Of a stretch of DNA of 50,309 nucleotides, positions 1 through 50,309 are shown piece by piece. Origin of the DNA: a virus; the IMG/VR virus record IMGVR_UViG_3300025133_000161, positions 1-50,309 of that record; one strand, 5' to 3'. The number at the start of each line of letters is the position of its first letter. Within the stretch, counting starts at the first letter, position 1. Under the pieces are notes generated by a model. It saw nothing but the letters and a program-made list of their open reading frames with translations, was not told the origin of the DNA and searched no databases. The position numbers and the translations under genes are program-made.

Positions 1-1
1 G

Positions 2-532
2 TTCGTGAATCGTTTGACTGGTGCGGAGCTTGGTGCTACGGCAGCTGCTCCTGACTTCACTGGTACTGTCAGCGAATGGTATGAGACTCTTGTCGAGACC
101 ATTAATGACGTGTCGGCTCAGATTCACAGAAAGACTCTCCGTGGTGGAGCTAACTTCTTGGTGACCTCACCTGAAGTTGCTAACATCCTTGAGTTCACTT
201 CTGGTTTCCGTGCTAGCGTTACTGCTGATACTGATCGAGGTTCCGTTGGCGCTGTTAACGCCGGCAGCATTTCCAAGAAATGGGATGTTTGGGTCGACCC
301 CTACTTCCCACGTAACTTGGTGCTTGTTGGCCGACGTGGCTCCAGCTTCCTTGAGAGTGGTTATGTGTACGCTCCGTACGTGCCGCTGCAGGTCACCCCG
401 ACGATCTTCGGTACCGAGGACTTCGTGCCCCGTAAGGGCGTGATGACTCGCTATGCCAAACAGATGGTCCGACCTGATATGTACGGCCTAGTTGTTGTAC
501 GTGGACTCCTTGGTGAGTCAGGCGCTAGCTAA
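2..532 (+). CDS. Major capsid protein, T4 gp23-like (C-terminal part)
   Basis: The frame is open from the left edge, so the start and most of the N-terminal part lie outside the window; about 176 residues remain, ending at TAA 530-532. The C-terminus contains YAPYVPLQVTPTIFGTEDF followed by a basic RKGVMTRYAKQMVRPDMYG stretch, the signature end of HK97-fold capsid proteins of T4-like phages. The protein forms the hexameric shell of the head. It is followed at once by a strong terminator, so it ends a transcription unit, as expected for a very highly expressed late gene. Codon choice (many GCT, GGT, CGT) also looks tuned for high expression compared with its neighbours. The family is clear; the length of the missing part is unknown. 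Confidence 0.85.
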   Translation, partial: FVNRLTGAELGATAAAPDFTGTVSEWYETLVETINDVSAQIHRKTLRGGANFLVTSPEVANILEFTSGFRASVTADTDRGSVGAVNAGSISKKWDVWVDPYFPRNLVLVGRRGSSFLESGYVYAPYVPLQVTPTIFGTEDFVPRKGVMTRYAKQMVRPDMYGLVVVRGLLGESGAS

Positions 533-553
533 TAGTTAGATAGCCAATAAACT

Positions 554-589
554 AACCCGCCTTGAGTTTTCTCTTGGCGGGTTTTTTAT
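554..589 (+). terminator. Rho-independent terminator after capsid gene
   Basis: An 8-bp perfect stem AACCCGCC/GGCGGGTT (554-561 with 576-583) has a 14-nt loop and is followed by a T-rich run. It would stop transcription from the capsid gene. Confidence 0.85.
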
Positions 590-598
590 TTTTAAAAA

Positions 599-606
599 AC
601 TATTTA
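599..606 (+). promoter_or_regulatory. ACTATTTA motif (candidate late promoter)
   Basis: This is one of ten + strand copies of ACTATTTA, all between genes. It lies between the capsid terminator and the next gene, with only 7 nt to the ATG at 614. No Shine-Dalgarno sequence is visible. If this is a -10 element, the mRNA would be almost leaderless. Confidence 0.45.
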
Positions 607-613
607 ATATAAG

Positions 614-1522
614 ATGAAGAAAGTAACTTTAAATAGAATACAACACTTACTTGAGCGCTTTGATGATCGTACAGTCGATCTATCAAACGTAACATTAGCA
701 GGTGACAAATTTGAATTGGCTCCAGGGCAAAACCCAGCCGCAGGCTATACTCGGGGTGGTACTGACGCTGGGGCTGCAGCTTCTAGATTAGATGCTAGTG
801 TTGCAACAATTGTCGATGAACGCGGCAACACTATTATTGATGCATTGGGCGCCGGAGGCGGCGTAAGCAAGGGCCAATTTCAAGGTCATTCAGTAATAGC
901 CAGAACCGGCTCTCTCTCTTACACAACATTGGTCGAACCATCTATTAAATCTGCAGATTGGCATGCTTCGACATCGCAATCATTTGTTAAGCAATACGGC
1001 ATGTACGTACCAAATATTGGCATCACAGAAGCTGTCACTCTAGACCAAAATGATACTAACACAAATACTTTTACTTCCGGTGTTAATCTAACTAATTTTC
1101 AGACTGTAGGAAACATGGTTAAGGTAAAATTTGTCGGTTTTACATCAGCCGTGACAGGCACGCCCACTGCTTTAACTCTGATACCCGTCATGGCAGCTTC
1201 AGATGGCACGTCAGAAGTGCTGTCTTTGGCTACAGGATTAAATGTTGCGGCCCCGACGGTGACTACAATCTTTTGGGTTGAATTTATGATGTTCATCACG
1301 GCTGTCGGATCTAGCGGAGGAATAGCTACACATTATCATGGATATAAAGCTAGCGATGGTGCCACAAAAACAGCAGCCCCCAATAATTCCGTTGCTGTGA
1401 ATTTTAGCACACAGCCTTATTTCTTTTTACGCAGTGATTGCGCTGCCGGCGCCGACGGTTCTAATCACGCCACTACAACAGGAATTGTTACTTACGAATT
1501 TTACGGGACTCCCTCTGCTTAA
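614..1522 (+). CDS. Putative virion/head-associated protein (hypothetical)
   Basis: 302 residues that I do not recognise. The N-terminus (MKKVTLNRIQHLLERF) is a short basic amphipathic helix. The rest is rich in Thr, Ser, Gly and Ala with predicted beta character (for example TGTPTALTLIPVMAASDG), typical of capsid decoration or head-fibre proteins. It sits between the capsid gene and a series of similar beta-rich small proteins, supporting a virion role. The ATG has no recognisable ribosome-binding site; the ACTATTTA motif is only 7 nt upstream. The short N-terminal helix resembles those of several other proteins in this window and might be a capsid-targeting signal. Function is inferred from context only. 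Confidence 0.55.
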   Translation: MKKVTLNRIQHLLERFDDRTVDLSNVTLAGDKFELAPGQNPAAGYTRGGTDAGAAASRLDASVATIVDERGNTIIDALGAGGGVSKGQFQGHSVIARTGSLSYTTLVEPSIKSADWHASTSQSFVKQYGMYVPNIGITEAVTLDQNDTNTNTFTSGVNLTNFQTVGNMVKVKFVGFTSAVTGTPTALTLIPVMAASDGTSEVLSLATGLNVAAPTVTTIFWVEFMMFITAVGSSGGIATHYHGYKASDGATKTAAPNNSVAVNFSTQPYFFLRSDCAAGADGSNHATTTGIVTYEFYGTPSA

Positions 1523-1592
1523 TTAAAATTTTTATTTAACAAAACAGAAATAGTGAGTATAATGTATATTGACTAGAGAAAAGGAGATCACC

Positions 1593-1802
1593 ATGTCAAC
1601 CGAGCAAACAGTACAAACAACAAATCAGGCAGTGGACCTTTTGGTTCAAGCGGCGCGCCTAGCGCAAAATCGAGGCGCCTTTAATCTTGATGAGGCTTCT
1701 GTTGTTTCTCAAGCGGTGAGATTTCTAATCCCCCCTGCACCAGCAGCAGTCTCAGAAGAGGCAGACGTGTCAGAAGAAAACGTTGAAGAAGAATCAGAAT
1801 AA
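1593..1802 (+). CDS. Small acidic-tailed hypothetical protein
   Basis: 69 residues. The start at 1593 was chosen because AAAAGGAG (1578-1585) sits 7 nt upstream; an in-frame TTG at 1569 would precede this ribosome-binding site. The N-terminal two thirds look helical (QAVDLLVQAARLAQNRGAF) and the last 20 residues are nearly all Glu, Val, Ser and Asp. A TATAAT hexamer at 1558-1563 could be a -10 element for this gene. Small acidic proteins in capsid regions can be core or assembly factors, but no family is recognised. Confidence 0.55.
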   Translation: MSTEQTVQTTNQAVDLLVQAARLAQNRGAFNLDEASVVSQAVRFLIPPAPAAVSEEADVSEENVEEESE

Positions 1803-1826
1803 TTTAGACATTTAAGCAAACACATT

Positions 1827-1834
1827 ACTATTTA
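1827..1834 (+). promoter_or_regulatory. ACTATTTA motif (candidate late promoter)
   Basis: ACTATTTA, continued as TAATG, lies 47 nt before the ATG at 1882. A hairpin with a T run separates it from the gene's ribosome-binding site. Confidence 0.45.
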
Positions 1835-1845
1835 TAATGATTGAT

Positions 1846-1864
1846 AAGGCAAGAAGCCTTTTTT
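1846..1864 (+). terminator. Short hairpin with T run (terminator or leader hairpin)
   Basis: AAGGC/GCCTT pair (1846-1850 with 1856-1860) around a 5-nt loop, followed by TTTT. It could end the upstream transcript or act as a 5' leader hairpin for the gene at 1882, since the ACTATTTA motif lies upstream of it. Confidence 0.5.
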
Positions 1865-1881
1865 AAAAGGAGAAAACGAAC

Positions 1882-2298
1882 ATGGCTAAATTAGGAAGAT
1901 ATTCAGCACAACGAAGAAAGATCCAGGATCTTGGAACGACCGCTACAACCATTACAGCATCCCAGTGCGGAACTGAGTTTCTTGTAAATCAAAACGGAAC
2001 GGCGAACATCACTCATACCTTGCCCACCGTGGCGGACGCCGGCCCGGGCTGGTGGTGCGCGTTTACTCTCGCAACAGCAGTCGCCCACGACGACGCTGAC
2101 GTAACGATTACAGCAGAAGGGGCAATCGTTCAGGGTTTAGAGGTGGGAGACACCGCCGCCGCCTTCGCCTCCATAACTAGTGTGGTGATTGAGGGCAACT
2201 CTGCTCAATTGGGTTTACGATTGGAATATTGGACGGACGGTACCGCTTGGTACGCGGTTTCTTTCGCTACCATCGACGCCAGTATCACAACCGCTTAA
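1882..2298 (+). CDS. Putative virion decoration protein (hypothetical)
   Basis: 138 residues, beta-rich, Ala/Thr-rich, with two Trp-containing stretches (GPGWWCAF, TDGTAWYAVSF). AAAAGGAG lies just upstream of ATG 1882. Composition, small size and position between capsid and neck genes suggest a capsid surface or fibre-like protein. The pattern of a Trp-rich core followed by a closing YWTDGTAWYAV strand resembles phage carbohydrate-binding or decoration domains. No specific family can be assigned. The gene is bracketed by a hairpin on the left and a strong terminator on the right, so it is probably its own transcription unit. Confidence 0.55.
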   Translation: MAKLGRYSAQRRKIQDLGTTATTITASQCGTEFLVNQNGTANITHTLPTVADAGPGWWCAFTLATAVAHDDADVTITAEGAIVQGLEVGDTAAAFASITSVVIEGNSAQLGLRLEYWTDGTAWYAVSFATIDASITTA

Positions 2299-2330
2299 AT
2301 TTTAACCTTAAATTTATTTTATCAACAACA

Positions 2331-2366
2331 AACCCCTTGCTCTTTTATAGACAAGGGGTTTTTTGT
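2331..2366 (+). terminator. Rho-independent terminator
   Basis: Perfect 9-bp stem AACCCCTTG/CAAGGGGTT (2331-2339 with 2352-2360) with a 12-nt loop, followed by TTTT. It terminates the unit containing the gene at 1882. Confidence 0.85.
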
Positions 2367-2375
2367 TATATCTAT

Positions 2376-2383
2376 ACTATTTA
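2376..2383 (+). promoter_or_regulatory. ACTATTTA motif (candidate late promoter)
   Basis: The motif lies directly after the terminator and 23 nt before ATG 2407, with AAAGGAG in between. The terminator-motif-RBS-gene order fits a promoter restarting transcription. Confidence 0.5.
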
Positions 2384-2406
2384 TTACGTAACAAAGGAGA
2401 CCTATA

Positions 2407-2796
2407 ATGGGCAAACGCAAGAGAAGACTTCATAGTCCAAAATATGCTAAAAAATACGCCTCTGTGAGGGAGAGCTACGCCAGACTGCGAGATGCAATGC
2501 TCGCGGCAGACGCTGACGGCAAAGTAACCGCTGAAGAGTCACAAAAAATAGAAAGAATCAAGAAGCAAGTCGTTGACGAGGCTGTGGAAACAGTTATAAA
2601 AACTGCGGAAGAACTCGCTGTGCCAGTAATCGAAAAATCTAACCAGATTAAAGAAAGAGTGGCAAAAATTGTAGATTCAGTAACGCCAAAGGTTGAGCCA
2701 TCGCCGAAAAAAGAAACTAAAAAGTCGACCCCGGCAAAAAGCAAAGCTACGAAAACCACAAAAAGAACTCGCTCAAAGAAAACCTCCAAGGCTTAA
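2407..2796 (+). CDS. Lysine-rich H1-like protein, possible DNA-binding head protein
   Basis: 129 residues. The N-terminus is strongly basic (GKRKRRLHSPKYAKKY). The middle is helical and contains ADADGKVTAEE, which has the spacing of an acidic EF-hand-like loop. The last 35 residues are almost only Lys, Thr, Ser, Pro, Arg and Ala (for example KSKATKTTKRTRSKKTSKA), the composition of histone H1 tails. AAAGGAG lies upstream. Such a tail would bind nucleic acid non-specifically. Its place among virion genes suggests a DNA-packaging or internal head protein; that is inference, and it could instead be a scaffold-like protein. Confidence 0.6.
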   Translation: MGKRKRRLHSPKYAKKYASVRESYARLRDAMLAADADGKVTAEESQKIERIKKQVVDEAVETVIKTAEELAVPVIEKSNQIKERVAKIVDSVTPKVEPSPKKETKKSTPAKSKATKTTKRTRSKKTSKA

Positions 2797-2838
2797 TTCA
2801 TATCTCCTAACTAATTATACTGATAGGAGACCGTATGA

Positions 2839-3327
2839 ATGGCCAGCACAATTACAAGCGCGACAATGAAGGTGACCATAACTGAGCAGATTAATCTGAA
2901 TGGTGCCGAGCAAGGTTCGAAAAACACACTGAATATTAGCGGCATAAAAGACGTATTTAAGAGAATAGTGACTATTGCAGCAGACGACGACGCCACAGTG
3001 CTGGTTTTTAAGTCGACGACGGCAACTGCAGACGGAGCACTGGACTTACAAAACGTAAAATATATCCGTGTGACTAATTTAGATGATTCCAACTCTGTTG
3101 GGCTATCTTTACAGTTAGATTCCGATGAGGATAACAGCGCTGCTAACGAGTCCTGCACTATTTTACTGGAAGCTGGGCGAAGCTTTATTATGGGAACACC
3201 GGACGAGGGAGTCCACGTCGACGATGATTCGGCTGGTATACTAGCTGCTTTGACTGATTTAGAAAGCATTATAGTGAATCCAGGAGCTAATGTTGGTACC
3301 GTAGAAATATTCGTGGCTAGCACATAA
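2839..3327 (+). CDS. Putative virion protein (hypothetical)
   Basis: 162 residues with alternating beta-strand pattern and acidic patches (LDSDEDNSAANESC, VHVDDDSAGI). TAGGAGA (2823-2829) serves as ribosome-binding site. A second ATG at 2835 in another frame opens only a short peptide and is ignored. The next gene follows after 12 nt with GGAGAGGAG, so the two are probably co-transcribed. The position directly before the neck gene suggests a head, connector or decoration role. No family is recognised. Confidence 0.5.
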   Translation: MASTITSATMKVTITEQINLNGAEQGSKNTLNISGIKDVFKRIVTIAADDDATVLVFKSTTATADGALDLQNVKYIRVTNLDDSNSVGLSLQLDSDEDNSAANESCTILLEAGRSFIMGTPDEGVHVDDDSAGILAALTDLESIIVNPGANVGTVEIFVAST

Positions 3328-3339
3328 GGAGAGGAGTAT

Positions 3340-4626
3340 ATGGCAACACCAACATTATCCCCGGCTTCTGAAACAAGTGCTGTTATCTTAACATCGACGG
3401 GAAGTATCGCACTAGTCGGTCCTGGCGCGGGTAATTCATCACACTATCCGTTTGGCATGTACGCTGACCCGGATTCTGACCTATACGATGTAAATTTTGT
3501 TAATGGCGCCTCAGATCAGGTCGCATATGCCTATAAAAAATTAGGCGGCGATGTGCTCGATATCGAATTGACAACCGGAAACATATATGCTTCGTATGAG
3601 GAAGCGGTATTGGAATATTCGTATATTGTCAACGTACATCAATCAAAAAATATTCTTCATAGTTCGCTAGGAGCGGTAACTGGCACTTTCGACTCCGATG
3701 GTCAAAGAACGGACGCCTCTAAAGCGGATAATGTAGAGCTGAAATACCCTAGGTTTAGATTTGGATACTCAAAAAAACTTATGGACCACAATGCAACTCA
3801 GGTTAATGTTGGCGGTACGATACCTATTTATTCTGCTTCTTTCGCAACGACAAAGAGTGTTCAAGATTATGATTTGCAAGCGATAATTCAGAATAGTTCT
3901 TCTTTAGAGAACGCTCAGTTTACTGACAAAATCAATAACAGAAGGATCACGGTGAGAAAGGTCTTCTTTAAGACTCCGCATGCTATGTGGAGATTTTATG
4001 GATATTATGGCGGTATTAATGCAGTCGGTAACATGTCGACTTACGGAATGTATGCCGACGATTCGACATATGAGGTAATTCCTCCATGGCAGAACAAAGC
4101 TCAGGCCATGGCATACGAAGACGCGATATACACAAGAAATTCCCACTATTCGTACGAAATTAAGAACAACTGGCTGAGAATATGGCCCAGCCCAACTAGT
4201 ATTTCCCCTAGAAAACTCTGGATTCAGTTTAGTGTTGACGACACCGCGCCGTGGGAAGAACAATCTGATAAAAAAGATGGCCTCGCGGGCGTTAATAATA
4301 TGAACACGCTACCTCTAGCAAATATACCATATGCGAACATTAATTCAATTGGCAAGCAATGGATCCGCCGGTTTGCATTGGCTTTATCAAAAGAAACTTT
4401 AGGGCAGATCAGGTCAAAATTTGGTTCTATTCCTATTCCAGGTCAAGCGGTAAACTTAAATGGCAAAGACTTGGTTACGGAAGGTAAAGCCGAACAAAAA
4501 GAACTAAGAGAAGAGTTGCAGAAGGTACTGGATGAGTTAACATACGAGAAGATCACAGAACTGCAAGCTAATATGTCTAAAAACACAAGAGAGATTGTTT
4601 ACCCGTTCTTTATATATCAGGGGTAG
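3340..4626 (+). CDS. Neck / head-tail connector protein (T4 gp13-like)
   Basis: 428 residues. The N-terminal third has the pattern of phage connector proteins: AYAYKKLGGDVLDIELTTG followed by a segment (YASYEEAVLEYSYIV) where a helix packs after a beta turn. The C-terminal part contains a long helical stretch (KAEQKELREELQKVLDELTYEK). The protein would sit below the portal and gate the DNA after packaging. It is followed after 5 nt by a gp14-like gene and then a gp15-like gene, the same neck - neck - tail-completion order as in T4-like phages. The gp13 assignment rests mainly on this order and on the connector-like N-terminus. Confidence 0.6.
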   Translation: MATPTLSPASETSAVILTSTGSIALVGPGAGNSSHYPFGMYADPDSDLYDVNFVNGASDQVAYAYKKLGGDVLDIELTTGNIYASYEEAVLEYSYIVNVHQSKNILHSSLGAVTGTFDSDGQRTDASKADNVELKYPRFRFGYSKKLMDHNATQVNVGGTIPIYSASFATTKSVQDYDLQAIIQNSSSLENAQFTDKINNRRITVRKVFFKTPHAMWRFYGYYGGINAVGNMSTYGMYADDSTYEVIPPWQNKAQAMAYEDAIYTRNSHYSYEIKNNWLRIWPSPTSISPRKLWIQFSVDDTAPWEEQSDKKDGLAGVNNMNTLPLANIPYANINSIGKQWIRRFALALSKETLGQIRSKFGSIPIPGQAVNLNGKDLVTEGKAEQKELREELQKVLDELTYEKITELQANMSKNTREIVYPFFIYQG

Positions 4627-4631
4627 CTTAG

Positions 4632-5126
4632 ATGCCTAATGAAAAAAACAAGTGGTCACAACCAAGCCAACCTCCGCCTCCTTTGTTTTTGGGCGAAAAA
4701 GAGCGCGATCTAGTCAAACAAGTCAACGACGAGCTTCTTGAGAGAGTCATAGGCCAAAGCATAGTATACTATCCCATTGATTTAGAACATACTAATTTCC
4801 ATCCGTTGTACAACGAAGCAGTTGTTAAGAGCTTCTTATCGCCTGTAAGGGTTCATGCTTTGGTCGAATTCTCTGGTGAGGAAACGCGTACAGACAATTA
4901 TGGCATTGACAAGATAACTAAAATCAAAGTGCACTTCCACAAGCGAAGGCTCACAGAAGACCAGAACTTGTTTGTAAGAGAGGGCGATTTTTTAGCCTAT
5001 GGAGAGTCATTTTACGAAATTGTTAAATTAACTCAGCCGAAAGAGCTATTTGGCCAAGCCGACCGCCGAATCGCGGTCTCCGCTGAGTGTATTAAGGCAA
5101 GAGAGGGTTTGTTCGATGCCTCATAA
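4632..5126 (+). CDS. Neck protein (T4 gp14-like)
   Basis: 164 residues with a Pro-rich N-terminus (SQPSQPPPPLFLG). The C-terminal half has the neck-protein pattern: a beta-hairpin (KITKIKVHFHKRRL), then REGDFLAYGESFYEIVKLTQP and LFGQADRRI. This matches the order of elements in T4 gp14, where an EGD..Y/F...FEI..VQP segment is followed by a Y.LGQ segment. It is shorter than T4 gp14 (256 aa). Its end overlaps the next gene by 11 nt, suggesting translational coupling. The protein would join the connector to the tail. Confidence 0.6.
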   Translation: MPNEKNKWSQPSQPPPPLFLGEKERDLVKQVNDELLERVIGQSIVYYPIDLEHTNFHPLYNEAVVKSFLSPVRVHALVEFSGEETRTDNYGIDKITKIKVHFHKRRLTEDQNLFVREGDFLAYGESFYEIVKLTQPKELFGQADRRIAVSAECIKAREGLFDAS

Positions 5127-5985
5127 ACCAAACGAAAGAGATAAAGAACACCGCACACGTGATGTACCTTTTTATAAGTCAGAATTAGAAGATATTGATT
5201 ACGCCTTATTCAGATTTGTTGATGAAAATTTAAATATTAGCACAAATACAAATAAAGGCTTTAAAAAGGTTCCTGTGGTCTGGGCAGGATCTGAGCGCGC
5301 CCATAGCATAAAAAATACCGACTTAGACCGTGACAAAATAGGCATGGTCAAATATCCAATAATTACAATCGAGAGAAGCAGTGTTAACAAAAACATCAAG
5401 AAAAGGACTATTCCGTACGCCCAGGTCGACCCCGTGGGTGATCTCAAGGGCGGCACAATCACAGTTAATAAAATAATAAACCAAAAGAAAACCTCGGCAT
5501 ATGCAAATGCTGATTCATTTAGGCTCCACAATCAAGAAAACTATCCTAGACATAAAAAAGGGCGTAATGATATGGTTCAAAATTCTAAAATAGTGTATGA
5601 AACCATAACTTTGCCTTTGCCAGTATACGTTGAACTGGGTTATAAAATATATCTGAGAACAGAATACCAAGAACAAATGAATGATCTCTTAACACCTTTT
5701 ATCAGAGTATCAAATGGCCATAGAAGAATAAAATTAACACACAATAGAAATATATATGAAGCCTTTATAAATGAAGAATACACGATGACTAATAAAATTA
5801 TAAATTATGAATCAAATGAGAGAATTTACGAAACTGTGGTCGGTGTCGAAGCTTTGGGCTACTTAATTGGTGATGGCAATAATCAAAAACGCCCTCGTGT
5901 TGTTCGTAGAGAGAACGCTGTCGACGTCCGCATTGCCCGTGAGCGAGTTATAATTGATACTGACGATGGTGAATTTAGATTTTAA
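5116..5985 (+). CDS. Tail completion / sheath terminator protein (T4 gp15-like)
   Basis: 289 residues from ATG 5116, chosen because GAGAGGG (5101-5107) is 8 nt upstream; an in-frame start at 5050 would overlap the previous gene by 77 nt. Features shared with gp15-type proteins: KVPVVWAGSERAHSI (beta strand plus small-residue turn), YPIITIERSS, and the late motif IYLRTEYQEQMNDLLTPFI, corresponding to the TRYedD..Q..EQILPYF block of T4 gp15. gp15-type proteins cap the tail tube and sheath so the tail can join the head. It is the last gene before the sheath promoter region. Confidence 0.65.
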   Translation: MPHKPNERDKEHRTRDVPFYKSELEDIDYALFRFVDENLNISTNTNKGFKKVPVVWAGSERAHSIKNTDLDRDKIGMVKYPIITIERSSVNKNIKKRTIPYAQVDPVGDLKGGTITVNKIINQKKTSAYANADSFRLHNQENYPRHKKGRNDMVQNSKIVYETITLPLPVYVELGYKIYLRTEYQEQMNDLLTPFIRVSNGHRRIKLTHNRNIYEAFINEEYTMTNKIINYESNERIYETVVGVEALGYLIGDGNNQKRPRVVRRENAVDVRIARERVIIDTDDGEFRF

Positions 5986-6006
5986 AGGCCTTTCTCATGT
6001 GGCAAT

Positions 6007-6014
6007 ACTATTTA
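6007..6014 (+). promoter_or_regulatory. ACTATTTA motif (candidate late promoter for tail sheath)
   Basis: The motif lies 56 nt before the sheath ATG at 6071, in an 85-nt gap that also holds a 16-nt palindrome. Confidence 0.5.
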
Positions 6015-6043
6015 TTTAAGAAAAAGTTCTAACAAGATTTGAA

Positions 6044-6059
6044 CTTAAGTATACTTAAG
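6044..6059 (+). promoter_or_regulatory. 16-nt perfect palindrome overlapping sheath ribosome-binding site
   Basis: CTTAAGTATACTTAAG is a perfect palindrome, and its last bases form the start of AAGGAG, the ribosome-binding site of the tail sheath gene. As RNA it could pair with itself and shield the RBS; as DNA it could be a dimeric protein site. Both roles are inference. Confidence 0.5.
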
Positions 6060-6070
6060 GAGCGTAAAAA

Positions 6071-9000
6071 ATGGCAGTTGATAAATTTAAGTTTGTGTCA
6101 CCGGGTATTTTCATTGATGAGATTGATGAATCAGCCCTTCAACCACTACCCGATAGAATGGGCCCAGTCGTTATAGGGCGATTCCAGAAAGGGCCGTCGA
6201 ATCGTCCAGTAAAAGTTGATTCTTACAAAGAATTCGTACAGGTTTTCGGTGCCCCAGCTCCTGGCACCGCAAAAGGCGATATTTGGCGTACGGGCGATCA
6301 AACCGCCCCTACCTACGCTGCATATGCTGCGCAGGCATGGTTAAAAAATAACTCTCCATGCACCGTTATTCGACTCTTGGGCAAACATCCCAGTGATGCT
6401 GCAGACACTCAGCTTGGTCGGGCCGGTTGGATAACAGACAACACACCGAATACTGACATTGCCCAGGCCGGCGGCGCATACGGCTTGTTTGTCATGCCTA
6501 ACCCAGATGAATATACCGGTGGCTCGGAGCAAGCTGTTTACACAGACGCTATAGACTTTGCAAGTTACGGTACCAGTGACGATTTTACGATTAATGTGCC
6601 CGCGGCCGCAGGCGGCACTGGCACCACAATGACCATACGACTTACCGGCGCCGACGCCACAGGCGCGGCATCGACGAGCGCAACAGTTATCGCCATGGGC
6701 GTTAGCAGTACTCCGCCTCCCAGCGCAGGCACCGTTGCGGAGACTATAGTAGATGCAATAAATGGCTTCTTTGGTTCAGGCGGGGCATACAATCACAGCT
6801 TTGCATCAGCGAACACCGGGGTCAACACTGGCGTGGCCGGCGTGACTGCTACATTGAGCGGCACAACTAAAATTACTCTAACCGCAGATATCGCGGGCCA
6901 GGCTGGCAATAACATACAAGTTACTGACGGTACTGGGAGCCCGGCTACTACCGGTAAACTCGCCGGCGGCGGCGGCCCAGCCGTCACAGGCTCGCTAGCA
7001 GCTGTCTGGTATGTACAAGATGGAGCAGTTATTCTAACAGGCACTGCAAGAGACGGCAAGCAACGCGAAGGAGCTGCTGTGCTGATTAAGGCCGGCACTG
7101 GCCAGACTTTCACAGCCAAAGTTGTGCGAAACGGAGCTGATTCTTCAGACTGGACAGTTGACAAGACAGCGACGTTTGACTTCGTATCGACTTCAGAAAA
7201 ATATATCAGAAAGGTCTTCAACACTGATCCAACCTTGACAAACGACGCACTATACTCCAGTCCTGATTTAAAATACCACTGGCTTGGGGAAACGTTTGAG
7301 ACCCACGCTAGAAGCGAAATGTATGTTACTGGTACTGCAGTTTCTGCCGAGACAAACAAATTTTACGGTGTTATTCTAGGATTAAACGGTACCGGTGGCA
7401 GCACCGGCGCCGGCTTTGACTGGCATGATAGAAAGCGAACCAACGCAGCTGCCAACACTGGCTGGTTTATCTCACAAGATATTAGAGGAGAGGTCACGGC
7501 CGATGCAGCCAACGGCTTCGACCCCACCAACGCAGCTCACGCTGCCAGGTTATTCAGATTTCATGCATTAGATAGTGGAGAGAGCGGCAACAGAGATCTT
7601 AAGATATCGATCGAAGATGTCAAGGTGCCCACTGACAACTTCAACACTTACGGAAGCTTTACTGTCCTTGTTCGCCGCGGCACCGATAATGACAACAAAT
7701 TAGAGGTTTTGGAGCGCTATAGCGGCGTGAATCTAGATCCTACGTCAACGAACTTTATCCGCAAGGCGATAGGAGATCGTCAATACAGTTTTGATGCTAG
7801 CACAAATGTTTTAACAGAGATAGGACAATATGCTAACAGATCTAAATATGTCCGTGTTGAAACATCTCCTGGCGTCGACGCCGGCGCTGGAGAGGGTCTG
7901 CATCCATTCGGCGTTTTCGGACCGGTCGTGCCGAAAACATTCCAACTATTGAGTGGCTCGGTAGCTGATGCCTTGAGCGATGATAGCGGCGCAGCAGTTA
8001 AAGACTACGTTATTGGTAGCGGTAGCACATTCCCTTCTGGCGCTTTTGCCGTGGGTCAGACTGTTAGCATGCCCACAGCCCAACTGGTTTGGCACGGCCC
8101 GATGGCCGCAGATAACCAATTTACTGCATCCTTGCGGTTTCCAACCCCAAGAGCACGCATATCTTCGTCTGAGGGCGGCCTAGTAAAAGCTAATAAAGCT
8201 TACTTTGGATATCAATCTAATTTGGTTGGCGCTAAAAAATATGATTACAGTAACCTGGACATGCTACGGGGCCGGCCCCTCGCTTTCAACAGCGGTGATG
8301 CGTCAGGCATAATTTCTAGCCCTGACGAATATCAGTACTCATGGGTGTTTACGCTAGATGATGTTAAACAAGCGACGGATGATACCAGTCATGCGGTCTG
8401 GGTAAGCGGCTCTAGAGCAGACGGTTCTTCCTGGACTGCGCAGTCGGGCTCAAACTATGTCGTTAAAGATCTAGGGTTCAACCGCTTCACTGCGCCAATG
8501 GCAGGAGGGTTTGACGGATTCGATGTTACAGAAAAAGATCCGCTTCGTAATTCTAGACTGCTCAATGGCACAGAGCTATCAAATTCTGGGTTCTACACTA
8601 TCAAAAAAGCAATTGACATGATAGCGGATAGGGAGTTCCTTGAATTTGATGTTGCAGCAGTCCCGGGCGTAACAAATACTGGTTTGACAACAGCCCTGGT
8701 TAATGCATGTGAAGACCGCGGAGACGCTTTAGCAATTATTGACTTAAAGCACGACTACACGCCCCCTCACGACACGAACGTCACAGATAACGCTGAGTCT
8801 AGTCGACTTGGAAGCGTGTCCTCGGCGGTTAATGCCTTAAAAGATATGAATGTCAATTCAAGTTATGGTTGCGCCTTTTACCCTTATGTTCAGATTAAGG
8901 ATACCGGATCCGATTCAATCTTGTACGTTCCCCCCTCTGTCGTCGCGCTGGGCACGTTTTCAAGTTCTCAAAAGAAATCGGCCGTCTGGTTTGCTCCGGC

Positions 9001-9505
9001 CGGATTCACGCGTGGAGGCCTTAGTGAGGGCTCTGCTGGAATTCCCGTCCTCGGAGTACGCAAGCGTTTAACAGCTAGTGACAGAGACGAATTGTACGAT
9101 GCTAACATTAACCCAATTGCGTCTTTCCCAGCTGAAGGTGTCGTAATCTTTGGCCAGAAAACCCTGCAGGTAACTCAGTCAGCGTTAGACAGGATTAACG
9201 TGCGCCGCCTGCTGATTTATCTTAAGAAGGAGATTTCTAGAATTGCCTCTACAATTTTGTTCGAGCAAAATGTACAGGCAACATGGGATAGCTTTACTAG
9301 CCGCGTTAACCCGCTCTTGGAGGATGTTAGGGCAGCTCAGGGATTGATGGATTTTAAAGTTGTTTTAGACAACACAACAACAACAGATGAACTAATCGAT
9401 AGAAATGTTATGTATGCTAAAATCTATCTCAAGCCAGCCCGGGCGATTGAATTCATCGCCCTAGACTTTATTATTACTAGGTCTGGCGCCTCATTTGATG
9501 ATTAA
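6071..9505 (+). CDS. Tail sheath protein (gp18-like), very large
   Basis: 1144 residues against about 660 in T4 gp18. The N-terminus FVSPGIFIDEIDESALQPLP is the classic sheath arm that threads into the neighbouring subunit. It is followed by GPVVIGRFQKGPSNRPVKV and a YAAYAAQAWLKN..CTVIRLLG block. The C-terminal third carries the conserved core (GRLLIYLKK-like segment RRLLIYLKKEISRIASTIL, then FEQN and the closing strand FIALDFIITRSGASF). The extra length lies in the middle, including a Thr/Gly/Ala-rich beta domain at about residues 155-315 with LTADIAGQAGNNIQVTDG. The sheath polymer contracts to drive the tube through the envelope. Preceded by a palindrome and an ACTATTTA motif. Confidence 0.9.
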   Translation: MAVDKFKFVSPGIFIDEIDESALQPLPDRMGPVVIGRFQKGPSNRPVKVDSYKEFVQVFGAPAPGTAKGDIWRTGDQTAPTYAAYAAQAWLKNNSPCTVIRLLGKHPSDAADTQLGRAGWITDNTPNTDIAQAGGAYGLFVMPNPDEYTGGSEQAVYTDAIDFASYGTSDDFTINVPAAAGGTGTTMTIRLTGADATGAASTSATVIAMGVSSTPPPSAGTVAETIVDAINGFFGSGGAYNHSFASANTGVNTGVAGVTATLSGTTKITLTADIAGQAGNNIQVTDGTGSPATTGKLAGGGGPAVTGSLAAVWYVQDGAVILTGTARDGKQREGAAVLIKAGTGQTFTAKVVRNGADSSDWTVDKTATFDFVSTSEKYIRKVFNTDPTLTNDALYSSPDLKYHWLGETFETHARSEMYVTGTAVSAETNKFYGVILGLNGTGGSTGAGFDWHDRKRTNAAANTGWFISQDIRGEVTADAANGFDPTNAAHAARLFRFHALDSGESGNRDLKISIEDVKVPTDNFNTYGSFTVLVRRGTDNDNKLEVLERYSGVNLDPTSTNFIRKAIGDRQYSFDASTNVLTEIGQYANRSKYVRVETSPGVDAGAGEGLHPFGVFGPVVPKTFQLLSGSVADALSDDSGAAVKDYVIGSGSTFPSGAFAVGQTVSMPTAQLVWHGPMAADNQFTASLRFPTPRARISSSEGGLVKANKAYFGYQSNLVGAKKYDYSNLDMLRGRPLAFNSGDASGIISSPDEYQYSWVFTLDDVKQATDDTSHAVWVSGSRADGSSWTAQSGSNYVVKDLGFNRFTAPMAGGFDGFDVTEKDPLRNSRLLNGTELSNSGFYTIKKAIDMIADREFLEFDVAAVPGVTNTGLTTALVNACEDRGDALAIIDLKHDYTPPHDTNVTDNAESSRLGSVSSAVNALKDMNVNSSYGCAFYPYVQIKDTGSDSILYVPPSVVALGTFSSSQKKSAVWFAPAGFTRGGLSEGSAGIPVLGVRKRLTASDRDELYDANINPIASFPAEGVVIFGQKTLQVTQSALDRINVRRLLIYLKKEISRIASTILFEQNVQATWDSFTSRVNPLLEDVRAAQGLMDFKVVLDNTTTTDELIDRNVMYAKIYLKPARAIEFIALDFIITRSGASFDD

Positions 9506-9519
9506 AAATATTATACAAC

Positions 9520-9527
9520 ACTATTTA
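9520..9527 (+). promoter_or_regulatory. ACTATTTA motif (candidate late promoter for tail tube)
   Basis: The motif is 39 nt before the tube ATG at 9567. It is followed at once by a small GTGTGATCACAC hairpin. Confidence 0.5.
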
Positions 9528-9530
9528 AAG

Positions 9531-9551
9531 GTGTGATCACACAGATTTTTT
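9531..9551 (+). terminator. Short palindrome plus T run between sheath and tube genes
   Basis: GTGTGATCACAC (9531-9542) is a perfect 12-nt palindrome followed by AGATTTTTT. It could be a weak terminator for the sheath transcript, or a stability hairpin at the 5' end of tube mRNA started at the upstream motif. The same motif-then-hairpin order occurs before the gene at 1882. Confidence 0.5.
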
Positions 9552-9566
9552 AGGAGACCAATAAAA

Positions 9567-10148
9567 ATGGCATTTTTTTCAGAAACAAGCTTTCAGGCAA
9601 AAAGAAAGTTTCGCTGGACGGTTAATTTCGGAATTACTGGAGGAGATATGGTCTTCATGGCTAAATCAATCAATAAACCGTCCTACACCATGGAAAGCAC
9701 TCCTCACAGATTTTTAAATCATGAATTTAAATATCCAAATATCGTCAAGTGGGAGGATATTAGTGTTACTTTTGTTGACGCGGTCGACCCAAACACTGGA
9801 TCTAGGTTCTACAGTCTCTTAAAAAATACAGGTTATACACAACCCGACACTCAGGGTATGGCGTTTACCGGTGGCATCACAAAAGGTCAGTCTGTTGCTG
9901 CACTCGGCGAAATTACTATTAGGCAGCTTGATGGTGGCGGTGTTGACGTTATTGATCCCAAAGCTGATAATAACCCGCTAGCTAATGTTAATGTCATCGA
10001 CGAATGGGTTTTAAAAAATGCTTTTATAAATTCGGTTAAGTTTGGCGAGCTAGCGTACGGCGAAGATGACCTGGTAACTATTGAAGCTGTTATTTCATAC
10101 GATTGGGCTTACTACTACCTTAAAAATGCGCCCTACGTAATAGACTGA
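9567..10148 (+). CDS. Tail tube protein (gp19-like)
   Basis: 193 residues, the usual length for T4 gp19-type tube proteins (163-200). The N-terminus SFQAKRKFRWTVNFGI followed by MAKSINKPSYTMESTPHRFLNH and FKYPNIVKWEDISVTFVDAVDP is the diagnostic block of the family. The C-terminus holds LKNAFINSVKFGELAYGEDDLVTIEAVISYDWAYY, in segments typical of the tube beta-barrel. Hexameric rings stack inside the sheath to form the DNA channel. TAGGAGACC precedes the ATG. Its place directly after the sheath gene is universal in T4-like phages. Confidence 0.9.
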   Translation: MAFFSETSFQAKRKFRWTVNFGITGGDMVFMAKSINKPSYTMESTPHRFLNHEFKYPNIVKWEDISVTFVDAVDPNTGSRFYSLLKNTGYTQPDTQGMAFTGGITKGQSVAALGEITIRQLDGGGVDVIDPKADNNPLANVNVIDEWVLKNAFINSVKFGELAYGEDDLVTIEAVISYDWAYYYLKNAPYVID

Positions 10149-10171
10149 TATATTAACAAGAAGAGGTTAAG

Positions 10172-11011
10172 ATGAGAAATAATCAAAAGCGCTTGGGCCC
10201 GGGCCCTGAAGCTTCTGATGTTGTTGCGCCGATGGTGGCTAATCCACCGTTGGCCTATGTGGTACCAACAGAATTTGTTGAGTTGCCCTCGCGAGGCAGG
10301 TTCTACCCAAAGGACCACCCTCTACATAATCAGGATACAATTGAAATTCGCTACATGACGGCGAAAGAAGAAGATATTTTGTCTTCTGCCGTTCTAATTA
10401 AGAAAGGGCTAGCTATTGAGCGGTTGCTTCAAAACCTGGTAGTTGATAAAAACATCGATACAAAAAGCATGCTTGCCGGCGATCGCAGCGCGATTATGAT
10501 AGCCGCTAGAATATCTAGTTACGGCGCCGCCTACGACACGGTGGTTACATGTAATTTTTGTGATGAACAAAGTGATCTTATGTTTGATTTGTCGAACCCT
10601 GAGTTAATCGGCGAGTGTTTCAACGAAGCTTATCTAAAAGAGAACAGTGTTGATTATGACGAGGAAGAAGGTACATTCAAGGTCATCCTCCCAAAATCCC
10701 AAGTCGCTATTGGCTTGAGGATGTCAACCGGCTATGATGAAGTCAACCCTCTTGAAGAACAGGGTAAGGAAGATAGCTTGGTTACCAATATATTGAATAC
10801 TTTGGTCGCCTCTGCCGATGGTCATTTTGATCGGTCGGTGATTTCACAATTTATCGACTCTATGCCAGCTGCCGATTCAAGATATATAAGGACTATATAC
10901 TCTAAATTGGTTCCCAGTGTTAATATAACACAGGATTTTTTCTGCTTGGAATGTGCCTCAAAAGAGGAAAGAGAGGTAGTCCTGTCGGCGGACTTTTTTT
11001 GGCCTAAATGA
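10172..11011 (+). CDS. Tail/baseplate hub assembly chaperone (T4 gp26-like)
   Basis: 279 residues. The motif LPSRGRFYPKDHPL followed by IEIRYMTAKEEDIL is the hallmark of the gp26-like family in T4-like phages. Two CxxC pairs (CNFC near residue 127 and CLEC near residue 260) could bind zinc. The stop TGA (11009-11011) follows 9 nt after a run of seven T (10994-11000). A downstream frame (11019-11153) is open from 10980 in the +1 register, so a frameshift at the T run would give a fusion of about 326 residues. Its position just before the tape measure gene is where tail-assembly chaperones with programmed frameshifts normally sit. Confidence 0.7.
   Translation: MRNNQKRLGPGPEASDVVAPMVANPPLAYVVPTEFVELPSRGRFYPKDHPLHNQDTIEIRYMTAKEEDILSSAVLIKKGLAIERLLQNLVVDKNIDTKSMLAGDRSAIMIAARISSYGAAYDTVVTCNFCDEQSDLMFDLSNPELIGECFNEAYLKENSVDYDEEEGTFKVILPKSQVAIGLRMSTGYDEVNPLEEQGKEDSLVTNILNTLVASADGHFDRSVISQFIDSMPAADSRYIRTIYSKLVPSVNITQDFFCLECASKEEREVVLSADFFWPK
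10994..11000 (+). other. T7 run: candidate frameshift site
   Basis: Seven T in the context GAC TTT TTT TGG. A +1 (or -2) shift here joins the gp26-like frame to the downstream 44-codon frame, whose nearest upstream stop is at 10977-10979. A -1 shift gives a stop after two codons. The overlap window in which a shift must occur is only about 30 nt and the T run is in its middle. Confidence 0.5.
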
Positions 11012-11018
11012 TGCATAT

Positions 11019-11153
11019 ATGGAGGCCGTTTACGAACAAATCTTTGTCCTCAAGCATCATGGAGGGTGGAGTTTTATAGAAGCCTATAATCTTCCAGTTG
11101 GTCTTCGACGTTGGTTTTTGGACAAGTTGAAGGAACAACTTGAAGTATCATAA
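11019..11153 (+). CDS. C-terminal extension of tail chaperone (likely frameshift product)
   Basis: The visible ATG ORF is 44 residues and contains YEQIFVLKHHGGWSFIEAYN, then LPVGLRRWFLDKLKEQLE. The 'x-F..xYxLP.xLR.w....L.eq' pattern is what follows gp26-like or tail-chaperone domains in contractile-tail phages. The frame is open upstream to 10980, so it can also be read as GLNDAYMEAVYEQ fused to the previous protein. The ATG itself has no good ribosome-binding site, which favours translation by frameshift. The alternatives are an independent small protein, or a homopolymer error in the sequence that splits one gene. Confidence 0.6.
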   Translation: MEAVYEQIFVLKHHGGWSFIEAYNLPVGLRRWFLDKLKEQLEVS

Positions 11154-11190
11154 GGCCTCTTCGACGCTCAAATAGCAGAAGAAGTTCTAG

Positions 11191-11220
11191 TAAGGACCCC
11201 CGATGGGTCCTTAATTTTTT
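11191..11220 (+). terminator. Rho-independent terminator before tape measure gene
   Basis: Perfect 9-bp stem TAAGGACCC/GGGTCCTTA (11191-11199 with 11205-11213), 5-nt loop, then AATTTTTT. It closes the sheath - tube - chaperone unit. Confidence 0.85.
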
Positions 11221-11227
11221 CTGGCAT

Positions 11228-11235
11228 ACTATTTA
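11228..11235 (+). promoter_or_regulatory. ACTATTTA motif (candidate late promoter for tape measure)
   Basis: The motif starts 8 nt after the terminator and ends 38 nt before the GTG at 11274. It is in the same context (terminator, then motif, then RBS) as the copy at 2376. Confidence 0.5.
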
Positions 11236-11273
11236 TAATGCAGCGCGTTTTAAGATAAGGAGGGTGTTGGCAA

Positions 11274-13436
11274 GTGAGTAGTATACCTAGGAGCCCCGAA
11301 GAAGTTAAAGAACTGGCAGAGGCTATTGAAGCAGCTCGTACGAGCGCCGAAGCGTTGACCGCTGAGCAAGCGCGCATGGTCGAACGAGGCCTGGAGCTTG
11401 AAGCTTCTATGGAACGTAACCGTACAGCATACAGTGAACTTCTACGTCAGGAAAGTCGACGTCTTGAGGCAATGAAAAAAACTACCGGCAGCACGGCGAC
11501 CGAAATCAACGCCCTCGAAGACAAGATCGCCAAGCTTCGGGAAGCTAGAGCATTGCTTAAGCAAATGCATGACGAAGAAAAGTTGCAGCTTAAAGAGGCT
11601 GAAGAAGCGAAGTTTAAGGCGCGCAAAAAAGAATTAGAGCGCACCAAAAAATATGTTAAGACGTCTAGCAAAACAGTGAAATCGGCCATGGACAAAGATA
11701 CCAAGGATCTTATCGGAACAATTCAAGGGGCGGCCGGCAAAGCTGTGGATACTATATCCTCGCTGGTCACCAATGTTAGCCCAATGCTACAGGTTCTTTC
11801 TGCTTTTTTCCCCAAATTAACCATAAGAAATCTTTATGAGAACATGGCTAGCGAATTAAAGGGGATGGAAGGCGAGATTAAAGGTGTCGTCAAGCGCACG
11901 GGCATATATACAAAAGAATTGGATGATAATATAGCAGCTGCTATGGATCCTGATGGCGCCATTAAAGACCTTAGGGTTAATTTTGCCGGCTTGCGCGAAC
12001 CAATGAGGGAGCTTGGGTTAGTGTCCAAGGAAACTGCTCCCGCCCAAGAAGCATTATTAAACAACTTTTCCAAGTTTAGGCCAACTTTTGTTGAGGCCAA
12101 CCGAGCCTTAAGCATTGTTACCGTTAATATGGTTGCCGGCCTAAAAAAGTTAGGTGCCAACGAGGTCACAACAGCTAAACTTTTAGATCAGTTCAACAAG
12201 GCCTTGGGCGAAACGCCCGAGCAGGCATTGGACACCACCATGCAAATAACTTCGATGGCCAAGTCTCTCGGCGTTAATCTGGGCCAGGCGTTTAAGGATT
12301 TAACGGGCTTAATGCCTACCTTAGCGCAATTTGGATCCCGCGTTGTAGAAGTTTTTGGGAAGATGAAAGCAGCAGCGCTGGCAACGGGGATTGAGGTTAA
12401 CAAATTAACTCAGTTTTCTATGAAAATGGATAAATGGAAAGGCGCCGCAGAGGCAGTGCAGAGATTTAACGCGGTACTTGGTGAAACCGCGGTCGACGTA
12501 GCAGAAGTCTGGCGCGCCGATCCAAATAAAAGAATTGACATATTTGTTAACGCCTTCAAGCGCGCTCGCGGATCGATCCACACTGAAAATCGAAGGTTCA
12601 TACAAGAATTATCCGAGGCGCTACCTGCAGGCGGTGATACTGAATTTACTAGAAGATTGTTCGGTAGCCAGAAAGAGCTTGGATTAATTAAGAAAAAATT
12701 AGATCTTACCTCGATGAGCAACGAAGAGCTGGAAAAAATGGTACTTACTTCTAAAACTTCGATTGAGATGCTCAATAGGGCAATATCGAGACAAGGGATG
12801 GGTTTCAAAAGAATTATAGATAAGACTCGCGGCTTCGCTGTCAAGGCTGGTAACCAAATTACTGCGTCGTTCAAGACAATTCATAAGAATGGTAAGTCCG
12901 CGCTAGAGTCGTCACTGGGTATCGTCGCCGCGTTTAGGTCTGCGATTGGTCTGGCTGGTAATCTTGGCATTGCTCTAGCTCCTGTTGCAACTAAAATGAA
13001 AGCTGCCCTAGGTGGCTCCTTTCTCCTGGGCGGTGGTTTGGACGCTTCCGGTGGCTTAACCGAAGCAGAACTGGAGAAGTTGAAGCCAGCCGAGCGCAAA
13101 CGTCTTGGGGACCTTATAAAAAAAGCCCGCAGAAAAGCCGCCGCCGCCAAGCCAAAGGCTCCGAAGAAGCCCCCCACGCCAAAGAAGCCGGTGACACCCT
13201 CAACGCCGATAACATGTCCCACCGGCTTTAGAAAGAATGCGGACGGCACCTGCTCACCCGTCACCAGCGGCCTACCCGGCAGCACGCCGGGAGACGAGGG
13301 CAAGGTTGAAAAGACCGCCATTATCAACATGTACGCGAAAATAGATACAAAGGATATCAAGGCAGATGTATTAAGGGTCATTGGATCAGAATTTCGAATT
13401 GAAAGAGGCGGCGCCGCAGTGTTTAGCGCTGCGTAG
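11274..13436 (+). CDS. Tape measure protein
   Basis: 720 residues with a GTG start; AAGGAGGG (11257-11264) is the ribosome-binding site. Residues 1-130 are charged coiled coil (EEVKELAEAIEAARTSAEAL and following). The middle is a long Ala/Leu/Gly-rich helical body with hydrophobic stretches such as SSLGIVAAFRSAIGLAGNLG, typical of proteins that fill the tail tube. The C-terminus has a Lys/Pro/Ala-rich linker (about residues 610-645), then CPTGFRKNADGTC and a compact end domain. It follows the tail-chaperone pair and its own terminator, the expected place. Length sets tail length in this class. Confidence 0.75.
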   Translation: MSSIPRSPEEVKELAEAIEAARTSAEALTAEQARMVERGLELEASMERNRTAYSELLRQESRRLEAMKKTTGSTATEINALEDKIAKLREARALLKQMHDEEKLQLKEAEEAKFKARKKELERTKKYVKTSSKTVKSAMDKDTKDLIGTIQGAAGKAVDTISSLVTNVSPMLQVLSAFFPKLTIRNLYENMASELKGMEGEIKGVVKRTGIYTKELDDNIAAAMDPDGAIKDLRVNFAGLREPMRELGLVSKETAPAQEALLNNFSKFRPTFVEANRALSIVTVNMVAGLKKLGANEVTTAKLLDQFNKALGETPEQALDTTMQITSMAKSLGVNLGQAFKDLTGLMPTLAQFGSRVVEVFGKMKAAALATGIEVNKLTQFSMKMDKWKGAAEAVQRFNAVLGETAVDVAEVWRADPNKRIDIFVNAFKRARGSIHTENRRFIQELSEALPAGGDTEFTRRLFGSQKELGLIKKKLDLTSMSNEELEKMVLTSKTSIEMLNRAISRQGMGFKRIIDKTRGFAVKAGNQITASFKTIHKNGKSALESSLGIVAAFRSAIGLAGNLGIALAPVATKMKAALGGSFLLGGGLDASGGLTEAELEKLKPAERKRLGDLIKKARRKAAAAKPKAPKKPPTPKKPVTPSTPITCPTGFRKNADGTCSPVTSGLPGSTPGDEGKVEKTAIINMYAKIDTKDIKADVLRVIGSEFRIERGGAAVFSAA

Positions 13437-13479
13437 CGCACTGGATAATTTACAATATTGCAAGTGGAGATTTTAAAAT

Positions 13480-14349
13480 ATGGCAAGGTTTTTTCAATAT
13501 GAAATAGCGGCTCACGCGGGGCAAAGGGACCGGTTTAAAAACTTAGAGTTTAAAAAGGGAAATTTCGAAAACTCTCTTGGCGCCAGGCAGGGCACATTAT
13601 TAGAGATAATACCTGTGCACGTAAAGAATCCTCCTGTGATAAAGTTTATATCTTTTATTACCGCGCTATCGGATAATTATGCCCCGGAATACTCGCAGCA
13701 ACAGCCGTTTGGTCGACCCGATCCTTACTATATTTGGAAATCGTCTCGTAGAAGCATTTCTCTTACTTGGTCTATTCCCTCTTCTTCGGAGACGAATGCC
13801 TTAGACAATATGAATAATTTGAGCTGGTTCTTGGCTTCACTTTACCCAACTTACAAGGAAGCAGACCAGGCCAATTCAATAGCCGCCTCTCCTTTATTCA
13901 GGGTCAGATACGCAAACTTAATTTCATCACCGACACAAGATGGTCAAGGGATCTTATGTACTATTACAGGTGTAACTGTTACTCATGATACTAAGTCTGG
14001 CTATATAGCAATTGATCCGGGAGGGTATACTAATTCTGCCGCGGCCGCAAAACAGGCTATAAAGGAAGCCGGCTTTGAAGCCAATATCAAACATAGCACG
14101 GTGTTGCAGGTACCCAAAACAATGACTATCAGTTGCACTCTAAATGTTATACATGACCATCCGCTTGGCTGGGATGCTTCCACTGGAGAGTGGAGGGGCC
14201 GCCGCTCAGGCCAAAATTACCCATATTCAGTCGGACTTCAACGCGGCCCAGGTGCTGCCGCCGGCACCCCCGGCAAGCCTTTCGTGTCGACACCGGGCGA
14301 CACAGCTTCAAAAGTAGCTGAAGCCCGCGCATCCGAGCTAAATAGATAA
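13480..14349 (+). CDS. Baseplate / tail-tube initiator protein (gp48/gp54-like)
   Basis: 289 residues. The block PPVIKFISFITALSDNYAPE, followed by FGRPDPYYIWKSSRRSISLTW and SSSETNALDNMNNLSWFLASLYP, is a recurrent signature of tail-tube-initiator or baseplate proteins in marine T4-like phages (Phe-rich strand, D-Y, GR.DP.., R.I.L.W, S.eA..N). In that family the protein joins the first tube ring to the baseplate hub. The C-terminal 60 residues are Gly/Pro-rich and probably flexible. It lies between the tape measure and the gp53-like gene, matching the T4 baseplate cluster. Confidence 0.6.
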   Translation: MARFFQYEIAAHAGQRDRFKNLEFKKGNFENSLGARQGTLLEIIPVHVKNPPVIKFISFITALSDNYAPEYSQQQPFGRPDPYYIWKSSRRSISLTWSIPSSSETNALDNMNNLSWFLASLYPTYKEADQANSIAASPLFRVRYANLISSPTQDGQGILCTITGVTVTHDTKSGYIAIDPGGYTNSAAAAKQAIKEAGFEANIKHSTVLQVPKTMTISCTLNVIHDHPLGWDASTGEWRGRRSGQNYPYSVGLQRGPGAAAGTPGKPFVSTPGDTASKVAEARASELNR

Positions 14350-14374
14350 CGTGAAAGAAGAGGAGAACTAGGAA

Positions 14375-14707
14375 ATGAGATATCACAAACAAACTATTTT
14401 TTATAATAAAAATGAAGCTTATAAGCGCTTTCTAAAGAGCCGCGGCCTAACACAAATTACACAATATGATACTCCTAAGTTTCGGAATCCCACTGCTAAT
14501 GAAATTATCGATTTAAATACTATAAATCATGTATGGAAACACGGTGACCACTATTATAGGTTGGCGGAGCAATATTATAGTGATGCAACAAAATGGTGGG
14601 TTATCGCGCTTTTTAATCAAAAGCCTACAGAGTTCCATATAGATTTTGGCGAAATAATTTTCATACCAACTCCCTTGGAATCTGTCATGTATTATTTGGG
14701 TTATTAG
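14375..14707 (+). CDS. Baseplate wedge protein with LysM-like fold (gp53-like)
   Basis: 110 residues. The central segment HGDHYYRLAEQYYSDATKWW followed by VIALFNQKPTEFHIDFGEII has the layout of a LysM motif (GD...LA..YY.D...WW.IA..N....I..G..I.IP). This layout is found in phage baseplate wedge gp53 and its relatives. The N-terminus is Tyr- and Lys-rich. The ATG at 14375 has AGAAGAGGAG upstream. The protein would help close the baseplate wedge. The next gene begins 9 nt downstream. Confidence 0.65.
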   Translation: MRYHKQTIFYNKNEAYKRFLKSRGLTQITQYDTPKFRNPTANEIIDLNTINHVWKHGDHYYRLAEQYYSDATKWWVIALFNQKPTEFHIDFGEIIFIPTPLESVMYYLGY

Positions 14708-14716
14708 GGGTTTTAT

Positions 14717-17554
14717 ATGGCTGACACTACAAGCACCCTATCTGTCGGCGCCGTCGACGAGGCCGGCACTGATGAATCAGCAAGTCCCGGCGCGGAAACA
14801 GTAGCCATTCGCGAAAAAAAGACCTTCAATGGTACCGAGCGGAATTATACTAATTTAGAGCAACAATTGTTGGTGCAAAATATAGATAAGGTAACCAGTT
14901 ACCACACTGCCAACAAAGATCTCTTTGCCTACAGGACTTTTAGGCAAATCGACGGAGACAGCTCAAGTTTAATTAACAAATTAAAAGGCCTGCCAGATCT
15001 GAGTATTTTTCACAAAATTAAAACATCAACTTTATCATTGTTGCGCCCTAAATTAAGAATTTTTAAGGTACATTACGCGGAGTTTAAACCAGATGCCAAC
15101 GGTGTTATCTCAGAATCAACCGTGACTCGGCTTCCAGTACCTGTTTATAAGGAGTTTAAATTTTCAGATAATTTTGGAATTGAAACCGCTGCGTCGGTGC
15201 AAGATTATTTAAAATACGAAGGCACAAAGCCTTCTTGGCGTAATGTGGGCCTTGAATCTTTTGCAATGCAAATATACGGTGAAAGCCAGGGCGCCCTAGA
15301 AGATAACATGTTATGTAAGCTTAAACTGACGTTCAAGAGTTTGAAAGATCTAACTGCCCAGCCACCTGGCGAACCTTCGCCGGAAAATGGTGGATTGCGG
15401 TACGCAGATTTAATTATTGCTCCTGGCACCCGCGTCGACGCGGAGACTGAAGTGTATAACCCGAACCACTATCAACTTAAGGTTTTAGTTGGGTACACAG
15501 CTCCAACTCGCGAGCAACTAGCCGGCTTAAATTTAACATCATCAGAAATAAGAGAACTGTTAAAAATAGAAAAATATAATGTAATGTATTCTATAGGTTT
15601 GTCGGATTATACTTTTGAAATTCAAGACGACGGCCAAGTATCGCTGACCGCGGAATATCGTGGATGGATAGAGTCGAGTTTTGGTAGCAGAACAGCCAAC
15701 ATATTTCAAGATAATTTTGAGATCAATGAACGAGGTGACTACAAGCCTTCGGATTCAGTTGACGCCAATTGGAGTACTGACAAGGTTTATGAGCTAAATC
15801 CTAGAATTAATTCAATTCACAAAGGCTTGAATTCCGGCCCGGGCCTCGATTACGATGCAGCCGAGGCTCTGTTTAGGAGACTCGTGGCCAACAATAAAGC
15901 TTTTTCCGATGTTTATGTGGAACTCACAAGAAACCATAAAACGGGCGGCTGGGTAAAAACAGCAGACGGGGTAGAACTTAAGGCTTCGGAAAGCGCAGCT
16001 GCAGCATTCAAATGGATGAGAAATAAAAAAAATGTCAACAAGATCTTCGCCCGGCTAAGACAGAAGGTTGGGCTCTTTGAAACGAAAATATTTCGAACTT
16101 TTACCGATAATTTAATAGAGGGGAACCCATCGGAATCGAACGGAGTGGGCACACGCCTCTTTTGCGCGAAAGTTGATCGGGCCGAGGTGATGAAGGCGCT
16201 AGGCATTTTATTTATTAATGATGAGGAAGAAGACGAGTTAAACACTGCCAGTGTTTCAGAGCAAGATATAATAGAGAGCACTACCATGGCTTTAAACATG
16301 GACACAACCAGTTTTAAGGTCGGCCGTTGTTCGGATGTGCAGGAGCAATCTATTAAAGTCACTAGTGATACTGCTGAAAGAATACAAAAAACACTGCAGC
16401 CCGCGTCTTCTGGGGACGACGTCCCCGACGAGAGTAACGATGTTCAGAATACTTCAATTTTTAATTCGAACCCTGACAATTATAAATTTTACTATATTTA
16501 CGCGGGGGATGTCATTGAGCTGGCATGCAGGAATGCCGGCTTGGAAGTGCTGCCATTCCAAGCTTATAAAATGACTTCTGCGCCAGCCCCCTTCAAGAAA
16601 CAGGGTTACAAGACCAACAACAAAGCTGATGTTAGTTATACTTTAGCTGATAAGAGAATTCTTATCGGCCCTCTGGAGTATATAAATGAGAGAGGAAAAA
16701 TAAAACAAATTAACCTGGCTCAATTTCCTATTTCATTTAATTTTTTTAGAGCCTGGTTTATTAATACAGTGGTGCGCCGCAAATATACACAAATGCCGGT
16801 ATTAGAATTTTTAAAACGATTTATAGATGAAGTTGTTATCGTGGGCATGGGCGCCGGTATGACAGACTCTATTAAAGCCGATAACTCAATACCATATATG
16901 ACGCCGCTAACTTTACCGGGCAAGCAGAAATCTGGCACTGTGCGCGCCCACGGCAGAGATGTATCTTTTTTCGAGGAGCTTTTGCCAGTCGAGCCCAGAC
17001 TTGATACCTCTGGCGCGCTATTTAATTTAAATTATTATAGAAAAATTAACGAGATATCATCGTCAGAAACGATGGTGCGCACTTCTTTTGACTATTTGCT
17101 GTTTCATATCGCCGCTCATTCTTCTGATTCTATTAAAAATCGAACAGGCAATCCGGTAGAAGATATGAAAGACGGTATTTACCATTTTAGTATAGGCTCC
17201 GATAGGGGAATCTTAAAGAAAGTGACTTTTGAAAAGGTTAATATGCCCGGTCGCCTGGGGCGCCTCGACGCAGAATCGAGGGCGAATAACCGACAATCTC
17301 TACTTCAGTTCCCGTTCAACTCGGATGTCACGCTGGTCGGCGCCCCAATATTCAGCCCGGGCATGTATTACTATGTTAATCCGAGCTTGCTAGGTCTTGG
17401 GAACCCAAGAGATGCTAGCGCGCTCGCAAGTGACCTAAGTCTTGGCGGATACCATGCTGTTCAAAGGGTGGACTTTTCTATCACGAAAGATCACTATGAA
17501 ACTACGTTAAGAGCAAAACGGGTTGGCGGCGCCGCCAAAATCAACGGAGGATAA
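14717..17554 (+). CDS. Large baseplate/virion structural protein (unidentified)
   Basis: 945 residues, no recognised catalytic motif. The N-terminal 30 residues are Ala/Glu/Gly-rich and probably disordered; the rest mixes beta-rich segments (YSIGLSDYTFEIQDDGQVSL, then TAEYRGWIESSF) with helices. Two segments read like tail-hub material: VSLTAEYRGWIE near residue 310 and the C-terminal GGYHAVQRVDFSITKDHYE with TTLRAKRVGG, reminiscent of the end of hub proteins where a strand closes on the tube. It sits after the gp53-like gene and 3 nt before the next ORF, so a baseplate hub or central-spike role is likely. No homology can be confirmed by eye. Confidence 0.6.
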   Translation: MADTTSTLSVGAVDEAGTDESASPGAETVAIREKKTFNGTERNYTNLEQQLLVQNIDKVTSYHTANKDLFAYRTFRQIDGDSSSLINKLKGLPDLSIFHKIKTSTLSLLRPKLRIFKVHYAEFKPDANGVISESTVTRLPVPVYKEFKFSDNFGIETAASVQDYLKYEGTKPSWRNVGLESFAMQIYGESQGALEDNMLCKLKLTFKSLKDLTAQPPGEPSPENGGLRYADLIIAPGTRVDAETEVYNPNHYQLKVLVGYTAPTREQLAGLNLTSSEIRELLKIEKYNVMYSIGLSDYTFEIQDDGQVSLTAEYRGWIESSFGSRTANIFQDNFEINERGDYKPSDSVDANWSTDKVYELNPRINSIHKGLNSGPGLDYDAAEALFRRLVANNKAFSDVYVELTRNHKTGGWVKTADGVELKASESAAAAFKWMRNKKNVNKIFARLRQKVGLFETKIFRTFTDNLIEGNPSESNGVGTRLFCAKVDRAEVMKALGILFINDEEEDELNTASVSEQDIIESTTMALNMDTTSFKVGRCSDVQEQSIKVTSDTAERIQKTLQPASSGDDVPDESNDVQNTSIFNSNPDNYKFYYIYAGDVIELACRNAGLEVLPFQAYKMTSAPAPFKKQGYKTNNKADVSYTLADKRILIGPLEYINERGKIKQINLAQFPISFNFFRAWFINTVVRRKYTQMPVLEFLKRFIDEVVIVGMGAGMTDSIKADNSIPYMTPLTLPGKQKSGTVRAHGRDVSFFEELLPVEPRLDTSGALFNLNYYRKINEISSSETMVRTSFDYLLFHIAAHSSDSIKNRTGNPVEDMKDGIYHFSIGSDRGILKKVTFEKVNMPGRLGRLDAESRANNRQSLLQFPFNSDVTLVGAPIFSPGMYYYVNPSLLGLGNPRDASALASDLSLGGYHAVQRVDFSITKDHYETTLRAKRVGGAAKINGG

Positions 17555-17557
17555 GAT

Positions 17558-18889
17558 ATGCCAGCACGCCCAGTAGAAGCGATGTTTAACACTAGAAATA
17601 ATATGAATAAGCTCATGGAGGGTCAGTTTAATCCGACCACAAAACATTTTGATCTCCATAGGAAACAATTGCTATATGGAAGAATCGATCGCGCCGGCGA
17701 TGCTGTCTTGATTAACGGGCCCTTGGAGCAGATACACACTGGCCGCGGCATTACAGAGTTCGCGGTTGATTTTGTCTGTGAAGCTTTCAAGGATTTGCAG
17801 GCCTTTTACCAACGTCATATTGTCTCGAAACAGGCTGACGCCACCAGTCTTTTCGGGCCGACATTGAGGGTTGCCAAGGCTTGGCGAAGTGGGGATCCCC
17901 TCTATGAATATAACGCATATATGTCCAAAATTTACACGACGTTTGTCCAAGATTACCTTAATATTAACCGCCGACACGAGAAGATAAAGAATTTTCATGA
18001 CTTTACGAAAGAGTTTTTTAATTTTATGCTTGACAACGCGTATTATTTTCCTATAACAAAGACTGGCTTCGTTTTATCATATCACTGCTCTCCGTTCGCT
18101 AGCGGTTTAATGATAGAGGTTGCAAAACAAAAACATGGCACCCACAACAATGCGGCTGTGTTTAAATATGCGACCGACCCAAATTATGAGTCCGGTTTGA
18201 TCATTGAGATGGCAAAAAAATTTGGCTTTATGATGGATATTAACGCACCATGGCGGATGGTTTTTAACATAGCTTCCGGCTACGCATCCATGGCCGCCTC
18301 CGGCGCCAATACCGGCGGCCGCAAATATATGGAAGACTTCGGCGTCAGCTTCGAAAATATATTTGATTATTATTATGAAAAAACACATCTACAAGAGATA
18401 GAAAATTTGCAAAAAATCATGTATAACAGCTACGAGTCTTTCTATAAGCAATTTAGTACGTACGAAACTCTTAGATATCATGGCACGCCCGGGGAAGACT
18501 GTTCGTCATTGACAATTGTCAACGAAAGGAGTGACCGCGAGCCACCGCCGCCTAGCCTAGGCCCATTGGCAGAGACGGATGAATATTTTTTAAAAATGGT
18601 CTTGGTGTTACGGTTGGCTGAAACAGAACGCAGCATGAGCACGAAAAATATATCACCCCAAATAAAAAAAATTATTTATCATTATCGTAATTATGGCAAA
18701 AACGCCGCTCTGGATTATATTAATGAATTGACTAAGGGCCTAAGTGTTACTAAGTTTAATAGAAGAGGCAAGTATTGGTATGGCGTAACTCTACGAGAGC
18801 ATGAAAGCAGAAAAGCAATTGCCAAAGAAAAGGCCGCCGATCCTAGCATCGCGAACTATGTTTTAACAGGCACCAAAAATAAGCCGTAG
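17558..18889 (+). CDS. Putative baseplate/virion protein (unidentified)
   Basis: 443 residues, aromatic-rich (many Tyr and Phe) and largely helical, for example EFFNFMLDNAYYFPITKTGF. An Ala/Gly/Ser-rich segment (FNIASGYASMAASGANTGGR) occurs near residue 235. GGAGGATAAG lies directly before the ATG, and the gene follows the 945-aa structural gene after 3 nt, so the two are translated from one message. It ends just before the DNA polymerase gene, marking the border between virion and replication genes. No domain is recognised; a structural role is inferred from position only. Confidence 0.55.
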   Translation: MPARPVEAMFNTRNNMNKLMEGQFNPTTKHFDLHRKQLLYGRIDRAGDAVLINGPLEQIHTGRGITEFAVDFVCEAFKDLQAFYQRHIVSKQADATSLFGPTLRVAKAWRSGDPLYEYNAYMSKIYTTFVQDYLNINRRHEKIKNFHDFTKEFFNFMLDNAYYFPITKTGFVLSYHCSPFASGLMIEVAKQKHGTHNNAAVFKYATDPNYESGLIIEMAKKFGFMMDINAPWRMVFNIASGYASMAASGANTGGRKYMEDFGVSFENIFDYYYEKTHLQEIENLQKIMYNSYESFYKQFSTYETLRYHGTPGEDCSSLTIVNERSDREPPPPSLGPLAETDEYFLKMVLVLRLAETERSMSTKNISPQIKKIIYHYRNYGKNAALDYINELTKGLSVTKFNRRGKYWYGVTLREHESRKAIAKEKAADPSIANYVLTGTKNKP

Positions 18890-18900
18890 CGAGAGGTTTT

Positions 18901-20079
18901 TTGTTATTTCAAACACTGGACAATAAAAAAGAGTGTTATGCTATATACTGCGATAAGGACTTTTATTATTATCCTAATAAACTGGACTTGACGCATACGT
19001 GGTCGTATACTCCTCATTTTGAGAATAAAAAAATTGAATATGCTAATATTTGGTGCACCGGCGCGAACCTAGACAGCGCATGCCCAGAACATCTTAAAGA
19101 AGACTGGTCTAGAATAAATAAAAAGGCAAGAGCTTATCTTACTTCTTTTGATGAGGCTAGGATAAATCTAGACGATATTTGTTTTTACGACGCTGTGCCT
19201 AGAAAATTTTTAGTTGAGTATTGTGATTATAAAAACCAGATTACCGACTGGGTCTTCCACCATTACAAAAAACCAAAAAATTATGATTTTTTAAATGAGC
19301 TGGTAATTTTCTTACACAAGCTAGGGCGCCAAGAAATGAATTTGCAAACCACAAACCTGGATTTTATTAATCCAAAAGTAAGAAAAAGCTTTGATAAAAT
19401 TAAGAATTCAAGTAATCGCATTATATACGACCCATGGGTGACCGCAACTGGCCGGCTCACAACAACGCAAAACAGTTTCCCTATCCTAACCCTGAACAAG
19501 GAGCTGCGCCACGTTCTAGCTCCCTGCAACAACTTATTCATGGAGCTGGACTACAATTCGGCCGAGCTGCGAACCTTTTTTGGCCTTTCGGGCCAAGATC
19601 AGCCGGCCGAGGATATACATGCTTGGATTAACAGTACCATATTCAACAACAAATATACGCGGGAAGAGTGCAAAAAGAAGGTGTTTGCATGGTTGTACAA
19701 CCCCAAAGCTAAAAATGCAAAATTAAATAAATATTTAGATCGCGATTCGCTGCTCAATAAACTCTATATTGACGGCCATGTGGAAACCCCATATCAAAGA
19801 AGGTTGAACGTATGCCACAGCAAAGCGCTGAACTATCTAATCCAGAGCACAACAAGTGATTTATTTTTAACATCTGTCCTGAAGGTTGATAAAATGTTGA
19901 AAAACAGAAAATCTTTTATCAGTTTCTGTATACATGACAGCTTGGTAATAGATTTTCACAAAAGTGATCGGTCTTTGGTAAACGAAATATTGAAAATTTT
20001 TTCGGCTACAAAATTTGGAGATTTCAAGATCAATTTGAGCATTGGCAATAACTTCGGAAATATGAAAAAAGTACTATGA
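18901..20079 (+). CDS. Family A DNA polymerase core (minimal, no exonuclease)
   Basis: 392 residues from a TTG start with GAGAGG upstream; much shorter than PolA (about 930) or T7 polymerase (704). Motif A is LDYNSAELRTFFGLSG (Asp217), motif B REECKKKVFAWLYN (residues 254-267, the R...K...F...Y pattern of the O helix), motif C IHDSLVID (His345, Asp346). In motif C the usual HDE is HDS. A thumb-like segment with TGRLTTTQNSFPILTLN precedes motif A, as in the family. The first 150 residues show no 3'-5' exonuclease motifs. It would add nucleotides to primer ends, perhaps in repair or lagging-strand filling, because a DnaE polymerase is encoded at 31115. Overlaps the next gene by 4 nt (ATGA). Confidence 0.8.
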   Translation: MLFQTLDNKKECYAIYCDKDFYYYPNKLDLTHTWSYTPHFENKKIEYANIWCTGANLDSACPEHLKEDWSRINKKARAYLTSFDEARINLDDICFYDAVPRKFLVEYCDYKNQITDWVFHHYKKPKNYDFLNELVIFLHKLGRQEMNLQTTNLDFINPKVRKSFDKIKNSSNRIIYDPWVTATGRLTTTQNSFPILTLNKELRHVLAPCNNLFMELDYNSAELRTFFGLSGQDQPAEDIHAWINSTIFNNKYTREECKKKVFAWLYNPKAKNAKLNKYLDRDSLLNKLYIDGHVETPYQRRLNVCHSKALNYLIQSTTSDLFLTSVLKVDKMLKNRKSFISFCIHDSLVIDFHKSDRSLVNEILKIFSATKFGDFKINLSIGNNFGNMKKVL

Positions 20080-20909
20080 ACATAATTGGTTTGGGAAATG
20101 CTGGCAGTGAAATAGCAAAGAATTTCGAAATTTATAGCCAGTATCGGGTATTTTGCATCGATACCGAAAATAACGGGTATCCCACCTTTATAAAGATTGA
20201 ATATCAAAATTCTCATGAATCCTACGAAAAAAACTACAAAGAATTGAATTTGCCTGGCATCGCCGGCCCCACGACTCTTATCCTGAGCGGCGCCGGTAAT
20301 ATAAGCGGCGCCGCACTGCGGCTGCTAGAGCAACTTAAGGCATGCCCTATAACCGTTATTTACGTAAAATCGGATCCTGGCCAGCTGGCCAGTGAGGCTA
20401 GGACAAGAGAGAAAATTACTTTTGGAATTTTACAACAATACGCTAGATCCGCTTTGCTTGAGACCTTATATATTGTCTCTAACAAGGAAATTGAAGAGGT
20501 TGTTGATAATCTAACCCTAAAGAACTATTGGCAAGACATAAATAATGTTATTTCTAGCACTTATCATATGTTAAACGTGTATGAAAACACAGAGCCACTT
20601 TTAAATACATCTCCGCCTCGTGGAGAATCATCTAGAATTGGCACGTTCGGTGTCGTCGGATATGAAACAAAAGAGGAAAAACTATTCTACAAATTGCAAT
20701 ATCCCAGAGTAAAGAAATACATTTATGGCATAAACGACGATCTGACGGATAACGATAAAAATCTTCTCCACGGAATACGAAGCTTCGCAGCTAGCCAAAA
20801 AGAAGAAAAAAATGAAGTAGGCTTTTCGATATACACGACGAGTTACGAGTACAACCATATATATGCGATTTATTATGCTTCTTGTATACAAGAACAAATA
20901 TTAGAATAA
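20076..20909 (+). CDS. Divergent tubulin/FtsZ-like protein
   Basis: 277 residues. The fold order resembles FtsZ/tubulin: an N-terminal glycine loop IIGLGNAGSEIAKNF (compare FtsZ VIGVGGGGxNAV), then LILSGAGNISGAALRLLEQL (residues 68-87) where FtsZ has the GGGTGTG signature followed by a helix. Next come a strand PITVIYVKSDPG, a helix with EARTREKITFGILQQYAR, and LYIVSNKEIEEVV matching the ...LIVIPNDKL region. The GTP signature is degenerate (SGAGNISGA), so GTP binding may be altered or lost. It is translationally coupled to the DNA polymerase and precedes the gp32-like gene. Phage tubulins centre DNA or organise replication; whether this one does is unknown. Confidence 0.5.
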   Translation: MNIIGLGNAGSEIAKNFEIYSQYRVFCIDTENNGYPTFIKIEYQNSHESYEKNYKELNLPGIAGPTTLILSGAGNISGAALRLLEQLKACPITVIYVKSDPGQLASEARTREKITFGILQQYARSALLETLYIVSNKEIEEVVDNLTLKNYWQDINNVISSTYHMLNVYENTEPLLNTSPPRGESSRIGTFGVVGYETKEEKLFYKLQYPRVKKYIYGINDDLTDNDKNLLHGIRSFAASQKEEKNEVGFSIYTTSYEYNHIYAIYYASCIQEQILE

Positions 20910-20930
20910 GTGTTTTACTTCAAATTTTAA

Positions 20931-20979
20931 GTTATTATTTTATTAATAACACAGAAGCCAGCCGGGATATTAACTGGCT
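20931..20979 (+). promoter_or_regulatory. Two hairpins in the leader of the SSB gene
   Basis: GTTATTA/TAATAAC (20931-20937 with 20944-20950) is followed by AGCCAG/CTGGCT (20956-20961 with 20974-20979). They fill the 103-nt gap before the gp32-like gene. T4 gp32 represses its own translation by binding a structured leader, so these hairpins are candidates for such an operator; the first could also be a terminator of the upstream unit. Confidence 0.4.
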
Positions 20980-21012
20980 GTACTATAGCTAAATGCAAAA
21001 AGGAGATTTATC

Positions 21013-21756
21013 ATGGCTTTAGATTTAGAGAAAATGAAGGCAAAGCGCGATGCCTTGGAAAACCGCGGAAATGGAAAGAGCGTCTTTTGGCGCCCTGAAG
21101 ACGGAGAACAAACAATCCGTATTGTTCCGACCCCTGACGGAGATCCATTTAGGGAATACTGGTTTCACTATAACCTAGGAAAGAACCCGGGCTTCCTGAG
21201 CCCAAAGAAGAACTTCGGCGAAGACGATCCGTTGAACGATTTTATCCGCCAGCTGTATAAGGATGGATCTGACGAATCTATTAAGATGGCCAAGAACCTT
21301 TCGGCGCGCCAACGATTCTTCACGCCTGTCCTCGTACGTGGCGAGGAGGACCAAGGTGTGCGACTATGGGGCTTTGGCAAGACAGCATACAGAGAATTGC
21401 TTAATTTGGTTCTCAACCCCGAATATGGCGATATCACCGATACTGATGAGGGTACCGATCTTACGCTTAACTATGGTAAGCCCCCCGGTGCGCAGTTCCC
21501 TCAAACTACGATCACGCCCCGTCGAAAGTCGTCGCCTCTATCTGCCTCAGAAGAGCAAATTGGCCAATTGCTGGATCAAATTCCTGATTTTGGAAGTGTT
21601 TTCGATCGAAAGACGCCGCAGCAAGTTCAGGCTATGCTAGACGAATTCCTCCTGGGGGAGGATGACGCCGAAGAAGTATCTTCAGAGTCGACTAAATATA
21701 GTGGATCTGGCAAGAGCACGGTTGACAAGGCCTTCGAAGAGCTTTTGGCCTCTTAG
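21013..21756 (+). CDS. Single-stranded DNA-binding protein (gp32-like)
   Basis: 247 residues. The N-terminal basic segment (EKMKAKRDALENR) precedes SVFWRPEDGEQTIRIVP, the typical start of the gp32-type OB fold in marine T4-like phages; T4 gp32 itself is 301 aa. The core contains EYWFHYNLGK and RFFTPVLVRGEEDQGVRLWGF-type strands. The C-terminus is acidic (LLGEDDAEEVSSES), the tail that recruits partner proteins. Unlike T4 gp32 there is no cysteine at all, so the zinc-binding site is missing. It coats ssDNA during replication and recombination together with the UvsX-like protein encoded 310 nt downstream. Well-formed AAAAAGGAG upstream; the leader is structured. Confidence 0.85.
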   Translation: MALDLEKMKAKRDALENRGNGKSVFWRPEDGEQTIRIVPTPDGDPFREYWFHYNLGKNPGFLSPKKNFGEDDPLNDFIRQLYKDGSDESIKMAKNLSARQRFFTPVLVRGEEDQGVRLWGFGKTAYRELLNLVLNPEYGDITDTDEGTDLTLNYGKPPGAQFPQTTITPRRKSSPLSASEEQIGQLLDQIPDFGSVFDRKTPQQVQAMLDEFLLGEDDAEEVSSESTKYSGSGKSTVDKAFEELLAS

Positions 21757-21762
21757 TCCTCT

Positions 21763-21796
21763 ACCGCAGGGAGGCCTGGGTTTACAGAGGTCTCAA
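21763..21796 (+). repeat. 34-nt direct repeat, copy 1 (hairpin-forming)
   Basis: ACCGCAGGGAGGCCTGGGTT begins a 34-nt element repeated at 22011-22044 with one mismatch. Each copy can fold as GAGGCC...GGYCTC and is followed by a T-rich stretch. The copies lie after the gp32-like gene and after the next small gene. Confidence 0.85.
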
Positions 21797-21821
21797 TTTT
21801 TCACACACACAGGAGTTTATT

Positions 21822-22004
21822 ATGAGTGAAAATAACAGAAGTGGATATGAAATCCGCGAAGGTTTACTTGGCTTGGCCAAGGATATTTGTGAGCAAAATG
21901 CGCATATGCGCTTTGAGCAAACAAAGCAGTGGAGCGAGGTGACGACGGAAGAAGTCATTCGTGAAGCTGAAAAGCTTTATCAATTTGTACAGACGAAGTC
22001 CTGA
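21822..22004 (+). CDS. Small conserved-type protein between SSB and UvsX
   Basis: 60 residues: GYEIREGLLGLAKDI, then a short helix and TTEEVIREAEKLYQFVQTK. The pattern 'YEIR..LL..A..I...N......EVTTEEVI.EA.KLY.FV..K' recurs in marine T4-like phages as a small protein of unknown function. CAGGAG is the ribosome-binding site. It is bracketed by the two 34-nt hairpin repeats, which suggests separate control of its message from gp32 and uvsX. No function is claimed. Confidence 0.65.
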   Translation: MSENNRSGYEIREGLLGLAKDICEQNAHMRFEQTKQWSEVTTEEVIREAEKLYQFVQTKS

Positions 22005-22010
22005 TTGATA

Positions 22011-22044
22011 ACCGCAGGGAGGCCTGGGTTTACAGAGGCCTCAA
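22011..22044 (+). repeat. 34-nt direct repeat, copy 2 (hairpin-forming)
   Basis: Copy of the element at 21763-21796, differing only at one base in the 3' arm, so here GAGGCC/GGCCTC pairs perfectly. It is followed by CTTTTAAAAAAC and then the uvsX start. It could be a partial terminator, an RNase processing site or an RNA-stability element. Confidence 0.85.
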
Positions 22045-22066
22045 CTTTTAAAAAACGAGGATTATA

Positions 22067-23179
22067 ATGGCAAAGAAGGCAAAAAAGCTAGGTCGCCTAA
22101 GTATCGGAGAGATGAGGAATCTCATCAATAAGAAAGCCGGCGTCGAGGTAGCTTTCGATCTGACAAAAGAGAATCCCACGCAGGTCAAAGACTGGATCCC
22201 CACCGGATCTCGATGGTTAGACAGCGTTATCTGTCGTGGCAAGCTAGCCGGCATCCCAATGGGCAAAATTGTAGAAATCGCCGGCCTCGAAGGCTCCGGT
22301 AAATCATACATGGCGGCCCAGATCGCCGCTAACGCTCAGAAGATGGGCGTCGACGTTGTATATTTTGACGCCGAATCGGCAATTGATCCGGATTTTCTGT
22401 CTTCCGCGGGATGCGACGTCGACAACCTTCTTTATTTACAGCCTCCTAGCGTCGAATACGTCTTGGAAACTATAGAGGAACTGTTAGGCTCGAACGACAA
22501 CAAAATGTTATTTATTTGGGACTCTCTCGCACTCACGCCTTCTGTCAGCGATGTGCAGGGAGACTTTAACCCACAATCGTCAATGGCGGTTAAGCCTAGA
22601 ATTTTAGCTAAGGGCATGTCTAAATTAACTGTGCCAATCGCCGCCTCAAAGTCGACTTTCTTGGTACTGAACCAATTGAAAACCAACATTACCAATAATG
22701 TAGCCGAAGCAATGACCACGCCCTATGTAACTCCCGGCGGCAAAGCAATGCACTATGCATATTCTTTACGAATCTGGCTGACAAAGAGAAAGGCAAAGGC
22801 TTCTTTCATTATCGATGAAAACGGTTTTCGAGTCGGATCAGAGGTGAAGGCAACACTTAAGAAAAGCAGGTTTGGCACAGAAGGACGCCAATGCACGTTT
22901 AAGATTCTTTGGGGCGCCAACGTCGGTATTAAGGATGAAGAGAGCTGGTTTGAAGCCATTAAGGGCTCCGACAGCTTAAAACAGGCCGGCGCATGGTACA
23001 GCCTAGTATACAAAAACGGCAAGGAAGAGAAATTCCAAGCTGCCAAGTGGTTAGACAAATTAAAGAACCAAAAATTTAAAGATCGGGTGCTTGAAATAAT
23101 GGATGAAGACATCATCATGCGCTTTGAAAAGAAGGAAGGGAAGGCGAAAGATTTTTACGATATCGATCAAGAGTCCTAA
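22067..23179 (+). CDS. uvsX: UvsX/RecA-like recombinase
   Basis: 370 residues, close to T4 UvsX (391). Walker A GLEGSGKS at residues 73-80, preceded by PMGKIVEIAG. Walker B is MLFIWDSLALTPS, and the RecA L2-region equivalent includes STFLVLNQLKTNIT followed by YVTPGGKAMHYA, the diagnostic UvsX segment. It forms helical filaments on ssDNA and drives strand exchange for recombination-dependent replication with the gp32-like SSB. The N-terminus is very basic (MAKKAKKLGRLSIGE). The start at 22067 follows AAACGAGG. It ends TAA, whose last base begins a possible 20-codon peptide frame. Confidence 0.9.
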   Translation: MAKKAKKLGRLSIGEMRNLINKKAGVEVAFDLTKENPTQVKDWIPTGSRWLDSVICRGKLAGIPMGKIVEIAGLEGSGKSYMAAQIAANAQKMGVDVVYFDAESAIDPDFLSSAGCDVDNLLYLQPPSVEYVLETIEELLGSNDNKMLFIWDSLALTPSVSDVQGDFNPQSSMAVKPRILAKGMSKLTVPIAASKSTFLVLNQLKTNITNNVAEAMTTPYVTPGGKAMHYAYSLRIWLTKRKAKASFIIDENGFRVGSEVKATLKKSRFGTEGRQCTFKILWGANVGIKDEESWFEAIKGSDSLKQAGAWYSLVYKNGKEEKFQAAKWLDKLKNQKFKDRVLEIMDEDIIMRFEKKEGKAKDFYDIDQES

Positions 23180-23241
23180 TGTTACTCTTTATGTTCCTCA
23201 TTGTGGTGTTTATATTAATATCATATGAAAACGAGATTTAA
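23179..23241 (+). CDS. Possible 20-aa membrane micropeptide
   Basis: An ATG overlapping the uvsX stop opens 20 codons reading MLLFMFLIVVFILISYENEI, a single hydrophobic helix. It overlaps the deaminase start by 17 nt and has only a weak ribosome-binding site. It is listed because of the strikingly hydrophobic content, but may be chance. Confidence 0.25.
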   Translation: MLLFMFLIVVFILISYENEI

Positions 23242-23665
23242 AAATCACACTTCACAAGTCGGCTTTCAAGTCGAGGAATCTAAAAAAGTCAAAAGATACT
23301 TTGGATTGGCCAAGAATGTTGCTTTCGGTAGCGATTACGGCAAGATCCGCCACGGCGCCCTCTTAGTGAAGGGCGGCTCGGTAATCAATACTTGTTGCAA
23401 CAAAGACAAGTTTTGTTCTTTTGGTACACGTTTCCGCGACCCCGCTCGTGGCCACGCAACAATACACGCAGAATTAGGCTGTATACTAGGCGTCGACCGA
23501 GCCACAACATCGGGAGCAGACATATACGTCTGCCGTGTTAACAGGAGAGGTGAATTTCGTAACAGCAAGCCATGCGCTATGTGCCATGACGTGCTCAAAT
23601 ATGTTGGCATCAAAAGGGTTTATTACACTACCAGCGAAGGTACTGTTGAAATGTACAAATTATAA
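23225..23665 (+). CDS. dCMP/cytidine deaminase family protein
   Basis: 146 residues. Zinc-site motifs are clear: HAE at residues 81-83 within HATIHAELGC, and PCAMC with Cys117 and Cys120 within SKPCAMCHDVLKYVGIKRVYY. The usual phage role is dCMP to dUMP, feeding dTMP synthesis. An N-terminal segment of about 45 residues (KRYFGLAKNVAFGSDYGKIR) places the substrate pocket. It belongs with the dUTPase and ribonucleotide reductase of this window in pyrimidine supply. No thymidylate synthase is visible here. No strong ribosome-binding site precedes ATG 23225. Confidence 0.8.
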   Translation: MKTRFKNHTSQVGFQVEESKKVKRYFGLAKNVAFGSDYGKIRHGALLVKGGSVINTCCNKDKFCSFGTRFRDPARGHATIHAELGCILGVDRATTSGADIYVCRVNRRGEFRNSKPCAMCHDVLKYVGIKRVYYTTSEGTVEMYKL

Positions 23666-23673
23666 ACTATTTA
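23666..23673 (+). promoter_or_regulatory. ACTATTTA motif (candidate late promoter)
   Basis: The motif starts directly after the deaminase stop (23663-23665) and ends 19 nt before ATG 23693, with CGGAGG in between. It is the only copy inside the replication region. Confidence 0.45.
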
Positions 23674-23692
23674 CTGTACGGAGGCTAGAAGC

Positions 23693-24070
23693 ATGAAAGA
23701 CAGTATTAAGAAATTAGTGAGAGAGTACCTTTACGAGCAGCTCTACGAAGCGGAGTGTATTCTGAGATCAGATTCAACCAAGAATTTCACAAAAGTTACT
23801 GATAATTTACGAGGCGTGTGTGGCATAACCGTTGTTACAATCGCCGGCCCAGCTGAAGCAGTTAGAGGTAGCACTGGCGTTGAAAAATCAAAATTAAAAG
23901 TAAAATTTTTTCAGACAGAAGCTAGCATGAAGAAGCAGCTAGCTAGAATGCAACTCGATGCAAAAAAAATTGATGGGATATACTCGTTTATACCTGTTAG
24001 ATGGAATAAAGTAATTAGTAGAATTTATAGACCAGATGGCCCTACGCCACGCATGGTCGCGGAAGAATGA
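23693..24070 (+). CDS. Hypothetical protein with short N-terminal helix
   Basis: 125 residues starting MKDSIKKLVREYLYEQLYEAE, a charged amphipathic helix like those on several other proteins of this window. The rest contains CGITVVTIAGPAEAVRGSTG and KSKLKVKFFQTEASMKKQL, suggesting a small alpha/beta domain. CGGAGG precedes the start and an ACTATTTA motif lies upstream, so it may be expressed late, unlike its replication neighbours. It could be packaged in the head if the N-terminal helix is a targeting signal; this is inference only. Confidence 0.55.
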   Translation: MKDSIKKLVREYLYEQLYEAECILRSDSTKNFTKVTDNLRGVCGITVVTIAGPAEAVRGSTGVEKSKLKVKFFQTEASMKKQLARMQLDAKKIDGIYSFIPVRWNKVISRIYRPDGPTPRMVAEE

Positions 24071-24077
24071 GGTAAGG

Positions 24078-25052
24078 ATGCATGAAAATAAGAGAATAGT
24101 AATTATTGATCAACTAAATCTTTTTTTTCGTAACTACATTGTCAATCCTAGTTTATCGGTTAATGGTAACCCTATTGGGGCGCTAAAGGGATGTTTCCAA
24201 AGCATTCAAAAAATCGTAAGAGAATCTAAACCAGATATGATTGTGGTTTGTTGGGATGGGGAGGGAGGTTCGAAGAAAAGAAAGCTTTTAAAGAAAGATT
24301 ACAAGGCCGGCCGCAAGCCAATCAGGCTAAATCGAGACATCCGTAATATGTCGGAACAGCAGGAAGTCGAAAACAAGATATGGCAGCAGACGCGGCTAAT
24401 AGACTACTTCAACCAAACGCCGATTGTTCAGTTTATGTTTCCAGGCACCGAGGCAGATGACATTATCGCATATCTGACACAATTAAAAGAACTATCAAGC
24501 TGTCAAAAGCTGATAGTATCGAGCGATAAGGATTTCTACCAACTGTTGGATATGGAGACAGTGTTATATAGGCCGGTGCAGAAACAAATCTTGAACCAGA
24601 AAGCCATCGTCGATCAGTTTGATATCCATCCAACAAATTTTGCTCTTGCCCGGGCTATGGTTGGTGACAAATCAGATAACATCGATGGTTTAGACGGGGT
24701 GGGGCTGAAAACAGTTTCGAAACGTTTTCCATTCCTTAGGAGTCATGAATCGGCAACACTTGAAAATTTATACGATTATTGCACCGAGATGTTATCTGAG
24801 TCCAAAGCGAAAGTGTATGAAAAGGTTCTTGAAAATAGAAGTCTGGTCGCAAGAAACTATCAATTGATGCAGCTATACTCACCAATTTTAAATATAGGCG
24901 CCAAAAAGACAATTCGTGAAACCATGAGAAACCCAGATTTCTGTTTTAACAAGACCGGTCTAATAAAAATGATGATGCAGGACGGTTTTGGTGAAATCAA
25001 TTTTCTAGAACTTTTTCAGCATTTCAATAAAATCTCCGTAGACAATCAATAG
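24078..25052 (+). CDS. 5'-3' exonuclease / RNase H (flap nuclease family, T4 rnh-like)
   Basis: 324 residues from ATG 24078, chosen because GAGG (24069-24072) is 5 nt upstream; an in-frame upstream start at 24036 would overlap the previous gene. FEN/T4 RNase H signatures: IVIIDQLNLFFRNY with the first Asp, MIVVCWDGEGGSKKRK, a long arm with DYKAGRK, GTEADDIIAYLTQL, KLIVSSDKDFYQLL and VGDKSDNIDGLDGVGLKTVS (helix-hairpin-helix). The acidic residues for two metal ions are present. It removes RNA primers and flaps on the lagging strand; it lies next to the helicase gene. Confidence 0.85.
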   Translation: MHENKRIVIIDQLNLFFRNYIVNPSLSVNGNPIGALKGCFQSIQKIVRESKPDMIVVCWDGEGGSKKRKLLKKDYKAGRKPIRLNRDIRNMSEQQEVENKIWQQTRLIDYFNQTPIVQFMFPGTEADDIIAYLTQLKELSSCQKLIVSSDKDFYQLLDMETVLYRPVQKQILNQKAIVDQFDIHPTNFALARAMVGDKSDNIDGLDGVGLKTVSKRFPFLRSHESATLENLYDYCTEMLSESKAKVYEKVLENRSLVARNYQLMQLYSPILNIGAKKTIRETMRNPDFCFNKTGLIKMMMQDGFGEINFLELFQHFNKISVDNQ

Positions 25053-25085
25053 ATCGTAACTAAAATATTATTATTGGAGAATAAT

Positions 25086-26465
25086 ATGACTAAAGAGATA
25101 GACTTCTCAAGATATGGGAAGCAATTTCAGGAATCTCTTGCACAGATGATCCTGGAGGACAGGCCATTCGCAGACCAAATCGAGGAGGTCATAGATACGC
25201 GATTCTTCGAATTGAATTATCTTCGCGTGTTTGTATCAAAAATCTATGAATATCGCAGAAAATATAATGTGCACCCTACAAAGAAGATCCTAGCATCCAT
25301 ATTAAGGACCAACTTAGAAAACTTTAATGATGGGGTACAAAAACAAGTAAGAGATTACTTTGCGCGCATTTGTATTAAAGATGTAGAAGATGGCCAGTAT
25401 ATCAGGGACACGAGTCTAGACTTCTGTAAAAAGCAAAAGCTTAAAGAAGCACTGATGAGAACAGTAGATCTCGTTCAGAGTTCATCTTACGACGAGGTAC
25501 GCAAGGTTATCGACGACGCCTTAAAATTAGGCACTGATAATAACTTTGGTCATGACTTTCTTAAAGATTTTGAATTAAGATATGAAGTAAAAGCTCGTGA
25601 TCCGATATCGACCGGCTGGGAAAAGATTGATGCGCTCACAAAAAAAGGCCTAGGCATCGGCGAACTTGGTGTGGTGATCGCTCCTACCGGCGCCGGCAAG
25701 TCCATGGTCTTGGCTCACTTAGGGGCCCATGCCATCAAGGCAGGCAGAAATGTTGTACATTATACACTAGAGCTGTCCGAGTCTGTCACCGGCCAAAGAT
25801 ATGACAGCTGTATTAGTAAAATACCGTTGAACTCTCTTTTCCATCAAAAATCGGAGGTGCTAGAGGCAATTAGTGATTTGGGGGGGTCTCTGATCATCAA
25901 GGAGTATCCGACTAAAACTGCATCGACTAACACAATACGAACTCACCTGGAAAAACTAAAAAAAAGAAATCACAAAGTTGACATGATTCTAGTAGATTAC
26001 GCGGATCTGCTCAAGTCGGTAACAAATTTTAAAGAGAAACGTAATGAATTAGAATCTATTTATGAAAACTTGCGAGCAATTGCTCAGGAGTATAAATGCC
26101 CTATTTGGACTGCATCTCAGACAAATAGGACAGGCTTAAACGCAGAAGTTGTAACTATGGAATCTATTTCGGAAGCCTTCAATAAATGTTTTGTTGCTGA
26201 TTTTATTTGCTCTGTTTCTAGGACGATTAGGGATAAAAATGCCAACACGGGACGTCTCTTCATAGCTAAAAATAGGAATGGTCCAGACGGGCTAGTATTT
26301 CCTATTTTTATGGATACCAGTAACGTAACGATTAAGGTGTTAGCTAAAGTAGATACCCCTGTTGTATCGCCGGCGATGAAGCCCGGCGACCTGGCCGACG
26401 CGTTAAAAGTGAAATATAAGGAATTTAGAAAAGCAAAAATGCAAATGCCGGAGGGGGGATTATAG
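25086..26465 (+). CDS. Replicative DNA helicase (DnaB/gp41 family)
   Basis: 460 residues from ATG 25086; an in-frame TTG at 25074 overlaps the ribosome-binding site GGAGA and is rejected. Walker A APTGAGKS at residues 199-206 within GELGVVIAPTGAGKSMVLAH, then VVHYTLELSESVTGQRYDS (H1a), Walker B MILVDYADLLK, and CPIWTASQTNRTG (H3/H4). The last 20 residues are basic. It forms a hexamer that unwinds the fork. A primase gene is not seen in the window. It is followed directly by the ribonucleotide reductase gene with no gap. Confidence 0.85.
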   Translation: MTKEIDFSRYGKQFQESLAQMILEDRPFADQIEEVIDTRFFELNYLRVFVSKIYEYRRKYNVHPTKKILASILRTNLENFNDGVQKQVRDYFARICIKDVEDGQYIRDTSLDFCKKQKLKEALMRTVDLVQSSSYDEVRKVIDDALKLGTDNNFGHDFLKDFELRYEVKARDPISTGWEKIDALTKKGLGIGELGVVIAPTGAGKSMVLAHLGAHAIKAGRNVVHYTLELSESVTGQRYDSCISKIPLNSLFHQKSEVLEAISDLGGSLIIKEYPTKTASTNTIRTHLEKLKKRNHKVDMILVDYADLLKSVTNFKEKRNELESIYENLRAIAQEYKCPIWTASQTNRTGLNAEVVTMESISEAFNKCFVADFICSVSRTIRDKNANTGRLFIAKNRNGPDGLVFPIFMDTSNVTIKVLAKVDTPVVSPAMKPGDLADALKVKYKEFRKAKMQMPEGGL

Positions 26466-28322
26466 ATGGAGCTGCCAAATAGAATTTTATCAGATATTAC
26501 AGTTCACATGAAGTACGCCAGATATCTGCCAAATTTAGAAAGACGCGAAACCTGGCAAGAGCTAGTTACTAGAAATCAAAATATGCATATCAAAAAGTAT
26601 CCCGATTTAAAGGACGAAATAAAAGAAGCATATAGTTACGTCTATGAAAAAAAAGTTTTACCATCTATGCGATCCATGCAATTCGGCGGCAAGCCGATTG
26701 AAGTGGCACCTAACCGGATATATAACTGTGCTTATATGCCTATCGATCATATCGCTTCTTTTTCTGAGTGCATGTTTCTCCTTCTCGGCGGCACTGGTGT
26801 TGGATTTTCTGTCCAAAGGCATCATGTTGATAAATTACCCGAGATTCAGAAGCCAAATTCGAAAAGAACTCGAAGATTTCTTGTCGGAGATTCGATCGAA
26901 GGGTGGTCCGACGCAATAAAAGTTTTAATTCAGTCCTACTTTAAGGGTGGCTCAAAAATAAAATTTGACTTTTCTGATATCCGTCCGAAGGGAAGCAGAC
27001 TAGTTACAAGTGGAGGCAAGGCTCCCGGCCCTCAGCCGCTGAAAGAATGCCTCCTTAAGATTCAAGGCATCCTTATAGAAAAGGATAATGGAGACAAGCT
27101 TGAACCTATCGAAGTACACGACATTATTTGTTATATTGCTGATGCTGTTCTTGCCGGGGGGATTCGCAGGGCTGCTCTTATTTCGCTTTTTTCCGCAGAA
27201 GATGAAGAGATGCTTGCCGCAAAGACAGGAAACTGGTGGGAAACAAATCCACAGCGAGGAAGAGCAAATAATTCCGTTGTCCTCATGCGACATTTAGTAA
27301 CCCGCGACTTTTTCATGGACATCTGGGATCGCGTTAAGGAGTCTGGCTCAGGTGAGCCTGGATTTTATCTCTCGAACGATAAGGATTGGGGCACCAATCC
27401 TTGTTGCGAAATTGCCCTGAGGCCATACCAGTTTTGTAATTTGGCTGAAATTAACGTATCTGACGTGGAAACACAAGAAGAATACGAAAGCAGGGCTAAA
27501 GTTGCAGCTTTCATAGGTACATTACAGGCTGGGTATACTGATTTTCATTACTTGAGAGATGTCTGGCGTAGTACTACTGAAAAAGACGCGCTGGTCGGTG
27601 TATCTATGACTGGTGTCGCATCGGGCAAAGTCTTAAATCTGGACATGAAGGCGGCGTCAAAAGTTGTTAAATCTGAGAATCGACGTGTCGCAAAATTATT
27701 GAACATCAAGCCGGCAGCACGCACAACTTGCGTCAAACCAGCCGGCACTACTTCTTTGACATTGGGCACCTCAAGCGGGATTCACGCATGGCACAACAAT
27801 TACTATATCAGAAGGATGCGTGTGGGTAAGAACGAATCCATCTACACTCATCTGGCTATTCATCATCCGGAATTACTAGAAGATGAATATTTCAGACCGC
27901 ATGATACTGCTGTTATATCAGTTCCGCAGAGGGCTCCGGATGGAGCAATCACTAGATCCGAAAGCGCGCTACAACTTCTTAAGAGAATTAAGAAAGTTAC
28001 GGAAGAGTGGATCCGCCCGGGCCATGGGAGAGGACAAAATACTCACAATGTGTCAGCTACAATTTCTATAAAGGACGCGGAATGGATTGATGTAGGCGAG
28101 TGGATGTGGGAAAACAGAAGCGATTATAACGGTCTTTCCGTAATCCCCTTCGCAGACCACACCTATAGGCAAGCACCGTTCGAGGATTGTTCACCTGAAA
28201 AATTTGAAGTGTTGATGAAAAGCTTAAAGGAAATTGACCTCACACAAGTAGTTGAGTTAGAAGATGACACAAATCTAACTGGAGAACTAGCATGCGCAGG
28301 CGGAGCTTGTGAAATTATTTGA
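26466..28322 (+). CDS. nrdJ: Adenosylcobalamin-dependent (class II) ribonucleotide reductase, monomeric type
   Basis: 618 residues. Features of class II RNR: NRIYNCAYMPID, GGTGVGFSVQRHHVDKLP, the catalytic block NPCCEIALRPYQFCNLAEIN (residues 311-330, with thiyl-Cys, Glu and partner Cys), PAGTTSLTLGTSSGIHAWH, and the C-terminal redox pair in CAGGACEI. The length and the CxxxxC tail match the Lactobacillus-type monomeric ribonucleoside-triphosphate reductase. It needs host vitamin B12 and works without oxygen or a second subunit. A phage glutaredoxin (43199) could recycle its cysteines. AGGGGGGATTATAG precedes the ATG, abutting the helicase stop. Confidence 0.9.
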   Translation: MELPNRILSDITVHMKYARYLPNLERRETWQELVTRNQNMHIKKYPDLKDEIKEAYSYVYEKKVLPSMRSMQFGGKPIEVAPNRIYNCAYMPIDHIASFSECMFLLLGGTGVGFSVQRHHVDKLPEIQKPNSKRTRRFLVGDSIEGWSDAIKVLIQSYFKGGSKIKFDFSDIRPKGSRLVTSGGKAPGPQPLKECLLKIQGILIEKDNGDKLEPIEVHDIICYIADAVLAGGIRRAALISLFSAEDEEMLAAKTGNWWETNPQRGRANNSVVLMRHLVTRDFFMDIWDRVKESGSGEPGFYLSNDKDWGTNPCCEIALRPYQFCNLAEINVSDVETQEEYESRAKVAAFIGTLQAGYTDFHYLRDVWRSTTEKDALVGVSMTGVASGKVLNLDMKAASKVVKSENRRVAKLLNIKPAARTTCVKPAGTTSLTLGTSSGIHAWHNNYYIRRMRVGKNESIYTHLAIHHPELLEDEYFRPHDTAVISVPQRAPDGAITRSESALQLLKRIKKVTEEWIRPGHGRGQNTHNVSATISIKDAEWIDVGEWMWENRSDYNGLSVIPFADHTYRQAPFEDCSPEKFEVLMKSLKEIDLTQVVELEDDTNLTGELACAGGACEII

Positions 28323-28379
28323 CGTCAAGTATATTGTTATTATATATTATATATCGTTTATAACCTAAGGAGGTATCTA

Positions 28380-28628
28380 ATGAGTGATGTAACTACCCAG
28401 GAATATGTTGTCGAGTATATTAAAGCTGTGAAGGCAATCGAAGATGAGATGGAGCCGTATAAGGAGCACAAGAGAGATCTAAGGAAAAATTATGTGCAGA
28501 ATGGCTGGCTAACCAAAGATGAAATGCGCCAAGCTGTCAGAGCTTATAGGATGCTGAGCAAAGGAGATGACCTAGATCAATTTACTGACTACTACGATTC
28601 TCTGAACAAAAAGCTGGCGGGAGTATAA
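28380..28628 (+). CDS. Small helical hypothetical protein
   Basis: 82 residues, helical and charged: EYVVEYIKAVKAIEDEMEPY then KEHKRDLRKNYVQNG and QAVRAYRMLSK. The pattern recalls small DNA-associated helical proteins such as the DUF2312/GapR type, but the match is too weak to claim. TAAGGAGG precedes the ATG after a very AT-rich gap (28331-28363) holding TATATT-like hexamers, a likely promoter. The co-chaperonin gene follows after 1 nt, so the two are co-expressed. Confidence 0.6.
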   Translation: MSDVTTQEYVVEYIKAVKAIEDEMEPYKEHKRDLRKNYVQNGWLTKDEMRQAVRAYRMLSKGDDLDQFTDYYDSLNKKLAGV

Positions 28629-28629
28629 A

Positions 28630-28899
28630 ATGCTGCAGCCCCTAAATCGCTATTTGGTTGTCGAGCCAAAAGAAGATGCGGCGCCGGAAACAGCACACAT
28701 TCTCATACCTGACGATGCAAGAGTCGACAATTCTAAGTTTAAACTTGTAACACTCAAAGCAGCACATATCGAATCTAGGCTAGAAAAAGGCTCACAGCTG
28801 TTGGTACTATCACACATGATAGAAGAAGCGGAGTTTTCTGGTAAAAAATACTATTTAGTACTGGAAAATCACGTAGTTGGCTTCTTGCCAAGAGAATAG
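28630..28899 (+). CDS. GroES-like co-chaperonin
   Basis: 89 residues, near the 95-97 of GroES. The first strand LQPLNRYLVVEPKED is in the place of GroES IRPLHDRVIVKRKE. ETAHILIPDDA matches the mobile loop (S-G-I-V-L...), followed by a beta-rich body ending NHVVGFLPRE. It would cap the chaperonin and could pair with the phage GroEL encoded at 40799 or with the host one. T4 uses gp31 for the same job in folding the capsid protein. The signature glycines are partly replaced (KLVTLKAAHIES instead of ...GEVLAVGxG), so the family call is probable, not certain. Confidence 0.6.
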   Translation: MLQPLNRYLVVEPKEDAAPETAHILIPDDARVDNSKFKLVTLKAAHIESRLEKGSQLLVLSHMIEEAEFSGKKYYLVLENHVVGFLPRE

Positions 28900-28919
28900 A
28901 AAACATGTGAGGAGAGGAA

Positions 28920-29600
28920 ATGAGAGCGTTAATATTACTAATTATGATGTCTGCTGCACCCATTAATGGAACAGATTACCGAATCGACGACTCAGTGCGC
29001 GGCCTGGACACAAAATATATCAAACCATTACAGCAAAACGTCGCGCAACCTATCAGTTATGATGAAATACATGATCAAGCCTTGTTTGGCTGTCCTTGGG
29101 CTAAAATGACAGACGAGAAGGAACAGATTATCAGTCAGCTAATCGAGATTGAAAAATCTTTTGGTCCGCCGGCCGGTATGAGAGGGATGCTCCTCGCCGC
29201 GGCCTGTATGGAGTCAGGCTATAACCCTGCCGCGAAGGGAGATCGCAAATTTAGTAAAACAAAAAAAACGCCAATGGCAATTGGAATATTGCAACAGTGG
29301 AAAATTTATGAAAAGATGTACCCTGGCATGGATAGAACAGACCCAGAAGAGGCAGCGACTACGTGGATGAAGCATATTGTCAAGCAACTACCCAAAGTCA
29401 AAAAGCAGTGCAGATATAAGACTGACGAGAAAAATTGGCTAGCCGCCTGGGTGACTGGGATCCGATACAAAAAAGCCGGCGGCCGCTGCAGGGAGAGGCC
29501 AAAGCATTATCGCCTTCTTAAAAAATGGCACAGAAATATTAAGCGAGATAGAGAATTTAGGCAGAATTGCGCACCTGGCGAAGATGGCTGCGGCTGCTGA
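28920..29600 (+). CDS. Secreted lysozyme-like muramidase (SLT family)
   Basis: 226 residues. The N-terminus MRALILLIMMSAAPINGTD is a signal-peptide-like hydrophobic start. The catalytic block GMRGMLLAAACMESGYNPAA has Glu98 in the M-E-S-x-Y-N-P signature of soluble lytic transglycosylases, followed by AIGILQQWK as the second motif. The C-terminus is basic with many Cys (CRYK, GRCRERPK, CAPGEDGCGC) that could form disulfides outside the cytoplasm. It would cleave peptidoglycan, most likely as an endolysin. The ribosome-binding site is GAGGAG. It overlaps the next gene by 17 nt. Confidence 0.75.
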   Translation: MRALILLIMMSAAPINGTDYRIDDSVRGLDTKYIKPLQQNVAQPISYDEIHDQALFGCPWAKMTDEKEQIISQLIEIEKSFGPPAGMRGMLLAAACMESGYNPAAKGDRKFSKTKKTPMAIGILQQWKIYEKMYPGMDRTDPEEAATTWMKHIVKQLPKVKKQCRYKTDEKNWLAAWVTGIRYKKAGGRCRERPKHYRLLKKWHRNIKRDREFRQNCAPGEDGCGC

Positions 29601-30225
29601 TTATGAGTGGGGAACTGTTGTTATCGGTGCTGATTTGGATGCTGTTAGACTCGCTTACGACAACAAATACCTACTGATCAAAAATCGCCCACCTTACCAC
29701 CACTCATATGAGGATGTTGAGCAAGAGTGGGCTGAAAAAATATATCGACTTTACGAGATGGCTCTTGTTCCTTTCACAGACAAGTCTAATAACATAAGAG
29801 TATATCCAGAAGAAAAAATTCTTAAGGTTTTTACAGATCGTAACGTATACACAGTAAGATACGAAAAGCTCCATTTGTATGACGACGAGAATGTCGAAGG
29901 TGTCTCACTAGATCGAGAGCTACTTCATTACCGCGTGATTGACTGGTTCGACTGTCAAGGCCTTTATGACCTGGACTTCGATGAGATAACAACAGATGAT
30001 AAATTTGTTAATATTATTAAGCTTTTTAAGACTCGACGTATCGATGGCAATCAGAGGTACCTCGACCTGTTATGTGAGTCATTTTTAAGTGATAAGCAGC
30101 TAAAAAACTTTGATTACGGCGATACAATGGCAAGGTTTAAAGTCGCCGACCTTCTCAAAGAACGAGGAGTCGCCAAACCTAGGCTGTCTCTCTGGAAAAG
30201 AGACATATATCCAGTTTACAAATGA
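29584..30225 (+). CDS. Conserved-type hypothetical protein
   Basis: 213 residues, beginning within the end of the muramidase gene. It opens with GTVVIGADLDAVRLAYDNKY and continues with LIKNRPPYHHSYEDVEQEW. The middle is Asp/Glu-rich (LYDDENVEGVSLDRELLHY). No catalytic pattern is recognised. It overlaps the next gene by ATGA, so muramidase, this protein and the nucleotidyltransferase-like protein are translated as a coupled set. This coupling suggests a shared pathway with the downstream nucleotidyltransferase-like gene; that is inference. Confidence 0.6.
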   Translation: MAAAADYEWGTVVIGADLDAVRLAYDNKYLLIKNRPPYHHSYEDVEQEWAEKIYRLYEMALVPFTDKSNNIRVYPEEKILKVFTDRNVYTVRYEKLHLYDDENVEGVSLDRELLHYRVIDWFDCQGLYDLDFDEITTDDKFVNIIKLFKTRRIDGNQRYLDLLCESFLSDKQLKNFDYGDTMARFKVADLLKERGVAKPRLSLWKRDIYPVYK

Positions 30226-31070
30226 AGAAACATCTTGCAGGAATCATTCCAGTATCAGGAATTAAATCTGATTTTAATATGCCATGGCATGCAAGTCTTA
30301 TGCCAATTGGACCAAATTATCTTGCAGTTGAGCGCTCTGTACTTGAATGTGCGTACGCTGGCTGTAATACAATATGGATTGTATGCAACGACGATGTGAC
30401 TCCGCTGATTAGATATCAAGTTGGCGAGATGATTCAAGATCCTGTATATAATTACAGACATTTTGAGTATAGCAAAAAAGAATTTAAGCGCCCTATCAGA
30501 ATATACTATGTCCCAATCAAGATCAGGGATATAAATAAGAGAGATAACCTAGCTTGGTCAGCCATACATGGCGCGAAAATCGCCAATAAAATTTTACGAA
30601 AAATAAGTCTTCATCTGGCGCCAGATAAATTCTGGGTATCTTGGCCATATGGCTATTATCGCCCTGAAGTAATCCGCGAGGTTAGAAAAGAAATATCTAC
30701 TGGCAATGTTATGCTGTGCCACAAAGGGAAAACAATTAAAGATAATATATATCTAGGCCTTACATTGGAAATGCCGCAAATAGAGAAGTTGATTATGGAA
30801 TCAAAAACAAGATCTACCGGCATGTGGAAAGATCCAGAAACGAGGAAAGAGAGGTATTCAGCCGAAGACAGGTTCTCTTATAGAAATTTTACTTTACAAG
30901 AAGTGTTCGAAACTATAGATACTTCAGGTCATGAGAAGATTGAAACTGAACAATATTTTAACTTAGATAATTGGCAAGATTATTGTCGCTTCTTGTCGAC
31001 GTCCCCAAATATCAAGCGCCCTAAATTATTGAAAAGCCAGGAGTGGAACGAAATTGGTCTTGATGATTGA
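30222..31070 (+). CDS. Nucleotidyltransferase-like protein (sugar-NTP transferase fold)
   Basis: 282 residues. The start HLAGIIPVSGIKSDFNMPWH followed by PNYLAVERSVLECAYAGCNT and IWIVCNDD follows the order of sugar-nucleotidyltransferases (G-x-G-rich loop, P.....P..ai...l.aG...i.iv...). However, the nucleotide loop is VSGIKSDFNMPWH instead of AAGxGTRL, so the activity may differ. A later WPYGYYRPEVI and KGKTIKDNIYLGLT form the body. Basic Lys/Arg are frequent. The gene overlaps its upstream neighbour by 4 nt. A role in modifying sugars or nucleotides during infection is possible but not shown. Confidence 0.45.
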   Translation: MKKHLAGIIPVSGIKSDFNMPWHASLMPIGPNYLAVERSVLECAYAGCNTIWIVCNDDVTPLIRYQVGEMIQDPVYNYRHFEYSKKEFKRPIRIYYVPIKIRDINKRDNLAWSAIHGAKIANKILRKISLHLAPDKFWVSWPYGYYRPEVIREVRKEISTGNVMLCHKGKTIKDNIYLGLTLEMPQIEKLIMESKTRSTGMWKDPETRKERYSAEDRFSYRNFTLQEVFETIDTSGHEKIETEQYFNLDNWQDYCRFLSTSPNIKRPKLLKSQEWNEIGLDD

Positions 31071-31114
31071 CTTTCAAATCATGATGACTATATTGTTTCT
31101 ATAGAGAGGTAAAC

Positions 31115-34100
31115 TTGGAAAGAATTAAATCTAAAATCCCCTTCGTGGGACTTCACGCGCATAGCGTTGCTGGATCCGTTTTTGACGGATTTGGGTACCC
31201 GCAAGATCACATGGACTTTGCATACCAAAACGGTATGGGCGCCTTGGCATTAACTGATCATGGCAACATGAACGGATTAGCACACCAGGTACTTCACACA
31301 AAGAAGATGAGAGCCGACGGAAAGAACTTCAAGCCGATCTTTGGTGTGGAGGCCTATTTTATACCTTCTATTGCTGAGTGGAAAGAAGAGTACGAGCGGG
31401 TTAAGGCCGACAAGAAACAGGCAAAAAAGATTATCGAAGATACCAGCAAGGTCTCCACCGAGGATGAGGGAGACTCCAAGAAGGCGTCCAAAAATAAAAT
31501 CAATTCTCGAAGACATCTTGTTTTAGTCGCCCTAAACCAGACTGGTTTAAATAACATTTATAAGATTGTCTCGGATTCCCACCAAGGGGACAACTTTTAT
31601 CGATACCCTAGGCTGGATTATGATCTTCTCAAAAAGTACGGTGAAGGTGTGATGGCATCCTCAGCTTGCCTTGGCGGCGTATATGCTGGAGATTACTGGG
31701 ATAACTGTATATATGAAGAGTACATCGACGAGGAAACTGGCAAGACCAAGTCTCGGAAGATCGGTAAGAACGAAAAAGACATTTTAAATGCCATGCGCGA
31801 AACAACTAAACGCATGCGCGCTGCCCTGGGCGACCGATGGTTCGGCGAGCTTCAATGGAATAACATTCCTGAACAGCACGAGTTAAATCAGTATGTTATC
31901 CAGATGCATGAAGAGTTCGGTATCGAATTGATATCAACGGCAGACAGCCATTATCCTAACCCCGATGCATGGAAGGACCGCGAGCTTTATAAGAGGCTCG
32001 GATGGTTAGGAAAATCGAATAAGCCAAAATGGTTAAAGTCTGAATTGCCGGCCAGCGTCGAAGAAATGGGGATGGAGCTTTACCCGAAGAACGGCGATCA
32101 AATGTGGGAATCGTACAAAAACTTTTCGGAAGAATGTGGCGTAGAATACGACGACAGCTTGGTACATGATTCAATTGTGCGCACTCACTGGATTGCGCAC
32201 GAATTAGTAGAAGACTTCATGCCGGATGACACAGTGAGGTTCCCAGAATTTATTGTGCCCGAGGGGGAAGAGGCTACGCAGGTTCTGACCAAGGAGTGTA
32301 TTTCTGGTCTTCGAAAATTTTCCCTCCACGAGGACAAGGAATATGTTGAGCGTCTTAAACATGAGATCCATGTTATCGCTGACCGAGGTTTCAGCGAATA
32401 CTTTCTAACTATGAAAGCAATTGCAGATAAAGCCAATGAAAATATGCTTTCTGGCCCCGGTCGAGGATCAGCAGCTGGTTCTCTTGTAGCTTATGTATTG
32501 GGCATCACACAAGTTGACCCTATCAAATATAACTTGCTATTCAGCAGGTTTTTGAGAACTGATGCCAAGGATTATCCAGATATTGATTATGATGTCAGTG
32601 ATGCATTCGGCTTGAAAGAGATCTTGGCTGAGGACTGGGGCGCCACCACTGTTGTGCCCATCTCCAACTTTAACACTTTACAGCTTAGATCGCTCATCAA
32701 GGATATTGGTAAATTTTATGGGGTGCCTTTTGTGGAAGTCAACCGAGTAACTAGTCGAATGGTCAATGAGGCCGTGCCGAAGGCTAAAGCTGCACACGGA
32801 ATACGTGCCGGCGTTTATGTACCGACTTTCGAGGAGTTAATGCAATATTCAGAAACCTTGCAGAACTTCCTATTCCAGTATCCTCACATTAAAACACACG
32901 TTGAAGCTTTGATGGGGCAGGTGCGATCGACTAGCCGCCATGCTGGTGGTGTTGTGATTGGCAAGGACTTAGACAAACACATGCCACTAATTTGTTCAGG
33001 AGGAGTGGTTCAAACTCCATGGTCCGAGGGGCAAAACGTGAGGCATCTAGAGCCGTTAGGTTTTATTAAGTTTGATTTGCTGGGGCTCTCTACTTTAGAA
33101 ATGATTCAGTCAGCAATTGCTCATGTTCTTAAAAGGCACCACGGCGTAGAGGATCCAAATTATCAACAGATCAAGGAATATTATGACTCAACCCTCCATC
33201 CTGATGTCCTGGACCTAAAAGACGCTAAGGTGTATAAAAACATCTTCCACAAGGGTCAATTTATGGGGATATTCCAATTTACGAACGATGGCGCGCAGAA
33301 GTTCTGCAAGCGCGCAAAGCCTAATGATATTATTGATATTGCCGCTATTACTTCAATCTATCGTCCAGGCCCACTTAGTGCGGGCGTGGACAAACAATAT
33401 GTTAAGAACAAGAGGAACCCGGAAGATGTGAGCTACTCTCACGCGGTTGTGCGTGACGTGACGGAAGAGACAGCGGGTTTCTTAATCTTTCAGGAACAAA
33501 TTGCCTTGCTGGCTCACAAACTTGGCAAAGACATCTCACTCGACGACGCTAACAAGCTTCGCAAACTTCTAACCAAGAAAGGCACCGGCAAAGGTTCAGA
33601 GGAAAAACAAAAGATTGAGCATAAATTTACAGTTGGGTGCATGGAGAAAGGCATTGATCGGAACACAGCAGAGCATCTCTGGCAAACCTTCGAGTACTTT
33701 TCTGGTTATGGTTTCAACAAATCTCATGCCGTATCTTACTCAATTTTGTCATATCAGTGTGCTTGGCTTCTCAACTACTACCCTGAGTGTTGGGCTGCAG
33801 CTTTTCTAGATAAGGAACCAGAAACGCGCAAAGAAGCAGCAATTAGCTTGGCGCTCAAGCACGGTTTTGAAGTTGAGAATATCAACATCAATACTTCGAC
33901 CACTCAATGGGAGATTGATGAATCTGGGAAGACACTTATTCAACCTCTGAATTCTATCAAAGGCTTGGGTGATAAGGCGATTGAACAGATCATCGCAAAT
34001 CGTCCCTTCCAGAACGTGGAAGAGTTGCTCTTTAGCAAAGATATTGTTTATTCTAAATTAAATAAGAAAGCCTTGGATGTATTATGTCGGTCAGGAGCCC

Positions 34101-34603
34101 TCGACGATATCGTTGACGACAGATTTACTGGTTGCAAGCACTTTTGGATGTCGACAATCCAGGACCGCCCAAAAAACCCCAAGAAGTTAAAAGAAAATAT
34201 CGAGCTTTACTCGCCAGAGGAGGATTTTTCCAAAGAAGAGAAGATAGAATATGTAACTTCTTTAACCGGATTGTTTCCTTTTGATTTGGTACTAACGAAG
34301 GGCATCCGCGATTCTATCGATCGATATCGTTGCCCGCCGCTTGGCAAGTTTGACAAGGCCCTGGGATACGCATGGTTTATTCCAAGAGAGACCATTTCCA
34401 AACAGACGAAGAACGATAAGACTTTCTGGAGGGTCAAGGTTATCGACGATACTTCAACAACGACGACTATTCGCGTCTGGGGCGTCAAAGACGACACTCC
34501 GAAGCCAGAAATAAACCGACCTTATGTAGCCAAGCTGAGTTATAATGAGGATTGGGGCTATAGTACTAGGTCATACTTGCGAGACTTTAAATTGTTAGGA
34601 TAA
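31115..34603 (+). CDS. dnaE: DNA polymerase III alpha subunit (family C, DnaE-type)
   Basis: 1162 residues, like E. coli DnaE (1160), from a TTG start with AGAGAGGT upstream. PHP domain: VGLHAHSVAGSVFDG (HxH) and ALTDHGNMNGL. Palm: GPGRGSAAGSLVAYVLGIT, PDIDYD (two catalytic Asp near residue 488), IKFDLLGLSTL (third Asp). Finger/thumb region includes GRGS-type binding and IYRPGPLSAG, GYGFNKSHAVSYS. Near the C-terminus an OB-fold pattern FWRVKVIDDTSTTTTIRVWG is present. It is the cellular replicative polymerase type; phages usually carry A- or B-family enzymes instead. No separate proofreading subunit, clamp or loader is visible in this window. Confidence 0.9.
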   Translation: MERIKSKIPFVGLHAHSVAGSVFDGFGYPQDHMDFAYQNGMGALALTDHGNMNGLAHQVLHTKKMRADGKNFKPIFGVEAYFIPSIAEWKEEYERVKADKKQAKKIIEDTSKVSTEDEGDSKKASKNKINSRRHLVLVALNQTGLNNIYKIVSDSHQGDNFYRYPRLDYDLLKKYGEGVMASSACLGGVYAGDYWDNCIYEEYIDEETGKTKSRKIGKNEKDILNAMRETTKRMRAALGDRWFGELQWNNIPEQHELNQYVIQMHEEFGIELISTADSHYPNPDAWKDRELYKRLGWLGKSNKPKWLKSELPASVEEMGMELYPKNGDQMWESYKNFSEECGVEYDDSLVHDSIVRTHWIAHELVEDFMPDDTVRFPEFIVPEGEEATQVLTKECISGLRKFSLHEDKEYVERLKHEIHVIADRGFSEYFLTMKAIADKANENMLSGPGRGSAAGSLVAYVLGITQVDPIKYNLLFSRFLRTDAKDYPDIDYDVSDAFGLKEILAEDWGATTVVPISNFNTLQLRSLIKDIGKFYGVPFVEVNRVTSRMVNEAVPKAKAAHGIRAGVYVPTFEELMQYSETLQNFLFQYPHIKTHVEALMGQVRSTSRHAGGVVIGKDLDKHMPLICSGGVVQTPWSEGQNVRHLEPLGFIKFDLLGLSTLEMIQSAIAHVLKRHHGVEDPNYQQIKEYYDSTLHPDVLDLKDAKVYKNIFHKGQFMGIFQFTNDGAQKFCKRAKPNDIIDIAAITSIYRPGPLSAGVDKQYVKNKRNPEDVSYSHAVVRDVTEETAGFLIFQEQIALLAHKLGKDISLDDANKLRKLLTKKGTGKGSEEKQKIEHKFTVGCMEKGIDRNTAEHLWQTFEYFSGYGFNKSHAVSYSILSYQCAWLLNYYPECWAAAFLDKEPETRKEAAISLALKHGFEVENININTSTTQWEIDESGKTLIQPLNSIKGLGDKAIEQIIANRPFQNVEELLFSKDIVYSKLNKKALDVLCRSGALDDIVDDRFTGCKHFWMSTIQDRPKNPKKLKENIELYSPEEDFSKEEKIEYVTSLTGLFPFDLVLTKGIRDSIDRYRCPPLGKFDKALGYAWFIPRETISKQTKNDKTFWRVKVIDDTSTTTTIRVWGVKDDTPKPEINRPYVAKLSYNEDWGYSTRSYLRDFKLLG

Positions 34604-34605
34604 AT

Positions 34606-34923
34606 ATGGGAAGTTTAAAAAGAAAAATTACACGCAACGCGCTCAAGGCGCAAAAAAAAGCCGAAAAAAAAGTGGCAAAAAAACTTATGATGTTCGATAT
34701 ATTGGACGATGAGTGTGCCGCATGTCAGGAGCCTTTCGACAAAAAGTCGAAAGAGGATGCTATGACGTGGAGTGTTGTTGTTAGAGAACAGGAAAAAGTT
34801 GTAAGATTATACTGTCCCGAATGTTGGGATAAAGCAAATAAAGTTATTGAGGAGTTTAATAATGATTTTAGAGTTCACGAAGAGACCGGGGGCGACGCCC
34901 CCTCAACGAGCGAATCCCAGTGA
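34606..34923 (+). CDS. Small zinc-ribbon protein
   Basis: 105 residues. A basic helix at the N-terminus (SLKRKITRNALKAQKKAEKK) precedes a two-pair zinc knuckle: CAAC at about residues 38-41 and CPEC at about residues 70-73 in REQEKVVRLYCPECWDKA. The spacing fits a zinc ribbon. The C-terminal tail is acidic and Ser/Thr-rich. The gene starts 2 nt after dnaE and overlaps the dUTPase start, so it belongs to the same unit. A nucleic-acid or protein-contact role is likely; the exact function is unknown. Confidence 0.6.
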   Translation: MGSLKRKITRNALKAQKKAEKKVAKKLMMFDILDDECAACQEPFDKKSKEDAMTWSVVVREQEKVVRLYCPECWDKANKVIEEFNNDFRVHEETGGDAPSTSESQ

Positions 34924-35356
34924 TGCTGGCTTAGATGTTTTTTATTGCCCCAGTGATCCGGAAATTTCGCTAGTAAAGATAAAGCCTGGAGAGAATAAGA
35001 TGTTACCTACTGGGCTAAAATTTGGAATTCCACATGGATACATGCTGCAGGTGTGTAATCGCGGTAGTATGGGTGCAAAAAGATCACTAGTTGTCGGCGC
35101 GCATATTATTGATAGCGGCTATGATGGAGAGGTATTTATTGATTTGCATAATATTGGCAGCGAGACACAATTCATCGAAAAAAACGCCAAGATCGCGCAA
35201 CTGGTGCTCGTACCGGTAGTGCATTTCAGAGTCCGAGAAGATGAGTCTGGGCTCTTATATCATGAAGGTATTACGATTTCAAACCGAGGCAACGGCGCGC
35301 TCGGTAGCACAGACAAGGGCGCCCACCCACTAAACGATCAAGTATCAGGATTTTGA
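34862..35356 (+). CDS. dut: dUTP diphosphatase (dUTPase)
   Basis: 164 residues from ATG 34862; GAGGAG (34849-34854) lies 7 nt upstream, so an in-frame TTG at 34847 is rejected. dUTPase motifs: I NPSDAGLDVFY, II NRGSMGAKRSLVVG, III HIIDSGYDGEVFIDLHN, IV KNAKIAQLVLVPV, and a late Gly-rich RGNGALGSTDKG motif V. It hydrolyses dUTP to dUMP and keeps uracil out of phage DNA. Together with dCMP deaminase it supplies dUMP. It begins inside the zinc-ribbon gene, so translation is coupled. Confidence 0.9.
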   Translation: MILEFTKRPGATPPQRANPSDAGLDVFYCPSDPEISLVKIKPGENKMLPTGLKFGIPHGYMLQVCNRGSMGAKRSLVVGAHIIDSGYDGEVFIDLHNIGSETQFIEKNAKIAQLVLVPVVHFRVREDESGLLYHEGITISNRGNGALGSTDKGAHPLNDQVSGF

Positions 35357-35363
35357 GGTTGAT

Positions 35364-35681
35364 ATGTCAGATAAAAATAAAACGATGAAATTCCTTGTGG
35401 ACCCCGAACAACTTGATAGCGGCAACAAAGAATGGGAAGCGGTACCTGCTCGCGATGAAGAGCTAGAAACCTTAGTGAATTACAATTTAGACTTAGTTGA
35501 CCACCCGCCCCACTACAACCAGGGTGCGTATGAGGCTATTGATGTTATAGAAGACTGGGGCCTAGATTTTCATTGTGGCAACGCCGTTAAATATATTTCC
35601 AGGCACCGTTCGAAAGGACAGCCAAAAAAAGATATCGAGAAGGCCGTGTGGTATCTACAAAGATACTTGGAGAGGATGTAA
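35364..35681 (+). CDS. DUF3310-type protein (SaV-like)
   Basis: 105 residues. The second half has the DUF3310 signature: DHPPHYNQGAYEAIDVIEDW, then CGNAVKYISRHRSKG and KKDIEKAVWYLQRYLE. Such proteins are widespread in phages and sometimes called nucleotide kinase-like. The N-terminal 40 residues are a charged extension. GAGGTTG precedes the ATG. It lies between dUTPase and IMPDH in a nucleotide-metabolism block, consistent with a role in nucleotide handling, but its activity is not established. Confidence 0.8.
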   Translation: MSDKNKTMKFLVDPEQLDSGNKEWEAVPARDEELETLVNYNLDLVDHPPHYNQGAYEAIDVIEDWGLDFHCGNAVKYISRHRSKGQPKKDIEKAVWYLQRYLERM

Positions 35682-35682
35682 A

Positions 35683-36708
35683 GTGAAACAAGCTTATTCC
35701 TTTGATGATGTTCTTTTAGAACCAAAATTTAGTGATATCGACAGCAGGTGGTCCATTAATCCCGGAAATGATCTAGACAACACTACTCATTTAAAACTAC
35801 CAGTAATATCAAGCCCGATGGACACAGTGACAGAAGGGCAAATGGCTATTGCCATGGCTCAACATGGTGGTTTGGGCATTATACATCGATATAATACCAT
35901 ACAGGAGCAAGTTTCAACTGTAACAGATTCTTTTTGCAAATATGGAAATGCGAATATATCTGCGGCCATCGGTGTCACGGGCGATTATGAAGATCGGGCA
36001 TGTGCTCTTTACGATGCTGGCGTAAAAATCATTTGTATTGACGTCGCCCACGGGCATCATTCTTTAGTAAAAAATGCTTTGTCTACCATACGCAAAGTTA
36101 TGGGGGACAAGGTGCATTTAATGGCTGGCAACGTTGCTACTTTAGAAGCTTTTGACGCTCTGGCTTCCTGGGGCGCTAACTCCATTCGTGTTGGGATTGG
36201 CGGAGGCTCCATCTGCTCTACAAGGCTCGTCACAGGTCATGGAATTCCAACTTTCCAGAGTATTTTGGATTGTTCCCGAACTAGTTACGACGTAAAAATA
36301 ATTGCTGACGGTGGTTTTAAAACAACCGGCGACATGGTGAAGGCATATGCCGCCGGCGCAGATTTTGTAATGGTTGGGTCCATGCTAGCAGGCACCAAGG
36401 AAACTCCTGGTGAGGTTTTTGTTGGTAATTCGGGGAAAAAATACAAAGTCTATAGGGGCATGGCCAGCGCCGCGGCCCAAAATGCATGGCGTGGTTCGTC
36501 CTCGACCCCGGAAGGCGTATCCACTACAGTTCCGTATCGGGGCAGTGTTAAAGGTTTGCTTGAAAATATTGCTGGTGGCATTCGCAGCGGCCTGTCTTAT
36601 TCGGGGGCACGAAGCCTGGAAGAACTTCGAAGTAAATCAACTTTTGTCCTCCAAACAAGTTCAGGGCAGGTAGAAAGCAACACCCATATTCTTTGGAGGC
36701 ATAAGTAA
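35683..36708 (+). CDS. IMP dehydrogenase / GMP reductase family, no CBS domains
   Basis: 341 residues from GTG 35683 with GGAGAGG upstream; an in-frame start at 35575 lies inside the previous gene. IMPDH/GMPR motifs: [39 protein letters not shown], the active loop [11 protein letters not shown] with catalytic Cys178, [16 protein letters not shown] and the flap [14 protein letters not shown] is the IMPDH-like form (GMP reductase usually has YGM). The CBS regulatory domains that normally sit between strands are absent, so the enzyme would lack nucleotide control. It converts IMP to XMP for GTP/dGTP supply. Overlapping or abutting neighbours indicate co-transcription. Confidence 0.85.
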
Positions 36709-37047
36709 ATGAGGGATCCCACAATACCGGATACTACAGACCGAAAAAAGATTATGTTTTACGATAGCTCAGAGAGGCAAGCTAAATTAAGGATCCGCTG
36801 TGAGGTTGATAGTTTGTCACAGTCACAATTTTTTCGAATGATGGTCAGCGGCTATATCGAAAATAACGACTTAATTTATGAATTTATAAAACAATACAAG
36901 CAGGAACATAATCTCCTAGGCCAGCAAAAGAGAAATAAAATTGAGCGGATCCGAGAAAATTCGAAACAAATTGAGAATAAATTTGCTCTTAAAAGCGATG
37001 AAATAGAAGATATATTCGATATAATAGAAATGGAGACTAATTTATGA
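36709..37047 (+). CDS. Ribbon-helix-helix-like protein
   Basis: 112 residues. The segment RQAKLRIRCEVDSLSQSQFF followed by RMMVSGYIENND has a beta strand then helix pattern of ribbon-helix-helix DNA-binding proteins. A long charged helix follows (KQYKQEHNLLGQQKRNKIERI). It starts right after the IMPDH stop and overlaps the sigma-4-like gene by 4 nt, giving a coupled pair of likely regulators. DNA binding is inference from fold pattern. Confidence 0.5.
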   Translation: MRDPTIPDTTDRKKIMFYDSSERQAKLRIRCEVDSLSQSQFFRMMVSGYIENNDLIYEFIKQYKQEHNLLGQQKRNKIERIRENSKQIENKFALKSDEIEDIFDIIEMETNL

Positions 37048-37280
37048 GATGTCAAGAAACTTGTAGAAAATTAAATGTGGCCTGCCCGGTGGAGGAATGC
37101 AAATATTGGATATCATACCCAGAAGAAAATAACTGTTTACACGTCGCTGTCGCCGAGAACGGCTCAATGACGCTCAGAGAGGTGGCCGATCGTTTAGGCA
37201 TAAGCTACGTACGCGTTAAACAAATCCAAGACCAAGCACTAAAAAAAATAGGTCATTTATTAAAAAACGTTTCTATTTAG
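37044..37280 (+). CDS. Zinc-knuckle plus sigma-region-4-like HTH protein
   Basis: 78 residues. Cysteines at 3, 7, 14, 19 and 31 could bind zinc. The C-terminal half MTLREVADRLGISYVRVKQI followed by QDQALKKIG (residues 42-70) matches the helix-turn-helix of sigma-70 region 4 (T..EvA..lg.s..rv.qi...aL.kl). Alone, this domain would contact -35 DNA or the RNA polymerase beta flap. T4 uses small sigma-like factors gp55 and gp33 for late transcription, so this protein is a candidate for that function here. Translation is coupled to the ribbon-helix-helix gene upstream. Confidence 0.65.
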   Translation: MRCQETCRKLNVACPVEECKYWISYPEENNCLHVAVAENGSMTLREVADRLGISYVRVKQIQDQALKKIGHLLKNVSI

Positions 37281-37315
37281 AGTGTATTGCAATTGCGATC
37301 TTAAGGAGATATATA

Positions 37316-37948
37316 ATGAAAAAGCAGCTTTTAAAAGAATCAGACATTCGCAGAATGATGAAATTTGCAAACATCAGTGCCCTCAGCGATGGTTTCGTTG
37401 GTAAACTCAATGAGACTTACGGACAATATGAAGAGGAGTTGATGGAGGCTGATCCTGCTGCTGACGAGGATGAAGAATTTGACGCCTCGATCGCAGCTGC
37501 TGACGACGACACCGTTGCCCCCGCGGCCGATCCCGCCGCAGCTGAGGCGCCAATGACAGACGTCGACCCCGAGTCAGGCGCGCCAATGAGTGTTGACGCA
37601 GGAGCTACTTATCCTCCGGAGGTTCTAGCTGACGCGATTAGGGATCTTTTAGACAAGATTAATGTTGAGGTGGCGAAAATGACAGAGCCGGGCCAAGAAC
37701 CCCCGACCGCCTCCGAGGTGCCTGATGAAGCTGAAGCCGCGACAGCAGACGCGGCGCCTTTGCCTGATGAAGATCCCACCGCCAGCGCAGCTGTTGACGA
37801 TGAAGATCTCCCTGTGCCCACGGACCTGGCAGCTGAAAACATTGAATTAGAAGAGGATGAGGCCCTAGGAGAGGGTTTCGTTAACGAGGTTACAAGACGT
37901 GTTGCTCGGCGCTTGATTCGCGCTTCGAAGATCTCGAATAGAAGGTAA
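37316..37948 (+). CDS. Acidic Ala/Asp/Glu-rich protein with short N- and C-terminal helices
   Basis: 210 residues. It starts KKQLLKESDIRRMMKFANI, has an acidic low-complexity middle (many Asp, Glu, Ala, Pro) and ends with a basic helix FVNEVTRRVARRLIRASK. AAGGAG precedes the ATG. The build (short amphipathic N-terminus, acidic body) resembles head-core or scaffold-like proteins, and the start resembles leader helices of other proteins in this window. It is followed by a very strong terminator. Function unknown. Confidence 0.55.
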   Translation: MKKQLLKESDIRRMMKFANISALSDGFVGKLNETYGQYEEELMEADPAADEDEEFDASIAAADDDTVAPAADPAAAEAPMTDVDPESGAPMSVDAGATYPPEVLADAIRDLLDKINVEVAKMTEPGQEPPTASEVPDEAEAATADAAPLPDEDPTASAAVDDEDLPVPTDLAAENIELEEDEALGEGFVNEVTRRVARRLIRASKISNRR

Positions 37949-37974
37949 AGAGTACAAGATTTAAAAGCATGCAT

Positions 37975-38003
37975 GGCAGGGGGCAACCTCTGCCTTTTTT
38001 TTT
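37975..38003 (+). terminator. Rho-independent terminator with GCAA tetraloop
   Basis: 8-bp stem GGCAGGGG/CCTCTGCC (37975-37982 with 37987-37994, one G-T pair) closed by a GCAA tetraloop and followed by nine T. Confidence 0.9.
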
Positions 38004-38012
38004 GGAGTTAAA

Positions 38013-38375
38013 ATGGAATACGATGTATGGAAGGCCTTTATGTTCTTCTTTTGTGGCGCCCTAGCGTACGCTTTTGCGGTACGAGTATTTAAAATTTATG
38101 TTAAAACTTTGTTCTATAAAATAACGTTTATAAACTGTTTGTCTGCACTTAAGTTCGTCGATGGCATTTCACAAAAATTAATTAATTCGTGCGAAGACAC
38201 CTCGCCGGAGGATACACGAAAAGCTTTTGAACACTGGAGGGCCCTTTCGATGCTCTCACTTCGAAGCCACTTACCAGATCAAGTATGGCGCCAGCTAGCA
38301 ATTGCAGACTGGCACAGCGCGATGAAACTGTTATCTAATTTAGAAGAAAAAGGAGTTCTAGATGAACAAGCTTAA
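38013..38375 (+). CDS. Membrane-anchored hypothetical protein
   Basis: 120 residues with one N-terminal hydrophobic helix (AFMFFFCGALAYAFAVRVF, about residues 8-26) and a helical soluble part rich in Lys/Arg and Glu. TTGGAG precedes the ATG. The first gene after a terminator; it overlaps clpP by 14 nt. It may be an inner-membrane protein acting with ClpP, but nothing else supports that. Confidence 0.5.
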   Translation: MEYDVWKAFMFFFCGALAYAFAVRVFKIYVKTLFYKITFINCLSALKFVDGISQKLINSCEDTSPEDTRKAFEHWRALSMLSLRSHLPDQVWRQLAIADWHSAMKLLSNLEEKGVLDEQA

Positions 38376-39006
38376 CGATGATAAACGTGAGATTGACGAC
38401 CCGCCTCCCGAGGAGGAAGAGAATTCGGCGGATTTGGCTTCCATGTTGGGGCTGGTAACCTCCAAGCCAGAGCTAAGAGTTACAGGCATTTATGGAGATA
38501 TAAATGAAGAAAGGTGCTCGGAAACTGTTTATGGCTTGCTAGCGCTTAGTCAACCGGCCACAGAAGAAGGTGAAGAAGACCAGGAGCCTCCCGATCCAAT
38601 TGAGTTTTATATTTCGACATATGGAGGACAGGCTTCTGAAATGTTCGCTGTATACGATTTGATGCGAGTTGTTAGGGAGAACACCCCTATCCATACTCAC
38701 GGCATAGGAAAGGTGATGTCAGCCGGCGTCTTATTATTAGCGGCCGGCACTAAGGGCGCGCGCAGAGTTGGAAGGAACTGCAGAGTCATGATCCACGGTG
38801 TGATATCGGGCCAGCACGGCCATATAGCGGACGTCGAAAATGAGTTCTCTGAGGCAAAAATGACTCAAAAGCTTTATGTACGCGCCTTAGTTCAAGAGAC
38901 CAACATGACAGAGAAAGAGATTAGAAGAATGATGAATAAGAAGACCAATGTTTATATTGACGCCGAAAAAGCAGTTGAGTTAGGGATTGCAGATATAGTA
39001 TTCTAA
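38362..39006 (+). CDS. clpP: ClpP-like serine protease
   Basis: 214 residues with a 45-residue acidic N-terminal extension. Catalytic triad positions are kept: Ser120 in GKVMSAGVLLLAAG, His145 in CRVMIHGV, Asp200 in NVYIDAEKAV; spacing 25 and 55 resembles cellular ClpP (25 and 49). Motifs EFYISTYGGQ and AVYDLM match the ClpP core. It could degrade host proteins with a host ClpX/ClpA ATPase, or act as prohead protease, for which ClpP-fold enzymes are known in phages. No Clp ATPase is seen in the window. Confidence 0.85.
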   Translation: MNKLNDDKREIDDPPPEEEENSADLASMLGLVTSKPELRVTGIYGDINEERCSETVYGLLALSQPATEEGEEDQEPPDPIEFYISTYGGQASEMFAVYDLMRVVRENTPIHTHGIGKVMSAGVLLLAAGTKGARRVGRNCRVMIHGVISGQHGHIADVENEFSEAKMTQKLYVRALVQETNMTEKEIRRMMNKKTNVYIDAEKAVELGIADIVF

Positions 39007-39023
39007 TTATAAAGAGGTATGTT

Positions 39024-40739
39024 ATGAACAAAAAAGAATTAAAATATATCAAAGAAGCTTATTACAAGCCAAAAATTAATCTTAAGATGATTATGGAAAT
39101 GCTCGAAGAGGTCGAAAGTGAATCGGCTGAATCTGAGACTCCTAAATTTAGCGCAGCAAGGTTTTATAAAACTGCTTTGAAGTCCTTTCAAGCTCCAACC
39201 GAGCAAGCAGGCGAATTAGGCACGGAAGAAAGACAGAACTTTCAGAAATATATAACTAGAAATGTCAGAGGTTCAACTTTATCAGAAAAGATCAAGTCGA
39301 TCAATGCCATTGTTGCAGGAGGACAGACAAACAAAGAACCCAAGATATCTGAAATTATGGGTACCCTTGGCGCTGTAAAGATGTTACAGCAAACTTTAGA
39401 TGATTTCAACGAATCAACTGCTGGATTTCTTTTTGAGGCTTTCTTGTCTGGGCTTCTTCAGGGAGTACAGGTCACCGACCGCGTAGGTGGCACGCTACCA
39501 ATTGAAGACTGTATGTTCTTTGTAGACCCAAAAACAGGAGAGGGAGGTCAGCCAGTAAGTCTTAAATTACTATCGCCGACAACACAAATTCACGGTAGCC
39601 TCGAAAACTTGTTGGGCTTTTTTCAAAGGCCAGAGATTGCTGCAGTCGCAGAACAAAAGGGAATTGAGTATATTGTAGCTACCAAAACACCAAAAAATGA
39701 GCTAGATATATATTCTTTCAATATCAAGCCCAGCAACTTCTTTTACTGGATTGAGGAGCACAATTTTGACTTCAGCCGTACCGGCGAAATGTTGGAAGAA
39801 CAGCTTCTAAGAGAACAAAAAAGCCCCGAAGAGATCGAAGTATCGCGACAAAAGTGGGAAAAGTTCTTTCTTCAAAGAGCCCCTATGTTTGGTTTAGATC
39901 CTGGCGAGATCAACTTCAATTACGAATGGGGATCTGCTTCCGCTGACTGGAGAAAGATTGTAAAACAACCTCGCACCGCGCGCGCTGTACGAAAAGCAGT
40001 AGCTGAAATAATTTTAAGCGATGTTGCTAAAACAAAATTTGAAAGATGGAAGAGAAGCAAACTGAAGGTGCCTTCTAACACGGCACATCTAGAATCAGCG
40101 ATCGTCAAAAATGATAAGGGAGAAAAAGTTGTCTTATCGATGGCGAATCTTGAAGAGCAGTTTAGGATCGGTGACGAAGAAACTGCCCACCGCGCTGCCG
40201 GCCAACTGGCCGTCATCGGCAGAAACCGGCTGTCTGCCTATTTCGACTCAATCGAACACGTCGGTGAGCGAGTCGACGAAGCCGCCATACATATTCAGCG
40301 CTGGTGGGCTGTTAATAAGAAAGGAGGTCAGTCTATCGAGTCTGATGCAGTTGCGGGTATTCAAACGAGTGTTACCCGGGCTGAAGATGATGAAGATGCT
40401 CTTCCCGTGACACCAGAAGATGTAATTAGGTGGGCTGCAACACTTCAAGGCATGCTCACTACTAAGCAGTTTCATATTAAACCTGTAAGAGTCAGGTCTG
40501 AAGGTACAATTTACGGTACAATAAATGTTGATAAGAAAAAGATCTATAGATCTCTTCAGCAGTACAGCAGGCAGCTGGAAGTACTATGTGCACCGTTATA
40601 TGAAGAACTTGAGAACCTTTCAAGGTTTATAAATGGCTATTTCTTACAGAACAGAGTTGGGGACGCATTCAAAGCGCAAGCAACAGCGCAAAAGATGGCC
40701 CAACACACCGATAAACTGGCACAAAAAGCTGAAAAATAG
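39024..40739 (+). CDS. Large hypothetical protein, possibly nuclease-like
   Basis: 571 residues. The N-terminus NKKELKYIKEAYYKPKINL is a charged helix like others here. Near residues 135-195 the order E-rich helix FLFEAFLSGLLQG, then GGTLPIEDCMFFVD and GGQPVSLKLLSPTTQIHGS resembles the PD-(D/E)xK nuclease arrangement (Glu helix, Asp strand, x-x-K strand), although the usual (D/E)xK is SLK. The rest is helical. The match is by eye only; it could equally be a virion protein. AAAGAGG precedes the start. It is followed by a 59-nt gap with a promoter-like element before groEL. Confidence 0.5.
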   Translation: MNKKELKYIKEAYYKPKINLKMIMEMLEEVESESAESETPKFSAARFYKTALKSFQAPTEQAGELGTEERQNFQKYITRNVRGSTLSEKIKSINAIVAGGQTNKEPKISEIMGTLGAVKMLQQTLDDFNESTAGFLFEAFLSGLLQGVQVTDRVGGTLPIEDCMFFVDPKTGEGGQPVSLKLLSPTTQIHGSLENLLGFFQRPEIAAVAEQKGIEYIVATKTPKNELDIYSFNIKPSNFFYWIEEHNFDFSRTGEMLEEQLLREQKSPEEIEVSRQKWEKFFLQRAPMFGLDPGEINFNYEWGSASADWRKIVKQPRTARAVRKAVAEIILSDVAKTKFERWKRSKLKVPSNTAHLESAIVKNDKGEKVVLSMANLEEQFRIGDEETAHRAAGQLAVIGRNRLSAYFDSIEHVGERVDEAAIHIQRWWAVNKKGGQSIESDAVAGIQTSVTRAEDDEDALPVTPEDVIRWAATLQGMLTTKQFHIKPVRVRSEGTIYGTINVDKKKIYRSLQQYSRQLEVLCAPLYEELENLSRFINGYFLQNRVGDAFKAQATAQKMAQHTDKLAQKAEK

Positions 40740-40752
40740 CTTAAATAAGATA

Positions 40753-40780
40753 TTGACTTAACTTATAATGTTATTATTAT
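40753..40780 (+). promoter_or_regulatory. Sigma-70-like promoter before groEL
   Basis: TTGACT (40753-40758), 16-nt spacer, TATTAT (40775-40780); TATAAT also occurs at 40764-40769 within the same AT-rich gap. The SD AAAGAGG lies at 40787-40793. A similar AT-rich GTTATTAT-type stretch precedes the co-chaperonin operon at 28335. Confidence 0.45.
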
Positions 40781-40798
40781 ATATTCAAAGAGGTACAC

Positions 40799-42376
40799 GT
40801 GTCCAAAGAATATGCTTCTAGCGAAGCGCTTCAAAAAAAGATATCAGCCGGAGTTAATAAACTGGCCGATAATGTTGCTGCCACCCTGGGCCCAAAGGGC
40901 CGGAATGTCATCTTATCCAGGTCGGGATCCCGCCCCATAGTAACTAAGGATGGCGTTTCGGTGGCTAAATTTACTGATTTTGCTGATCCCTTTGAGAATG
41001 CCGCGGCACAGCTACTGAAGCAGGCGGCTTCTGAGACTAACAGTGTTGCTGGGGATGGTACTACGACGTCTACTGTCATAGCTCGCGATTTATATACGAG
41101 AAGTCAAAAATATTTAGTGGCCGGTAGCTCCCCGATCGAACTGAAGAGAGGCATGGATAAGGCTGCAGAGAAAGTGGTTGAAAAAATAAAATCAATGTCT
41201 CGCGATGTCGCCTCAAAGGAAGATATTGAACATATTGCTACGATATCAGCTAACGGCGATAAGGCAATCGGTGCCCTGATAGCGACCGCAGCCGATCAGG
41301 CCGGCCATGACGGCGCCATCACAGTTGAGGAGGGCAGGGCCTTCGAAACCAGCTTGGATGTTATTGAGGGCTTCAGGCTTAATTCGGGATATTTTGCGCA
41401 AGCCTTCGTTACAAACGAGAGGAGAAACGCGGTTGAGTATGGTGAGAGTCTTATCCTTGTGACTGATTACAAAATTGATGCAGTCCAGGATATCCTCCCC
41501 ACCTTGGAATTGGCGGCTAGAGAAAACAAACCTTTTGTGATTGTTGCGGAGCACGTAGAGGGTCAAGCTCTTGCTGCTCTGATAATGAACACAGTTAGAG
41601 GATCTATGAAGGTGGTGGCTGTAAAGGCGCCAGGGTATGGACAAGAACGGCGCAGTGTAATGGAAGACTTGTGTCTCTCAGTGGGCGCCACCTTCGTGAG
41701 CAGGTCTTCTGGCAAATCTCTATCAGACGTGGCTTTGACTGACTTAGGCTCGTGCAAAAAGGTCGAAGTACTAAAGAACCATACTACATTTGTTGGCGGC
41801 TTGGCGGACTGGGATAAGATTGACTTAAGAATCGAAACAATCAAATCTGAGATAAAGCAGACAGAAGATATGGAGGAGTGCCGGAAACTGCAAGAAAGAA
41901 TTGTACGCCTCTCTAGTGGCGTTGCCATAATAAAGGTAGGCGGAGTAACTGAGGTGGAGATGATAGAAAAAAAACATCGCATTGAAGATGCGCTTGAGGC
42001 AGTAAAGTCTGCCCAGTCCGAGGGTATCGTGCCCGGCGGTGGTCGCACGCTGCTAGCATGCAGTAACTTTGAAATAGAACCTGAGAACGAAGATCAGGAG
42101 ATAGGCTCAAATATTGTCAGGGCAGCGCTCCGCGCCCCGATTCGCCAGATGGCAGTTAACGCCGGCGTAAGCGCTGATTTGATAGTCGACAAAATTATGT
42201 CGGCTGAAGAGAATCTAGGGTGGGATTTCAAAAACAACGAGATGGTGGATATGATGGAAGCCGGTATTGTCGACCCCGCTAAGGTTACGCGCGCCGCCCT
42301 GCAAAACGCAGTCTCCGTTGCATCGATGCTAATAACGACCGAAAGCGCGATCGTAGAGGTTAAGCATGAAAGTTAA
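40799..42376 (+). CDS. groEL: GroEL chaperonin
   Basis: 525 residues from a GTG start with AAAGAGG upstream; E. coli GroEL is 548. Equatorial ATP site: LGPKGRNVIL and VAGDGTTTSTV with Asp86. C-terminal half: VGGVTEVEMIEKKHRIEDAL carries the catalytic Asp, then EGIVPGGGRTLL. The Gly-Gly-Met C-terminal tail found in GroEL of many bacteria is absent; the protein ends VEVKHES. The apical domain is present (ENKPFVIVAEHVEGQALAAL). It folds phage or host proteins, likely the capsid or sheath. A co-chaperonin-like gene is encoded at 28630. Confidence 0.95.
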   Translation: MSKEYASSEALQKKISAGVNKLADNVAATLGPKGRNVILSRSGSRPIVTKDGVSVAKFTDFADPFENAAAQLLKQAASETNSVAGDGTTTSTVIARDLYTRSQKYLVAGSSPIELKRGMDKAAEKVVEKIKSMSRDVASKEDIEHIATISANGDKAIGALIATAADQAGHDGAITVEEGRAFETSLDVIEGFRLNSGYFAQAFVTNERRNAVEYGESLILVTDYKIDAVQDILPTLELAARENKPFVIVAEHVEGQALAALIMNTVRGSMKVVAVKAPGYGQERRSVMEDLCLSVGATFVSRSSGKSLSDVALTDLGSCKKVEVLKNHTTFVGGLADWDKIDLRIETIKSEIKQTEDMEECRKLQERIVRLSSGVAIIKVGGVTEVEMIEKKHRIEDALEAVKSAQSEGIVPGGGRTLLACSNFEIEPENEDQEIGSNIVRAALRAPIRQMAVNAGVSADLIVDKIMSAEENLGWDFKNNEMVDMMEAGIVDPAKVTRAALQNAVSVASMLITTESAIVEVKHES

Positions 42377-42680
42377 AGTTTCTTATACAATGGATCTAGA
42401 GGAGATACCAAATTTGCTAGCAAGTCTTATAGGGGATTGCCATGAGATCCTCCAGCAGCAGTTACACACGCTGAAGAAAGCGGGCCACAACTCCGAAAGA
42501 ATGATCGAGGATATTGACTCCGTACGGAAGGATTTATCGCTGGTCGACTCAAAGCTTGAAGATTATGAACAGCTGGCGACGGGTTATCACAACACGCTCC
42601 ACGCTACATCTTTAGCAGAGGGCCTAGAACCCACGGTTCCTCACGAAGAACCGGCCGGCCAAGATTCTCATGAGGGCTAA
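42366..42680 (+). CDS. Hypothetical protein with helical hairpin
   Basis: 104 residues. It begins KVKVSYTMDLEEIPNLLASL and has a long helical stretch (HEILQQQLHTLKKAGHNSER then DIDSVRKDLSLVDSKLEDYE). It overlaps groEL by 11 nt and the next gene by 11 nt, so it belongs to the chaperonin unit. The first strand-loop (YTMDLEEIPNLL) is a typical small-protein N-terminus in marine phages. No function recognised. Confidence 0.6.
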   Translation: MKVKVSYTMDLEEIPNLLASLIGDCHEILQQQLHTLKKAGHNSERMIEDIDSVRKDLSLVDSKLEDYEQLATGYHNTLHATSLAEGLEPTVPHEEPAGQDSHEG

Positions 42681-42876
42681 AGCTGGGGACTTAATATACG
42701 TTCCATCGGAGGTATTATTATATGTATCCGCGTCTGGAGATTCCAGGGCGGTAAAGGAATGGAGAAAAACCGTTAAGCCAGAACACCTTTTGATAACAAA
42801 AGTTTACGACGGAACGTATGAGGTACTATACGAAAATAAATATTGGCTTGTAGAGAAGAGTAAAGTGTATAAATAA
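42670..42876 (+). CDS. Small SH3-like protein
   Basis: 68 residues starting AKAGDLIYVPSEVLLYVSA and ending YDGTYEVLYENKYWLVEKSKVY, which is the strand pattern of a small SH3-like barrel. It overlaps the previous gene. Similar GDLV-type small barrels occur at 47475 and 48387. Function unknown. Confidence 0.5.
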   Translation: MRAKAGDLIYVPSEVLLYVSASGDSRAVKEWRKTVKPEHLLITKVYDGTYEVLYENKYWLVEKSKVYK

Positions 42877-42890
42877 CAAAAGGAGTTATT

Positions 42891-43202
42891 ATGATTCGAT
42901 GTACAGAGATTTTTGGTCGACCGCTTGAGTACGACCCTGCAATTGAAATGGTAAAAGAAGGATTTTCACTTAGAGAAGTTTTTCTCAACCCCAAATATAT
43001 TTTAAAACTGAAAGAGGACGAAGCTTTACACCAAAAGGCACAGAAAAAAACTCTAGTTGACGGGTTAAGAAAAGATTTGCGCTTTACTCAGATTATGCTG
43101 AACGCGGGCTCTAGTACACAGGTGCTAACCGTCGTTGGCGATATGTCGGAGATTGCTAGGAAACTGGCAGGTAAAACAGTTAAAACAGCAGCTCTCAAAT
43201 GA
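42891..43202 (+). CDS. Hypothetical protein
   Basis: 103 residues, helical, charged (KYILKLKEDEALHQKAQKKT), with AAAGGAG before the ATG. It overlaps the glutaredoxin gene by 4 nt (ATGA). No recognised domain. Confidence 0.55.
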   Translation: MIRCTEIFGRPLEYDPAIEMVKEGFSLREVFLNPKYILKLKEDEALHQKAQKKTLVDGLRKDLRFTQIMLNAGSSTQVLTVVGDMSEIARKLAGKTVKTAALK

Positions 43203-43444
43203 GATATATAATGTTTGCCAAAAGCTGCTGCCCTTATTGCAAGATGGCCCAAGATCTTCTAAACGAAAGAGAATTGGATTGTAGCGTAGTGGATTTTGAA
43301 AATTCTCAAGATTCAGTTTTAAGCGAAATAAAGGGCGCCTATGAATGGGCGACTGTACCGATGATCTTTCTTAGGCACGGAGATAACATAGAATTTATTG
43401 GCGGGTTTTCAGATCTCAAGAAGCATTTGGGTGGAGATGGATGA
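43199..43444 (+). CDS. Glutaredoxin
   Basis: 81 residues, the size of small glutaredoxins. Active site CPYC (residues 11-14, preceded by another Cys), then WATVPMIFL with the cis-Pro (TVP) motif and the glycine pair in FIGGFSDLKKHL. It reduces disulfides with glutathione and is the likely electron donor of the class II ribonucleotide reductase at 26466. ATGA overlap with the previous gene. Confidence 0.85.
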   Translation: MRYIMFAKSCCPYCKMAQDLLNERELDCSVVDFENSQDSVLSEIKGAYEWATVPMIFLRHGDNIEFIGGFSDLKKHLGGDG

Positions 43445-43799
43445 AAAAAATAAGAGTCGAGTATACACGATAGCCATCGAGTATCTTTATCAACTTCTAG
43501 AAGAAAGCGATAAACAAATTAATGTATCGGAAGACATGTTGCAGGACATGTTCGCGAATCCTCCGAAGAATTCAAACTTGCTTTCTTCCGTTGTGGAAAT
43601 CCTGTGGCTCAATTACACAATTGTCAAAGTGCTGGATGAAGAAATTGACACCGCGGTCATACGCAAAAACGACTCAACAGGGGAAGACGAATTTATGCTA
43701 GCCGAGACTACAATGTGGCATCTAGAGCAGCTTTTGTTGGCTAGGTGGCAAGCTAACCTCTCACTAACGAAACTATCTTATTCAGTGAGCCTGCATTAA
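43437..43799 (+). CDS. Hypothetical protein
   Basis: 120 residues from ATG 43437, which overlaps the end of the glutaredoxin gene. Mostly helical and acidic (VYTIAIEYLYQLLEESDKQI; EDEFMLAETTMWHLEQLLLA). The next gene starts with its stop codon overlap at 43799. A small internal protein of unknown role. Confidence 0.5.
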   Translation: MDEKNKSRVYTIAIEYLYQLLEESDKQINVSEDMLQDMFANPPKNSNLLSSVVEILWLNYTIVKVLDEEIDTAVIRKNDSTGEDEFMLAETTMWHLEQLLLARWQANLSLTKLSYSVSLH

Positions 43800-44158
43800 T
43801 GAAGATTACAGTTGGATTATTATTTTTTACAATTGGGAATATTCTAGCTTGGTTCCAGTTCAATTCTCAATTTGTGTGGGAATGGTGGAGAGACAAGCCG
43901 ATAGTTTCAAGCTTGTTATTCGGGCCACTAGTTGGGGTCTGCTTTTGGTATGCAGTCAAAAATATTGTCAGCGAGACTAGCGAGTTGTGGGCTTCAAAGT
44001 TAATTGGTTTCGGGGTCTCGAACTTTATTTTTGCTATATTAACGTATGTTTTTTTACGAGAAAGCATCCTCACAACCAAAACTATGCTCTGCCTTTGCTT
44101 AGCCGGTTTAATAATCGCAATACAGATTTTTTGGGATGGCAATGGTTTCTTCTCTTGA
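43799..44158 (+). CDS. Membrane protein with four predicted helices
   Basis: 119 residues; hydrophobic stretches at about residues 3-20, 37-55, 66-86 and 93-112 (for example KITVGLLFFTIGNILAWF and MLCLCLAGLIIAIQIFW). Starts on the last base of the preceding stop codon. A small multi-pass inner-membrane protein; holin-like or transporter roles cannot be told apart. Not adjacent to the muramidase gene. Confidence 0.6.
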   Translation: MKITVGLLFFTIGNILAWFQFNSQFVWEWWRDKPIVSSLLFGPLVGVCFWYAVKNIVSETSELWASKLIGFGVSNFIFAILTYVFLRESILTTKTMLCLCLAGLIIAIQIFWDGNGFFS

Positions 44159-44248
44159 CTAAGAAAAAATAGTGATTATTGTTTTATCAGGTGTGAATTC
44201 GCTGGTAAGGAGTTCGCGCTATAACTTGCTTAATAAGGAGAAAATATT

Positions 44249-44674
44249 ATGACTACACTTACTACCTATAGACCGAGCCTTTTAGGGCGGAATGTATTTG
44301 AGGATTTATTTGACGCCATGGACTTTCCTGCGTTACTAAATAGGACCACGCAGGGCTATCCTGTTGCGGATATCTACAAGGGCGATGATGGATCGACTAT
44401 TATGGAATTTGCCCTGGCGGGTTTTCGAAAAGAAAACCTGCACGTTGAGATTCTTCCTGAGAAGAGGGAGGTCCATGTCAGCGCGGACTCTCATGGGGAC
44501 GAAGAAAACGCGACTTCCCGAAGGATCGCGCGCCGCGCGTTTCATAAAACTTTTGTGAATTACGATAGCGATTTAGACTTGGCCAGCGCTAAGGCTAGCT
44601 ACGACAACGGATTGTTGCGTATTAACTTACCGGCCAAGCCTGAATCGCAGCCTTTGCGTGTCGAAATTAAATAA
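44249..44674 (+). CDS. Small heat-shock protein Hsp20 (alpha-crystallin type)
   Basis: 141 residues. Alpha-crystallin core: YPVADIYKGDDGSTIMEFAL, AGFRKENLHVEILPEKREVH and the C-terminal A-x-x-x-NGLLRINLPAK motif with the ...V/I-x-I-like end RVEIK. Such proteins are frequent in marine T4-like phages and prevent aggregation of virion or photosystem proteins. AAGGAG precedes the ATG. A 90-nt gap upstream probably holds its promoter but no clear one is seen. Confidence 0.9.
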   Translation: MTTLTTYRPSLLGRNVFEDLFDAMDFPALLNRTTQGYPVADIYKGDDGSTIMEFALAGFRKENLHVEILPEKREVHVSADSHGDEENATSRRIARRAFHKTFVNYDSDLDLASAKASYDNGLLRINLPAKPESQPLRVEIK

Positions 44675-44694
44675 TTTTTAATTTCTTTGAGTTT

Positions 44695-44744
44695 GCCCCC
44701 CTGTAGCTATAATTACTTATAACAGCTAATGTTTACAGGGGGGC
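44695..44744 (+). promoter_or_regulatory. Long hairpin covering the deformylase RBS, with TATAAT inside
   Basis: GCCCCCCTGTA (44695-44705) is the exact reverse complement of TACAGGGGGGC (44734-44744): an 11-bp stem with a 28-nt loop. The 3' arm contains the GGGGGG that would be the ribosome-binding site of the deformylase gene. The loop holds TATAAT (44708-44713), with TTGAGT 15 nt upstream (44687-44692). RNA started inside the loop would lack the 5' arm and leave the RBS free, as known for T4 gene e. Confidence 0.6.
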
Positions 44745-44752
44745 TAATAAAG

Positions 44753-45205
44753 TTGCCATACACGTATGTATCAGATAAAGACAAGCTCTCAAAACCGTGC
44801 ACGCCCTGCGATTTTAAAATGGATGGTATACGAATAGGGAATAAACTTCTTGAGACCTTGGCACGAGAATCCGACGCCATCGGATTGGCCGCTAATCAGG
44901 TAGGGATCGATGCATCAGTTTGTGTTGTGAAAGTTGTGAAACCCTTCATCCTCATAAACCCAAAGATAGTTGGAAAATTTGGCAAAAGTTTCTTTCAAGA
45001 AGGTTGTCTTTCGTTCAAGGGTGACTATGTTTTAACTGAAAGATGGACAGATATCGTAGTTGCGGACGATAACCACCCTAATCAGTTGTTCTTCTCTTTC
45101 GAGAAGAATGCGTTGGAGTGTGTATGCGTTCAACACGAAATCGATCATTTAAATGGAATCACGATGTTTGATCGTGCTGTAGACAAGGAGTTATTTAATG
45201 TCTAG
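44753..45205 (+). CDS. def: Peptide deformylase
   Basis: 150 residues from TTG 44753, 9 nt after the GGGGGG run; an ATG at 44729 would add 8 residues but has no ribosome-binding site and lies in a hairpin loop. Deformylase motifs: IGLAANQVG (motif I), FFQEGCLSF (motif II with Cys) and QHEIDHLNG (motif III with two His). Removes formyl groups from new proteins; short phage PDFs are known in marine phages. It overlaps the next small gene by 8 nt. The length is a little shorter than bacterial PDF (about 168). Confidence 0.9.
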   Translation: MPYTYVSDKDKLSKPCTPCDFKMDGIRIGNKLLETLARESDAIGLAANQVGIDASVCVVKVVKPFILINPKIVGKFGKSFFQEGCLSFKGDYVLTERWTDIVVADDNHPNQLFFSFEKNALECVCVQHEIDHLNGITMFDRAVDKELFNV

Positions 45206-45383
45206 ATTTTATGGGAGTATTAGTACACCCCCCACCAATAAAAAGAAAACCGTACAAGGCAGTGGAGCTTACACAAAGAAGTCTCATTCTGGAGGCGAAA
45301 CCTTCCACGGTGGGCAGAGAGCCGGCTCTCCACCTCCTGCCCGTCACCGCCGCAAGAAGCCCTCAAGAGGGCAAGGCGGATGA
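45198..45383 (+). CDS. Small basic Pro/Gly-rich protein
   Basis: 61 residues with AAGGAG upstream (45185-45190). It is rich in Lys, Arg, Gly, Pro and Ser (for example RAGSPPPARHRRKKPSR) and likely disordered. It starts within the deformylase gene and ends with ATGA overlap to the next ORF. The good RBS and coupling make it a likely gene; the composition suggests RNA or protein binding. A 104-codon frame in the same place (45211-45525) is rejected. Confidence 0.5.
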   Translation: MSRFYGSISTPPTNKKKTVQGSGAYTKKSHSGGETFHGGQRAGSPPPARHRRKKPSRGQGG

Positions 45384-45532
45384 CCGACGCACCCCAGCCT
45401 CTATGGAAAGAAATACCTCTTCCCTCTATAGAACAGAGAAGATTTTTCGAGGAGTGGGTAAAACAAAGAGAAGAGGAAGAAAAACAACGCGAAGAAAAAG
45501 ATCTCAACCGCGTGATAGTTGTTGATATATAG
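45380..45532 (+). CDS. Small acidic/basic helical protein
   Basis: 50 residues starting MTDAPQPLWKEIPLPSIEQR and continuing with a charged helix (EEEEKQREEKDL), ending VIVVDI. It overlaps the previous stop codon (ATGA), and the AAGGCGG upstream can serve as RBS. Ends just before AGGAGAT of the next gene. No family. Confidence 0.5.
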   Translation: MTDAPQPLWKEIPLPSIEQRRFFEEWVKQREEEEKQREEKDLNRVIVVDI

Positions 45533-45543
45533 GAGATATAACT

Positions 45544-45723
45544 ATGAGAGTATACGTTCCCAACAAGAAGGAACATATAATTAATGAAGTGCTTCAAGAG
45601 CTTTATATGCTTAAGAAATCAATTGACTATGGATCTGGTACCCCAGACAGTAGGATGGGGATGGTTGACAAAGTTAGAGATAAGCTGAAAACTCTCTTGA
45701 ACGAGTGGAAAGAAATAGAGTAA
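45544..45723 (+). CDS. Small helical protein
   Basis: 59 residues: MRVYVPNKKEHIINEVLQEL, then YMLKKSIDYGSGTPD and a helix ending WKEIE. AGGAGAT precedes the ATG. Likely a small two-helix protein. No family recognised. Confidence 0.55.
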   Translation: MRVYVPNKKEHIINEVLQELYMLKKSIDYGSGTPDSRMGMVDKVRDKLKTLLNEWKEIE

Positions 45724-45797
45724 ATTAGAGTAATTTTATTTTATCTTTTTAAGATGGTGAATATATTTATAGTTCATAATTTAAAAGGAGTATGATT

Positions 45798-46013
45798 ATG
45801 AAGATTTTGTTTGCAATGATTTTGCTAATGATTGTGGCCATTTATGGTTGCGCTACGGATGATTCGCCTGTTCTGGAACAGAACACCAGCGATGTTGTGG
45901 AGATCGGAGATATCACAGTTGAGGATGTCGAAGAACTTATGGCTTCTGATGCAGAAGTTTCTCTTGACGATGCTGACACTGTTCCTACAGTAGAGGAAGA
46001 CGTAGAAAACTAA
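45798..46013 (+). CDS. Small lipoprotein-like acidic protein
   Basis: 71 residues from ATG 45798, with AAAAGGAG 7 nt upstream; the ATG at 45792 is too close. The N-terminus MKILFAMILLMIVAIYGC is a signal peptide ending in a lipobox-like Cys, followed by an acidic tail (EDVEELMASDAEVSLDDADT). It may be attached to the membrane as a lipoprotein; whether it is a lysis (spanin-like) or surface-exclusion protein is not clear. A terminator follows at once. Confidence 0.55.
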   Translation: MKILFAMILLMIVAIYGCATDDSPVLEQNTSDVVEIGDITVEDVEELMASDAEVSLDDADTVPTVEEDVEN

Positions 46014-46027
46014 AACTTAAGTTTTGT

Positions 46028-46048
46028 GCGCCATTTCGGCGCTTTTTT
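46028..46048 (+). terminator. Rho-independent terminator
   Basis: GCGCC/GGCGC stem (46028-46032 with 46038-46042), loop ATTTC, six T. It directly precedes the tRNA-Leu gene. Confidence 0.8.
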
Positions 46049-46136
46049 GGCCCTGTGGTGGAATTGGCATACACATCAGACTTAAAATCTGACGCCTGAA
46101 CTGGGCTTGCGGGTTCGAGTCCCGCTGGGGCCACCA
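46049..46136 (+). tRNA. tRNA-Leu (anticodon TAA)
   Basis: 88 nt including encoded CCA. Acceptor GGCCCTG pairs with TGGGGCC, with G-T pairs near the inner end. Anticodon stem TCAGA/TCTGA closes CTTAAAA (anticodon TAA, reading UUA). It has a long class II variable arm and the T arm GCGGG-TTCGAGT-CCCGC. It suits an AT-rich phage using TTA codons. Confidence 0.9.
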
Positions 46137-46160
46137 GAATACTATATAAGGAGTAGAATT

Positions 46161-46259
46161 GTGAGTAATATGCATCATTTAGAGAGCGACAAGCTCTTTA
46201 CAAGGATTATGATTGGTTTGACCATCGGTACTATAATTTTTGTAGTATTTGGGCTATAA
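46161..46259 (+). CDS. 32-aa single-helix membrane peptide
   Basis: GTG start with AAGGAG (46148-46153). It reads MSNMHHLESDKLFTRIMIGL then TIGTIIFVVFGL: a short polar head and one membrane helix. It sits between tRNA-Leu and the split tRNA. The function is unknown; its RBS and hydrophobic helix make it more than chance. Confidence 0.5.
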   Translation: MSNMHHLESDKLFTRIMIGLTIGTIIFVVFGL

Positions 46260-46263
46260 TCTT

Positions 46264-46290
46264 ACGCACCCGTAGCTCAGCTATAGTGCC
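46264..46290 (+). pseudogene. 5' part of a third tRNA, cut by HNH genes
   Basis: ACGCACCCGTAGCTCAG reads like the acceptor strand plus 'TAGCTCAG' D-arm start of a tRNA. It pairs with CGGGCGT at the 3' part (47440-47446) as ACGC..CCG with two extra bases. The D arm is degenerate. The - strand HNH gene ends inside it (stop at 46277-46279). The complete tRNA is not continuous in the window. Confidence 0.5.
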
Positions 46291-46618
46291 GTATGCGATG
46301 ACAGTTTGCACATAATAGAGCGCATTTATCAAGCTCTTTGTAAAGCTTGTCATCGCCTACAAGTCGCATCTTGTTCCAACTGAACTCTTTTTGAGTTGGG
46401 TCTAGGTGGTGAAATTCGAACACAGGCATAGGGTATGTTGAATTACAATCTTCACACTTACCACCTTTGTACTCGACAGCGATCTTTTTACGCTGCACCC
46501 AGCGTTTTTGACAATAACTATTATGACAACTTTTGCATTTAGATTGAAGTCTTGTGGCAGTTTTACGATAGAACTGAGACTCGTCTAGGCTTTTTTTACA
46601 ATCTGAACAAGTTTTCAT
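46277..46618 (-). CDS. HNH homing endonuclease (only minus-strand gene)
   Basis: 113 residues on the - strand, the only clear - strand protein gene here. Four CxxC pairs (CSDC, CKSC, CEDC, CANC) frame zinc sites. The HNH core is FEFHHLDP and CALLCANCHRIRH. Such small free-standing HNH enzymes cut unoccupied sites and move by repair copying. The 3' end of the gene runs into the 5' tRNA fragment. It is divergent from the + strand HNH gene at 46790, with tRNA-Arg between. Confidence 0.85.
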   Translation of the reverse strand: MKTCSDCKKSLDESQFYRKTATRLQSKCKSCHNSYCQKRWVQRKKIAVEYKGGKCEDCNSTYPMPVFEFHHLDPTQKEFSWNKMRLVGDDKLYKELDKCALLCANCHRIRHYS

Positions 46619-46653
46619 TTATTTTTCCTTTTGGGTGATTATAATAAACATAT

Positions 46654-46728
46654 GGGTCCATGGTGAAAGGGATATCACAGTAGACTTCTAATCTTCTATT
46701 CTAGGTTCGAGTCCTGGTGGACCTGCCA
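46654..46728 (+). tRNA. tRNA-Arg (anticodon TCT)
   Basis: 75 nt with encoded CCA. Acceptor GGGTCCA pairs with TGGACCT (G-T at the end), D stem GTGA/TCAC, anticodon stem GTAGA/TCTTC with one T-T mismatch around CTTCTAA (anticodon TCT, reading AGA), T arm CTAGG-TTCGAGT-CCTGG. It lies between the divergent HNH genes. Confidence 0.85.
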
Positions 46729-46735
46729 TATATTA

Positions 46736-46743
46736 TAAATAGT
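46736..46743 (-). promoter_or_regulatory. Reverse copy of ACTATTTA
   Basis: TAAATAGT on the + strand is the only minus-orientation copy of the motif seen. It faces tRNA-Arg and the minus-strand HNH gene, which fits a promoter for the one gene on that strand. Confidence 0.35.
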
Positions 46744-46744
46744 T

Positions 46745-46767
46745 GGATAGTATAAAAAATACTATCC
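46745..46767 (+). promoter_or_regulatory. 9-bp inverted repeat before + HNH gene
   Basis: GGATAGTAT (46745-46753) is the exact reverse complement of ATACTATCC (46759-46767) with an AAAAA loop. It could be a binding site, a hairpin in the leader of the endonuclease, or a processing signal. Confidence 0.5.
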
Positions 46768-46789
46768 ACAGCAGTATTAGGAAAACAAA

Positions 46790-47413
46790 GTGGGTCAAAG
46801 TAAAAACAATTACCAGCACAACGACGACGGAACAACGCACATCTTTTTAGAGACTAAGAATAAGCGCTTCCCGGGTAAGCACACAATTATTATAGACACA
46901 GAGGACTGGGAGGAGGTTAAGGAGTATAGCTGGCGCATTCACGGAAACAAGGCGACTAGTTATCCCTATGCTCAGACTAGCATCCCCAATCTAGAGGGAG
47001 GATGGACATATATCAACGCCACTACAAAAAATGGCTCTAAGAGAAGAGAGAAGAGAAAGCGAGTAACAACACTTCCACTACATCATATTATAATCGGAAA
47101 GCCACCCAAAGGAAAGATGGTTGATCATATAGATCGGAACGGCTTGAATAATAGAAGAGAGAATTTAAGGCTAACAACTAACAGTCAGAACCAACGAAAT
47201 TCCAAAGGATCCTCAAAGTCCTCGCAGTACAAGGGGGTTTATCGGGATATATCAAATAATAAATGGGCAGCCAATATTGGACATGAAGGAAAGGTGATCT
47301 ACATCGGCTCTTTCACCTGTGAGAAAGAAGCTGCTCTAGCTTATAATAAAAAAGCTTTAGAATTATGGGGAGATGAACACGCTTTCATGAACAAAGTAGA
47401 ACAAGACGGTTAG
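46790..47413 (+). CDS. HNH endonuclease with AP2-like DNA-binding domain
   Basis: 207 residues, GTG start after AGGAAAAC. The first part is an unusual domain (RFPGKHTIIIDTEDWEEVKE and a WRIHGNK strand). The HNH region is LHHIIIGKPPKGKMVDHIDR with NGLNNRRENLRLTTNSQNQ. The C-terminal part SQYKGVYRDISNNKWAANIG followed by GKVIYIGSFTCEKEAALAYN is an AP2-type DNA-binding domain. HNH-AP2 proteins are homing endonucleases. Its stop TAG lies inside the 3' tRNA fragment. Confidence 0.85.
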   Translation: MGQSKNNYQHNDDGTTHIFLETKNKRFPGKHTIIIDTEDWEEVKEYSWRIHGNKATSYPYAQTSIPNLEGGWTYINATTKNGSKRREKRKRVTTLPLHHIIIGKPPKGKMVDHIDRNGLNNRRENLRLTTNSQNQRNSKGSSKSSQYKGVYRDISNNKWAANIGHEGKVIYIGSFTCEKEAALAYNKKALELWGDEHAFMNKVEQDG

Positions 47414-47450
47414 CCGTAGGTCACAGGTTCGAATCCTGTCGGGCGTACCA
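47403..47450 (+). pseudogene. 3' part of the third tRNA (T arm, acceptor, CCA)
   Basis: ACAGG-TTCGAAT-CCTGT (47423-47439) is a perfect T arm, followed by acceptor strand CGGGCGT, discriminator A and CCA. AGGTC before it is a usual variable loop, preceded by GCCGT as the anticodon-stem 3' strand. Without its 5' half it is not a functional gene by itself. It pairs with the fragment at 46264 and overlaps the end of the HNH gene. Confidence 0.7.
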
Positions 47451-47460
47451 CGCATTTCCT

Positions 47461-47468
47461 ACTATTTA
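47461..47468 (+). promoter_or_regulatory. ACTATTTA motif (candidate late promoter)
   Basis: The motif lies just after the tRNA remnant and 6 nt before GTG 47475. With no ribosome-binding site visible, transcription from it would give a near-leaderless mRNA. Confidence 0.45.
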
Positions 47469-47474
47469 CTATGA

Positions 47475-47681
47475 GTGAAAGTAGGAGACCTAGTTAAGCT
47501 GAATATTCATTCGCATTTTACCAGTGGTATAAATGATATCATTGGTATACCTTTCGAGACATTTGGTGTCGTACTGCAGAAAAGGGGTGATGTATATAGT
47601 GTTATGTTCCCTACAGCTAGAGGTAATCAAATTCGAAGTTTTATGATTCAGGATTTAGAAATTGTGAGCGAGAGTGAATGA
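47475..47681 (+). CDS. Small SH3-like protein
   Basis: 68 residues, GTG start. It reads VGDLVKLNIHSHFTSG, then IGIPFETFGVVLQKRGDVYS and RSFMIQDLEIVSESE; the strand and turn pattern fits a KOW/SH3-like barrel. No ribosome-binding site precedes it, but an ACTATTTA motif is 6 nt upstream. It overlaps the next peptide gene by ATGA. Similar to the small proteins at 42670 and 48387. Confidence 0.55.
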   Translation: MKVGDLVKLNIHSHFTSGINDIIGIPFETFGVVLQKRGDVYSVMFPTARGNQIRSFMIQDLEIVSESE

Positions 47682-47767
47682 AAGATTTTAAACCAGCACT
47701 GAAGTTTTTTGCGCTTGACATGCTGCTAATTGTTGCTATGGTTTTGTTATACCATATGTGTTATTAA
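47678..47767 (+). CDS. 29-aa membrane micropeptide
   Basis: ATGA overlap with the previous stop. It reads MKDFKPALKFFALDMLLIVA then MVLLYHMCY: one membrane helix with a basic N-terminus. Too short for a firm call; coupling to the upstream gene supports it. Confidence 0.45.
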   Translation: MKDFKPALKFFALDMLLIVAMVLLYHMCY

Positions 47768-47768
47768 T

Positions 47769-47999
47769 ATGAAAGGCAATAAACTAATATATTCCAACTA
47801 TAAGAAGGATCGAATTAAAGGCTACAAAAAGCTCTTTAAGGAGCAGGAGAAATATTACGAGCCGCCCAAAAAAATAGCTCAGGGCATTGTTGAGGCGATG
47901 ACCGCGCAAGGCTATGAGATCAAATTGGATGAGGCCATCGCGTATATGAACTCCTCTTACGCTGTGTTCGATCGCAGTTACTATGAGAGTTCTCGTTAG
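47769..47999 (+). CDS. Hypothetical protein
   Basis: 76 residues from ATG 47769 (an in-frame ATG at 47730 lies inside the micropeptide). Basic first half (NYKKDRIKGYKKLFKEQEKY) and a helical second half (AMTAQGYEIKLDEAIAYMNS). No clear ribosome-binding site. Unknown function. Confidence 0.5.
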   Translation: MKGNKLIYSNYKKDRIKGYKKLFKEQEKYYEPPKKIAQGIVEAMTAQGYEIKLDEAIAYMNSSYAVFDRSYYESSR

Positions 48000-48015
48000 T
48001 TTACCTTACTTTAGC

Positions 48016-48023
48016 ACTATTTA
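48016..48023 (+). promoter_or_regulatory. ACTATTTA motif (candidate late promoter)
   Basis: The motif lies 57 nt before ATG 48081, with AAAGAGG in between. The same motif-RBS-gene layout occurs at 2376. Confidence 0.45.
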
Positions 48024-48080
48024 TTATTGATGTATTTACCATTAACAGGTTACACGAAAAATAATAAAAGAGGTGCTAAG

Positions 48081-48383
48081 ATGAAAGTTGGATCGGTTGC
48101 TTCACAAATTGTGACACCGTCCCGTCCAGGACAGGGTGTACAAACACAAAACCAAGAAGTAAATAATCAACAAAACAACAGACAGCCTGCCCAGCAAGAA
48201 CAAGAGTCTGTTACGAGCGAGAAGTATAACTGCCACAACTCCAAGTCTGGTATGAGCACAGAGGATTTTTTGCAGCTGCATAATTCCAGTGCCGAGGACA
48301 TGCTCGACGCTGTTAAAGACGTCATGGCCCTCAAGGTTATGGAGAAGACTTTGGAAGTTATTGATAAGATAGTTTCGGATTGA
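48081..48383 (+). CDS. Hypothetical protein, Gln/Asn-rich middle
   Basis: 100 residues from ATG 48081, chosen for AAAGAGGTG 7 nt upstream; an in-frame ATG at 48027 lies upstream without an RBS. Residues 20-45 are Gln/Asn-rich (QTQNQEVNNQQNNRQPAQQE) and probably disordered; the rest is helical (EDFLQLHNSSAEDMLDAVKD). Unknown function. Confidence 0.5.
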   Translation: MKVGSVASQIVTPSRPGQGVQTQNQEVNNQQNNRQPAQQEQESVTSEKYNCHNSKSGMSTEDFLQLHNSSAEDMLDAVKDVMALKVMEKTLEVIDKIVSD

Positions 48384-48386
48384 CTG

Positions 48387-48566
48387 ATGGAGATAGGCGA
48401 CCTAGTGACAGACAAAACGATGCCCGGGTCACGAGGCATTATTGTCGAGATTAAGTCGACAAGAAATGCGAAGTCTAAAACCACATATATAACTTATCTT
48501 GTTCATTGGTTTGATACTGAATTCAAATCGACGCATGGGCCAAATCAATTAGCGTTAATTAGTTGA
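48387..48566 (+). CDS. Small SH3-like protein
   Basis: 59 residues: MEIGDLVTDKTMPGSRGIIV then a strand-rich body (TYITYLVHWFDTEFKSTHG) ending NQLALIS. The start IGDLV and short strands resemble a small SH3-like barrel as at 47475. The ATG follows the previous stop after 3 nt without an obvious ribosome-binding site. Unknown function. Confidence 0.5.
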   Translation: MEIGDLVTDKTMPGSRGIIVEIKSTRNAKSKTTYITYLVHWFDTEFKSTHGPNQLALIS

Positions 48567-48585
48567 TTCATTATCAATAAAAATA

Positions 48586-48593
48586 ACTATTTA
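48586..48593 (+). promoter_or_regulatory. ACTATTTA motif (candidate late promoter)
   Basis: The motif lies 5 nt before ATG 48599, with no ribosome-binding site. It is the closest motif-to-start spacing in the window. Confidence 0.45.
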
Positions 48594-48598
48594 ATATT

Positions 48599-50309
48599 AT
48601 GAAGATGCAAAAGCTTTTCGAGAGTTGGAATAAGTTTAAATCTGATGTACTCATAGAAAATGTTCTTAATGAGGTTTCTTATGAGTTTTCTGAACACATT
48701 GAGGACTGGCTAGCCAACAATGGTGGCGAGCTTAATCTCCCGTTCAGTGATCTTTTTGACGGCAAAACACGCACGGTTGTTCCGCTAGGCCCAACCATGC
48801 AACCGGGCTCAAAAATATATCGACTAATTAGATGGCTAGAAGAACAGGGTTACGAAGTTGATTTTGGTTCTGGTCTTGTAACAAAAGAGTTCGAAAGTTA
48901 CACAGGGAATCCAAACGACCCTAACACTAAGAAGATAATGCGTAAGAAGCAGCAGAAGATTGGCAAAGTCTTGCAGCGCGCGGCAGCTTTGAACAAGAGG
49001 ATTGACGATAGTAGACAAGATGCCAACACGGCCCGTCAGAAGTTTTACGCCGATGCACCACCCTATACCGGAGGCGCGCGACCCAACGTATCAGAAGACG
49101 AGGCTTACAAGAAAGCTAATCTAGAAGTCGAGAAAGCACAGGCAGAATACAAGAAACACTTTAAGTATGAAGCTTATGGCACTACCTTGTACGAGTTTGT
49201 CGAGTTTTGGAATAAAGAGTCAAGGTATTTTCGTGAGAACCCAGAAGAGATGATGACAGACTACTCTGTTGTTATTTCCCGCCATCCAGTCGACGTATTA
49301 AGAATGTCTGACCATGGAAACATAAGCTCCTGCCATTCAGAAGGCAACTCACATTTTCACTGTGCAGTCAAAGAAGCTAAAGGTGCAGGCTCCGTTGCTT
49401 ACATAGTTGAGACTGCAGATTTGGACCAGATCGATTTGGAGGACGGTGAGATATTCGAGGATGACGATCGTGGAATCGACGGCATCGAGCCAGTCGGAAG
49501 AGTGAGACTCCGAAAGTTTGATAAGACCGGCACTTTTACATCTGATAACAAGTATTCTCTTCTCATGCCCGAAAAAAGAATCTATGGTCAAGACATGCCA
49601 GGATTCTATGAAGCTATTAGAGATTGGGCGTTAGAATCCCAAAAAGATAAGTGGTCTGAAGCGCTGAAAGAAGATGGTACTATGGATCCTGACTACCTCA
49701 GGGATTTTGTGCTCAAAGGCGCTCAATATCAGGACTCGAACGCGCGCTCTATTTTTAAGTCGGTCTTTAAAGACCATGGTGGCGAAGGCTTCGAACACGC
49801 TGAAGGAGGCGCCTGGCAAGACGATCAAGAAGAAGAAGAGCGCCTTGTCCGTGGCCTCGATGCTCTGATTGAAGAGATCGACGACCATGTTTATAATATG
49901 GAGCGTGAAGGGGAAAACCACGCTGGTTCGGTCGATGACGGCGGAGTGTATGTAAGGAGTTTTGACTGGCAAGTTGTAGACCCGCAAAGGATTGGATATG
50001 GTGACGAAGAGTGGAACCAAGAGAAAACTTACGAATGGGCAGAAATGGGTGGGCTACAAGATGCTCCCGACGATGGGCCTCAGGTTTATTCCTCGGCTGA
50101 GTGTGTGATTCGGATCATGCTCAATGGTGACAAAGCTGAGGATTTTCCAAGTGATCACAATGCAGGCGCTCTCGGCGGGCTTGAAAAGCTCACCAACACA
50201 ATGAGAGAAGTGGTGGATTTTGCAGCCGACAATAGTGGCTGGGGCCACTCTCTAAGTGACTACGACATTGAGGGCCCGGATTACGAGGACTACATAGAGT
50301 TTATTGCTA
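48599..50309 (+). CDS. Large protein with short N-terminal helix (3' end outside window)
   Basis: At least 570 residues; the frame is open to the right edge. It starts MKMQKLFESWNKFKSDVLIE, a short helix with the LFE and LIE spacing reminiscent of capsid-targeting signals. Near residues 225-260 it has VVISRHPVDVLRMSDHGN, then ISSCHSEGNSHFHCAVKEA, a Cys/His-rich patch. It ends as a very acidic body (DDQEEEERLVRG). Role unknown; position after an ACTATTTA motif suggests late expression. Confidence 0.6.
   Translation, partial: MKMQKLFESWNKFKSDVLIENVLNEVSYEFSEHIEDWLANNGGELNLPFSDLFDGKTRTVVPLGPTMQPGSKIYRLIRWLEEQGYEVDFGSGLVTKEFESYTGNPNDPNTKKIMRKKQQKIGKVLQRAAALNKRIDDSRQDANTARQKFYADAPPYTGGARPNVSEDEAYKKANLEVEKAQAEYKKHFKYEAYGTTLYEFVEFWNKESRYFRENPEEMMTDYSVVISRHPVDVLRMSDHGNISSCHSEGNSHFHCAVKEAKGAGSVAYIVETADLDQIDLEDGEIFEDDDRGIDGIEPVGRVRLRKFDKTGTFTSDNKYSLLMPEKRIYGQDMPGFYEAIRDWALESQKDKWSEALKEDGTMDPDYLRDFVLKGAQYQDSNARSIFKSVFKDHGGEGFEHAEGGAWQDDQEEEERLVRGLDALIEEIDDHVYNMEREGENHAGSVDDGGVYVRSFDWQVVDPQRIGYGDEEWNQEKTYEWAEMGGLQDAPDDGPQVYSSAECVIRIMLNGDKAEDFPSDHNAGALGGLEKLTNTMREVVDFAADNSGWGHSLSDYDIEGPDYEDYIEFIA

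Follow-up and report, generated by a model that had tools for sequence, protein, structure and literature searches.

A tRNA-Arg(UCU) gene broken around an HNH endonuclease gene and a divergent tRNA-Arg(UCU): a probable natural cleave-and-rescue-like element of phages

Within the 50,309-base marine virus record analysed here in full (the window), a resident tRNA-Arg(UCU) gene was observed as two separated pieces, with an HNH endonuclease gene (HNH1) and a second, complete tRNA-Arg(UCU) of a divergent type lying between them. The inner tRNA has the same identity as the broken one, a point missed by the original prediction. We interpret HNH1 and its tRNA as an intronless homing endonuclease that targets tRNA-Arg(UCU) genes and carries a divergent replacement, that is, as a natural cleave-and-rescue-like element, and we place the probability of this reading at about 0.72. 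By comparison among related sequences, the broken and carried tRNAs match in identity, with one intact tRNA-Arg(UCU) per genome examined. The features of the locus are given below in order.

46049 to 46136, plus strand: tRNA-Leu(UAA), an intact neighbour in the tRNA locus (ARAGORN; Rfam 55.2 bits)
46266 to 46289, plus strand: 5' part of the resident tRNA-Arg(UCU), with acceptor strand GCACCCG at 46266-46272 and then TAGCTCAG at 46273-46280
46277 to 46618, minus strand: HNH1, an HNH endonuclease of 113 aa, with its stop codon inside the 5' tRNA piece
46640 to 46645, plus strand: TATAAT hexamer, 8 nt before the cassette tRNA
46654 to 46728, plus strand: carried tRNA-Arg(UCU), complete, of divergent type, the proposed replacement (ARAGORN; Rfam 53.3 bits)
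46741 to 46767, plus strand: AGTTGGATAG...CTATCC, D-loop-like, forming an inverted repeat, the 3' border of the module
46790 to 47413, plus strand: HNH2, 207 aa, an HNH_3 domain with an AP2-like domain, with its stop codon inside the 3' tRNA piece
47406 to 47450, plus strand: 3' part of the resident tRNA-Arg(UCU), an anticodon stem remnant with the loop deleted, then T arm and acceptor

The window contains phage-type genes, and its tRNA locus lies downstream of a peptide deformylase gene (44729-45205). Beside the deformylase are genes for a GroEL-type chaperonin (Pfam Cpn60_TCP1, 40799-42376) and a small heat shock protein (HSP20, 44249-44674). With the deformylase used as bait, 80 related loci were fetched; the closer of these mostly contained a tRNA cluster including an intact tRNA-Arg(UCU), and tRNA-Leu(UAA) was observed at the matching place in most relatives. 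The tRNAs called by both ARAGORN and Rfam in the window were the tRNA-Leu(UAA) and the tRNA-Arg(UCU) at 46654-46728. In the window's long genes, 48% of the Arg codons are AGA or AGG, which makes a tRNA-Arg(UCU) a plausible benefit to this virus. No second tRNA-Arg(UCU) was found in the sequence present in the window or in the records G001 and G003, which are partly fragments.

We assign 46266-46289 and 47406-47450, from their matches to relatives, to a single tRNA-Arg(UCU) of resident type, as its 5' and 3' parts respectively. On the 5' side, window positions 46258-46280 were identical to L004 8006-8028 at 23 of 23 bases, across the spacer and the start of the tRNA-Arg(UCU), and L017 aligned unbroken over 45746-46280, running into its own tRNA-Arg(UCU). 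These two matches across the junction ruled out a reading of the left piece as tRNA-Gly, the tRNA present there in L003 and L002. On the 3' side, 47412-47450 was identical at 39 of 39 bases to the end of the tRNA-Arg(UCU) in L082, and likewise in L083, while 47414-47450 was identical to L084 (37 of 37). L003 was syntenic over 47412-48790, with the alignment starting in its tRNA-Arg(UCU). Both flanks of the window locus are syntenic with relatives carrying an intact tRNA-Arg. The original prediction, that a cassette with a second tRNA inside it had split a tRNA, was borne out by these identities and by the flank synteny, and the uninterrupted tRNA that it had looked for in related genomes was present at this place as an intact tRNA-Arg(UCU). 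Its positions were also confirmed for both pieces, for both outward-reading HNH genes with their stops at 46277-46279 and 47411-47413, and for the complete tRNA-Arg.

The 3' part consists of a T arm at 47423-47439 and the acceptor strand CGGGCGT at 47440-47446, followed by ACCA. The acceptor strands GCACCCG and CGGGCGT form six of seven pairs with one A.C mismatch, and with the 5' piece starting at G46266 the two extra acceptor bases that had been proposed are not needed. The mismatch falls at A3.C70, and the window halves may thus derive from two resident alleles. Across nine split loci, with related loci counted separately, the acceptor strands paired at 60 of 63 positions (permutation p = 0.00025). 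Beyond 46280, ATAGTGC is probably the rest of the D arm with GG lost. The 3' piece probably starts at 47406, where ACGG-TTA-GCCGT corresponds to ACGGCCTTCTAAGCCGT of the relatives; the anticodon stem then retains its two strands, and the anticodon itself is deleted. The TAG within ACGG-TTA-GCCGT is the stop codon of HNH2.

We consider the split tRNA-Arg(UCU) gene of the window to be dead, judging from its sequence, because its anticodon is gone and no joined form scores as a tRNA. ARAGORN found no tRNA in any joining of the two pieces, and the 3' piece alone scored 16.7 bits against a gathering score of 29. The earlier suggestion of a dead gene is thereby supported, and the suggestion that the halves are joined or otherwise processed is not. 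In the class of split tRNAs the halves jointly hold a complete tRNA including the anticodon, which is absent from the window.

HNH1 matched the PHROG families 2255 (HNH endonuclease, E=9e-30) and 3106 (E=7e-24), while its match to Pfam HNH (PF01844, E=0.11) was below the cut-off; an alignment of its homologs contained invariant Cys pairs and HH/NCH motifs. It shares with free-standing homing endonucleases an HNH domain, a position outside any intron, and a presence/absence polymorphism with horizontal spread. No group I or II intron was detected in the window with Rfam. The carried tRNA was 85-95% identical to the cassette tRNAs of L085-L087 and 53-58% identical to the marine resident tRNA-Arg(UCU). 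Its nearest relatives were tRNA-Arg(UCU) genes of another virus group, in three members of which (L104, L108, L098) an HNH1 homolog lies tail to tail beside tRNA-Arg(UCU). Stretches identical to the cassette tRNA occur in other viruses (L093-L113), and a search for a bacterial source, using an exact 27-base pattern against bacterial genomes, returned no match. Among carried tRNAs, pairing was kept in 95% of cells and 17 of 21 pairs had changes on both sides, as expected for working tRNAs. The hexamer upstream of the carried tRNA is TATAAT also in L085 and L086 and TATAGT, with one base altered, in L087; it may be the cassette tRNA's own promoter. A consensus promoter scan listed no plus-strand promoter at this site.

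The element consists of HNH1 and its tRNA and extends from 46277 to about 46767. Sequence resembling AGTTGGATAG...CTATCC was observed behind the module in the window and in L085, L086 and L087, and is probably a decayed piece of the split tRNA, with a possible origin in the D loop. The spread of the hairpin GGATAG...CTATCC was read by eye from the fetched loci, and a scan for it as an independent element, run with a spacer one base too long, gave only a chance match. The module had nucleotide identities of 84% (L085), 80% (L086) and 78% (L087) to the window. In L085 and L087 it lies between the ends of a tRNA-Arg, flanked by GCGCCCGTAGCTCAG... and, at the opposite end, by ...CGAATCCTGTCGGG(T/C)G.... 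In L086 it directly follows an intact tRNA-Met with no tRNA halves, indicating that some copies did not land in tRNA-Arg or that the halves were lost. HNH1 of L085 shared 86% aa identity with that of the window, versus 60% for the neighbouring Hsp20 gene. In L087 the neighbours of the copy are a methyltransferase-like gene and further unrelated genes.

HNH2 does not belong to this module and is a separate, later insertion between the module and the T arm. It matched Pfam HNH_3 (E=9e-11) and PHROG 99 (E=2e-38), with an AP2 match below the cut-off (E=1.4e-6). At the setting used, neither a protein-pattern search of viral contigs nor tblastn against phages found relatives of HNH2. Of the cassette as originally predicted, the carried tRNA inside a split tRNA was retained, while the inclusion of both HNH genes was not, as only HNH1 is part of the repeated module.

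The closest homologs of HNH1 in named phages were in E. coli kuraviruses (58% identity), in which both empty and filled alleles of the site were observed. The site is empty in Bas90, phiEco32 and EP335, where the tRNA-Arg(UCU) is intact, and filled in Ptacy1479, Ptacy1532, Bas92 and TH38. Ptacy1532 contains GCGCTCTTAGCTCAATGGATAGAGCA, then the HNH gene on the minus strand and a different complete tRNA-Arg(UCU), then CTTCTAAGCTATTGGTTACAGGTTCGAGTCCTGTAGGGCGCACCA; it retains the first 26 and the last 44-45 nt of the Bas90 tRNA unchanged, with about 5 nt of the anticodon stem replaced. The other three filled loci are like Ptacy1532 with a changed 5' end. The cassettes, compared over their HNH parts, were 97-100% identical among the four kuraviruses, while the upstream 250 bp were 40-77% identical; the downstream flanks were mixed, with 43-45% identity against Ptacy1479 and 91-94% among the other three. 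Taken with the marine loci, these comparisons show insertion into and loss of tRNA-Arg(UCU), an empty site, and horizontal movement of the module. Resident and carried tRNAs of the kuraviruses were 68% identical. The kinship seen between the marine and kuravirus cassettes is that of the HNH protein rather than that of one common insertion.

Two further kuraviruses, YF01 and Bas93, have another HNH gene (149 aa) at the locus, placed after the tRNA 5' end and followed by a tRNA-Arg(UCU)-type gene, which is ordinary in YF01 and atypical in Bas93. In XT18 the tRNA-Arg(UCU) is of cassette type, and no HNH is present. Exactly one tRNA exceeded the Rfam cut-off in each of 10 kuravirus genomes, and ARAGORN identified it as Arg(UCU) in nine of them; Bas93, whose tRNA gene gave no ARAGORN call, has an anticodon loop CTTCTAA as read by eye. 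The authors describing YF01 reported one tRNA, Arg(UCU), and raised AGA use, and the accessible part of their paper does not mention a split tRNA (PMC9965538). Around 2400-2510 of the kuravirus loci L127 and L128, the carried tRNA lies between the arms of a 13-base inverted repeat (AAGTTTTCATTGT/ACAATGAAAACTT) that corresponds to the HNH gene start.

HNH1 homologs were gathered from viral contigs, genomes and phages, giving 81 full-length proteins, of which 35 were at least 44% identical. Among these 35, 23 had an ARAGORN tRNA-Arg (UCU or CCU) within 60 bases. Adding six with atypical tRNA-Arg genes and two with intron-like inserts in tRNA-Arg(UCU) increased the number to 31, with 29 abutting tRNA-Arg and two splitting it as an intron-like insert; none of the 35 had only another tRNA adjacent. 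The tRNA-Arg label was clustered on the homolog tree (13 changes vs 26 when shuffled). The set holds near relatives, including three kuraviruses and three felixounaviruses, so these counts are not independent events. The weight of the matching anticodon is also reduced by how common tRNA-Arg(UCU) is in these viruses: it accounted for 48 of 182 tRNAs in the mostly marine loci, where some genes were counted twice, and for 19 of 227 in the HNH-homolog loci.

An HNH gene with an intact tRNA-Arg(UCU) was observed between both halves of a split tRNA-Arg in L147 and L164, and with the 5' half alone in L117, L144, L148 and L151. The split and carried tRNAs are both Arg(UCU) in the window, the kuraviruses, L147 and L164, and the anticodon TTCTAA can still be made out in the halves from the kuraviruses, L147 and L164. 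The 5' breakpoints, as read by eye, lie near nt 24-33, and visual inspection was also used to place some junctions that had decayed. In L147 and L164 the cassette is bounded, immediately within the tRNA halves, by inverted repeats of about 20 and 12 bases, which could keep the pieces together in RNA or could be a trace of insertion.

A 34% homolog in a Vequintavirus-type genome (L139, 1466-1890) splits tRNA-Pro(UGG) between the D and anticodon arms, close to where the tRNA-Arg genes are broken, without a replacement tRNA; not every member of the wider family therefore brings a rescue. The tRNAs next to distant homologs include Asn, Pro, Gly, Tyr and others. Where the match covered only the C-terminal two thirds, homologs were often located in inserts, at least one of them a group I intron, in bacterial tRNA-Asn-like genes. 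L123 and about 30 bacterial loci (Patescibacteria, Omnitrophota and others) have split, mostly tRNA-Asn-like genes with a homolog of the HNH core in the insert; a group I intron was confirmed for L123 only (RF00028). In three Bacteroidota loci (L225, L226, L229) an antisense HNH1 homolog lies in an intron-like insert of approximately 600 bases in the anticodon loop of tRNA-Arg(UCU), with no group I match at the Rfam cut-off. Atypical tRNA-Arg(UCU)-like genes were also observed beside HNH1 homologs or HNH genes (FelixO1, PAK_P2, Bas93 and others), at the following positions.

L130, 1404 to 1482: atypical tRNA-Arg(UCU)-like gene
L133, 1409 to 1483: atypical tRNA-Arg(UCU)-like gene
L145, 1846 to 1927, minus strand: atypical tRNA-Arg(UCU)-like gene
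L160, 1400 to 1475: atypical tRNA-Arg(UCU)-like gene
L304, about 1760 to 1840: atypical tRNA-Arg(UCU)-like gene

These genes have no ordinary D arm between the acceptor and the anticodon arm. D-loop-like GTAATGGAGT occurs in a stretch of 19-26 nt between their anticodon arm and T arm, and their tRNA scores reach only 30-40 bits.

A proposed model for the element places its target in the tRNA-Arg(UCU) gene itself, near the boundary of the D arm and the anticodon arm. During a mixed infection the endonuclease would cut the tRNA-Arg(UCU) gene of a phage lacking the element, and repair from the element-bearing genome would copy the endonuclease together with the neighbouring tRNA into the break. 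The recipient's own tRNA would be left in two pieces and die, and the imported tRNA-Arg(UCU) would restore the decoding function. The carried tRNA is presumably left uncut because its body is so different from the target. In the window, a second HNH gene would later have entered between the module and the T arm. We infer cleavage, homing by repair, resistance of the carried tRNA and selection for rescue from the arrangement of genes across genomes. Homing with a divergent tRNA in the repair tract would account for a tRNA that is split, for identities that match, for a single copy left intact and for a module that is mobile. As in cleave-and-rescue, a gene is destroyed by the insertion, here tRNA-Arg(UCU), and its function is encoded again on the element. 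With the same arrangement in well-known E. coli phages, and the unbroken original in their close relatives, the module looks like a selfish gene that disrupts a useful gene and supplies its replacement. A broader version, which we put somewhat short of even odds, is that one HNH clade specialises on tRNA-Arg(UCU) genes, perhaps those of hosts too, and that the element is widespread and persists because recipients lose their own gene and come to depend on the resistant copy.

Other explanations were weighed against this one. The carried tRNA-Arg(UCU) may itself be the selected part, resisting a host tRNA nuclease, with the HNH gene only a vehicle and the breakage of the resident a by-product. 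Phage tRNAs are described as a means of evading tRNA-targeting defences in the accessible parts of two reports (PMC10264068, PMC11555353), amplification of an anti-defence tRNA by SegB is known (PMC13096335), and at one kuravirus site different types of tRNA have taken one another's place. However, the resident and carried anticodon loops are nearly alike (mostly CTTCTAA), so an anticodon nuclease would not distinguish them, and selection on the tRNA alone leaves the position of the HNH gene inside the same tRNA gene unexplained. We regard this account as rather unlikely as a substitute for homing with replacement, with which it is nonetheless compatible. Somewhat less likely still, in our judgement, is that ordinary HNH insertions in a tRNA-rich region combined with ordinary tRNA turnover, and that tRNA-Arg(UCU) came to lie beside HNH1 by chance. 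The varied tRNAs beside distant homologs are in line with this, as are HNH2 and the 149-aa kuravirus HNH, which are unrelated insertions at the same place. Chance is difficult to reconcile with an arrangement of HNH and tRNA-Arg(UCU) that persists at aa identities as low as 58% and in kuraviruses, where Arg(UCU) is the sole tRNA. It also fits poorly with a module that moves as a unit and with the 31 of 35 close homologs that adjoin or interrupt a tRNA-Arg, no homolog in this set having a different tRNA as its only neighbour.

A degenerate group I intron of tRNA-Arg(UCU) that has lost its catalytic core is suggested by the homologs in group I introns of tRNA genes (L123, RF00028) and by the antisense homologs in the anticodon-loop inserts of L225, L226 and L229. 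Yet the latter Bacteroidota inserts also lack an RF00028 match, no Rfam group I match was found in the window or in L085, L087, L127, L128, L131, L117, L144 and L147, the kuravirus insertion lies before the anticodon loop, and an intron origin brings no second complete tRNA. We consider this origin very unlikely. Function of the split tRNA, through joining of its pieces in cis or in trans, is given almost no weight: the acceptor strands still pair, the T arm is perfect, and L147 and L164 have inverted repeats inside the halves, but the anticodon is absent from the window, where no joined form scores, and joining of the kuravirus halves, whose anticodon stems are degraded, gave only a false tRNA-Lys reading.

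The homing-and-replacement element resembles several known systems in part. In engineered cleave-and-rescue drives, a nuclease destroys a needed gene and a linked recoded copy restores its function. These drives are synthetic and CRISPR-based, whereas the phage element is natural and its cleavage and dependence are presumptive. Group I intron HNH endonucleases of tRNA genes share a related endonuclease core and a tRNA gene target, but there the tRNA is spliced, whereas here no intron was found and the tRNA is lost. Among phage homing endonucleases, SegB cuts inside tRNA genes (PMC13096335); many phages have it in association with tRNAs, which it mobilises or amplifies (PMC2988022, PMC13096335). 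The SegB of T4 and T6 is likewise an intronless endonuclease gene at a tRNA locus; however, it is a GIY-YIG enzyme, whereas the present gene is an HNH gene inside the broken tRNA, linked to a divergent replacement of the same tRNA. The HEG islands of phages contain essential genes that are flanked by homing endonucleases and may be their cargo (PMC10448857); that cargo is a resident essential gene or operon, whereas here it is a replacement for the gene destroyed by the insertion. In fungal mitochondria, the mORFs of Allomyces atp6 and Glomus atp6/atp9/cox2/nad3 are endonuclease genes that invade a needed gene, displace its 3' end and bring a divergent replacement, with the displaced original persisting as a dead copy (PMC3630166). 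The likeness to the phage element lies in the invasion, the divergent replacement and the dead original, but mORFs supply only the C-terminal part of a protein gene, in frame and in organelles, while the gene supplied by the phage element encodes an RNA and is both complete and separate. An endonuclease inside a broken tRNA with a linked replacement of the same tRNA was not described in the open literature searched.

Drives that combine an endonuclease with a rescue are human-designed, and the nearest natural parallel found, in fungal mitochondria, exchanges just the ends of genes. In the phage element, less than 0.6 kb holds the endonuclease, the broken target and a divergent substitute, and the combination recurs in marine, Bacteroidota-type and E. 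coli phages. Empty and filled alleles exist in phages of one laboratory collection, making the question directly testable. If the proposed reading holds, such elements would offer an explanation for part of the puzzling turnover of tRNA genes in phages.
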